DNA of 39,608 nucleotides from Propionicimonas sp. (GTDB lineage Bacteria; Actinomycetota; Actinomycetes; Propionibacteriales; Propionibacteriaceae), in contig NZ_JARKPQ010000205.1 in assembly GCF_029975155.1 (NCBI RefSeq), positions 1 to 39,608 on the forward strand, in the 5' to 3' direction. Under the pieces are notes generated by a model. That model was not told where the DNA came from and ran no database searches. It was given only the letters and a program-made list of their open reading frames with translations. The number at the start of each line of letters is the position of its first letter. Positions within the stretch are counted from its first letter, which is position 1. Positions 1 to 39,608 of the stretch are shown in pieces. The position numbers were made by a program, and so were the translations under genes.

Positions 1-1
1 G

Positions 2-151
2 GGCGTGGAGCGGATGCGCGAGCTGGTCGACCCGATCGGCGTGCCGTGCACCCTGGTCTGCGCGGCCCTGGACGACCACCTGAACGAGGTCGGGTACATC
101 GTGCCGGGCCTCGGAGACGCCGGCGACCGGCTCTACGGCCTGGCCCAGTGA
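2..151 (+). CDS. upp: Uracil phosphoribosyltransferase, C-terminal part
   Basis: Only the last 49 residues are present; the gene starts before the window. The enzyme makes UMP from uracil and PRPP in cytoplasmic pyrimidine salvage. The fragment holds the signature end of the family: an aspartate-rich [20 protein letters not shown] block, which forms the uracil-binding loop, followed by RLYG. The stop codon TGA (149-151) overlaps a GTG that probably starts the next gene, forming a GTGA junction. Identity is secure from this motif; nothing can be said about its promoter. Confidence 0.93.
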
Positions 152-864
152 TTCCGTCGGATAGCGCGGAGGATTCTGCACCGACTTGCGTGGAGAATGC
201 TCCGCGATCTTCGGCCAGTCAGCGCCTTGCCGACATCTGGCCCCCGTTCGGCCTGCGGATCGAGGCCGGTCCGCTGGTGCTGCGCCCGGTCACGGACGAC
301 GTGCTGCCCGCGCTGATCGAGTTGGCACTGTCCGGAATCCACGCGCCGGAGACGATGCCCTTCTACGTGCCGTGGACGGACGCCCCGGCCGAGCAGCTGC
401 CCACCAACTTCGCCCAGTACCACTGGGGTGCCCGGGGCGGCTGGACCCGCGAGCACTGGGACCTGCAGTTCGCCGTCGAGCGGGACGGCGAACTGGTCGG
501 CGTGCAGGGCATCTCCTGCGCGAACTACCTGGTCACACGTACCGGCGAGACTGGGTCGTGGCTGGCGCAGCGCTTCCACGGCCAGGGCATCGGGACGGCG
601 ATGCGGCAGGCCATCTGCGCGTTCGTCTTCGACCACCTGGACGCGGAGGAGATCACCTCGGCCGCCTTCACCGACAACCCCGCCTCGAACGCAGTCAGCC
701 GCAAGGTCGGCTACCAACCGAACGGCGTCATCCGGAAGGCCCGCCGCCCCGGCGAGTGGCAGGCGAACCAGGAGTGGGTGCTCACCCCGGAGACGTTCGT
801 CCGCGGTGAGCCGATCAGCGCCACCGGCGTCGAGGCGTTCCGCAGGTTCATCGGCCTCGACTGA
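148..864 (+). CDS. GNAT family N-acetyltransferase (RimJ/RimL type)
   Basis: Predicted cytoplasmic acetyl-CoA-dependent N-acetyltransferase; the substrate is unknown. The acetyl-CoA pyrophosphate-binding loop is visible as [14 protein letters not shown], followed by the RimJ/RimL-type segment [16 protein letters not shown], where the late strand and helix of the fold lie. The protein is about 238 residues if started at GTG 148, which overlaps the upp stop as GTGA and suggests translational coupling. No clear Shine-Dalgarno is visible there, and a shorter start at GTG 190 is possible. A longer frame opens further upstream, but it lies inside upp and is not credible. It is convergent with the YbaK-like gene. 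Confidence 0.82.
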
Positions 865-914
865 GCAGCACCTCGCTCCTCGGACACGCTCCTCAGGGGC
901 CGGTTGCCGACAGC

Positions 915-1445
915 TCAGAGGTCTCGGGCGAGCCCGTCCACCCGCTCGGCGCCGGGCAGGAGCAGCAGGTCGGCGCCGGGCAGCACGAGCTTGGCGCCGC
1001 GGACGCCGGCGCCGATGCAGACCAGGTCGGTGTCGGCGACGGCGCCGTCCACCCAGACCGGCCAGCCGGCGGGCAGGCCGACCGGAGTGATGCCGCCGTA
1101 CTCCATGCCGGACTCGGCGACGGCGTAGTCCATGGGCGCGAAGGACGCCTTGCGCACGTCCAGCCGGCGGCGCGCGACGTTGTTCACGTCCACCCGGCGG
1201 TGGGCGAGGGTCATGCAGCAGGCCCGCCGCTCCTCGCCACCGCGACGACCGAGCACGAGGACGGCGTTCGCCATCGCCTCCATCGGCAGGTCGTAGACCT
1301 GGCACAGGGTCTCGGTGTCGGCGTGGTCGGGGTCGATCTCGAACACCTCGGCGCGCGGCACGACGTCTCGGACGGCCGCCAGCACGGCGTCAGGCAACAG
1401 GTCGGGGCGCTCCAGGGCAGGGACGGGATTCAGCGTGCCGAACAC
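915..1445 (-). CDS. YbaK/EbsC family aminoacyl-tRNA deacylase
   Basis: Small single-domain member of the YbaK/EbsC/ProX superfamily, whose known members hydrolyse mischarged aminoacyl-tRNA in trans. The fold is recognisable from the pattern AVLVLGRRGGEERRACCMTL, then NNVARRRLDVRKASFAP, then GMEYGGITPVGLP. That last segment corresponds to the conserved K-A ... G-x2-GG-x3-P-G/V region. I choose GTG 1445 because a TAAGCT -10 box ends seven bases upstream and the product then begins FGTLNPVPAL, the usual start of actinobacterial homologues. ATG 1472 would add nine residues and lacks a ribosome site. Which amino acid is removed cannot be told from sequence. Confidence 0.78.
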   Translation of the reverse strand: MFGTLNPVPALERPDLLPDAVLAAVRDVVPRAEVFEIDPDHADTETLCQVYDLPMEAMANAVLVLGRRGGEERRACCMTLAHRRVDVNNVARRRLDVRKASFAPMDYAVAESGMEYGGITPVGLPAGWPVWVDGAVADTDLVCIGAGVRGAKLVLPGADLLLLPGAERVDGLARDL

Positions 1446-1452
1446 GCCCGCG

Positions 1453-1458
1453 AGCTTA
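1453..1458 (-). promoter_or_regulatory. -10 box TAAGCT for YbaK-like gene
   Basis: On the minus strand TAAGCT fits TANNNT and ends seven bases before GTG 1445, so the transcript would be leaderless or nearly so. No clear -35 hexamer is seen. Confidence 0.4.
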
Positions 1459-1472
1459 GCCAAGCCGTACAT

Positions 1473-1810
1473 GGGCGCTGGTCGGGCGTCCGAGTTCAGC
1501 CCCCTCGCCGCTCGGCGCCCAACCAGCAGAATGGCTCACGCGGCACCCCCCGATCCCGGCATGAGTCGTGGTCGATACTGGACCGGCCCCAAGGCCAGCG
1601 TAGGCCGAGGGCCACCCTGTCGAACAGGGAAGAAGATGCGCAGATGTGCGGCGCTCTGGGCATATTCCCTGATCGGGTCGCTCCGTGCGCCCCCCGCGTC
1701 TCGGACAACGGCTCGGCACGCGCTGGGTGCAGTCGATATTCTCGGCCTGCTGGCCAAGGTTCTCTGGTCGCAGCCTTACGACCACCACGGCCCAGAGGGG
1801 GAAAGCGACA
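1473..1810. other. Intergenic region upstream of gmd
   Basis: About 340 bases without a convincing gene. It separates the YbaK-like gene (leftward) from gmd (rightward), so it should hold the gmd promoter, but I see no single clear -10/-35 pair. One short frame from ATG 1644 reads [13 protein letters not shown], which resembles the N-terminus of class II glutamine amidotransferases such as asparagine synthase (Met-Cys-Gly). It has no continuation and may be a decayed 5' end or chance. Confidence 0.4.
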
Positions 1811-2851
1811 GTGGCTCGCAAAGCGCTCATCACCGGCATCACCGGACAGGACGGCTCCTACTTGGCAGAGCTGCTGCTGAGCAAGGGTTACGAGGTCCAC
1901 GGCATCGTGCGACGTGCATCGACGTTCAACACCCGGCGGATCGACCATCTGTACGTCGATCCGCACACGAGCGACGTCCGGCTCTTCCTGCACTACGGCG
2001 ACCTGGACGACGGCGCCCGGCTGGTCAGCCTGCTCCATGCCATTCAGCCTGACGAGGTCTACAACCTCGCCGCGCAGTCACATGTGCGGGTGAGCTTCGA
2101 TGAGCCGGTGCACACCACCGACACCGACGCGATGGGCGCCATCCGGCTGCTGGAGGCCGTGCGCAGCTCGGGTCTGCACTGCCGCTACTACCAGGCGTCC
2201 ACGTCGGAGATGTTCGGGGCCACGCCGCCGCCGCAGGGGGAGGACACGCCCTTCTACCCCCGTTCGCCGTACGGAGCGGCGAAGGTGTACGCGTACTGGG
2301 TCACGCGCAACTACCGCGAGGCGTACGGGATCTTCGCGGTGAACGGGATCCTGTTCAACCACGAGTCCCCTCGGCGCGGTGAGACCTTCGTCACCCGCAA
2401 GGTGACTCGCGCGGTCGCCCGGATCAAGGCCGGCCTGGAGGACTCGGTCTACATGGGAAACCTCGACGCCATCCGTGACTGGGGCTACGCGCCGGAGTAC
2501 GTGGAGGGTATGTGGCGGATGCTGCAGGTGGACGAGCCGGAGGACTTCGTGCTCGCCACCGGCGTCGGCTACACCGTGCGACAGTTCGTGGAGGCGGCGT
2601 TCGCCCGCGCGGGCCTGAACTGGGCCGACCACGTCAAGTTCGACGAGCGCTACCTGCGCCCGACCGAGGTCGACGCTCTGATCGGGGACGCGGGCAAGGC
2701 CGCGGACAAGCTCGGCTGGCGCGCGAGCGTCACCGGCGACGAACTGGCGCGGATCATGGTCGACGCAGACATCGAGGCGCTCGCCGACGTGACCGGACGC
2801 TGGATCGACCGACCCCGGTTCGTGGCCGAGCCGGACCCCGTCCATGGCTGA
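1811..2851 (+). CDS. gmd: GDP-mannose 4,6-dehydratase
   Basis: Converts GDP-D-mannose to GDP-4-keto-6-deoxymannose, the first step towards GDP-L-fucose (or GDP-rhamnose/perosamine). It is an extended short-chain dehydrogenase of 346 residues, normal for the family. The NADP-binding loop [11 protein letters not shown] starts near residue 8, STSEMFG supplies the Ser/Thr and Glu of the active site, and SPYGAAK carries the catalytic Tyr and Lys near residues 154 and 158. Later motifs [15 protein letters not shown] and [18 protein letters not shown] are classic Gmd. GTG 1811 follows a purine-rich GGGGGAAAG site, and the upstream extension of the frame is not conserved-looking. It overlaps fcl by eight bases, so the two are co-translated. 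Confidence 0.96.
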
Positions 2852-3809
2852 GTTCACGCCCGCGCCCCTCGATCGAACGGCGCCGTTCTACGTCGCGGGC
2901 CATCGCGGTCTGGTCGGTTCCGCCATCTGGCGCACGCTCGAGTCGGCCGGCTTCACCTATCTGGTCGGCGCCACGTCGGCGGAGCTGGATCTTCGGGATC
3001 GACCCGCGGTCTTCGACTTCCTGCGGAAGGTCCGGCCGCGCTACGTGGTGCTCGCCGCGGCGAAGGTGGGCGGCATCCTCGCGAACAACACCTATCCGGT
3101 GGATTTCCTCAGCGAGAATCTGCAGATCCAGACCAGCGTGCTGGACGCCGCCGTGGACGCCGGGGTCGAGAGGCTGCTGTTCCTGGGTTCGTCCTGCATC
3201 TACCCCGCGCACTCGCCTCAGCCGATCAAGGAGGAGTACCTCCTCACCGGGCACCTGGAACCGACCAACGACGCGTACGCGATCGCCAAGATCGCCGGGA
3301 TCCTCCATGTGCAGGCCGTCCGGCGGCAGTACGGACTGCCGTGGATCTCCGCGATGCCGACCAATCTCTACGGCCCGGGCGACAACTTCTCGAAGGCCGG
3401 ATCGCACGTCCTGCCGGCGTTGATCCGTCGCTACGAGGAGGCGGTGCACAACCCCGGCTCGCCGGTCGTGAACTGGGGCTCGGGCACTCCGCGGCGCGAG
3501 TTCCTGCACGTCGACGACATGGCACGGGCGTGCCTCTTCCTGCTGGAGCACTACGACGGACCGTCCCAGGTCAACGTGGGCACCGGCTCGGACGTCACGA
3601 TCCGCGAGCTCGCCGAGATGGTGGCGCGAGCGACCGGCTATGCGGGCGATGTGGAATGGGACCTCAGCAAGCCGGACGGCATGCAGCGCAAGCTGCTCGA
3701 CGTCGGCCTGCTCACCTCGCTCGGGTGGCGTCCGCAGGTCGGCCTGGAAGCCGGCATCGCCGACGTCGTGAGCTGGTACCGCACCCACGGGGCGGACGCG
3801 AGGCTCTAG
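2844..3809 (+). CDS. fcl: GDP-L-fucose synthase
   Basis: Epimerase/reductase that turns GDP-4-keto-6-deoxymannose into GDP-L-fucose, the donor for fucosylated surface glycans. The protein has 321 residues, normal for the family. Seen in order: the Rossmann loop [10 protein letters not shown] near residue 19, AAAKVGGI, the SSCIYP active-site segment, and AYAIAKI with the catalytic Tyr and Lys near residues 145 and 149. NLYGPGDNF and [12 protein letters not shown] follow. ATG 2844 lies inside the end of gmd. No fucosyltransferase can be named nearby, so where GDP-fucose is used (possibly the island starting near 6 kb) is inferred. Confidence 0.95.
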
Positions 3810-3821
3810 TAAGGGGCACCA

Positions 3822-3913
3822 ACTCCGGATGTCAGTTTCGACGAAATTCTGACTTCACGAGCGACGAATCTGGGATTTCAGTTACGACGGATCTGGGATT
3901 TCGGGACGATGGG
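3822..3913 (+). repeat. Array A: four 23-bp tandem direct repeats
   Basis: Four contiguous units at 3822-3844, 3845-3867, 3868-3890 and 3891-3913 with no spacers. Units 3 and 4 both begin ATCTGGGATTTC; units 1 to 3 all end CGACG plus a purine, and units 1 and 3 share TCAGTT before it. Similarity decays with distance from the gene: unit 1 matches unit 3 at 16 of 23 positions by hand count. The array ends four bases before a TATGCT box and a broken DUF4143 gene. The same architecture recurs at 21977-22068. The likely role, operator or protein-binding iteron, is inference. Confidence 0.8.
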
Positions 3914-3917
3914 GACA

Positions 3918-3923
3918 TATGCT
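3918..3923 (+). promoter_or_regulatory. -10 box TATGCT for the DUF4143 remnant
   Basis: TATGCT fits TANNNT and is followed by exactly six bases and GTG 3930, the arrangement of a leaderless transcript. Its -35 region would fall inside the last 23-bp repeat. Confidence 0.5.
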
Positions 3924-3929
3924 GCCGTG

Positions 3930-4109
3930 GTGACCAGCTATCGTCCCCGCGTCGCGGATGCCGAACTGCACTACCTGATGGACTTCATGGGGGCCGTCCT
4001 GATCGAGGGCGCGACTGCTTCCGGCATGGCAGCGGCGTCCTCGCCAGGAGCCGCGACAACGCGGCAACAAAGTAGGCGCGTCAGCGCAGCCGCGCCTTAT
4101 TGTCCTTGA
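3930..4109 (+). pseudogene. Truncated DUF4143/AAA ATPase, 5' remnant
   Basis: The frame from GTG 3930 begins VTSYRPRVADAELHYLM and continues FMGAVLIEGATASG. The complete ATPase encoded at 20689-21963 has KYRPRVIDEALRRAL and AGAVVIEGARASGKT at the same place, so this is a homologue. Resemblance stops exactly where the Walker A lysine and threonine should follow Ser-Gly. After that the frame is low-complexity and runs into the 3' end of the NYN gene, stopping at 4109. Only about 30 codons are left, yet promoter and repeat array are intact. It is a decayed or truncated gene, not a functional ATPase. Confidence 0.68.
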
Positions 4110-4893
4110 CCTCGACCTGACTCGTGTAGCGACCGAGGAGTTCACTGAAATTCCCGGCGCCGTAGTCGCCTTCCTTGAAGGCGGGTTCGATCCGGAGTAT
4201 CTGGTTCTTCAATGCGCTGAGTGCGTGCCACCCGCGCTCGGGGTGCTGTGCATCCAAGCCTCGTAGGGCTTCGTTGATGAGCGGATATGGCCGCCGCAGC
4301 GTCCGCGATCCCAGATCCGGCTGCACCGCACCTTTTCGTGCAGGCTTGGCGTCTTCCTTTTCCGCCTCGGCTTCGAGCGTCTGCCGGTTATCGAGCAACT
4401 CGTCGTAGTCGACGTACACGTCGCAGGCGCTCGCCAGCGTCTTGCTGATGCTGCCCGCCACGCCCACACCCAGCACGACCCTTCCAAGGCGGCGCGCACG
4501 CTGCGCGAGCGGCACGAAGTCCGAGTCGCCAGCCACGATGACAACATGCGTCAGGTCGTCATGCAAGTAAAGGTCCTCGATTGCATCGACAGCCAGCCGA
4601 ATGTCAGCGCCGTTCTTGGTCCTCGTCGCTGGGAAGAGCTGTACTAACTCAACCGCGCGGGCAACGAGCTGCGCCTGGTAGTCAGCGTTCTTCTTCACCG
4701 ACCAGTCGGCGTACGCCCGCGAAATGGTCAGGCGGCCGTATCGGGTGGCGAAGTCGAGCAGCACGTCGATCGCGACCGTCGCCGAAGCTCCGGTCTCCTT
4801 CACTTGGCTGGCCCGGGAGATGATTACGTTGTCGAAGTCGATGTAGATCGCGACACGCGACTCGGAACTGGTCACATCCAGAATCCCAGCCAC
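4081..4893 (-). CDS. NYN domain RNase-like protein with C-terminal OST-HTH domain
   Basis: 270-residue protein of the DUF88/LabA type. The N-terminal NYN (PIN-like) domain shows the expected acidic metal-site residues in YIDFDNVIIS, GADIRLAVDAIEDL and VIVAGDSDFVPLAQRAR. After a charged linker near residues 175-195 comes a LOTUS/OST-HTH-like region (PLINEALRGL ... GNFSELLGRY), an RNA-binding winged helix in known proteins. The likely role is RNA cleavage or binding in the cytoplasm; the target is unknown. It starts at GTG 4893 behind a GAGGT site. It lies downstream of menB on the same strand with a 107-base gap, so it may be read from the menB promoter or its own. Confidence 0.83.
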   Translation of the reverse strand: MAGILDVTSSESRVAIYIDFDNVIISRASQVKETGASATVAIDVLLDFATRYGRLTISRAYADWSVKKNADYQAQLVARAVELVQLFPATRTKNGADIRLAVDAIEDLYLHDDLTHVVIVAGDSDFVPLAQRARRLGRVVLGVGVAGSISKTLASACDVYVDYDELLDNRQTLEAEAEKEDAKPARKGAVQPDLGSRTLRRPYPLINEALRGLDAQHPERGWHALSALKNQILRIEPAFKEGDYGAGNFSELLGRYTSQVEVKDNKARLR

Positions 4894-5000
4894 AGATCAG
4901 ACCTCTCAGCGGGCACTCCGCACGCTGCGACCGAACTTCTTGCACATCTCTGCTACATCTAGCGACCCAAACGGCTTCTGACCTGCGCAAACTCGCCATT

Positions 5001-5921
5001 TCAGTAGTAGTAGGGGAACCTCGACCAGTCGGGTGAGCGCTTCTCCAGGAAGGCGTCGCGGCCCTCGACCGCCTCGTCGGTCATGTAGGCCAGTCGGGTG
5101 GTCTCCCCGGCGAACACCTGCTGGCCGACCAGGCCGTCGTCGATGGCGTTGAACGCGAACTTCAGCATCCGCTGCGCGGTGGGACTCTTCGCGCAGATCT
5201 TCGCTGCCCATTCCAGGCCGACGGTCTCCAACTCCGCGTGGGGGACGACGCGGTTCACCGTGCCCATCTCGTAGGCGCGCTGCGCGTCGTAGGTGTCGCC
5301 GAGGAAGAAGATCTCCCGCGCCACCTTCTGGCCGACCTGCCGGGCCAGGTACGCGGAGCCGAAGCCGGCGTCGAAGGAACCGACGTCGGCGTCCGTCTGC
5401 TTGAACCGGGCGTGCTCCGCCGAGGCGAGAGTGAGGTCGCAGACCACGTGCAGCGAGTGCCCTCCGCCGGCCGCCCAGCCGTTGACCAGGGCGATCACCA
5501 CCTTGGGCATGAACCGGATCAGCCGCTGCACCTCCAGGATGTGCAGCCGGCCGAGGCGTGCGGCGTCCACCGTCGAACCGCTGGTCGAGCCTGTCGAGAC
5601 CTCGGCATCGCTCGTCTGGTACTCGTAGCCCGCCCGCCCCCGGATCCGCTGGTCGCCACCCGAACAGAAGGCCCAGCCACCGTCCCTGGGGGACGGGCCG
5701 TTGCCGGTGAGCAGCACGCAGCCCACGTCCGGACTCGTCCGGGCGTGGTCGAGCGCGGTGTACAGCTCGTCGACGGTGTGCGGACGGAAGGCGTTGCGCA
5801 CCTCGGGCCGGTCGAAAGCGATCCGCACCGCCGGCACGTCGGCGGCCCGATGGTAGGTGATGTCGCTGAAGTCGAACCCGTCGACGGGACGCCACCGCTC
5901 GGGCTGCCAGGGGTTGGTCAT
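5001..5921 (-). CDS. menB: 1,4-dihydroxy-2-naphthoyl-CoA synthase
   Basis: Crotonase-fold enzyme that closes the second ring of the menaquinone head group from o-succinylbenzoyl-CoA. The 306 residues carry the family hallmarks FDRPEVRNAFRPHTVDEL, GWAFCSGGDQRIRGR, GWAAGGGHSLHVVCDLTLAS, FKQTDADVGSF and the C-terminal KRSPDWSRFPYYY. Start ATG 5921 sits six bases after a TACCCT box. Oddity: near residues 107-115, in the mobile loop before TVDAARLGRLHI, the protein reads EVSTGSTSGS. That stretch is encoded by a copy of the REP-like repeat found elsewhere in the window, and the loop is about eight residues longer than in mycobacterial MenB as I recall it. The reading frame stays open, so function is probably kept. 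Confidence 0.95.
   Translation of the reverse strand: MTNPWQPERWRPVDGFDFSDITYHRAADVPAVRIAFDRPEVRNAFRPHTVDELYTALDHARTSPDVGCVLLTGNGPSPRDGGWAFCSGGDQRIRGRAGYEYQTSDAEVSTGSTSGSTVDAARLGRLHILEVQRLIRFMPKVVIALVNGWAAGGGHSLHVVCDLTLASAEHARFKQTDADVGSFDAGFGSAYLARQVGQKVAREIFFLGDTYDAQRAYEMGTVNRVVPHAELETVGLEWAAKICAKSPTAQRMLKFAFNAIDDGLVGQQVFAGETTRLAYMTDEAVEGRDAFLEKRSPDWSRFPYYY
5577..5602 (-). repeat. REP-like element copy 1, inside menB
   Basis: On the minus strand it reads GTCTCGACAGGCTCGACCAG followed by CGGT, one base off the form GTCTCGACAAGCTCGACCAG seen at 22838 and 27549. It is inserted in frame in a coding sequence. Confidence 0.75.
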
Positions 5922-5927
5922 GGGCTC

Positions 5928-5933
5928 AGGGTA
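5928..5933 (-). promoter_or_regulatory. -10 box TACCCT for menB
   Basis: TACCCT (minus strand) is followed by exactly six bases and ATG 5921, giving a predicted leaderless mRNA. No ribosome site is visible between them. Confidence 0.5.
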
Positions 5934-6012
5934 GCGAGGACGCGTTGCGGCGGTATGGCAGCATGGCGGCAGAGCCGGCCGCCCAGGACCGGCCGAGCTG
6001 TGGGGGGACACT

Positions 6013-6498
6013 GTGGCCGGACGCGTGAGTGCACCGAGCCGCTTTCGACTGGCGATCAGCGGCACACTGCTGGTGTGCTACGTCGCGATCGTGGCTGCGG
6101 CGACGATGTGGCCCACGCCGGTGGACACGCCACTCGTCGGAGCGATCACCCGCCTGCTCGACCTGCTGCACCGGCACGGTCTGCCGATGTGGTTCGGCTA
6201 CGGCGATCTCGAGTTCATCGCGAACATCCTGATGTTCGTGCCGTTGGGGTTCCTGCTCGCCCTGGCGCTGCCGCAGCGGAAGTGGTGGCTGGTGGTGCTG
6301 CTGATTCCCGCGGTGTCCTTCGGGATCGAGATCGTGCAGGGCGAGTTCCTGGTGGCCCGATTCGCCTCCATCTGGGACGTCGCGGCGAACACCTTCGGGG
6401 GGTACATGGGCGCCATCACCTGTTACGTGCTGCGCGCGCTGGTGCATTTCCGGGACCGGCTGGTCGTGGCGGAGGCCCTTGCCGGACGTCACCGATGA
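6013..6498 (+). CDS. VanZ-like family membrane protein
   Basis: 161-residue integral membrane protein with about four hydrophobic helices. Family marks are MWPTPVDTP after the first helix, the FIANILMFVPLGFLLALAL segment, and SFGIEIVQGEFL ... SIWDVAANTFGGYMGA, the conserved acidic/aromatic core of VanZ-like proteins. GTG 6013 follows a GGGGGACA ribosome site. VanZ homologues are linked to low-level teicoplanin resistance in enterococci, but most actinobacterial copies have no proven role and many lie by surface-polymer genes. It precedes the DUF4012 gene by 36 bases on the same strand and may mark the left edge of the polysaccharide island. Confidence 0.85.
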   Translation: MAGRVSAPSRFRLAISGTLLVCYVAIVAAATMWPTPVDTPLVGAITRLLDLLHRHGLPMWFGYGDLEFIANILMFVPLGFLLALALPQRKWWLVVLLIPAVSFGIEIVQGEFLVARFASIWDVAANTFGGYMGAITCYVLRALVHFRDRLVVAEALAGRHR

Positions 6499-6522
6499 GC
6501 CTCCTGGATTGCCTGCGCCCGG

Positions 6523-6528
6523 TAGCCT
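6523..6528 (+). promoter_or_regulatory. -10 box TAGCCT for the DUF4012 gene
   Basis: TAGCCT is followed by six bases and GTG 6535; predicted leaderless start inside the vanZ-DUF4012 gap. Confidence 0.45.
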
Positions 6529-6534
6529 TGGCGC

Positions 6535-8313
6535 GTGCCTGAAGCAGAAGAGCCGCTCGCGGGGGACGCCGCAACCCCGGGCGGGAACCCGAAGGGCCCC
6601 CGTCCACGCCGTGTCGCCGGGAGGCGCCGCCGGTGGTGGCTCTGGACGATCCTCGGCGTTGTGGTCGTCGGCCTGGCGGTCGCAGGGTGGCTGGCCTTCA
6701 GAGTGCTCACGGTCAAGAACGAGCTCGAGGCCGCTCAGGCGTCGCTGGCCGCCGTGCAGAAGGGCGGGGACACCAGCGACGCCGTGACGTCGATCGCCAC
6801 GCACGCCACGGTTGCCGCGGCCGCGGCGAACGACCCGGTCTGGCGGGCCTTCGAGAGCACGCCGATGGCCGGCGACAACCTGCGTGCGGTCCGGCTGGCG
6901 TCCGAATCGCTGGAGACGCTGACCGCGGGGCTCGCCGTGCCGGTGCTGGACGCCTTCCACGGCACGGGCGACGAGCCGGTGCTGGCCCGGATCATCCCGA
7001 TCATGCAGTCCGCGCAGCCCAGGGTGGCCGAGTTGTCGGTGAGCGTCGCGGAGGTGCAGAAGTCCACGTCTCTTGTCTCGCAGGTGCGCAGCGGGGTCGA
7101 CCAGGTGAGCCAGGTCCTCGGCGTCGCCAACCCGGCGCTCGACATGCTGCCGCGAATGCTGGGTGCGGACGGGCCGAAGAACTACCTGATGGTGGCGCAG
7201 AACAATGCGGAGTCGGTCGGCCTGGGCGGCAGTGCGGCATCGCAGACGCTGATCCGGATCACGGACGGCAAGCCCGAGATCAAGAAGCAGACCGACAGCA
7301 ACGACTTCCGGATGGACAAGAAGCTCGACGTGGACATCGACAAGAGCGCGACCAAGCTCTTCGGCGAAACGATGCTGTACCGCATCAACGCGTCCGTGAG
7401 CCGTCCGGACTTTCCGACCGCGGCCCAGCTGATCAAGGCCTTCTGGCAACGAGACATCCGCGACGACGAGATCGACGGGGTGGTCTCGATCGACCCGATC
7501 GCGCTGTCGCACGTGCTGAAGGCGACCGGGCCGATCAAGGTCGCCGGCGGTGAGGAGGCCACGAGCGAGAACATCGTCCGGCTGGTGCTGAGCGACGTCT
7601 ACGCGCGCGCCAGCAGCCCCGACGAGAGCGACGGCTTCTTCAAGCAGGTTGCCCTCGCCGTGTTCGAGAAGGTCTCCACTGGCCAGTTCGACCCGAAAGC
7701 GATGCTGACCGCCGTGCAGACCGGCATCGACGGGGGCAACATCCTGTTCTGGAGTGCGGACGAGGAGATCCAGGAGCGGGTCGCCGGCATGCGGATCGGC
7801 GGCATCCTGCCGACGGACAACACCGAGCAGACCACGCTTGGGGTGTTCTTCCGCGATCATTCGCTCGGCGCCAAGATCGACTACTACATGAAGCCGGCCG
7901 TGGCGCTCAGCGCGACCTGCTCGGCGGACGGCACCACGGTGTTCAACGCCGACGTCACCCTGCACCTGGACATCTCCCAGGCGAAGGCGGACAAGTTGCC
8001 CGACTACGTGAAGAGCGCACCCTGGGGCGCGACGAGATTCGACACCGAGGTCTTCGTCTACGGCCCGCCCGGGACGACCGCGGGGAAAGTCACACTCGAC
8101 GCCACGACCAAGCTGCTGCGCAAGGTTCCCGTCGAGGACCTCGGCCGTCCGGTGTCGTCGTTCAAGGTCACGCTCAAGCCGGGCGAGTCCCGGACGGTCA
8201 CGGTGCCGTTCCAGGGCACCGCCAGCGCCTACGGCCCGCTCGCGCTGCGGACGACGCCGATGGTGCACGCCACCAAGGTCACGCTGGCGGACGGACGCTG
8301 CGCCGCGAAGTGA
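6535..8313 (+). CDS. DUF4012 domain-containing membrane-anchored protein
   Basis: 592-residue protein with a short Pro/Arg-rich cytoplasmic head (RRRRWW), one transmembrane helix near residues 33-54 and a large extracytoplasmic part. That part contains a helical region to about residue 190 and then the DUF4012 core (LPRMLGADGPKNYLMVAQNN, an NNAE-type motif). DUF4012 proteins occur beside actinobacterial exopolysaccharide genes, and a role in assembly or attachment of surface polymer is often suggested but not shown. The C-terminal part (FKVTLKPGESRTVTVPF) looks like a beta-rich domain. Start GTG 6535 has no ribosome site but a well-placed -10 box. Base composition is still that of the host, unlike the next gene. 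Confidence 0.85.
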   Translation: MPEAEEPLAGDAATPGGNPKGPRPRRVAGRRRRWWLWTILGVVVVGLAVAGWLAFRVLTVKNELEAAQASLAAVQKGGDTSDAVTSIATHATVAAAAANDPVWRAFESTPMAGDNLRAVRLASESLETLTAGLAVPVLDAFHGTGDEPVLARIIPIMQSAQPRVAELSVSVAEVQKSTSLVSQVRSGVDQVSQVLGVANPALDMLPRMLGADGPKNYLMVAQNNAESVGLGGSAASQTLIRITDGKPEIKKQTDSNDFRMDKKLDVDIDKSATKLFGETMLYRINASVSRPDFPTAAQLIKAFWQRDIRDDEIDGVVSIDPIALSHVLKATGPIKVAGGEEATSENIVRLVLSDVYARASSPDESDGFFKQVALAVFEKVSTGQFDPKAMLTAVQTGIDGGNILFWSADEEIQERVAGMRIGGILPTDNTEQTTLGVFFRDHSLGAKIDYYMKPAVALSATCSADGTTVFNADVTLHLDISQAKADKLPDYVKSAPWGATRFDTEVFVYGPPGTTAGKVTLDATTKLLRKVPVEDLGRPVSSFKVTLKPGESRTVTVPFQGTASAYGPLALRTTPMVHATKVTLADGRCAAK

Positions 8314-8571
8314 CTCCTTCTGCTCGCGCAAGCCACTCTGCTCGTGACCGCGAGAACGGCGGCGGGGCGACCACCCAGGCACTGAAGGCGAGCCACCGAA
8401 CCTGGGCCGCTACCATTAATCACGCGCCAGACCATCCCGGGAGGACCTATTGGCAGCCACCATTCGACGCGCACCCGGCGTCTCACGCAGTCAGACTGCC
8501 ACTGCGTAGACCCCCGCACCCTCTCCAGTCACCGTATGCCATACATGGCACCGATCAAGGCATAGCATCGA
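8314..8571. other. Intergenic region before the polymerase gene
   Basis: 258 bases between the DUF4012 and polymerase genes, where base composition drops. It holds a TACCAT -10-like box (8411-8416) and a GGGAGG ribosome-site-like stretch followed by a 19-codon TTG-started frame (8450-8509) that may be a leader or a broken gene start. A perfect 6-2-6 dyad TGCCATACATGGCA lies at 8537-8550, 21 bases before the polymerase ATG. None has independent support. Confidence 0.35.
8537..8550. promoter_or_regulatory. Perfect dyad TGCCAT-AC-ATGGCA, possible operator
   Basis: Perfect inverted repeat just upstream of the polymerase start. It is too short and lacks the base composition of a terminator, so a protein-binding site is more likely. 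No cognate regulator is known. Confidence 0.3.
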
Positions 8572-9843
8572 ATGATCAAGGTTCTACTTAGCCATCACTA
8601 CTGGTATGCAGGCGTTTGGTCGCTCACGCTTTTGCTCTATGTTCTTCCCGTATCAAGGCTGACCGTCCCACTACCCCCAAGCCTCATCACCTTCTTCGGC
8701 ATCACTATCGCAATTTCACTGGCTCTCGGCTACTTCAAATCACGGAATGCGAAGATCCCTGCCATCCCCGAGCCACCCACAACTCTTCGCGAGATCAAAC
8801 CCAAGGTACTCCTCACTCTCACCCTTGCCCTCACAATGCTTTTCATCGCCGACTGGGTCTACCTGCGCGGCGTGCCGGCCCTCTCCGGAGACGCGTACGC
8901 TGGCTACGATCCAACGGCAGCCGCCCAGGCGAGCGTCGGCTTGCCAGTTGTCCATGTCGTAGCAGTTGCCCTGACAGTGGCATACGGGGCCTTCTTGGCG
9001 TACCTATACTCGATATCCAAACGCCCGCTAACTCTCGTGCTGCTGGGTGCCTGCGTTCTCCTTCTCCTCGCCGGTCAGAACCGCGGCTACGCGGTGTTCG
9101 TACTCTTTTTCCTCGTCCTCTTCTACAGCGTCGCTCAAGTTGGTCGGCACAACTGGATCCGTGTCGCGATCATGCTCGTTGCCGGCCTCGCCGTGATCGC
9201 CGTGCTGCTTGGCATTCTCGGGAACTTGCGGAGTGGCTACCCGTGGAACGACTTCACCTACTTCAAGAAAATCGCTGGCTACTATTCGGCGGACGTGGCC
9301 ACCCCGCTCGACGCCTTCAGTTGGACGTATACGTACCTGACATCACCTCTGGCGAACCTTGCCAACACGATCGCGCTCCATCCGGGTGGCGACTCTCCCT
9401 TCACGGTGGTCATCCAGTTCCTCCCCGAGACGTTTTCCAAACGGCTTGGCGGCGGCGCCGAGTTCCCCGTGGCCTACGTCCGCGAGTATCTCAACGCATC
9501 CGGCGGATTCGTAGCCTTCTACGGCGCATATGGAATGGTGGGCATGTACGCCGCGTTTTTCATCATGCTGGCCTACTTCGAGTTCTGGGAGCGACTTACG
9601 GCAAGAACCGGCCACCTGGGCGAGCTCGCGAAGGGCGTCTCGGTCCTCTTCGTGATGGTCAACGTCTTCTACAACCCGTTCAACAACGTCGGCTTGGCCT
9701 ATCTGCCGGTTCTCGTGCTGGCGGCCGGAATACTGCATGCCCGCCTCAGCCAGCGCAAAGATCCTGTGGCGGACGCGTCCGTCGCCAGTGGGAATGGCAT
9801 CGAGCGGGCATTGCAGCGATGGCGCCGAGGTGGCAATGTTTGA
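8572..9843 (+). CDS. Wzy-like oligosaccharide repeat unit polymerase
   Basis: 423-residue polytopic membrane protein with roughly ten or more hydrophobic helices and a large loop in the second half (YFKKIAGYYSADVATPLDAF ... GGGAEFPVAYVREYL). This layout, and its place between initiating-transferase, flippase and GT genes, fits an O-antigen/repeat-unit polymerase that joins lipid-linked units outside the membrane. Primary sequence of this family is poorly conserved, so the call rests on topology and context. The gene is visibly less GC-rich than the flanks, an indication of horizontal origin. Its TGA overlaps the following GT2 start (ATGTTTGA), so the two are coupled. The ribosome site before ATG 8572 is weak. 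Confidence 0.75.
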   Translation: MIKVLLSHHYWYAGVWSLTLLLYVLPVSRLTVPLPPSLITFFGITIAISLALGYFKSRNAKIPAIPEPPTTLREIKPKVLLTLTLALTMLFIADWVYLRGVPALSGDAYAGYDPTAAAQASVGLPVVHVVAVALTVAYGAFLAYLYSISKRPLTLVLLGACVLLLLAGQNRGYAVFVLFFLVLFYSVAQVGRHNWIRVAIMLVAGLAVIAVLLGILGNLRSGYPWNDFTYFKKIAGYYSADVATPLDAFSWTYTYLTSPLANLANTIALHPGGDSPFTVVIQFLPETFSKRLGGGAEFPVAYVREYLNASGGFVAFYGAYGMVGMYAAFFIMLAYFEFWERLTARTGHLGELAKGVSVLFVMVNVFYNPFNNVGLAYLPVLVLAAGILHARLSQRKDPVADASVASGNGIERALQRWRRGGNV

Positions 9844-10585
9844 TGTAGTCGTGGTTGGCTACAACTCATTCATCGAGTCGAGCCCTGCGGTAATAGCAGC
9901 CGCATCGTCCCCGCTCGTCGCAAATATCTTTTACTGCGACAACAGCGAGGACAGGAACGTAGCGCAGAAGAACGCAGACTTCGCTCTAGAGAAGCTGCTG
10001 TACATCGACATGGGGGGCAACAAAGGCCTGTCCCATGCCTACAATCGCGCGGTCGCGATGCGAGAGAGTGCGCATGTCGTCATCTTTGACGACGACACTG
10101 AGGTGACAAACACCTATTTCACCCAGGTCGACGACTGGATTTCAACTCATGGCCCGGCCGATATTTTCGTGCCGATCGTACGTGCCGATGGACAACCATT
10201 CAGCCCGTGCCGACCGTGGCTGTTCAGCTTTCGCCCAATACGCAAGGTACGTGACTGGAACAGCGACTTCAGTGCGATCAATTCGGGCATGGTTGCGGCG
10301 TCATCCGTTTTTGAGCGGTGCAGCTACGATGAGCGGCTCTTCGTCGACTTCATCGACCACCAGTTCATCCTGGACGCGCGGCAGGCCGGCATGCGCATCG
10401 TGCCGATGGATGGCATCTACCTGGATCAGCGATACTCGTTGGTGTCCGATGATCGGCGGGCAGCGACCATCCGCTTGGGCATCTTTCGCCACGACTCGGC
10501 GGTCTATTACCGTACCCCCGCTGGCAGGCTGGCGCGGATGGTCCGGCTCGGGATTCGCACGATCCGCATCTGGATGGCAAAGTGA
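9836..10585 (+). CDS. GT2 family glycosyltransferase (rhamnosyltransferase-like)
   Basis: 249-residue GT-A fold enzyme expected to add one sugar to the lipid-linked repeat unit on the cytoplasmic face. Seen: an N-terminal strand FDVVVVGYNSF, GGNKGLSHAYNRAVAM (nucleotide-binding helix of rhamnosyltransferase-like GT2s) and the metal-binding acidic cluster FDDDTEVT. An INSGMVAAS segment and a VDFIDHQFILDARQ acceptor-side acidic motif follow. The first strand lacks the usual long run of valines and Ser-Asp loop, so it is a divergent member. ATG 9836 overlaps the polymerase stop by eight bases and is preceded by GAGGTGG. Donor and acceptor are unknown. Confidence 0.82.
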   Translation: MFDVVVVGYNSFIESSPAVIAAASSPLVANIFYCDNSEDRNVAQKNADFALEKLLYIDMGGNKGLSHAYNRAVAMRESAHVVIFDDDTEVTNTYFTQVDDWISTHGPADIFVPIVRADGQPFSPCRPWLFSFRPIRKVRDWNSDFSAINSGMVAASSVFERCSYDERLFVDFIDHQFILDARQAGMRIVPMDGIYLDQRYSLVSDDRRAATIRLGIFRHDSAVYYRTPAGRLARMVRLGIRTIRIWMAK

Positions 10586-10682
10586 GGTGCGTGGCGCCCG
10601 TTCGAGCCGATGGTGACCGCGCGGCTCATCCCGATCGTGCGGCGGAGCGTCAACGGCTCGTGTCCTGCGAGGTGAAGCAGCC

Positions 10683-11723
10683 GTGAGCCTGCCTGAGGGC
10701 ACTACAGCACCGATTCTGTCGATCGTCGTCCCCGTCTACCGGGCGGAGCGATACCTGGACACCTGCATCGAGAGCATCGTGAATCAGTCCTTCCAGGAGT
10801 TCGAACTGATCCTGGTAGACGACGGCTCACCCGATCGCAGCGGCGAGATCTGCGACAACTGGGCCACACGAGACTCTCGGGTACGGGTCATTCATCAGAG
10901 CAACTCCGGCGTGAGCGCTGCTCGCAATCGTGGCCTCGATGCGGCACTGGGTGATCTCATCGGCTTCGTCGACGCCGATGACTGGGTCGAGCCAGACATG
11001 TATGAAGTCATGGTAGACGCGCTGAAGAGCAGCGAGGCGGAACTCGTTGTGTGCAACTACTACGTCGACACCCGGCGGGGCGCCAGTGTTGCCGAAGACG
11101 CCGGAGCACCGAAATCGATCGTCCTGCCGGGGGAGCAGGCCTTGGCCGATCTCTGCCGCCCAACCGGGCTTGGTGTGATGGTGTGGAACAAGGTCTTCCG
11201 GTCGCGGCTACTGTCCGGAATCGACTTCCGCGACACGGGCCAGAGTCAGAGCGAAGACTTCGATGTTGTCGCTCGCTGCCTCAAGAGGCTCCCCAGCGTC
11301 CTGCGGCTCTCTTACGCCGGCTATCACTATCGACAGACCAAGTCGAGCCTCATGCACTCAGGTGTCGTATCCATGTCCGGCGTCGAAGTGGCTCATGATC
11401 TCGAGGAGTTCGCTCTGGATCAGGTCCCGTCCGCCCACCCGTTGACGCGGTTTCTGCTCGCCTCCTACATCCTGGATGCCCATCTTGGGATCGCGAGGGC
11501 CCGTCGCGCCTCGGATTTCGCCGCCTTCCTGCGCACCACGAGGCCCTTGCTGAAGGAGGCTTGGGCAACCCTCAAGTCCCCGTCACTCGCACACAGGTTC
11601 ACTCTTCCCACGAAGCGACGAGCGGCGCTGTACCTCGCGGGGCATCGCCCGCTGGCCTTTCGATTCCTCTACGTTCCCGTGGCCCACGCGGTTTCGCGTG
11701 CTCGCCGACACCGGCTGTACTGA
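10683..11723 (+). CDS. GT2 family glycosyltransferase
   Basis: 346-residue GT-A glycosyltransferase. Textbook N-terminal motifs: LSIVVPVYRAERYLDTCIES, the ELILVDDGSPDRS nucleotide loop, NSGVSAARNRGLDAA, and the metal-binding FVDADDW. The middle has VWNKVFRSRLL and a SEDFDVVARCL segment, which fits the acceptor side. The C-terminal third is basic with no transmembrane helix, typical of soluble capsule-cluster enzymes related to EpsJ/CpsJ. GTG 10683 follows a GCGAGGTGAAG site. It lies 97 bases after the previous GT gene with no obvious terminator, so it is probably in the same transcript. Confidence 0.9.
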   Translation: MSLPEGTTAPILSIVVPVYRAERYLDTCIESIVNQSFQEFELILVDDGSPDRSGEICDNWATRDSRVRVIHQSNSGVSAARNRGLDAALGDLIGFVDADDWVEPDMYEVMVDALKSSEAELVVCNYYVDTRRGASVAEDAGAPKSIVLPGEQALADLCRPTGLGVMVWNKVFRSRLLSGIDFRDTGQSQSEDFDVVARCLKRLPSVLRLSYAGYHYRQTKSSLMHSGVVSMSGVEVAHDLEEFALDQVPSAHPLTRFLLASYILDAHLGIARARRASDFAAFLRTTRPLLKEAWATLKSPSLAHRFTLPTKRRAALYLAGHRPLAFRFLYVPVAHAVSRARRHRLY

Positions 11724-11938
11724 GCGGGTCATGGGCGATCGGGCCATAGGGATGCCGGGAGCACTATCACCAACGGAGCGACGCGCGACCCCCAGACTGG
11801 CACTGGAAGCACAACCCGCTGCGCCGTCGATGCGTTGCCCGGCGGACGGCTACGCCGAAGAACGGCTGTCAGGCCCGCTACGATCATCCGCTACGGTCTC
11901 CCGAAGGGCGAGGAGACTCCGCACGAAGCCTGGGAGTC
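11724..11938. other. Gap before pyruvyl transferase, possible promoter
   Basis: 215 bases with no gene. Two TANNNT boxes, TACGAT (11879-11884) and TACGGT (11892-11897), lie 41-60 bases before ATG 11939, and a purine-rich GGGCGAGGAGAC stretch lies between them and the start. A new transcript may begin here. No repeat or strong hairpin was seen. Confidence 0.3.
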
Positions 11939-13060
11939 ATGTTGTTTGAGCCCCGAGTGCTGATACGCACACTCCCTCTTCGGCACGGCAACTACGGAGG
12001 AGCCCTACAGGGCTATGCGTTGCAGCGGATCACAGCACAATTCGCGGTCGAGGTGGCGACAGACGTCTCGGTCGTCCCTTCGGTCAAGGGCAGTATCGTC
12101 AACAGAGTTCTTCCCCTAAAGCAGGCGGTCGTCAAAAGACCCGTCTTCCGCCGTGAGATCGCAGAAGAAGTGCATCGGCCAATAAATCAGTTTCTCGATG
12201 CTCACATGAACTTGACCCGCCTGTTCAAGACGGGCAGACGGCCCGATCCCCAGGTGCTTGATGCCTTCAACACGATCATCGTGGGCAGCGATCAGATCTG
12301 GCGCGCCGCATATGGCGATGTGGCTTCCTATCTTCTTGACTTCCTCCCCGACGAATCACCAGTCCGGCGCGTTGCATACGCCGCGTCCTTCGGTTCGGAC
12401 TCACGAGAGATGCTCGAGCCACTCCGTGCACTTGCGCCATACGCGCGCCGCTTTCGCTCCGTCTCGGTTCGCGAGGACTGGGCGGTTGACGTGTGCTCCG
12501 AACTGTGGGGTGTTGAGGCGAGCCACGTGCTCGACCCCGTGCTGCTGCTCACGGCAGGCGAGTACTCCACCCTCGTCGGCAGCGCGGTGGGTACGGCCAA
12601 GGGTGGCCTCTTCGCGTTCCTCCTCGATCCAAACCCCCGCAAACTGGAGCAGGCCCGCTCCTCGGCATCATTCCTCGACCTCCCCTTGGCAACCATGACG
12701 CCCGCCCCCACCCCTGGCTACGGTGAGTACCACGAGAGCTCACCTGGCGCGCCGCAGCCATCAATGGAAGAGTGGATCGCGAGTTTCGCCGCCGCTGACG
12801 CGGTAGTCACAGACTCGTTTCACGGCGTAGTCATGGCGATCACCTTCGGCAAACCATTTGTTGCGCTCGGAAACGCATCGCGCGGCACGGGGAGGTTCGG
12901 CTCGCTGCTCGGACTGCTCGGGCTCGAGGAGCGCCTGCTGGGCTCCGATGACCTGCCGAGACTATGGAGGGAGCCCGTCGACTGGAGGGCCGTGTCTGCT
13001 GCTCTCGAGGCTGCTCGGTCCGCCTCACTGGAGTTCCTGAAGTCCTCCTTGTCTGAGTAG
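11939..13060 (+). CDS. Polysaccharide pyruvyl transferase family protein
   Basis: 373-residue member of the CsaB/WcaK/Pvg1 family, which transfers pyruvate from PEP to a sugar as a ketal, adding negative charge to surface polymers. Visible marks are the start RHGNYGGALQGYALQR (the nucleotide loop that normally reads NxGxxLQ), IIVGSDQIWR, VAYAASFGSD, SVREDWAVD, and the C-terminal VTDSFHGVVMAI. That last block carries the conserved Asp-Ser-Phe-His-Gly. Such proteins often lie next to FrhB-like Fe-S proteins, as here two genes on. ATG 11939 is weakly supported by CTGGGAG. The acceptor sugar is unknown. Confidence 0.9.
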   Translation: MLFEPRVLIRTLPLRHGNYGGALQGYALQRITAQFAVEVATDVSVVPSVKGSIVNRVLPLKQAVVKRPVFRREIAEEVHRPINQFLDAHMNLTRLFKTGRRPDPQVLDAFNTIIVGSDQIWRAAYGDVASYLLDFLPDESPVRRVAYAASFGSDSREMLEPLRALAPYARRFRSVSVREDWAVDVCSELWGVEASHVLDPVLLLTAGEYSTLVGSAVGTAKGGLFAFLLDPNPRKLEQARSSASFLDLPLATMTPAPTPGYGEYHESSPGAPQPSMEEWIASFAAADAVVTDSFHGVVMAITFGKPFVALGNASRGTGRFGSLLGLLGLEERLLGSDDLPRLWREPVDWRAVSAALEAARSASLEFLKSSLSE

Positions 13061-13065
13061 AGCTG

Positions 13066-13081
13066 CCCGAGGTAGCTCGGG
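13066..13081 (+). terminator. Hairpin CCCGAG-GTAG-CTCGGG after the pyruvyl transferase
   Basis: Perfect six-base stem with a tetraloop five bases after the stop. There is no U-run, which is usual for high-GC actinobacteria. It may end or stabilise the upstream transcript. Confidence 0.45.
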
Positions 13082-13180
13082 AGGGTCCTGTCCGGCTCCT
13101 CCGCCATCGTCCCGTCACGCAGCGGCCACCGCCCGCCCTCAGCAGCTGGGCGCCAGGGTGCCCACGACAGGCAAGACAGG

Positions 13181-13186
13181 TAAGGT
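13181..13186 (+). promoter_or_regulatory. -10 box TAAGGT for the flippase gene
   Basis: TAAGGT is followed by six bases and GTG 13193. Together with the hairpin at 13066 it suggests that a new, leaderless transcript begins with the flippase. Confidence 0.5.
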
Positions 13187-13192
13187 CCAGAT

Positions 13193-14659
13193 GTGAGTCA
13201 GCACGCCGTACGAGGAGCTCGCGGAGGTGGACTGACGATTGTGGGTAGCTCTGCGGCGATTCTGATTCAGGTCGTCTCGGTTACGGTGCTCTCGCGACTG
13301 CTGCGGCCTGAGGACTTCGGGCTGGTCGCCATGGTTGGCGTGTTCGTTGCTCTCGGCAATCTGCTCAAGGACTTTGGGTTGCCGCTCGCTGCGCTGCAAG
13401 CGAAGGACCTCTCGTCACAACAGGCCTCAAACCTGTTCTGGCTCAACGTGGCGCTAGCCGCGGTCACCGCCTTGGCCCTCGCGATCTCGACTCCATTGCT
13501 GGTGGCGTTCTACTCCGAGCCGCGACTCACGACGATCGTGCCGGCGCTCGCTGCAGTCATCCTGCTGGGGGGCGTCGGCTCCCAGCTCCAGGTAGGCCTG
13601 GCGCGTGAGATGCGCTACTCGGTGCTGGTCGGCAGTGATCTCGGCTCCCAGCTGCTAGGACTTGCCGCAGCCATCGCGGCGGCGCTGTCCGGCTGGGGAT
13701 ATTGGGCACTCGTCGCCCAAAGCCTGGTGACACCATTCGTGCTCGTCACCTGGCGCTGGCTGGCCTCGGGCTGGACGCCGTCGCGATTCAGACGTGGCCA
13801 CGACTCGCGACGAATGTTCCGTGTTGGGATGGAATACGGCACGGCCCAATTCCTCACCTTCCTCCAGAACAATGCCGACAGCCTGATCATCGGCGCCCGG
13901 CTCGGCGCCACTCAACTTGGCCTATATAATCGCGGCTACCAGCTACTCACCGGTCCAGCGGATCGGGTCTTTGGGCCGCTCACTCAAGTCGTTATTCCCA
14001 CCATCAATCGTATGCGTGCCGAAGGGAACGCATACGAGCCCTTACTGCTCCGGACCCAGTTCGCTCTCGGCTGCTTCATGGTCTGGATCTTCTCAGTCAC
14101 CGGAGGCACCGCCAGTCGCCTCGTGCCTTTGGTGCTCGGACCCGGCTGGGACTCGACGACTTCTGTCTTTCGCATTCTGGCGATCGGCGGATGCTTCTGG
14201 GTGTTCAGCTACGTGAGCTACTTGGCGTTCATCCTGAACGAGCAGAGTCGCGAGTTGCTCCGGTATAATCTCATCTCGAAGCCGTTGGCAGTGACCTGCC
14301 TCATCGTGGGCTCAAACTACGGTATCGAGGGCGTTGCCTGGGGCTACGTCGTAGCCATGGCGCTGAGCTGGCCATTGAACCTCGCTTGGCTGGCCCGCAC
14401 GGCGAAACTGCCCGCATGGTCGTTCGCGACGAACGGGATCATCGTGATCTGCGCCGGGCTCCTGGGTGGCGTTGCCGGGACAGCAGCCACTGCAGCGACA
14501 GGCTCGCTCCCGGCGGTGATCTCCATCGGCAGCGGAGCGCTGGCCGGGACTGCGGTGATGGCTGGCGTGCTTGCGGCCGTCCCATTGACGCGGCGCCAGC
14601 TGCCGCCTGCTGTGCGTCTGGCAAGCGCAATGCTCGGTCGGGGCCAAGGTCGGACATGA
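13193..14659 (+). CDS. Wzx-like lipopolysaccharide/polysaccharide flippase
   Basis: 488-residue polytopic protein of the MOP exporter superfamily (WzxC-like), predicted to turn lipid-linked repeat units to the outer face. About a dozen or more hydrophobic helices run the length. Family motifs are TVLSRLLRPEDFGLVAMVGVF near the start, GMEYGTAQFLTFLQNNADSL, LIIGARLGATQLGLYNRGYQ and PLTQVVIPTINRM. These are typical of the WzxC branch rather than of O-antigen Wzx. The GTG start is preceded by a -10 box instead of a ribosome site. It is followed closely by the FrhB-like gene on the same strand, six bases apart. Confidence 0.92.
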   Translation: MSQHAVRGARGGGLTIVGSSAAILIQVVSVTVLSRLLRPEDFGLVAMVGVFVALGNLLKDFGLPLAALQAKDLSSQQASNLFWLNVALAAVTALALAISTPLLVAFYSEPRLTTIVPALAAVILLGGVGSQLQVGLAREMRYSVLVGSDLGSQLLGLAAAIAAALSGWGYWALVAQSLVTPFVLVTWRWLASGWTPSRFRRGHDSRRMFRVGMEYGTAQFLTFLQNNADSLIIGARLGATQLGLYNRGYQLLTGPADRVFGPLTQVVIPTINRMRAEGNAYEPLLLRTQFALGCFMVWIFSVTGGTASRLVPLVLGPGWDSTTSVFRILAIGGCFWVFSYVSYLAFILNEQSRELLRYNLISKPLAVTCLIVGSNYGIEGVAWGYVVAMALSWPLNLAWLARTAKLPAWSFATNGIIVICAGLLGGVAGTAATAATGSLPAVISIGSGALAGTAVMAGVLAAVPLTRRQLPPAVRLASAMLGRGQGRT

Positions 14660-14665
14660 GGTGTG

Positions 14666-16066
14666 ATGGCACATCGGTTTGAGGAAGTCCTCTCGCGAGG
14701 CATGTGTATCGGCTGCGGCTCGTGCGCGGTGCGTACCGGTGGCCGCGTGTTCGTCGAGCTAAGTCCCTTGGGGATCTGGCAGGCCAACGCGGGACGAGCA
14801 GAACCGGCTGACCTGCGGGCCGCTTCGCAGGTATGTCCGTTCAGCGACGATGCGGCCAATGAGGACGCTCTCGCCGCTGCGCGATGGCCCGGGCTCCCTG
14901 AAGCCGGCGGCGTCGGCCGTTGGCGCGACGCGTGGGCCGGTCGCGTGTGCGACGATGCAGCGGCGACCGCCAGCAGTTCGGGAGGCCTCACAACTTACCT
15001 TCTGCGAGAACTCCTGAGTGCGGGCGATGTGGATGCTGTCATCCACGTTGGCCGTGCAGCGAACGGTCATTTTGAGTATCAGATCTCCAGCTCGACCGAA
15101 GAGCTGCTGGAGCGCCGGAAGTCCGACTACACCTCGGTCACCTTCGCCGACGTCCTCACCTCCGTACGAGAAGACCCGCGGCGTTTCGCCATTGTTGGTG
15201 TCCCCTGCTTCATACGGGCTGCCCGCCTGCTGGCCGATGCCGATCCCGCAATCGACGACAAGCTCGCCTACTACATAGGTCTCGTGTGTGGGCACCTCAA
15301 AACGCAGTTCTTCGCGGAGTCGCTCGCATGGCAGGCTGGGATCGAACCCGAGGATCTCGGGACGTTCGACTTCCGAGTGAAGGTACCCGGTCGGCCCTCA
15401 AGCCAGTATGCCTTTCGGGCAACGCGACGGTCCTCCGGCGAAGCGGTCGAACGTCCGATGTCAACCACACTCGATGGCGGGTGGGGGTTCGGAGCCTTCC
15501 AGCCTGAGGCGTGCAACTTCTGCGACGACATATTCGCAGAGACCGCGGACGTCGTCTTCGCCGACGCCTGGCTCCCCGAGTACACCGCTGACTGGCGTGG
15601 AACGAACATCGTAGTGAGCCGCTCCGCGAGGGCCTCGGAACTTCTCCTTTCCGGCGCCGCGCGCGACGAGATCACCCTCGAGCCGCTAGGCCTCGACAAG
15701 GTGGCGGCATCACAGGCTGGGAACTTCCGCCACCGGCGAGATGGGCTGCGTGTCCGGCTCGCCGACGACCATGACGCGGGCCTCAGCATCCCTCGCAAGC
15801 GGGTAGAGCCCGGACGCGACCACGTCACACCGCAACGCGTCAGGCTCATCCGGCAGCGGCGATCCATGTCTGCCAACAGCCTGGAGTGGTTCGCCGAGGC
15901 CAAGGCCACCGGAGATCTCAGCCGATACACCGGCCCTATGGCTGCCGCCATAGCCGCCTATCGGCGGCTCGAGTCGCCTCTGTTGCGGCGCGTCCTTGTG
16001 GGAGTCCGTCGTCGACTGCAAGTCGCTCTCGCGTCCGCGCGGCATGCCTTCCGCAAGCACGACTGA
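14666..16066 (+). CDS. FrhB/FdhB-like Fe-S protein (F420 hydrogenase beta-subunit family)
   Basis: 466-residue protein of the coenzyme F420 hydrogenase/dehydrogenase beta-subunit family. The N-terminus has a ferredoxin-like cluster CIGCGSC (Cys 14, 17, 20) completed by a later VCPF near residue 57. Further on come VGVPCFIRAARLL, the YIGLVCGHLKT block, and the conserved C-terminal signature CNFCDDIFAETADVVFADAWLPEY. Characterised relatives bind FAD and F420 in methanogens. Versions in capsule clusters usually sit by pyruvyl transferases and their reaction is not established; a redox step on a sugar is only a guess. I chose ATG 14666 over GTG 14663, as both are in frame and the latter is too near the GAGG site. 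Confidence 0.88.
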   Translation: MAHRFEEVLSRGMCIGCGSCAVRTGGRVFVELSPLGIWQANAGRAEPADLRAASQVCPFSDDAANEDALAAARWPGLPEAGGVGRWRDAWAGRVCDDAAATASSSGGLTTYLLRELLSAGDVDAVIHVGRAANGHFEYQISSSTEELLERRKSDYTSVTFADVLTSVREDPRRFAIVGVPCFIRAARLLADADPAIDDKLAYYIGLVCGHLKTQFFAESLAWQAGIEPEDLGTFDFRVKVPGRPSSQYAFRATRRSSGEAVERPMSTTLDGGWGFGAFQPEACNFCDDIFAETADVVFADAWLPEYTADWRGTNIVVSRSARASELLLSGAARDEITLEPLGLDKVAASQAGNFRHRRDGLRVRLADDHDAGLSIPRKRVEPGRDHVTPQRVRLIRQRRSMSANSLEWFAEAKATGDLSRYTGPMAAAIAAYRRLESPLLRRVLVGVRRRLQVALASARHAFRKHD

Positions 16067-16074
16067 GGTCCTGA

Positions 16075-16092
16075 CGCCACCTGCCCGTGGCG
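16075..16092. terminator. Hairpin CGCCAC-N6-GTGGCG between convergent genes
   Basis: Perfect six-base stem eight bases after the FrhB-like stop. A second inverted repeat, ATGCCCG/CGGGCAT at 16125-16149, follows before the convergent GT2 stop. Together they plausibly end both transcripts. Confidence 0.45.
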
Positions 16093-16169
16093 GAAGGATG
16101 CGGTTGCTTGTCGCTGGACCCACTATGCCCGCGGTGGCGAGTCGGGCATTGCCGTGTGCCGGACCGGTG

Positions 16170-17153
16170 TCAGCCGCGCCCGGGAGCTGATCTGCCTGGC
16201 TCGCGCTGGATCAGCATCGTCACAAGCACCTGACCGAGACAGCGGGTCGTGCCCGCCTTGAGCGTGCGGAAGCGCAACAAGATGGCAAGGCGCTTGAGCC
16301 GTCCCACGCGCGCCAACTCGCCGTAGGCTGCCGCAGCACGAGCGGCATCGTCGGGGAGTAGCTGACCGTAGACGCTGGTGAAACTCTGGGCGGCCCTGAT
16401 CGACTCGAGCGTCGACTGGCGGTACCTCGCGAAGTCCTCAAGCCGGGCGAGGGGATGCCGGGCGGCCCCCACGGCGTTCGCCGAGTGCTGACGATAGAGC
16501 ATGCTCGCATCGTCCACGTAGACGATGCGCCCCAGCCCGGCTGCGACCAGCGCAACCCACCGATCATGCATCCGCACGTAGGTTTCGGGCGGGGTCAGGT
16601 TCACCAAGTCGACGAGCGGCCGGTTCATCAGGGCGGTGCAACCGTTGACAGAGTTCTGAGCCAAGAGTCGCTGCAGGCTCAGGTTGTACGGATCGATCCG
16701 CGAGTAGTGCATGAAGGATGGATCGAGCACCCGCAGGTCTTCGTCCACGACGGCGACATCGGTGAACCCGAGCACGGGAATCCGGTCTCGGCCTTGCGGA
16801 TACTCGGCCCCCGCGACGGCATCCAGAGTCACTTCGATCTTGTGTGGCAGCCAGACGTCGTCCTGATCACAGAACATGACGTACTCTGCCGAGCTACGCC
16901 CGAGAAGGTAGAGGAAGTGTCGTTCAGCGGAACCCCATGCACGCCCACGCGAGAGAACGCGGATCCTCTCGTCACGTTCCGCGTACGCATTGGCGATCGC
17001 CATGGAACCGTCGGATGAGCCGTCATCGGAGATGAGCAGGGTCCATCGGGAGTGACTCTGCGCCTGGATGGATTCGATCTGCTCGGCCAGGAACGCTTCG
17101 CCGTTGAAGACCGCCAGAAGGATGTCGACCGATGGCGCCAGGTCCGCACTCAT
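16170..17153 (-). CDS. GT2 family glycosyltransferase (rhamnosyltransferase-like)
   Basis: 327-residue GT-A enzyme on the minus strand. N-terminal motifs: VDILLAVFNGEAFLAEQIES, the LISDDGSSDGS loop, and MFCDQDDVWLPHKIE, the CDQDDVW form typical of bacterial rhamnosyltransferase-like GT2s. NSVNGCTALMNRPL and MHDRWVALVAA follow. No transmembrane segment is seen. ATG 17153 is chosen because GAGGGG lies seven bases ahead; the frame extends 14 residues upstream without support. It runs opposite to the flippase/FrhB pair and downstream of the GT4 gene, 66 bases away, so the two GTs form a small minus-strand unit. Confidence 0.9.
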   Translation of the reverse strand: MSADLAPSVDILLAVFNGEAFLAEQIESIQAQSHSRWTLLISDDGSSDGSMAIANAYAERDERIRVLSRGRAWGSAERHFLYLLGRSSAEYVMFCDQDDVWLPHKIEVTLDAVAGAEYPQGRDRIPVLGFTDVAVVDEDLRVLDPSFMHYSRIDPYNLSLQRLLAQNSVNGCTALMNRPLVDLVNLTPPETYVRMHDRWVALVAAGLGRIVYVDDASMLYRQHSANAVGAARHPLARLEDFARYRQSTLESIRAAQSFTSVYGQLLPDDAARAAAAYGELARVGRLKRLAILLRFRTLKAGTTRCLGQVLVTMLIQREPGRSAPGRG

Positions 17154-17219
17154 GCCCGGCCCCTCGCCTCGTCCGAACGCCACCTGTCCGAGCACTGCAC
17201 CGTCATCGTCCTCAAGGCC

Positions 17220-18503
17220 CTACCCGCAATGCTCTGCCTCTTCGTTCGTTGCACGGGCATCAGGTCTGTTACGAGCCTCACGCCCCCGACGCCGATCTGC
17301 CTCGTACAGCGCCGCCTCAAACAGGTCTATGTTTCTCTGCACCGACAGGTTCTGAGCAACGAACGTCGGCCCGGCCTCGGCCTTCTCCGGCGTCCAGGCA
17401 GCATGCGTGTCTTCCACCGCGGTGACCAGCGCCTCGGGGGATCCGGGACGAACCGTGGCCCCGGCGCCACTGGCCACCATCTCATCCGTCGTCGCGCTGC
17501 TCGGGTCGGTCGCGGCGACGACCGGCAGGCCGGTCATGAAGTAGCTTGTCAACTTGCTCGGTACCGCAGCATCGACGAGGCTCGGCCTCTCATTCACGAG
17601 GAGGACGTCGGCGGCTGACAAGACCGCGAAGAAGTCCTCGTCCGGGACGGGCGCAATGAACTGGACAGCAGGGCAGCCGCGTCCGCGGTGCTCAAGACTC
17701 GCGCGCTGGTTCCCGTCGCCCAAGAAGGCGAATCTCACCGGCCGACTGTGCCGCGACGCCCACCACGCCGCGTCCACCACGTTCTCGAGACCTTGTTTGG
17801 CCCCCATGTTTCCAGCGTGCAGCACAATCAGTTCAGACTCATCTTGCCATCCGTACCTCTCCCGCACGTCCTGCACGCTGAGTCGTGAGCCATGCCGGAC
17901 GTGGGTCCAGTTACGAACCACATTGACCAAGCCCTTGGCCACGCGGAGCCGATCAACCACGAAGCGCTCGAAACGGTCGTGGATCACCACGACCCCGTCG
18001 CACGACCGGGCCAACGAACTCTCAATCGTCGCCATCAGTCGAGTCATCGCTTTCGCGACCGTGCCCGGCGTCTCCGCAACGCCTGCGGAGTAGAGGTCCT
18101 GCATCCAGAGCACAGCTGCGGGGCGACCCCGCGACATCGACATCCGGATCCGTACGACAAGACTGGCGAAGAGGGACGGGCTGACCAACACCACGACATC
18201 CGCCTCGCGATCGATGTGTCGCGCAAAGGCCAGACCATGGGCGAACTCGTAGAGAAGCCGCTTCAGAAAGGTCGGGCTGCGCGGAACGTACGCGCGGTGA
18301 CGGCTCACGAGGACTCCGCCCTCGCTCGCAACAGCCCGCCACGTCGACTCCGGATGGACTTCCCAGCCGGGGTAGTGCGGGGCACCTGCGACGACCGACA
18401 CCTCATGGCCTCTTGCGGCAAGTCCTTCGGCACATCCGCGAACGTACGGCGCGTTGCCAGTGCTCTCAGGGCTGAAGTGGGTCGAGATGAACTGAACGCG
18501 CAT
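17220..18503 (-). CDS. GT4 family glycosyltransferase (WcaI/WbuB-like)
   Basis: 427-residue GT-B enzyme. The N-terminal domain starts VQFISTHFSPESTGNAPYV with GLAARGHEVSVVAGAPHYPGW, the opening shared by WcaI/WbuB-like glycosyltransferases. A membrane-associated amphipathic stretch (PTFLKRLLYEFAHGLAFA) follows, then ALWMQDLYSAG, a start of the second domain at LIVLHAGNMGAKQGLENVVD, and the donor-site region VPSKLTSYFMTGLPVVA. It probably adds an early or fucose-like sugar, but this is family inference. ATG 18503 begins at the conserved Met-Arg-Val; GTG 18530 would add nine residues. It is divergent from the WbaP-like gene. Confidence 0.9.
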   Translation of the reverse strand: MRVQFISTHFSPESTGNAPYVRGCAEGLAARGHEVSVVAGAPHYPGWEVHPESTWRAVASEGGVLVSRHRAYVPRSPTFLKRLLYEFAHGLAFARHIDREADVVVLVSPSLFASLVVRIRMSMSRGRPAAVLWMQDLYSAGVAETPGTVAKAMTRLMATIESSLARSCDGVVVIHDRFERFVVDRLRVAKGLVNVVRNWTHVRHGSRLSVQDVRERYGWQDESELIVLHAGNMGAKQGLENVVDAAWWASRHSRPVRFAFLGDGNQRASLEHRGRGCPAVQFIAPVPDEDFFAVLSAADVLLVNERPSLVDAAVPSKLTSYFMTGLPVVAATDPSSATTDEMVASGAGATVRPGSPEALVTAVEDTHAAWTPEKAEAGPTFVAQNLSVQRNIDLFEAALYEADRRRGREARNRPDARATNEEAEHCG

Positions 18504-18929
18504 CGCTCGGTTACCTGGGGCAGCGCTCACGGCTCATTGCAGCTTTCGTCGCTGATGAGTGCGGGCGCCACTGGTGAGCTGGCGGGGTTGGCAGGCTGCC
18601 GCGACTGCGCCATTCTGACCTTGCCGAAAGCGTGTCACCACCAGAAATCCCATCTCACGAGCCCTCTTGCCAACCAGCCCGAGCCGCAGAAGTGGGGCCT
18701 TGCTCCCGTCAGCGGCCGAAAGTGTACTAGACCCAGGACCATGTGGTTGGCCGGACGGCCTGCACCCTTCCCTCCCGCGGTGACTGCCCTTCAGCGAGGC
18801 GAGTCCCAGGAAGCGGCGGGACCTCGGGTCGTTCTGCGTGACCGAATCATCTCCGGGCCGCCCGGCAGATAGTCGTCGCCAATCGGGCTCTCGGCGGGTG
18901 GACCGGCCGAGAGGCCCGTTCATGCCAGC

Positions 18930-18951
18930 TTCGTACATGGTTCGTACACGG
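18930..18951 (+). promoter_or_regulatory. Tandem direct repeat TTCGTACAYGG x2
   Basis: Two adjacent 11-base copies (TTCGTACATGG, TTCGTACACGG), differing at one base. They end about 30 bases before the TACACT box, where an activator or repressor could act on the first gene of polysaccharide assembly. Confidence 0.4.
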
Positions 18952-18980
18952 ATCGGCCCAGGCGGTCAGGCGGCTGTGCT

Positions 18981-18986
18981 TACACT
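18981..18986 (+). promoter_or_regulatory. -10 box TACACT for the WbaP-like gene
   Basis: TACACT, nine bases before ATG 18996; predicted leader of only a few bases. Confidence 0.45.
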
Positions 18987-18995
18987 AGTGCGGTC

Positions 18996-20570
18996 ATGAA
19001 CGCGACTAATGGCCGCGGGCGAGCCCCCACGCAGGCCGTCCACACCACCCCCGAGCCCACCCTGTCCCGACCGGCACCACGGAACGGGCGCTCCTCCGAG
19101 CCCGCACGGAATCCCGTCAGCCGGGTGGCCGCGTTCTACCCCCAGCACGGCGTCGGCTGGGCCAGAATCTACGCGCGCAGGCTCTGGTTCAGCGACGTGG
19201 CGATCATCGTCCTCACCCTTGCCAGCGCTCAGGCCGTCCTCGAGGCGCAGGGCACCACCCAACTGCCCGTCTACGGTCTCGGCTCCGTGAGCTACTCGAT
19301 CGCCATGCTTGTCATCGGCATCATCTGGCTGCTCGCGCTGGGCGTCATCGACACGCGAAGTGAGCACATCGTCGGCCACGGCAACACCGAATACGTCCGC
19401 ATCCTGCACGGAACCGTCGCTGGCTTCATGACAGCGCTCACCGTTGCCTTCTTCCTGCGCGCCGAACTCTCCAGAGCCCTCTTCGTCTTCGCCGCCCCGT
19501 CCGGGCTCGTCCTGCTGTGGTTGTCGCGCTGGCTATGGCGTCAATGGCTGCGCCGGCAACAACTGACCGGCAAGTACCTCCACCGCGCGGTCGTGGTCGG
19601 GGAGCCGGGCAAGGTCGCCCACATCGCCAACGTGATCAACAGCACCGTGGGCACGGGCTTCGAGCTGGTCGGGATGATTACCAAGCGCCCCAGTACCGAC
19701 CCGCCGCAGATCGACCTCCCGGTGCTCGGGGACTACAACCATGCGGTAGCAGCGATCGACAAGGCCGGGGCCGACACCCTGATCGTCGCCAGCGCCGACG
19801 ACCTCAGCCCCCGGATGACCCGCCTGCTCAGCTGGGCGATGGCCGAGCGGGACGTGCAGTGGATCGTCGCGCCCGCCATGACCGACATCGCCGGCCCGCG
19901 GATTCACGCCCGCCCCGTCGCCGGGCTGCCGCTCGTCCATGTGTCGTTCCCGACCCTCGAGGGCAACCGACGGATCCTCAAGCGCAGCATGGACCTGATC
20001 GGCTCCACCCTGCTGATCCTGCTGCTGTCGCCGGTGCTGCTCGCAGTGGCGCTCACGGTCAAGCTGACCAGTCCGGGCCCGATCTTCTACCGGCAGGAGC
20101 GCGTCGGTCGCGGCGGCACGCCTTTCGGCATGATCAAGTTCCGCTCCATGATCGTGAACGCGGACGCCCAACTCGCCACCCTGCTCGCCCAGCAGGGCAC
20201 CAGCGACACGCCACTGTTCAAGGTGACCGACGACCCGCGGATCACCCCGGTCGGCAGGATCCTGCGCAAGTACTCGCTGGACGAGTTGCCTCAGCTGTTC
20301 AACGTGTTCATCGGCGAGATGAGCCTCGTCGGCCCCCGGCCCCAGCGGCCCGCCGAAGTCGCTCTCTATGACGACGTCGCCCACCGCCGGCTGCGGGTGA
20401 AGCCCGGGATGAGCGGCCTGTGGCAGGTCAGCGGACGCTCCGCGCTCTCCTGGGACGACGCGCTGCGCCTCGACCTCTACTACGTGGAGAACTGGTCGCT
20501 GGCTTCGGACATCATCATCCTCTTCCGCACCTTCAAGGCCGTGTTCATGCCCGAGGACACCGCTCACTGA
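18996..20570 (+). CDS. Undecaprenyl-phosphate sugar-1-phosphate transferase (WbaP/CpsE-like)
   Basis: 524-residue polyisoprenyl-phosphate hexose-1-phosphate transferase that starts repeat-unit synthesis. Order: a Pro-rich cytoplasmic head to about residue 55, about four transmembrane helices to about 190, and a Rossmann-like CoA-binding-3-type domain (VVVGEPGKVAHIANVI). One further hydrophobic segment (SMDLIGSTLLILLLSPVLL) follows. The catalytic C-terminal domain carries KLTSPGPIFYRQERVGRGG, MIKFRSM, YSLDELPQLFNVFIGEMSLV and GPRPQRP. These are invariant in the family, so it should be active. The donor sugar (glucose or galactose) cannot be read from sequence. It is the right-hand gene of the island. 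Confidence 0.95.
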   Translation: MNATNGRGRAPTQAVHTTPEPTLSRPAPRNGRSSEPARNPVSRVAAFYPQHGVGWARIYARRLWFSDVAIIVLTLASAQAVLEAQGTTQLPVYGLGSVSYSIAMLVIGIIWLLALGVIDTRSEHIVGHGNTEYVRILHGTVAGFMTALTVAFFLRAELSRALFVFAAPSGLVLLWLSRWLWRQWLRRQQLTGKYLHRAVVVGEPGKVAHIANVINSTVGTGFELVGMITKRPSTDPPQIDLPVLGDYNHAVAAIDKAGADTLIVASADDLSPRMTRLLSWAMAERDVQWIVAPAMTDIAGPRIHARPVAGLPLVHVSFPTLEGNRRILKRSMDLIGSTLLILLLSPVLLAVALTVKLTSPGPIFYRQERVGRGGTPFGMIKFRSMIVNADAQLATLLAQQGTSDTPLFKVTDDPRITPVGRILRKYSLDELPQLFNVFIGEMSLVGPRPQRPAEVALYDDVAHRRLRVKPGMSGLWQVSGRSALSWDDALRLDLYYVENWSLASDIIILFRTFKAVFMPEDTAH

Positions 20571-20576
20571 GGTCCG

Positions 20577-20629
20577 GATCCACCGATTGAGCGCGTCTCG
20601 ACAAGCTCGACGAGCGGTTTCGGTGGATC
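20577..20629. terminator. REP-containing inverted repeat between convergent genes
   Basis: Outer arms GATCCACCGA/TCGGTGGATC are perfectly complementary over ten bases and enclose a REP-like copy (20593-20617, GTCTCGACAAGCTCGACGAG). It sits between the stops of the WbaP-like and DUF4143 genes and could fold in either transcript, so it probably works as a bidirectional terminator. Confidence 0.55.
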
Positions 20630-20688
20630 AGGGCTGAGATCCCGAAGGTCGCGACGCGGAGTCGCGCGCGGCGCCTCCCGTCGCAGAG

Positions 20689-21963
20689 TCACGGGGCAAG
20701 CGCGGCAAGCGGGGCTGTCACCGTGCCGTCGTCCGTGACCAGAGTCGGCCCCGTGCCCGTCACGACGAGGCGGAATGCCGGCTCACCTACCACCTGGGCA
20801 TCGATCTGGGCGAGCACATGGTTCAGTGTCTCCACGGCATACGGCAACTGGGCGCCAGCAAGCTTCACTTCGACAGCGCCCCAGCGTCCATCCGGCAGAG
20901 TGATGACCGCATCAATCTCGTTACCGTAAGAGTCGCGGTAGTGCCTCACCTCTCCGTCGATCGCTGTGGCGAGAACCGTCAGGTCATGGATAACCGCGCT
21001 CTCGAACAACACACCGAGCGTCCTCAGGTCACCCCGAAGCTGTTTGTGCCCAGCCCCGAGCACCGCAGCGGCAAGCGCGGGGTCCACCAGATGCAGCTTC
21101 GGCGAGGTGCGCACCCGGGCCCGCGAACGTAGCGCTGGCGTCCATGGTTGTTGGGCTTCGACGATGAACAGCCGCTGGAGCAATCCGACGTAGGTGCTCA
21201 CGGTCTCGGGGGTGATGGCTGGCGCCACAGCACGAAGGTCGGTCGCGAGTGTCTTGAAGGTGACCTCTGAAGCAACCGAGCGGGCCAGCGCCACGATGAG
21301 TTGCCTCAAGACCTCCGGTTCGTGGCGGACCTCGGCGATCCGGTGGATGTCGACGCGCGCGACATCACCAACGTAACCGCGCAGCCGGTCCGCCGACTGC
21401 GTCGGCGTGAGTTCAGTCATCGCCGGGAAACCCGGACGCAGCAGATTCCCGATCATGGCGTCCAACTCGGACGCGTCAAGATCGGTCGACGGCCGGTTGC
21501 CGTCAAAGAGACCCGCGAGGCTCACAACGCCCGGCGGCGTATCAAGCTTCTCCCACCACGACATGGTTCGTTGGCGTAGCCGCAGGAAGCGCCCGGCGCC
21601 GGTATGCCGGGTGATGTCGTCCACAGGCACAGCGGACCCGGTGAGGATGAACCGTCCTGGCTCGACTGACGCGTCCACGGCACGCCGCACCAGATTCCAC
21701 AGTTCCGGGGCAAGCTGCCACTCGTCCAGCAGTCTCGGCGCCGTGCCTTCGAGCAGCGAGCGTGGTGCGATCTCGAGCAGGCGCCGAGCCTCGGAATCAT
21801 CGATGAATGCGTACGAACCCGCAGCATGCATCGCGGTCATGGTCTTGCCGCTGGCACGCGCCCCCTCGATCACGACGGCGCCAGCAGCAGCCAGAGCGCG
21901 ACGCAGCGCCTCGTCGATCACGCGGGGCCGGTACTTACGTCCGAGTGCCTTCACCGTGTCCAT
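20689..21963 (-). CDS. DUF4143 ATPase: AAA domain plus PD-(D/E)XK-like domain
   Basis: 424-residue protein. The AAA part has Walker A GARASGKT (Gly34-Thr41), Walker B LLDEWQ (Asp80-Glu81) and a sensor-like FILTGSA. A helical middle follows, then the DUF4143 domain with a nuclease-like signature EIDAVI ... WGAVEVKLAG, the Asp ... Glu-x-Lys pattern of PD-(D/E)XK enzymes. The family is common in bacteria and archaea and its cell role is unsettled. ATG 21963 lies six bases after a TACTGT box; the five-codon upstream extension is unlikely. Four 23-bp direct repeats lie directly upstream. A truncated homologue with the same upstream plan lies at 3930. Confidence 0.88.
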   Translation of the reverse strand: MDTVKALGRKYRPRVIDEALRRALAAAGAVVIEGARASGKTMTAMHAAGSYAFIDDSEARRLLEIAPRSLLEGTAPRLLDEWQLAPELWNLVRRAVDASVEPGRFILTGSAVPVDDITRHTGAGRFLRLRQRTMSWWEKLDTPPGVVSLAGLFDGNRPSTDLDASELDAMIGNLLRPGFPAMTELTPTQSADRLRGYVGDVARVDIHRIAEVRHEPEVLRQLIVALARSVASEVTFKTLATDLRAVAPAITPETVSTYVGLLQRLFIVEAQQPWTPALRSRARVRTSPKLHLVDPALAAAVLGAGHKQLRGDLRTLGVLFESAVIHDLTVLATAIDGEVRHYRDSYGNEIDAVITLPDGRWGAVEVKLAGAQLPYAVETLNHVLAQIDAQVVGEPAFRLVVTGTGPTLVTDDGTVTAPLAALAP

Positions 21964-21969
21964 GCGGTG

Positions 21970-21975
21970 ACAGTA
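21970..21975 (-). promoter_or_regulatory. -10 box TACTGT for the DUF4143 gene
   Basis: On the minus strand TACTGT is followed by exactly six bases and ATG 21963, and starts two bases after the last 23-bp repeat. The -35 region is therefore inside the repeat. Confidence 0.55.
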
Positions 21976-21976
21976 C

Positions 21977-22068
21977 ACTCCAGGCCGAGGATTGCAGACG
22001 CCCTAGGCCGAGAATTGCAGACACTCTAGGCTGAGAGTTGCAGATGTCCTAGGCCGAGGATTGCAGAC
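21977..22068 (-). repeat. Array B: four 23-bp tandem direct repeats
   Basis: Units at 21977-21999, 22000-22022, 22023-22045 and 22046-22068, head to tail without spacers. Read on the minus strand each has TCTGCAA at positions 2-8, a CTC block and GCCT at 15-18. Three of four carry CCTAG; variation is mostly at positions 1, 9-10, 14 and 20-23. Conservation is much higher than in array A. Array A units share TCTGNNAT with these units at the same phase. The array fills the space between the DUF4143 promoter and the end of the upstream glycerophosphodiesterase gene. Confidence 0.88.
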
Positions 22069-22093
22069 CGCAGTTCCCACGACCACCGACTCT

Positions 22094-22819
22094 TTATACC
22101 TCGCCACGCACCCTTGCCGCCACACCGGGGACGTCGGTGAACACTCCGTCGGCGCCCCAGGCGAACATGCGCGCCAGACCCCGCGTGCTGTTCACCACCC
22201 ACGGACGCACCGCGAGACCCGCCGCGTGCGCCTTGCGCACGTAGCCCGGGCCGAGCAGGTAGCGGACGGGCGGGTGCAGCGCGGCCACGCCGAGCCTCGC
22301 CGCGTACCGCCACGGCTTGTACAGCGGGTCGGTGTAGAGCATCGCCAGCTCGGTCGGGGCGCCCAGCTTCCGCAACCTCCGCAGCGAGTAGTGGTTGAAC
22401 GTCGACAGCACGACCCGCTCCGCGATGCCGTACTGGGCGACCGCCGCCAGCACCTGCTCCTCGAGCCCCGGATAGGCCTCCTCCGAGTTCTTCAACTCGA
22501 TGTTCAGCCTGAGCCCCGTGGGCACGAGCAGGTCCAGCGTCTCGGCGAGCGTGGGCACGCGGACGCCCGCGTAACCCGGCCGGCCGCCGGACGCATCGAG
22601 GGTGCGGACGTCCGCCAGCGTCGTGGCGGCCACGGGCCCCCGTCCGTCCGTGGTGCGGTCGAGGGTCTCGTCGTGCAGGACGACCACCGTGCCGTCCGCC
22701 GTGAGCTGGACGTCGAACTCGACCCCGTCCGCGCCCTGGGCCACCGCCAGCTCGAACGCGGGGAGCGTGTTCTCCGGCGCGTCCGCGCGTGCGCCCCGGT
22801 GCGCCCAGATCAGGGTCAT
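22094..22819 (-). CDS. Glycerophosphodiester phosphodiesterase
   Basis: 241-residue GDPD TIM barrel that hydrolyses deacylated phospholipids to glycerol-3-phosphate and an alcohol. Catalytic and metal residues are in WAHRGARADAPENTL, GVEFDVQLTADGTVVVLHDETLDRTT and LNIELKN; the C-terminal WVVNSTRGLARMFAWGADGVFTD is the usual end. There is no signal peptide, so it is a cytoplasmic type. ATG 22819 follows AGGAG at a good distance; ATG 22831 upstream is possible. A REP-like copy lies just ahead of the start. The gene ends 26 bases from array B. Confidence 0.93.
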   Translation of the reverse strand: MTLIWAHRGARADAPENTLPAFELAVAQGADGVEFDVQLTADGTVVVLHDETLDRTTDGRGPVAATTLADVRTLDASGGRPGYAGVRVPTLAETLDLLVPTGLRLNIELKNSEEAYPGLEEQVLAAVAQYGIAERVVLSTFNHYSLRRLRKLGAPTELAMLYTDPLYKPWRYAARLGVAALHPPVRYLLGPGYVRKAHAAGLAVRPWVVNSTRGLARMFAWGADGVFTDVPGVAARVRGEV

Positions 22820-22837
22820 CAGGCTCCTCATGCGTCG

Positions 22838-22862
22838 GGGTCTCGACAAGCTCGACCAGCGA
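22838..22862 (+). repeat. REP-like element copy 3
   Basis: GTCTCGACAAGCTCGACCAG core between the divergent GDPD and DUF885 genes. Confidence 0.7.
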
Positions 22863-22878
22863 TCGGGTGGACAAGGAT

Positions 22879-22884
22879 TAGGGT
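22879..22884 (+). promoter_or_regulatory. -10 box TAGGGT for the DUF885 gene
   Basis: TAGGGT is followed by six bases and GTG 22891; predicted leaderless transcript beginning just after the REP-like copy. Confidence 0.5.
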
Positions 22885-22890
22885 CGGACT

Positions 22891-24588
22891 GTGACTGTAC
22901 GCCAGCCGACTGCCATCGATGCCATCGCCGACACCTACACCAACCGGCTCGCGGAGATCGATCCGCTCGAAGCCACCAGCATGGGGATCCCCGGCCACGA
23001 CCACCAGATGACCGACCTCTCCCCCGACGGCTACGCCGAACGCGCGCGGCTCGACCGCGAGACGCTCGCCGACCTGGCCAAGGCCGTGCCGGTCGACGAC
23101 GTGGACCGGGTCACCGCCGCCGCGATGGCCGACCGGCTGCGGCCGGCCCTGGAACTGGACGAGTCCGGGGAACTGCTGGCGCAGCTGAACGTGATCGCCT
23201 CGCCCGTCCAGTACCTGCGCGACGTGCTCGACATCATGCCCACGGCGACCACCGACGACTGGGCGAACATCGCGTCCCGGGTGAGCCGGGTACCGGAGGC
23301 CGTGCACGGCTACATCGAGTCGCTGCGGGAGGCCGCACGGCTCGGGCTGGTCGCCGCCGAGCGGCAGGTGGAGGAGTGCATCAAGCAGGCCGCGGAGCTC
23401 GCGGACCCGTCCTCGTCGTTCTTCGTCACCTTCCTGGCCGAGGCGCAGCCGGACGGGGCGCCGGCGTCCGGACCACTGGCCCACGACCTCACGACGGCCG
23501 CACGCTTGGCCGCCGAGGCGTACGGCGCCCTGGTGGACTTCCTCACCGACGAGCTCGCCGGCCAGGCGCCCACCGATGACGCCGTCGGCCGCGACCGCTA
23601 CGCACTCTGGTCGCGGGAGTTCGTCGGCGCCGCGGTCGACCTGGACGAGACCTACGAGTGGGGACTGGCCGAGCTGGCCCGGATGGCGGCCGAGCAGGAC
23701 CGGATCGTCGCCGAGATCGCGGGGCCCGGCGCGTCCATCGAGGACGCCATCGCGACGCTCGAGACCGATGCCGCGCGACTGTTGCACGGCAAGGACGCGC
23801 TGCAGGCATGGATGCAGGAGACCGCGGACGCCGCGGTGGCCGCGCTCGACGGCGTCCACTTCGACATCCCGGAGCAGATGCGCACCATCGAGTGCCGGAT
23901 CGCGCCCACCGAGACCGGCGGGATCTACTACACCGGGCCGTCCGACGACTTCTCGCGTCCGGGACGGATGTGGTGGTCGGTGCCGGCGGGGGTGACCGAG
24001 TTCAGCACCTGGCGGGAGAAGACGACGGTCTACCACGAGGGCGTCCCAGGGCATCACCTGCAGATCGCGCAGGCCGTGCTGAACCGGGACGAGCTGAACC
24101 GGTGGCGCCGGCTGGCCAGCTGGAGCTCCGGCCACGGCGAGGGCTGGGCGCTGTACGCCGAGCGGCTGATGGAGGAGTTCGGGTTCATGGACGACCCGGG
24201 CGACCGGCTGGGCCTGGTGGACGGCCAGCGGATGCGGGCGACGCGCGTGGTGCTCGACATCGGGGTGCACTGCCGTAAGCCGGCGCCCGCGGAGTGGGGC
24301 GGCGGCATCTGGGACGCCGACAAGGCCTGGGCGTGCTTCAAGGCCAACGTGAACATGGACGAGGCCTTCCTGCGGTTCGAGCTGAACCGCTACCTCGGCT
24401 GGCCCGGGCAGGCGCCGTCCTACAAGATCGGCCAGCGCCTGTGGGAGACCTACCGCGCCCAGGCCGCTGCTCTTGCCGGGCCGGAGTTCAGCCTCAAGGA
24501 CTTCCACACCCGCGCGCTGAACCTGGGTTCGGTGCCGCTGTCGGTGCTGCCGATGGCGTTGGGGTTGGACGCCGGACTCAGTGGTTGA
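22891..24588 (+). CDS. DUF885 domain protein, putative zinc metallopeptidase
   Basis: 565-residue cytoplasmic protein of the DUF885 family. The zinc-site motif is TVYHEGVPGHHLQIAQA (His-Glu ... Gly-His-His, the family's HExxxxHH-like form), followed by WSSGHGEGWALYAERLMEEFG, which supplies the downstream Glu ligand. The C-terminal YKIGQRLWETYR is also conserved. Members are thought to be peptidases, but few are tested. It begins at a leaderless GTG, has no signal peptide, and covers the whole family length, so it looks intact. Confidence 0.92.
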   Translation: MTVRQPTAIDAIADTYTNRLAEIDPLEATSMGIPGHDHQMTDLSPDGYAERARLDRETLADLAKAVPVDDVDRVTAAAMADRLRPALELDESGELLAQLNVIASPVQYLRDVLDIMPTATTDDWANIASRVSRVPEAVHGYIESLREAARLGLVAAERQVEECIKQAAELADPSSSFFVTFLAEAQPDGAPASGPLAHDLTTAARLAAEAYGALVDFLTDELAGQAPTDDAVGRDRYALWSREFVGAAVDLDETYEWGLAELARMAAEQDRIVAEIAGPGASIEDAIATLETDAARLLHGKDALQAWMQETADAAVAALDGVHFDIPEQMRTIECRIAPTETGGIYYTGPSDDFSRPGRMWWSVPAGVTEFSTWREKTTVYHEGVPGHHLQIAQAVLNRDELNRWRRLASWSSGHGEGWALYAERLMEEFGFMDDPGDRLGLVDGQRMRATRVVLDIGVHCRKPAPAEWGGGIWDADKAWACFKANVNMDEAFLRFELNRYLGWPGQAPSYKIGQRLWETYRAQAAALAGPEFSLKDFHTRALNLGSVPLSVLPMALGLDAGLSG

Positions 24589-24842
24589 GCCTGTGAAAAG
24601 CCCAGATCGGCCCTAGGCCTCGGCATCGAGGGACTGTCCCTGCGTGTTCCATGTTCCACATTTGAGGATGCCAAGAGTGTCCCCAAATTGAGAAATGTGG
24701 TGCATGTTTCCATGTTTCCTGGCTAGGGAGCTTCCCTGGCCTGCCGGAACACTCATCGTCATCCCGGCGAATGCCGGGATCTCTGGCAAGTCCGACGCAG
24801 TCCTCGGGATGGATCCGGGCTCACGCGCGTCGAAACGGTGGA
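24589..24842. other. Intergenic region with two dyads
   Basis: No gene seen. It contains an AT-richer stretch (24645-24720) with inverted arms CATGTTCCACATTT (24650-24663) and AAATGTGGTGCATG (24693-24706), complementary at 12 of 14 positions, and flanking GTTCCAT/GTTTCCAT repeats. Further on is a perfect hairpin at 24761-24780. Composition differs sharply from both neighbours, which suggests a remnant of inserted DNA. Confidence 0.5.
24761..24780. terminator. Perfect hairpin ATCCCGGC-GAAT-GCCGGGAT
   Basis: Eight-base perfect stem with a GAAT loop between the convergent DUF885 and map genes. Position fits a terminator for either gene. The sequence GTCATCCCGGCGAATGCCGG also resembles a dispersed intergenic repeat type known in many bacteria. 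Confidence 0.5.
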
Positions 24843-25616
24843 TCAGACCGAAGGGAGGGTGAGGACCTCCGCTCCGTCCGCGGTGATGGCGATCGTGTGC
24901 TCGCTGTGGGCGGTCCGGCAGCCGGTGGCGCTGCGCAGCGTCCAGCCGTCGGCGTCGGTGACCAGGTCGGCGGTGTCGGCCATGACCCAGGGCTCCAGGG
25001 CGAGCAGCAGTCCGGGACGCAGGACGTAGCCACGGCCTGGCCGGCCATCGTTCGCGACGTGGGGATCCTGGTGCATGGTGGAGCCGACGCCATGCCCTCC
25101 GAACTCCAGGTTGACCTGGTATCCCGCTCGTTTGAGGGTGGAGCCGATGGCGGCGGAGACGTCGCCGAGGCGCGCTCCCGGCCCGGCCGCGGCGATCCCG
25201 GCAGCCAAGGCACGTTCGGTCGCGCCGATCATCGCGACGCTCACCGGAGGTCTCGCCTCACCGACGAGGAAGCTGATGGCCGAGTCCGCGACGATTCCGC
25301 CGAGCGAGACAGCGAGGTCGAGTGAGACCAGGTCGCCGTCGGCGAGTGCGTAGTCATGGGGCAGCCCGTGGAGCACGGCATCGTTGACCGACGTGCAGAC
25401 GTAGTGCCCGAACGGTCCGCGCCCGAAGGGCGGCGCGTAGTCGACATAGCAGGACAGGGCACCGGCCTCGGTGATCATGTCGCGGGTCCACGCGTCGATC
25501 TCCAGCAGATTCGTGCCGACCGCGCTCCGGTCCTTCAGGGTCTGCAGGATCCTCGCCACCAGCGCACCCGTGGTCCTGGCTCGCGCGAGCTCAGCGGCGT
25601 TCAAGATCTGGATCAT
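24843..25616 (-). CDS. map: Methionine aminopeptidase, type I
   Basis: Removes the initiator methionine from new proteins, using a two-metal site. All five ligands are visible in the pita-bread fold: SLDLAVSLGGIVADSAISF (two Asp), GGHGVGSTMH (His), LALEPWV (Glu) and SEHTIAIT (Glu). The 257 residues have no N-terminal extension. I chose ATG 25616, which follows AGGAGGGGG at proper spacing, over the longer frame. It is divergent from a small XRE regulator, with repeated elements between; such accessory copies often exist next to the main map gene in actinobacteria, so this may be a second enzyme. Confidence 0.95.
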   Translation of the reverse strand: MIQILNAAELARARTTGALVARILQTLKDRSAVGTNLLEIDAWTRDMITEAGALSCYVDYAPPFGRGPFGHYVCTSVNDAVLHGLPHDYALADGDLVSLDLAVSLGGIVADSAISFLVGEARPPVSVAMIGATERALAAGIAAAGPGARLGDVSAAIGSTLKRAGYQVNLEFGGHGVGSTMHQDPHVANDGRPGRGYVLRPGLLLALEPWVMADTADLVTDADGWTLRSATGCRTAHSEHTIAITADGAEVLTLPSV

Positions 25617-25641
25617 CGGATGACCCCCTCCTGGTCCAATA

Positions 25642-25666
25642 ACTATCCCGGTCATACTATCCCGGT
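25642..25666. promoter_or_regulatory. Direct repeats ACTATCCCGGT x2 between map and XRE gene
   Basis: Two identical 11-base copies (25642-25652 and 25656-25666), 14 bases start to start. They lie over the -35 area of the XRE promoter and in the map promoter region. A good candidate operator for the XRE protein, controlling itself and map; this is inference. Confidence 0.45.
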
Positions 25667-25668
25667 AT

Positions 25669-25674
25669 TACAAT
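25669..25674 (+). promoter_or_regulatory. -10 box TACAAT for the XRE gene
   Basis: TACAAT is followed by six bases and ATG 25681; predicted leaderless start, three bases downstream of the direct repeats. Confidence 0.55.
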
Positions 25675-25680
25675 CGGGTC

Positions 25681-25977
25681 ATGGTCCGGTTGCCTCTCAC
25701 TCCCGCAGAGATCGAACGCGGACGCCGGCTCGGCGCCCTCCTGCGGCGGGCCAGGGACGACCGTCCGGCGCTGGACACCGCGCTGGACGCGGGAGTCTCG
25801 CCGGAGACCCTGCGCAAGATCGAGTCGGGCCGCGTCGCCACCCCCGCGTTCACAACGATCGCGGCGATTGCGCAGGTGCTCGACCTCTCGCTCGACGCGG
25901 TCTGGGCCGAGATCAGCGGGGACGAAGCCGCCGAGTCGGGTCGTGGTCCGCGGACCCGGGAGCGCCTGGCCTCCTGA
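25681..25977 (+). CDS. XRE-family helix-turn-helix regulator
   Basis: 98-residue DNA-binding protein. A Cro/C1-type five-helix domain spans about residues 12-78: GRRLGALLRRARDD, then VSPETLRKIESGRVATPAF with the recognition helix, then IAAIAQVLDLSLDAVWAEI. The short acidic and Arg/Ser-rich tail has no ligand domain. It is divergent from map and shares a 64-base control region with two direct repeats, so autoregulation and control of map are likely. Confidence 0.88.
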   Translation: MVRLPLTPAEIERGRRLGALLRRARDDRPALDTALDAGVSPETLRKIESGRVATPAFTTIAAIAQVLDLSLDAVWAEISGDEAAESGRGPRTRERLAS

Positions 25978-26148
25978 GGGAGCCCGGCCTCATCCCTGTG
26001 GGGGCCCTTCGTGACGCTCGCTGGCGCTCGCTCCTCAGGGAGCGGTTTGGGCCGGTGCTCGTGCTCGCCGAAACCGCTCGTCGAGCTTGTCGAGACGCCC
26101 TCAATCGGACCCAGGCTGAGGGAGCGGACAGGGGACGGGCCGGCGTCC
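25978..26148. repeat. Composite of REP-like elements after the XRE gene
   Basis: No gene. It holds a GACGCTCGCTGGCGCTCGCT stretch (from about 26012) ending in CTCCTCAGGGAGCGG, an inverted repeat AGCGGTTT (26041-26048)/AAACCGCT (26071-26078), and a REP-like copy on the minus strand (26072-26097). Both units are of kinds that recur between genes in actinobacteria. A shorter relative of the first (CGCTCCTCAGG) lies at about 887, between the GNAT and YbaK-like genes. Confidence 0.55.
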
Positions 26149-27465
26149 CTACTTCTCGCCCTGGGCGGCGGCCATGAAGCGACGCTGGTAGCTGACCACC
26201 TGGCTTGCGGACGCGAAGCGGGCGAGGTAGCCGGGCTCGGCGGTGACGACCACGCGGCCCGCCATGTCGGCGAACTCGGGCTCGGTCAGGAGACGGTCGA
26301 TGTCGGGATACATCGCGTCCCCGTCGAGTGAGCAGACGATGAGCCTCGTGTCGGGCAGGTTCGCCTGGCGCAGCACCCGCAGGTTGTGCCGGGTGCAGTC
26401 GAGGCCGTCCGCGCCGTCCGGCGAGTGCAGCCGCCGGTAGTCGACCAGCCGCTGCGCGATGCCGCGGGCGACCTCCACCGGAACGTCGGTCTCACTGCCG
26501 GAGAGGGCGTCGATGCTCACCAGGTAGTCGCGCAGCTCGACCAGCGCCGACTCGTCGTTCTCCGCGCGCTCCAGCAGCTGCGCCATCCTCCGCGTCTGCG
26601 CGAACCGGTTGCGGATGAAGCTGTTGATGTACGCCGGGCGCGCCTGCAACGCCAGCCGGGCCTGGTACGGCTCGAACATCAGGGTGAAGTTCACCCGGAA
26701 GCCGTGCTCACGCAGCTTCAGCGCGAGCCGGTGGCCGGCGAACGACTCCTCGACGGTGGCGGAGTCCCAGCGCCGGTCGAGCCGCTTCGAGCCGGTGAGC
26801 AGCTGGACCACGTTGCCCGCGTGCACCGGCCCGGTGTGCGGCACCTTGATCACCGTCCGCCACTCCCCCAGGATCGAGCGGATGTGCTCGCACTCCTCCA
26901 GGATCTTCCCGACGTCGGGCTCGAACGGGTTGTTCAACTCGATCGAGATGTCACAGCCGGGTCCGAGGATGCGTCCGATCTCGACCATCACCTCGTCACG
27001 GGTGGAGAACCGGTGACCGACGTTCGCGCCCGGGTTGTTGATGAACAGGTCGTAGATGATCCCGGGGTTGCAGGTCAGGTTCGCGACCAGCGGCGCGATC
27101 GGCTCCAGTTCGTACGGGTTGGCCGTGTCGGCGGAGAACAGCATCGGAGTGGGGCGCGGAATCCCGTCCGCGTCCGTGCCGATGTCGCGGACGAGGTCGG
27201 CGACCAGGACCCGGTCCGCACCCACCTCGAGGGCGACCCGGAACCCGGCCGGCGTGTGGCCCACCGGGGTGCCGAAGTAGTCGATGACCCGGGCGAACTC
27301 GACCGTCACCCCGACCCGGTCGACCATCGGGGCCAGCCGGTGGGCTGCGTCCAGCGTCAACGGGACGTGCTGGATCCGCGCGACCAGATCCTCCTGCGAG
27401 CGGACGGGCTCAAGGCGCAACGAGCCGAGCCGGCACACCGGTTCGACCGGCGCGATTGTGGACAT
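26149..27465 (-). CDS. Extended transaldolase-family protein
   Basis: 438-residue protein with a transaldolase/fructose-6-phosphate aldolase TIM barrel. The segment MLFSADTANPYELEPIAPL followed by VANLTCNPGIIYDLF is the strand pair that carries the first catalytic Asp and the TTNPS-like loop. RTVIKVPHTGP holds the Schiff-base Lys (about residue 207). FRVNFTLMFEPYQARLALQA and INSFIRNRF match the later NVTLxFS and ISPFVGR strands. The last 110 residues or so form an extra C-terminal part I do not recognise. ATG 27465 follows AAGGAGGGT. It is the last gene of a dhaKL/aldolase operon, so release or transfer of dihydroxyacetone is plausible but unproven. Confidence 0.78.
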   Translation of the reverse strand: MSTIAPVEPVCRLGSLRLEPVRSQEDLVARIQHVPLTLDAAHRLAPMVDRVGVTVEFARVIDYFGTPVGHTPAGFRVALEVGADRVLVADLVRDIGTDADGIPRPTPMLFSADTANPYELEPIAPLVANLTCNPGIIYDLFINNPGANVGHRFSTRDEVMVEIGRILGPGCDISIELNNPFEPDVGKILEECEHIRSILGEWRTVIKVPHTGPVHAGNVVQLLTGSKRLDRRWDSATVEESFAGHRLALKLREHGFRVNFTLMFEPYQARLALQARPAYINSFIRNRFAQTRRMAQLLERAENDESALVELRDYLVSIDALSGSETDVPVEVARGIAQRLVDYRRLHSPDGADGLDCTRHNLRVLRQANLPDTRLIVCSLDGDAMYPDIDRLLTEPEFADMAGRVVVTAEPGYLARFASASQVVSYQRRFMAAAQGEK

Positions 27466-27514
27466 GGGACCCTCCTTTGCGACCCATGAACGATGGCTGC
27501 CGGCCAGGCCCGGC

Positions 27515-27573
27515 ACCGCTGGTTGGGCTTGTCGAAACCGAGCGACAGGGTCTCGACAAGCTCGACCAGCGGT
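27515..27573. repeat. Inverted pair of REP-like elements between dhaK and transaldolase gene
   Basis: Left copy 27515-27539 and right copy 27549-27573 are complementary at 22 of 25 positions, with a nine-base loop. A transcript through the operon would form a strong hairpin here, which could lower expression of the last gene or protect the upstream mRNA. Confidence 0.7.
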
Positions 27574-27598
27574 TGCGGCCCGACCAGCGGTTGCGGCT
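27563..27598 (+). repeat. 18-bp tandem duplication
   Basis: CGACCAGCGGTTGCGGCC (27563-27580) is followed directly by a copy differing only at the last base (27581-27598). It overlaps the right REP-like copy and abuts the dhaK stop, and looks like slippage or a recent local duplication. Confidence 0.75.
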
Positions 27599-27606
27599 CT
27601 AGCCGA

Positions 27607-28602
27607 TCAGAAGATGCGGTTCACGATGGACGCCGGGGCTTCGAGGAGGGCCTCGATCTCGTCGTCCAGCTTCACGAGGGTGAGCGACGCGCCGGCCATC
27701 TCGAGGCTGGTGCAGTACTCACCGACGTAGCTCTTCACCACGTTGATGCCCTGGTCGGCCAGCTTCTGCGCGGCGATGCCGTAGAGCAGGTAGAGCTCGC
27801 TGATCGGGGTGCCGCCGAGGCCGTTGATCATCAGGGCGACCCGGTCGCCGCTCTGATACGGCAGGTCGGGGACGACCGCGCCGAGCAGTTCGTCCACGAT
27901 CTCGTTGGCGCTGACCAGCTTGGCGCGACGGCGTCCGGGCTCGCCGTGGATGCCCACGCCGACCTCCATCTCGTCCTCGCCCAGCTCGAACAGCGGGCTG
28001 CCCTTCGCCGGCGGGGTGCAGGCGGTGAGCGCGATGCCCATCGTCCGGGTCACCGAGTTCACCTTCTCGCCGATCGCGGCCACCTCTTCGAGCGATGCGC
28101 CCTCGGCCGCCTTCGCGCCGACGGCCTTGATCACGAAGAAGTTGCCGGCCACGCCGCGGCGACCCACCGTCCAGGTCGAGTCCTGCACGGCGACGTCGTC
28201 GTTGATGAACAGCGTCTTCACGGTGAGGCCCTCGGCCTCGGCCAGTTCGGACGCCATCTCGAACGCCATGCGATCACCGGTGTAGTTGTTCACCAGCAGC
28301 AGCACGCCCTTGTCGGACGCGACCAGCTTCGCGGTCTGGTACACGTAGTCGGACGGCGGTGCGGCGAACACGTCACCGGGGCAGGCGGCATCGAGCATGC
28401 CGGGGCCGACCACCATCACGTGCGCCGGCTCATGGCCCGAGCCCGACCCCTGGACGATGCTGACCTTGTTGTTGTCGGGAGCGTCGGCCCGCATGATCAG
28501 GTTGTATTCCGGCACGTACTTGATGGTGTCCGGGTTGGCGAGCGCAATGCCCTTGAGCATCTCGGGCACGAACTGCTTGGGATCGTTGACGAACTTCTTC
28601 AT
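27607..28602 (-). CDS. dhaK: Dihydroxyacetone kinase-type subunit DhaK
   Basis: 331-residue substrate-binding subunit. The covalent-binding His is in GVGIHGEPG (His219); GSGSGHEPAH near residue 52 and LLLVNNYTGDRM line the pocket, and NGLGGTPISELYLLYG is the usual C-terminal motif. With DhaL it should phosphorylate dihydroxyacetone or a related ketose such as erythrulose. No DhaM or PTS gene is seen nearby, so whether it uses ATP or a phosphoryl carrier must be judged from DhaL. ATG 28602 follows GAAGGGAAG and begins at the conserved MKKFVN; the frame extends 44 codons upstream into dhaL and that part is not real. Confidence 0.93.
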   Translation of the reverse strand: MKKFVNDPKQFVPEMLKGIALANPDTIKYVPEYNLIMRADAPDNNKVSIVQGSGSGHEPAHVMVVGPGMLDAACPGDVFAAPPSDYVYQTAKLVASDKGVLLLVNNYTGDRMAFEMASELAEAEGLTVKTLFINDDVAVQDSTWTVGRRGVAGNFFVIKAVGAKAAEGASLEEVAAIGEKVNSVTRTMGIALTACTPPAKGSPLFELGEDEMEVGVGIHGEPGRRRAKLVSANEIVDELLGAVVPDLPYQSGDRVALMINGLGGTPISELYLLYGIAAQKLADQGINVVKSYVGEYCTSLEMAGASLTLVKLDDEIEALLEAPASIVNRIF

Positions 28603-28621
28603 TGCACTTCCCTTCGTTGGG

Positions 28622-29260
28622 TTAGTTCTTTGCGGACCAGGCTTCGGAGAGGGCTTCGAGCAGGACGGCGATCGCCATCGCCCCGGCGTCGACCGAGCCG
28701 ATGCTGCGTTCTCCGGTGTAGGCCGCGCGGCCACGCATGGCTTGCATGGTCTTGGTGGCCTCCGCCGCCTCGCGGGCGGTCTTCGCCATCGCCGCCAGCG
28801 CGTCGGCGGCGCTGCTCCCGGCGGCGAGCTCGGCCTCGAGGGTGTCCGTGGCCGGAACCAGCGAGTCGAGCAGGGTCTTGTCGCCGACGTCGGTCTGGCC
28901 GCGGGCCTTGATCCCCTCGATCGACGCCCGCAGCGCGCGCACCACGTCCGCGCCCTCGATCTCCGGGTGCTCCTTCAACTGGACGCCCGCGCGGAGCAGC
29001 GCGGTCCCCCAGATCGGGCCGGAGGTCCCGCCGATCCGGCCCGAGACCGCCGCGGCGATCTTGGTCAGGAACACGCCGGGGTCGCTGCGGTCGAAGTCGT
29101 CCCACTGCTCCACGGCGATCTCGAAGCCGCGGGCCAGCGAGTAGCCGAAGTCGCCGTCGCCGACGACCGCGTCCAGTTCCCCGAAGTACTTCTCGTTCGC
29201 GAGAATGGTCTCGGCCATGTTCCGCACGACGAACTCGACGTCCTTGATCGATCCGCTCAT
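28622..29260 (-). CDS. dhaL: Dihydroxyacetone kinase-type subunit DhaL
   Basis: 212-residue all-helical nucleotide-binding subunit (DAK2 domain). The Mg-nucleotide aspartates are in LDAVVGDGDFGYSLARGFE. The usual sequence around them is GDGDHGTNM, so the His and Asn positions are changed here (Phe and Ser). GGTSGPIWGTALLRAG is the conserved glycine-rich loop, and MRGRAAYTGERSIGSVDAGA the C-terminal phosphate loop. The start ATG overlaps the stop of the phosphatase gene (ATGA) and dhaK follows after 19 bases. The altered residues hint at a subgroup with another substrate; this is inference. Confidence 0.92.
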   Translation of the reverse strand: MSGSIKDVEFVVRNMAETILANEKYFGELDAVVGDGDFGYSLARGFEIAVEQWDDFDRSDPGVFLTKIAAAVSGRIGGTSGPIWGTALLRAGVQLKEHPEIEGADVVRALRASIEGIKARGQTDVGDKTLLDSLVPATDTLEAELAAGSSAADALAAMAKTAREAAEATKTMQAMRGRAAYTGERSIGSVDAGAMAIAVLLEALSEAWSAKN

Positions 29261-30000
29261 GTGGCTCCCTCCTGGTTGGTTGCTGACAGGTCCTCCAGAT
29301 CGCTGACCGTGACCATGCCCACCGGACGGACGCCGGCCGGCGCGGCCACCACCTCCAGCGGGTTGTCGGGGTCGCCGAGGTGGTTCACCACCAGGGCGGC
29401 TCCGTCGAAGTCCTCACCCGCGGTGAAGCTGCTGATCGTCACGATCGTGGTCAGCCCGGCGGCCCGGGCGGCCCGGAGGCCGATCGCGGAATCCTCCACG
29501 ACCAGGCACTCGGCCGGGTCGAGAGCGAGGTCGGCGAGCACCGTGAGGTAGATGTCCGGGGCCGGCTTCTTGTGCGCGACGATGTCGCCGGCGAAGACAT
29601 GGCACCTCGCGGCCAGGTCGGGGCCGACAGCGTGTTCGAGGACGGCGCGCACCGACCGTTCCGCGGACGTGGACGCCACCGCCACCGTCCAGTCGAGGGT
29701 GAGGACCGCCTCGATCAGCCGGTGGATGCCCGGCCGCCCGGGCAGCAGCCCGGCGTCCACCCGTTCGGTGAACAGTTGGGTCTTGCGGGCGTGCAGCTGC
29801 TTGATCAGGTCGTCGCGGCCGGGCAACTCCGAGGCGATCCGCTCCTTGCCGCCACCGATCTGCAGCTTCTGGTGGTAGGTGTCCGCGTCCCACTCGACCG
29901 GCAGGCCGAACTCGGCGAAGGCCGCGTTGAACGCGGGCAGGTGGCCGTCGCGCTCGGTGTCGGCAAGGACGCCGTCGCAGTCGAAGATCAGCGCGGGCAT
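29257..30000 (-). CDS. HAD-family sugar phosphatase (CbbY/beta-phosphoglucomutase-like)
   Basis: 247-residue haloacid dehalogenase hydrolase with a helical cap. Motif I DCDGVLADTE (nucleophile Asp7, acid Asp9), motif II VASTSA, the Lys in AHKKPAPDIY, and VVEDSAIGLRAARAAG are all intact. The cap and the C-terminal SFTAGEDFDGAALVVNHLGDP are much like CbbY, the xylulose-1,5-bisphosphate phosphatase. ATG 30000 lies one base from the aldolase stop and the gene overlaps dhaL by four bases, so it is tightly coupled. It may clear a dead-end bisphosphate or supply a free ketose to the kinase. Confidence 0.88.
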   Translation of the reverse strand: MPALIFDCDGVLADTERDGHLPAFNAAFAEFGLPVEWDADTYHQKLQIGGGKERIASELPGRDDLIKQLHARKTQLFTERVDAGLLPGRPGIHRLIEAVLTLDWTVAVASTSAERSVRAVLEHAVGPDLAARCHVFAGDIVAHKKPAPDIYLTVLADLALDPAECLVVEDSAIGLRAARAAGLTTIVTISSFTAGEDFDGAALVVNHLGDPDNPLEVVAAPAGVRPVGMVTVSDLEDLSATNQEGAT

Positions 30001-30001
30001 G

Positions 30002-30859
30002 TCAGGCCTTCCCCGCACTGCCGAAGACCTCGGCGAAGTGCCTGGTCATCTCACGGACGTCGGCCGCGACATGGCTGAACAGGGACAGCGGGTCCCAGGT
30101 GCCCTTCGCCTCCGCGTCCTTCAGGAAGGCGAGGTTCGACTGCATGAAGGTCTCCTTCAGTGCCGTCGAGATGTTCACCTTCGCGCAGCCGCGGGAGATG
30201 CAGTCCCGGAACTGCTCGTCGGACAGGCCGCTGCCACCGTGCAGGGCGATCGGGACGGGGTGGGCCGCGACGATGTCGGAGACCCGCTGGAAGTCCAGCA
30301 CCGGCGCCCGCTTGTAGGTGCCGTGGGCGTTGCCGATGGCCGGGGCGAAGACGTCGACGTTGGTGGCCTCGAGGTAGCGCAGCGTGACCTCGAGGGTCTG
30401 CCGCTTCGACTCCTCGTCGGACCCCACGCCGTCCTCCTGGCCGGTGATCGACTCGATCTCTCCCTCGACGTCCGCGCCGTGACGGCGGGCCTCCGCGACC
30501 ACTTCGACGGTCTGGCGCTGGTTCTCCTCCACCGGCAGCTGGGACGCGTCGAAGAGGACGGAGTTCCAGCCGGCGGCCAGGCAGTCGCTGATCACCTGCC
30601 GGTCGGGACAGTGGTCGAGGTGCAGCGCGCACGGCACCTCGATGCCGGCCGTCATCGCCGTCCACATCGCGTAAAGGGTGTGCACGCCGATCGACCGGAC
30701 GGTCTTCACCGACGTCTGCAGGATGACAGGAGACCTCGCCTCGACCGCTCCGGCAAGGACGTTCTCGATCGTCAGATCGTTGACGATGTTGATCGCCGGC
30801 ACGCCGTAGCGCTGCTCGAAGGCCGGCTTGAGGATCTCGGACAGACGCTGGACGGCCAC
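30002..30859 (-). CDS. Class II (zinc) fructose/tagatose-bisphosphate-type aldolase
   Basis: 285-residue class II aldolase, related to GatY/KbaY/IolJ. Zinc and catalytic residues: ALHLDHCPD (Asp and His), EGEIESITG (Glu), AIGNAHGTYK (His) and PIALHGGSGLSDEQ (His), then KVNISTALKETF for phosphate. It should cleave or form a ketose-1-phosphate or bisphosphate using DHAP, which DhaKL next door could supply. GTG 30859 follows GAGGAA; the longer frame runs through the promoter. It is the first gene of the five-gene minus-strand operon. Confidence 0.92.
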   Translation of the reverse strand: MAVQRLSEILKPAFEQRYGVPAINIVNDLTIENVLAGAVEARSPVILQTSVKTVRSIGVHTLYAMWTAMTAGIEVPCALHLDHCPDRQVISDCLAAGWNSVLFDASQLPVEENQRQTVEVVAEARRHGADVEGEIESITGQEDGVGSDEESKRQTLEVTLRYLEATNVDVFAPAIGNAHGTYKRAPVLDFQRVSDIVAAHPVPIALHGGSGLSDEQFRDCISRGCAKVNISTALKETFMQSNLAFLKDAEAKGTWDPLSLFSHVAADVREMTRHFAEVFGSAGKA

Positions 30860-30893
30860 GTCGGTTCCTCTCGACGGAGTGAGTTCACCTCTC

Positions 30894-30899
30894 ACGCTA
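30894..30899 (-). promoter_or_regulatory. -10 box TAGCGT for the aldolase/dhaKL operon
   Basis: TAGCGT on the minus strand, 34 bases before GTG 30859, so this transcript has a normal leader with a ribosome site. Dyads at 30921-30952 lie upstream of it. Confidence 0.4.
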
Positions 30900-30920
30900 G
30901 GCAGCCGGCCGTCCGTCCGG

Positions 30921-30952
30921 TATGGGGTGTTACCCCCAGCCAGCATGGGGGT
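30921..30952. promoter_or_regulatory. Overlapping C/G-rich dyads, candidate operator
   Basis: ACCCCCA (30932-30938) and TGGGGGT (30946-30952) are perfect seven-base arms around seven bases. TGGGG (30923-30927) pairs with the same C-run to form a second, overlapping dyad. They sit about 22 to 58 bases upstream of the TAGCGT box, where an activator would bind. The LuxR-type protein encoded next door is the natural candidate, but this is inference. Confidence 0.45.
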
Positions 30953-30964
30953 CAGCGGTGGGGG

Positions 30965-31032
30965 TGAACGGAAAGGGGACGGGTCCGTTTCCGTTCAGCT
31001 GAACGGAAACCGACCCGTCCCCTTTCCGTTCA
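30965..31032. terminator. 68-base near-perfect inverted repeat at the end of the LuxR-type gene
   Basis: Two 34-base arms meet at an AGCT centre and differ at one position. Each arm is itself an inverted repeat with ends TGAACGGAAA and TTTCCGTTCA, so the element is a nested double dyad. The stop codon of the regulator is the outermost TGA. The predicted hairpin is very stable and would stop transcription before the aldolase promoter; it might also be a dispersed repeat. Confidence 0.7.
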
Positions 31033-32790
31033 GGCGCGGGCGAGCAGCTCGGTGCGGGAGCGGACGCCGCCCTTGCGCAGCACGGCGCTGACGTGCTTCT
31101 CCACCGTCTTCACCGAGATGCCGAGGCGGGAGGCGATCTGCTTGTCCGCGAGACCCTGTTCGAGCAGGCCGCGGACTTCGGACTCGCGCCCGGTGAGCCG
31201 GTCACCGTCCAGGGCGGGCAGTCCGCCGAGCTGGGCGAGCACGTCGCCGACCACCAGCACGTCGCCGCGGGCCACGCCGATCACCACGCGACCGAGGCTG
31301 GTCGCGTCCACGTCGGCCTGGACGAAACCGCGGACGCCGGCCGCCGCCCAGTCGCGGACCTGCGCCTCCGGAGCGCCCGGGTCGATCACGCCCACCACGC
31401 CGACGCCCGCGGACGCGGACTGCAACGCGGCGACCAGGTCCGCGGCGGGGGCGTCCGGCTGGCTGGTGCCGGCCAGCACCACGTCCGGGCGCAGCAGCCG
31501 GATCGCCTCCACGGCGGGTCCGACCTCCCCCACCTCCGCGACCACCTGGACGCCCGGCTCGCTCTGGTCGAGCAGCCGGACGAGTCCCGCGCGCATCGCG
31601 GGCAGCGGATGCAGCACGACGATCCGCAGCCGCGGCCCATCGGCCGCGCCGTTCACCTGGCCGCGGTACGGCAGGTCGGCCCGGATCCGGGTGCCCCAGC
31701 CGGGCGTCGAGTCGATCCGGACGCGTCCGCCCACCTGGGCGGCTCTGGCCACCAGGCCGGGCAGGCCCACGCCGCGGGTGCCCGCCGACTCCGGGTCGAA
31801 GCCGCAGCCGTCGTCCTCGACGATCAGAGCGATGCCGTCGGACCCGTAGACCAGTCCGACCCGCACCATCGACGCCCGGGCGTGCTGCACGACGTTGGTG
31901 AGCGACTCCTGCACGATCCGCAACACCTGGGTCTCGACGTTCTTCGCCAGCGGCTGCGAATCGCCGAACACGCGGAAGGTGGGCGCCAGCTCGGACGTGG
32001 CCTGCACCCAGTCCAGTTCGAGACCGATGCTCACCTCGATCGGCCGCCCGGCCATGCCCGCCGGGCCGAGGCCCCAGACGGCCCTGCGGCCCTCGTTCAT
32101 GGTTTCCTGCGCGGCCTGCTGGGCGAGGGCGAGCGCGGGCAGCGGGTCCTCGCCGCGGCTGGCCGCCGCGTGCGCTGCGGCGATGCGCAGGGTGACCGTG
32201 GCCAGGCCGCGTCCGATGCTGTCGTGGACCTCGAGCATCGCCCGCTCCCGCTCGGCCGCGACCGCCGCAGCCCGGGTGCGTTCGGACGCCTCGGTGTGCA
32301 GCCGCGAGTTGGCGATCGCGATCGCCGCGTGGGTCGCGAAGCGCTGCAGCAGTTGGGCGTCCGCGTCGTCGAAGCGCCGCTCGTCGGTGGCCGCGAACAC
32401 GATGCAGGCGCCGATCAGCCTGGTGCGCAGCAGGATCGGGACGCCGATCACCGCCCGGCGGTAGCGGGGCTCATCGGGGCGGATGTGGCCGTTGCGGACC
32501 TGCGCGTAGTGCTCGAACACGACCGGCTTGCCCGCCCGGGCCACCGCGCCCGTGCACCCCTCCTCCAGGGAGAAGACCCTCCCGGCCTGGCAGCCCTCGT
32601 CGAGGTCGATCTCCTTGCGGTAGGTCTGGCTGACCTGGTCGATCAGGCACAGGGAGCCGCTGCGGCAGCCCAGCAGTTCGACCGCGCTGCGCAGGATCCG
32701 CTCCAGCAGCGGCTGCAGCCGGAACTCCCCGGCGAGATCGTTGGCCACCTCGGCCAAGGCGTCGTCGACCGAGGCCCGCTCCCCGCTCAT
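31030..32790 (-). CDS. Single-chain regulator: GAF, HisKA_3 kinase, pseudo-receiver, LuxR HTH
   Basis: 586 residues. A GAF domain (about 20-170) leads to a HisKA_3 helix with MLEVHDSIGRGL (phospho-His). A HATPase_c domain follows with N box VQESLTNVVQHA, G1 EDDGCGF and G2 GVGLPGLVARA. Next comes a receiver-like domain (about 395-505) and a GerE/LuxR helix-turn-helix (LTGRESEVRGLLEQGLADKQ, then IASRLGISVKTVEKHVSAVL). The receiver has lost its key residues: the Asp-Asp pair reads His-Pro (VVLHPLPAMRAGL), the phospho-Asp is Gly (DVVLAGTSQPD), and the Lys is Ala (GFVQADV). So a NarL-type two-component system is fused in one chain with a dead receiver. ATG 32790 is leaderless. Confidence 0.9.
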   Translation of the reverse strand: MSGERASVDDALAEVANDLAGEFRLQPLLERILRSAVELLGCRSGSLCLIDQVSQTYRKEIDLDEGCQAGRVFSLEEGCTGAVARAGKPVVFEHYAQVRNGHIRPDEPRYRRAVIGVPILLRTRLIGACIVFAATDERRFDDADAQLLQRFATHAAIAIANSRLHTEASERTRAAAVAAERERAMLEVHDSIGRGLATVTLRIAAAHAAASRGEDPLPALALAQQAAQETMNEGRRAVWGLGPAGMAGRPIEVSIGLELDWVQATSELAPTFRVFGDSQPLAKNVETQVLRIVQESLTNVVQHARASMVRVGLVYGSDGIALIVEDDGCGFDPESAGTRGVGLPGLVARAAQVGGRVRIDSTPGWGTRIRADLPYRGQVNGAADGPRLRIVVLHPLPAMRAGLVRLLDQSEPGVQVVAEVGEVGPAVEAIRLLRPDVVLAGTSQPDAPAADLVAALQSASAGVGVVGVIDPGAPEAQVRDWAAAGVRGFVQADVDATSLGRVVIGVARGDVLVVGDVLAQLGGLPALDGDRLTGRESEVRGLLEQGLADKQIASRLGISVKTVEKHVSAVLRKGGVRSRTELLARA

Positions 32791-32796
32791 GGCCCC

Positions 32797-32802
32797 AGCC
32801 TA
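32797..32802 (-). promoter_or_regulatory. -10 box TAGGCT for the GAF/LuxR regulator
   Basis: TAGGCT ends six bases before ATG 32790. Its first three bases are also the TAG stop codon of the AlkA-like gene, so promoter and coding end overlap. Confidence 0.55.
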
Positions 32803-33732
32803 GGTGTGTCTTCCGCCGGTGGGTAGGTGGGTGCGCGGCGCCAGCCTCGGACCACGGCGCGGACGGTGCAGGCCCGCCATCGTGACCAGCCGCTGCACCC
32901 TCAGCCGGTGCGGCCGGTACGGCTCCAGCAGCTCGGCCAGGCCGGCGTCGTCCAGGTCCTGCCCGATGAGCGCCCAGCCGATGTCGCGGGCGATGTTGTA
33001 GTCGCCGAAGCTGACCGCGTCCGCGTCGCCGAGGGCCCGGGCGCGCACCTCGGCGCTCGTCCACACCCCGATGCCGGGGACGCTGCGCAGCCGGGCGTCC
33101 GCGCGCGACAGGTCGGCCGGCAGGACGCGTTCGAGGCTGGCGGCCACCGCGGCCGCCGCGAGCAGAGTGCGGCTGCGGGCGGGGTCGATGTGCATCGCCA
33201 GCCATTCCCAGGACGGGATCATCCGCACCTCGCCCGGCGCCGGGACGGTGCGCAGCCCCAGCTCCGCACCCGGGCCCGGCTCCGGCGGGCCGTGCCGCGC
33301 CAGCAGCGAGCGGATCCCGTAGGTGGCCTCCTCGCCGGTGACCTTCTGCTCGATCACGACCGGCACCAGCGCGTCCCACACCGAGGCGGTGCGGGCGATC
33401 CGCCAGTGCGGACGGCGCCGGTGCAGCTCGGCGACGAGCGGGTGCAGCGGCCGGAAGCCGGACGGGTCGTCCGCCCCGCCCAGCAGCGCGGGCAGGGTCT
33501 CGAGCACGCGCTCGGCTCCCGGTCCCCAGGCTCGCGCCGTGACCGACCCGCCGGCATCGAGCGGCTGCACGGCGAGCGTCGCCGGACCTTCGGCGGTGTT
33601 CATGGCCCGCCAGTGCACGCCCTGCCGCACCCGGTAGGTGGGATCGGTCATGCCGCGCTTGAACGTCCCCCACACCTGCCCGACCGGACACGGCCAGTCC
33701 GGTCGCCAGGCGCGGGTGAGGGGTGCGGGCAT
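32800..33732 (-). CDS. AlkA-like DNA-3-methyladenine glycosylase
   Basis: 310-residue base-excision repair glycosylase of the HhH-GPD superfamily. The helix-hairpin-helix [21 protein letters not shown] is followed by [11 protein letters not shown], whose Asp is the catalytic one by analogy with Alk[19 protein letters not shown] is the usual helix before it. It should remove alkylated purines. ATG 33732 lies six bases after TACGGT; the very long frame continuing upstream is an antisense shadow of the neighbouring gene. Confidence 0.9.
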
Positions 33733-33738
33733 GCCGCC

Positions 33739-33744
33739 ACCGTA
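33739..33744 (-). promoter_or_regulatory. -10 box TACGGT for the AlkA-like gene
   Basis: TACGGT is followed by six bases and ATG 33732; predicted leaderless transcript. Confidence 0.5.
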
Positions 33745-33867
33745 GCTGCCGGCACCCCCAACCCGGCTCCCTACGTGAAGGTGAGCATTGCCCTCCGTAC
33801 GGCAGGAGGACCAAGTTGGGAACCGTTCGGCAGCGGGGCCGCCGGCCCCGGGTCTTCGGGAGGTCCA

Positions 33868-36800
33868 GTGTCCATCCAGCATGCAGCCGCCTTCGCCACA
33901 GCCCTGCTGACCAGCAGCGGACTCGTCCTCACCATTCCCACGACGGCGGTCGCCACGACGCCCGCAGCGGTGGTGGCCCCGGCCGGCCATCCCGCCAATC
34001 ACCCCAGCGGCGGCGCCGGCAAGGCGGTGTTCTTCACCGCGGACGGCATGCGCCAGGACCTGGTCGAGCGGTACGCCGCACAGGGCCAGCTGCCCACCAT
34101 GCGCTCGCTGCTGCGCAGTGGCGTGAAGGCGTCCGGGAACGGGCTGCTCACCCAGGCGCCGCCCAACACCGGCGCCGGCTGGTACACCCTCGCCACCGGG
34201 GCGTGGCCGGGAGTCGCGGGCTCGACCAACAACACCTTCCACACCAACGGCGCGGCGTTCACCAGCCGGGTCGCTGCCTTCGACCCAGGGACGCTCCAGG
34301 TGGAGTCGATCGCGCAGTCCGCCGAGCGCGGTGGGCTGAAGGTCGCGCAGGTGGAGTGGGCCGGCGGGCGTGAGGCGTCCATCAACGGGCCCACGATCGA
34401 CTACCGCACCTTCCACTCCGGACGGGGCGTGACGACGAACTTCATCGGCAACGGCGAGAGCCAGCTCTGGGACGACGCGGCCATGATCCGCTCGCTCGGC
34501 GTGCAGTTCGACCACCCGGACGGCTACGCCGGCCAGGACCCGTTCCCGGGCGCCGCGCCCGCGGACGCGACCGGCTGGACGGGTGTGCCCGCGTCCTTCA
34601 GCCCGGCCAAGGAGCTGCGGATGCGGGTGCTGGACGGCGGCACCGACACCTACGGCCTGAACGCCTACGTCTACGACAGCACGAACAACCACCGCACCGA
34701 CTACGACAAGGTGCTGCTCTCGCCCACCAAGTCGGGCTCGGACGCCGTGGGCAACCTGCGCAAGGGCCAGTGGGCCGATGTGAAGGTGAAGATCTCCGGC
34801 GGCGACCTGGCCGGCAAGACCGCCGGCTTCCTGGTGAAGGTGGAGTCGCTGTCGGCCGACCTGTCGAAGGTGCGGCTGTTCCACACCTCGGTGACCAGGG
34901 CGATCGCCAGCTGGCCGAACTGGTCGGGGGACGGCGGGTTCACCGACTTCGCCGAGTTCCTCGCGGTGAAGTTCCCCACGTCGACCGCCGCCGACTACGC
35001 GGTGGTGGAGGCCGGGATCGTCTCCGAGGACACCTACGTCGAGCAGGGGCTGGCGTGGTCGAAGGCCCATCAGCCGATGCTGACGTACATCGCGAAGAAG
35101 TACCGTCCGGACCTGCTGCTGGTCGGCTTCCCCACGACGGACGAGTTCAGCCACCAGTTCCTCGGGCTGGTCACCAAGCGGCTCCCGGGCGGGGTCCGGA
35201 ACCCCGCCTACGACGACGTGAACCTCGATCATGTGGCCGATCACCGGGTCACCCAGCGCGAGGGCTACCTGAAGGCCGCCTACCGCGAGGCGGACGCCAC
35301 GCTGAAGCTGGCCCGCTCGCTCGTCGGCCGCGACCCGACGACGTTCGTGGCCTCCGATCACGGCTTCGCACCGCAGTTCCTCGCGGTCGATGCCTCCAAG
35401 GTGCTGGTCGATCTCGGGCTGCTGAGCAGGCCGCAGACGTCCAACTGCCGTCCGGCCACCGGCGAGACCATCGGCAAGGCGAAGGCGTGCTGGGCAGGCG
35501 GCACCGTCCAGATCTACCTGAACCTCGCCGGGCGCGACCCGGCCGGCGGCGGGCTGCAACAGGTGGTCGCGGCGGACGAGGCGTCGACCGTCGCCCAGAT
35601 CAAGGCCGCCTTCCTCGCCCTGAAGGACAGCGAGGACTGGACCGGCGACGGCAAGGCCGAGGGCTGGAAGGTCGTCGACCGGGCGTTCACCAAGGCGGAG
35701 TCTCGCTACATCCCGAACGGGCCTGAGTCGACCGCCGACATGGCGCATCCCACGCGTACCGGCGACCTGGTGGTGTTCGCGTCCGTGCCGTACCAGTTCG
35801 ACGCCGCCACGCCGGGGACGCTCGTGGCCCCGTCCCGCTTCTTCGGCCAGCACGGCTACGTGCCGGACGTGAAGGACCTGAACGGCAACACGAACATGCG
35901 GGCGACCTTCATCGCCGGCGGTCAGGGCGTGGGCCGGGGCACCGTGAAGGCGCGCTCGATCGATCTCGCGCCCACGCTGGCGTTCCTGCTCGGCGTGCCC
36001 GAGCCCGAGTACAGCCAGGGCGTCGTGCTGCGGAAGGCCGTGTCCGGAAGCGGCCGGTACACGCCGGTCTCGATCGTCGGGCTGAACGACTTCCACGGCC
36101 AGCTCGAGGCGACCAGCCGCGCGTACGACAACGGCCTCACCTCGCCGGTGGGCGGTGCGGCACGGCTCGCGACGATGTTCGACGAGGAGGCGGCGCGGTT
36201 GCCCGGCCAGGAGCTGATCCTCGCCGGCGGGGACAACGTCGGAGCATCGCCGGCGAACTCGTCCCTGCTCGAGGACAAGCCGGCGATCGACGTGGAGAAC
36301 GCCTGGGGCCTGGACGCCACCGCCTACGGCAACCACGAGTTCGACTACGGCGTGGCCAGGCTGCAGGCCCATCAGGCCCGCGCGCACTTCCCGTTCCTCG
36401 CCACGAACATCGTGGACGCGGCCACCGGCAGGACGCCGAGTTGGGTGACCCCGTCCGTGGTGTTCCGGGTGAACGGGGTGAAGGTCGGCGTGATCGGGGC
36501 AGCCCTCGAGGGCACTCCCGAGCTCGTCTCGGCCGGGGCGACCGCGGGGTTGACGTTCCTCGACGAGGGCCCGCGGATCAGGGCGGAGTCGGAGCGGCTG
36601 CGCAAGCGTGGGGTCACCGTGCAGGTGGTGGTGATCCACGAGGGCACCGCGTCCGGTCAGAACGCCGCCGGCAACACCGAGGCCGTGCCGTGGGACGGCC
36701 CGATCCTCGCCATCGCCGACCAGCTGCAGAAGACCACCGTGGACGCGATGATCGTCGGCCACACCCACCGGATCTCGAATCTGATGCGAGGACGGATCCT

Positions 36801-37611
36801 GATCACCGAGGGCATCAACGCCGGAGCGTCATACTCTGTACTACAGATGATGGTGAAGAACGGGGACGTGGCGTGGGTCGGCGGAGTCACCCGGATCGCG
36901 AAGACCCTTGGCGTCGAGGCGCGTGCCGACGTGCAGGCCATCGTGGACGACGCCAACGAGCAGACCGCCGTGCTGCGCAACCAGGTGATCGGCACGCAGG
37001 TCGCGGACATCCGGCGGGATCCGACCCGGCTGAGCGAGTCCGCGATGGGCAACCTGGTGGCGGACGCGATGCGCGCGAAGTATCCGGGCGTGGACGCTGC
37101 CTACACCAACTCGGGCGGGCTGCGGCAGGACCTGCTGTGCTCGCCACCGAGCGCGGGTGAGCAGGCCTGTGAGATCACCTGGGGCGAGATGTTCGCCGTC
37201 CTGCCGTTCGGCAACCGGACGGTGATCTTCACCCTGACCGGGGCGCAGCTGCGGCAGGCCTTCGAGAACGGCTTCTCGCCGGTCTGCAACGCGGCGATCG
37301 CCACGGGCCGGTTCCCGCAGATCTCGGGGATTCGGGCCACCTACAGCTGCAACGGCACCACGCCGGAGGTGACGGGCATGTGGAAGACGCCGAACGGCGT
37401 CGGCGGCGCCGAGACCCCGATCGCGGACGCCGACCAGGTGCGGCTGGTGACCAACGACTTCATGTGGACCGGCGGCGACGGCTACACCGTCTTCTCCCAG
37501 GCCACGAACGTCGCCCAGCCCGGTGACGACCTCCTCGAGGTCAGCATCGACTACGTCGCCGCCAGCTCCCCGGTCAACCCCGCCGTGGAAGGAAGGATCG
37601 TCAAGCAGTAG
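33868..37611 (+). CDS. Secreted fusion: alkaline phosphatase-superfamily phosphodiesterase plus 5'-nucleotidase
   Basis: About 1247 residues. After a hydrophobic signal-like start ([13 protein letters not shown], ending near TTAVATT) comes an alkaline-phosphatase/type I phosphodiesterase domain, about residues 50-720. Its metal residues lie in [24 protein letters not shown] and [11 protein letters not shown] UshA-like metallophosphoesterase follows (about 730-990: [32 protein letters not shown]). Last is the 5'-nucleotidase C-terminal domain ([14 protein letters not shown]-type [13 protein letters not shown]). It could cut nucleotide diesters and then dephosphorylate the mononucleotide outside the cell. 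No wall-sorting signal is seen. The start is unsure: GTG 33868 follows GGGAGGT closely, and GTG 33775 or 33781 would lengthen the leader. It starts divergently from the AlkA-like gene. Confidence 0.9.
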
Positions 37612-37641
37612 CGCTGAACCGCGAGATCGACCAGCGATACC

Positions 37642-37647
37642 GATAAT
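37642..37647 (+). promoter_or_regulatory. -10 box GATAAT for the DNA ligase gene
   Basis: GATAAT (five of six to TATAAT) is followed by six bases and ATG 37654; predicted leaderless start, 30 bases after the fusion-gene stop. Confidence 0.5.
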
Positions 37648-37653
37648 GGGCGC

Positions 37654-39147
37654 ATGCTGCTGAACGAGGTGGTGGAGACGTCGGCGGAGGTGGCCGCGAC
37701 CGGGTCACGGACGGCGAAGGTGGCCGCGCTGGCCAGGACGCTCGCCCGGGCCCGGGGCGAGGATCTGGAGATCGCGGCCCACTACCTGTCCGGCTCACTG
37801 CGGCAACGGCGGACGGGGGTCGGCTGGCGGTCGGTGATGTCTCGTCCGGAACCTGCGGGCGAACCGGGAATCACCCTCGCCGAGGTCGACACCGCGTTCG
37901 CGGAACTCAGCCAGCTGTCTGGCACGGGATCGCAGGGCGCCCGGCAACAGTTGCTCGCCGAACTGTTCCGCGCCGCGACGGCACCAGAGCAGGTGTTCCT
38001 CGCCGGTCTGATCACCGGGGAGACCCGGCAGGGTGCGCTGGAGGGACTCCTGCTCCCCGCGATCGCCCTCGCGTTCGAGGTGCCGCTGGACCAGGTGCGG
38101 CGGGCGGCGATGTTCGCCGGCTCGATCCCGGTGGTGGCGGTGGCGGCCAGCGCGGGCGGCGAGCCTGCTCTGGCCGCGATCACGCTGCAGGTGGGCCGCC
38201 CGGTGCTGCCGATGCTCGCGTCCAGCGCGCCGACGGTCGCCGACGGCCTCGCCCGGCTCGGCGAGGGCACGCCGGTGGCGGTCGAGGCGAAGCTGGACGG
38301 CATCCGGATCCAGGTGCACCGGGACGGCTCCGACATCGCGGTGTACAGCCGCAGTCTGGACGACATCACCGTCCGCCTGCCCCGGGTGGTGGCTGCGGTG
38401 GCCGCGCTGCCCGCCCAGCGCCTGGTGCTGGACGGCGAGGCGCTTGCGCTGCGACCGGACGGACGTCCCATGCTGTTCCAGGACACGGCGTCGGTCGGCA
38501 GCGCGCTGACCCCGTATTTCTTCGATCTGTTGCACCTCGACGACCTCGACCTGGTGGACGAGCCGACCGCCGTCCGGCACGAGCGGCTGGCCACGCTGGT
38601 CCCGGAGGAGTTGAGGGTGGCCCGGCTCGTCACGGCCGACCGCGATGTCGCCGAGGAGTTCTCCGCGACCGTCCTCGCCGCGGGCCATGAGGGTGTCGTG
38701 ATGAAGTCACTGGACGCGCCGTACGCCGCCGGACGCCGCGGCGCGGCGTGGGTGAAGGTGAAGCCCGTCCACACTCTCGACCTGGTGGTCCTCGCGGTCG
38801 AGTGGGGCAGCGGCCGTCGGCGCGGGTGGCTGTCCAACATCCACCTCGGCGCGCGCGACCCGGCGTCCGGCGGGTTCGTGATGCTGGGCAAGACCTTCAA
38901 GGGCATGACCGACGAGATGCTGGCGTGGCAGACCGAGCGGTTCCTCGGGCTGGAGACCCGGCGGGAAGGGCACGTGGTGTTCGTGCGTCCCGAGCAGGTG
39001 GTCGAGGTCGCGTTCGACGGCATCCAGCGCTCCACGCGCTACTCCGGCGGCATGGCGCTGCGGTTCGCGCGCGTGGTGCGCTACCGCGACGACAAGCGCG
39101 CCGAGGAGGCGGACACGGTCGACACCGTTCGGGCGTTGGCGCACTGA
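37654..39147 (+). CDS. ATP-dependent DNA ligase (actinobacterial LigB type)
   Basis: 497-residue ligase. Residues 1-200 form the helical DNA-binding domain. The nucleotidyl-transferase motif I is EAKLDGIRIQ, with the adenylated Lys near residue 212; motif III is LDGEALAL, motif IV EGVVMKSLDAPYA, and motif V AAWVKVKPVHTLDLVV. An OB-fold follows (FVMLGKTFKGMTDEM, VVEVAFDGIQRSTRYSGG). Order and length match mycobacterial LigB, a non-essential ATP ligase beside the main NAD-dependent one. The start is leaderless. Confidence 0.95.
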   Translation: MLLNEVVETSAEVAATGSRTAKVAALARTLARARGEDLEIAAHYLSGSLRQRRTGVGWRSVMSRPEPAGEPGITLAEVDTAFAELSQLSGTGSQGARQQLLAELFRAATAPEQVFLAGLITGETRQGALEGLLLPAIALAFEVPLDQVRRAAMFAGSIPVVAVAASAGGEPALAAITLQVGRPVLPMLASSAPTVADGLARLGEGTPVAVEAKLDGIRIQVHRDGSDIAVYSRSLDDITVRLPRVVAAVAALPAQRLVLDGEALALRPDGRPMLFQDTASVGSALTPYFFDLLHLDDLDLVDEPTAVRHERLATLVPEELRVARLVTADRDVAEEFSATVLAAGHEGVVMKSLDAPYAAGRRGAAWVKVKPVHTLDLVVLAVEWGSGRRRGWLSNIHLGARDPASGGFVMLGKTFKGMTDEMLAWQTERFLGLETRREGHVVFVRPEQVVEVAFDGIQRSTRYSGGMALRFARVVRYRDDKRAEEADTVDTVRALAH

Positions 39148-39174
39148 GCCCGCGCTCTTGTGGGTGCGGTCACC

Positions 39175-39180
39175 TAGAGT
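39175..39180 (+). promoter_or_regulatory. -10 box TAGAGT for the lipoprotein gene
   Basis: TAGAGT lies 32 bases before ATG 39213, and AGGAGA (39202-39207) is a good ribosome site. Unlike its neighbours, this gene has a normal leader. Confidence 0.45.
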
Positions 39181-39212
39181 TGCTGCCACACCGACCTGCA
39201 CAGGAGAACACC

Positions 39213-39608
39213 ATGCTCATCCCCACTCGCGCCGCGCTCGCCGCCGTCGCCGGACTCGCCCTGCTGGTCGGCTGTTCCGGCCCGTCCACCGCGCCCACGT
39301 CCGCGCCGGCTGCCTCGGTGGCGTCGTCGTCCGCGCCGGCCACGTCGGGATCGTCCGACCAGTCGGTGACCGACGCCTGCACCGCGCTGTCCGTGGCGAT
39401 GGACGAGTCCGCCACCACGATGCAGGAGGCGGTGTCCGAGATCGGGACCGACCCGCAGAAGGCCGTCAAGGCCCTGCAGGGGTTCAAGGACACCTTCGAG
39501 CAGGCGGTCGCCAAGGTGGACAACGCCGAGGTCAGGGCGCAGGCCGACAAGGCGCTGGCCGCGACCAAGGAGATGGTCTCCGCCATCGAGGCCGTCACCA
39601 AGGATCCG
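39213..39608 (+). CDS. Small putative lipoprotein, 5' part
   Basis: The first 132 residues are present; the gene runs off the window. A signal peptide with lipobox LLVGC (Cys near residue 21) is followed by a Ser/Ala/Pro/Thr-rich linker to about residue 48 and then an alpha-helical region (ACTALSVAMDESATTMQEAV ... AKVDNAEVRAQADKALAAT). It is probably exported and lipid-anchored to the outer face of the membrane. No function is recognised. Confidence 0.8.
   Translation, partial: MLIPTRAALAAVAGLALLVGCSGPSTAPTSAPAASVASSSAPATSGSSDQSVTDACTALSVAMDESATTMQEAVSEIGTDPQKAVKALQGFKDTFEQAVAKVDNAEVRAQADKALAATKEMVSAIEAVTKDP

Follow-up and report, generated by a model that had tools for sequence, protein, structure and literature searches.

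We identified a tandem array of four 23-bp direct repeats immediately in front of a gene for a predicted ATPase-nuclease of the AAA_14-DUF4143 type. The array is likely the cognate site of the protein encoded behind it, and array and gene together would form a compact cassette that is probably mobile and probably represses its own promoter. Arrays of the same kind were found at DUF4143 genes across bacteria and archaea, with unit sequences that differed from gene to gene and covaried with residues of the predicted DNA-binding domain and of a nuclease-domain loop. Features of the window (the whole 39,608-nt stretch of DNA that was analysed) are listed in Table 1.

Table 1. Features of the window related to the 23-bp arrays and the DUF4143 genes.
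Feature	Position	Strand	Evidence or remark
23-bp tandem array, four units	21977..22068	minus	direct reading, TRF, lag scan
Unit 1, GTCTGCAATCCTCGGCCTAGGAC	22068-22046	minus	
Unit 2, ATCTGCAACTCTCAGCCTAGAGT	22045-22023	minus	
Unit 3, GTCTGCAATTCTCGGCCTAGGGC	22022-22000	minus	
Unit 4, GTCTGCAATCCTCGGCCTGGAGT	21999-21977	minus	
Array core columns, TCTGCAAYYCTCRGCC	within 21977..22068	minus	
TACTGT, candidate -10 box (TANNNT type)	21970..21975	minus	sequence
AAA_14-DUF4143 gene, 424 aa from ATG at 21963; PADLOC PDC-S01	20689..21963	minus	
Predicted winged helix, residues 216-292	21088..21318	minus	AlphaFold2 model
Codons P252 and E253, start of predicted recognition helix	21205..21210	minus	coupled to columns 16 (252) and 18/19 (253); held-out support for 252 only
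Codon R283, predicted wing	21115..21117	minus	coupled to column 9 (Arg with G)
Codon S345, loop before nuclease-domain E349/D351	20929..20931	minus	coupled to columns 8 and 9
Second 23-bp array, three units	3834..3902	plus	TRF, lag scan
Remnant of a further DUF4143 gene (N-terminal part, truncated), after second array	3930..4079	plus	tblastn

Direct repeats in front of the gene

The earlier note had described four 23-bp units at a DUF4143 ATPase gene, placed head to tail with no spacer, and a TACTGT box six bases before the ATG (21963-21961, minus strand). Both observations were confirmed in the sequence, and TRF reported the array with period 23, 3.8 copies and score 118. A single base (21976), not two as had been stated, separates the array from TACTGT. 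B-DNA has 10.5 bp per turn, so that 23 bp corresponds to about 2.19 turns and each unit is turned by about 69 degrees relative to the one before; the suggestion that bound proteins would line up on one face of the helix therefore does not hold. The upstream neighbor is a GDPD gene (22094-22849, same strand), and 25 bp lie between its end and the array.

Arrays were detected by a lag test, in which 170 nt ending at a conserved N-terminal codon were examined at lags of 12-40 for the best 40-nt self-match. Matches of at least 26/40 were considered strong and, in the tree described below, those under 25/40 weak. When 789 overlapping 170-nt segments covering the 39.6 kb were scored, a strong unique lag of 23 appeared at only two places, the array at 21977-22068 and the region 3751-3902. 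Behind the latter signal we found the remnant of another DUF4143 gene (best tblastn E 7e-11, 53% over 53 aa to a family member); here, the array pointed to the gene. The second array and the remnant (3834-4079) adjoin GDP-sugar genes.

Several other identities of the array were considered and rejected. With 0-1 mismatch, the core motif matched the 5.0-Mb genome of this organism solely at the four units, and up to 2 mismatches gave 14 matches vs 9 for the backwards control, which does not suggest targets elsewhere in the genome. Nor is the sequence a genus-wide element: 9 of 95 relatives had one isolated one-mismatch match each, and clusters occurred in none of the 95. A structured RNA found no support, as the window had no Rfam match at gathering scores, and the units abut head to tail with no unique spacers of the CRISPR kind. 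TRF also reported a 9-bp tandem (CTCGACAAG consensus) at 20597-20615, 22842-22860 and 27552-27570, which looks like a dispersed actinobacterial repeat.

Domains and predicted structure of the protein

The protein matched DUF4143 (PF13635, 103.2 bits, cut-off 28.1) and AAA_14 (PF13173, 36.1 bits, cut-off 27) in Pfam, and the PADLOC profile PDLC04790 (E 1.8e-67, residues 11-427) made it a PDC-S01 member by profile. An alternative GTG start at 21978 would add five residues. Among the Walker A, Walker B and nuclease residues, G34, G39, K40, D80, E81 and D351 were invariant in 70 sequences, and T41, E321, E349, E365 and K367 were each at least 90% conserved. The nuclease domain is predicted to be intact.

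An AlphaFold2 model built without any array information (mean pLDDT 95.2, pTM 0.94) contained a predicted winged helix. Residues 216-242 precede helix 252-264, the third helix of a helix-turn-helix, which we assign as the putative recognition helix, and the loop at about 273-288 between two strands, which holds R283, as the putative wing. Residue 345 lies in the C-terminal alpha/beta part of the model, on a loop ahead of E349 and D351. Sequence searches for solved relatives gave no match at E up to 1. By fold, the top-ranking solved structures were the archaeal AAA+ ATPases 2qen and 2fna, followed by NLR resistosomes and CED-4. ORC/Cdc6 entries, DNA-bound ones included, were also among the Foldseek matches, with low TM-scores (0.19-0.25). 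A viral fold library gave AAA and clamp-loader matches at low TM only.

Occurrence of the array in the family

Two further DUF4143 genes above the cut-off were present in the same genome, and both had three repeats with 23-bp spacing in the same place and with different sequences (the last one partial in L001), which prompted a test of the array across the family. In the taxonomic order of the window, lag 23 was the unique best lag in 107/109 loci (L034, L059 and L082 left out) and strong in 85/109. The corresponding strong signal was seen in 0/108 far-upstream and 2/106 downstream regions, and of 2180 mononucleotide shuffles of homologous upstream regions, 2 attained 26/40 when all lags were considered. 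A set of 80 named loci included Actinomycetota, Bacillota, Bacteroidota, Chloroflexota, Spirochaetota, Kiritimatiellae and methanogens, many of them MAGs whose labels may err; lag 23 was the unique best in 72 of the 75 usable ones. In a phylum sample the figure was 24/28, with fewer strong scores (12/28); L137, L144, L173, L174, L203 and L221 were left out of the named and phylum sets. A later set of 120 loci, retrieved around one genome each of Prevotella, Treponema, Methanobrevibacter and Gardnerella, at least 6 of which were genes already used (L383, L403, L417, L437, L479, L486), had lag 23 as the unique best in 105 of 110 usable loci, 100 of them strong (L402, L427-L432, L443, L460 and L471 left out). 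L243, L249, L250, L252, L259 and L274 were left out of a further locus set. The genomes searched were samples, with a limited number of candidates scored per genome, and all locus counts refer to the loci fetched, not to all that exist.

Homologues therefore carried the tandem repeat as a rule, and the repeat was not equally frequent at unrelated genes, the two points on which the earlier note had made its proposal depend. Only 10 of 7439 segments in the flanks of the named loci had a strong unique lag of 23; five of these were at further DUF4143 genes, four were array-like by eye with no such gene nearby, and one was uninspected. The note had suggested a survey of actinobacterial genomes; the trait is wider than that group and spans bacteria and archaea.

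The array-like segments that lacked a DUF4143 gene in their vicinity (tblastn, E 1e-8, queried with some members of the family) were at about 1800-1900 in L183, about 7800 in L134, about 2400 in L148 and about 11200 in L147. These are possible relics or second sites. In L183, the units are similar to those belonging to the DUF4143 gene of that locus, 4 kb distant. Among the matches listed, DUF4143 matches per genome numbered at least 37 in G708, 32 in G736, and 28 each in G733 and G719, the last a methanogen-related archaeon.

Phylogenetic analysis of 332 proteins revealed that the array period is clade-specific. The clade of the window (256 proteins) had period 23 in 212 cases, weak signals in 40 and another period in 4. 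In a second clade of 43 proteins, of the 'RKPLxLxGARQVGKTW' type, the period was 33 bp in 24, 32 bp in 5 and 16 bp in one, with 13 weak. The remaining mixed clade of 33 had 31-33 bp in 12, 22-23 bp in 8, weak signals in 11 and others in 2. Periods of 23 and 33 bp correspond to 2.19 and 3.14 turns of a helix with 10.5 bp per turn, and thus differ by about one turn. Arrays of the 32-33-bp clade (L260-L262, L269, L271 and further loci to L358) had a longer core, often AAAAxTGT, and a third group with 31-32-bp arrays had partly palindromic units.

Unit organization and gene specificity

Arrays from 197 of 254 loci were aligned circularly; another array comparison drew on 168 of 212 loci. The core comprises columns 7-20, where the copies within an array agreed at 0.73-0.90. 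Between genes, columns 7-9 and 14-20 varied (0.26-0.42), and CAA at columns 10-12 was common (0.59-0.79). A T plus A-rich stretch occupies columns 22 and 0-3, followed by the freer columns 4-5 (0.56-0.59 within an array). A palindromic operator was rejected, because no dyad center in 145 non-redundant arrays had a ratio above 1.12 and no column pair had z above 2.1. With a gene-specific core and no dyad symmetry, the units are direct, asymmetric sites. In some loci, mainly of another clade, single units appeared palindromic by eye.

The unit sequence differed even among paralogues of one genome, and in all of 135 same-genome pairs the variable columns were less than 0.8 similar. For proteins 55-70% identical, similarity in these columns averaged 0.33 in same-genome pairs (24 pairs) vs 0.46 in other pairs (889 pairs), and at 40-55% identity the two kinds of pairs were alike. 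The comparison, in which pairs are non-independent and three genes each occur under two identifiers (L205/L282, L200/L310, L168/L289), is suggestive only of insulation of paralogue arrays from each other.

Covariation between protein residues and array bases

The variable bases of the array covaried with residues 252 (start of the predicted recognition helix), 283 (wing) and 345 (nuclease-domain loop). Rules were fixed before a held-out test, arrays were registered with the training matrix only, and loci more than 80% identical to the training set were left out, which kept 63 of 103 arrays. By Fisher's test, which treats loci as independent although related loci are not, Arg or Lys at 252 was associated with G at column 16 (19/23 vs 8/40, p=1.5e-6) and Arg283 with G at column 9 (12/14 vs 3/49, p=1.4e-8). 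Lys345 was associated with G at column 8 (15/18 vs 6/45, p=2.5e-7) and C at column 9 (17/18 vs 15/45, p=7e-6), and Asn345 with T at column 8 (8/10 vs 20/53, p=0.016). Pairing of Glu252 with C16 was unconfirmed in these loci (7/19 vs 8/44, p=0.1), and 253-G18 occurred in a single held-out case. At a 65% identity cap (29 loci), the rules for Arg/Lys252-G16 (12/15 vs 1/14, p=9.5e-5), Arg283-G9 (7/9 vs 3/20, p=0.0021) and Lys345-G8 (2/2 vs 2/27, p=0.015) held, and those for Lys345-C9 (p=0.11) and Asn345-T8 (p=0.67) did not. The suggestion that the array is the DNA recognized by the protein itself is thus well supported in silico, by covariation with both the predicted winged helix and the nuclease-domain loop and by two main rules that hold in held-out loci.

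Couplings as strong as those of the winged helix were also observed far from it, between residue 36 (Walker A Lys/Arg) and columns 14 and 20 and between residue 123 and column 1. They may reflect clade structure or oligomer contacts.

Mobility and promoter position

Among nine loci compared, DNA similarity to the window comprised array and gene and then ended in three distant taxa, Patulibacter (20670-22066), Nesterenkonia (20693-22081) and a Micrococcales MAG (20688-22068). It reached the array in L136 and part of it in L025, and covered only the gene in L024, L026, L027 and L137. Of the 28 loci with the neighboring GDPD gene that were retrieved from genus relatives, some of them shortened by contig ends, 0 showed DUF4143 and 18 showed a DUF885 gene beside GDPD; given its absence from the GDPD locus of these relatives, the DUF4143 copy in the window was probably gained here. 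From such sequence comparisons, array and gene would seem to be a mobile cassette. A strong lag of 23 was nearly absent downstream of the gene (2/106, 0/74, 0/28 and 2/109 loci), and a transposon-like element with related lag-23 ends was rejected on these counts.

The median distance from array end to start codon was 18 nt in the window's order (61/109 loci measurable), 17 nt in Methanobacteriales (25/28), 21 nt in Treponema relatives (20/24), 27 nt in the Gardnerella order (23/29), 41 nt in the named set (53/75) and 65 nt in Prevotella relatives (25/29). Only 25 of 61 homologous loci from the window's order had a TANNNT at 3-12 nt from the start. By eye, arrays of actinobacteria and archaea adjoin or overlap the likely core promoter, and those of several Bacteroidota are placed a little upstream of it. 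Nearly all usable loci had the array at the 5' end, and direct repeats at or over the own core promoter are a feature shared with RptR-like autorepressors. This position makes occlusion, and hence repression, the simplest common reading, and repression would be the sign of regulation; activation may apply instead, at least in Bacteroidota.

Possible functions of the array

If the array is the cognate site of the protein, the winged helices of head-to-tail protomers would contact the units, Arg or Lys252 recognizing the G of column 16, Arg283 that of column 9 and residue 345 the bases of columns 8-9. As the units run in the same direction and have no dyad, the protomers would be arranged as a staggered row that follows the DNA and winds partly around it, and the AAA domains could make this row cooperative. 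Such a row, beside or over the core promoter, would keep expression low, and loss of protein from it would raise expression. A wider reading, which we offer tentatively, would make these proteins mobile NLR-like ATPase-nucleases, spread over bacteria and archaea, whose genes each carry a private DNA ligand with them: the promoter array would both silence the gene and serve as a scaffold for assembling the nuclease and keeping it harmless. The amino-acid-to-base code would be readable and the spacing fixed by clade at about two or about three helical turns, which would allow dozens of copies per genome without cross-talk.

Binding by the protein itself might also serve mainly for assembly. The array would then be a platform or safety catch on which an NLR-like ATPase is kept inactive by its own DNA ligand and re-assembled or released by a trigger such as phage infection, and expression control would be secondary. 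Residue 345, which adjoins the conserved E349/D351 and covaries with columns 8-9, the NLR resistosomes and CED-4 as nearest folds besides the archaeal ATPases, and the status of the gene as a PADLOC defence candidate are all consistent with this idea, but the arrays examined always had the location expected of an operator, in the promoter region or at the start, and we regard this idea as rather unlikely.

It is less likely still that the array serves a different regulator as its operator or is a promoter feature. Array and gene are inherited together, and this could alone yield a correlation with the protein; the A-rich stretch and common CAA of the units fit such a role, as do couplings at residues far from the DNA-binding domain. 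However, paralogues of one genome have different arrays, while a single regulator would favor one sequence, and the covarying residues lie at the start of the recognition helix and in the wing, follow Arg/Lys-to-G chemistry and recur in held-out loci at the 65% cap. Least probable, and by a considerable degree doubtful, is an iteron-like origin or mobile-element end with an ATPase acting in replication or transposition, to which the ORC/Cdc6 initiators among the Foldseek matches, the mobile appearance of the cassette and the length of plasmid iteron units (about two turns) might point. Against it, the 3' end lacks a second array or strong lag of 23 (0/74, 2/106, 2/109), the shared stretch holds no other gene, and up to at least 37 copies per genome, among the matches listed, occur in chromosomal contigs.

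Comparison with known systems

PDC-S01, an ATPase fused to a PD-(D/E)XK domain, is described in PMC12988326 as abundant in bacteria and archaea. It ranks there fourth among prokaryotic defences by frequency, with 9986 cases detected in archaea and 29 494 in bacteria; experimental validation is pending for most PDCs. The gene is treated as an abundant, unproven defence candidate in the accessible text of PMC12988326 and PMC13356809, and a Thermus DUF4143 gene is listed in a table of expression changes in that of PMC4406477. The window gene belongs to PDC-S01 by profile, and the accessible text of PMC12988326 mentions no array. A literature search on DUF4143/PDC-S01 and 23-bp repeats found no account of such arrays; preprints and the PDC-defining paper were outside this search, and an earlier description may exist. 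Since nearly every usable gene of the window's clade that we examined had a gene-specific array, PDC-S01 becomes more tractable: each protein has a predicted ligand, residues and bases are linked by a rule, and degraded copies have a mark, which exposed the remnant in the window. If binding is confirmed, the family would also provide many naturally diversified pairs of operator and protein, situated at promoters of bacteria as well as archaea.

A precedent for autoregulation of defence through direct repeats is RptR, in the accessible text of PMC12255303 an autorepressor of a defence island that binds head-to-tail direct repeats in its own promoter cooperatively. RptR is a 9-kDa dimer with fixed 9-bp repeats containing a 6-bp palindrome, whereas the units of the window family are asymmetric, 23 bp long and diversified per gene, and their predicted reader is an ATPase-nuclease. 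An RptR system as such was rejected for the window gene: its array consists of 23-bp units, not of 9-bp repeats with a palindromic core, and no dyad symmetry was seen over 145 non-redundant arrays. STAND/NLR ATPases (2qen, 2fna, resistosomes, CED-4) differ in that the window protein has a C-terminal nuclease in place of the sensor repeat domain, and DNA as its predicted ligand. ORC/Cdc6 initiators on origin repeats share the combination of AAA+ and winged helix predicted for the window protein, but the latter has a nuclease domain, no sign of an origin was seen, and TM-scores were 0.19-0.25. In iteron plasmids, too, direct repeats of about two turns stand in tandem next to the gene for the protein that binds them, whereas the copies of the window family are many and chromosomal.
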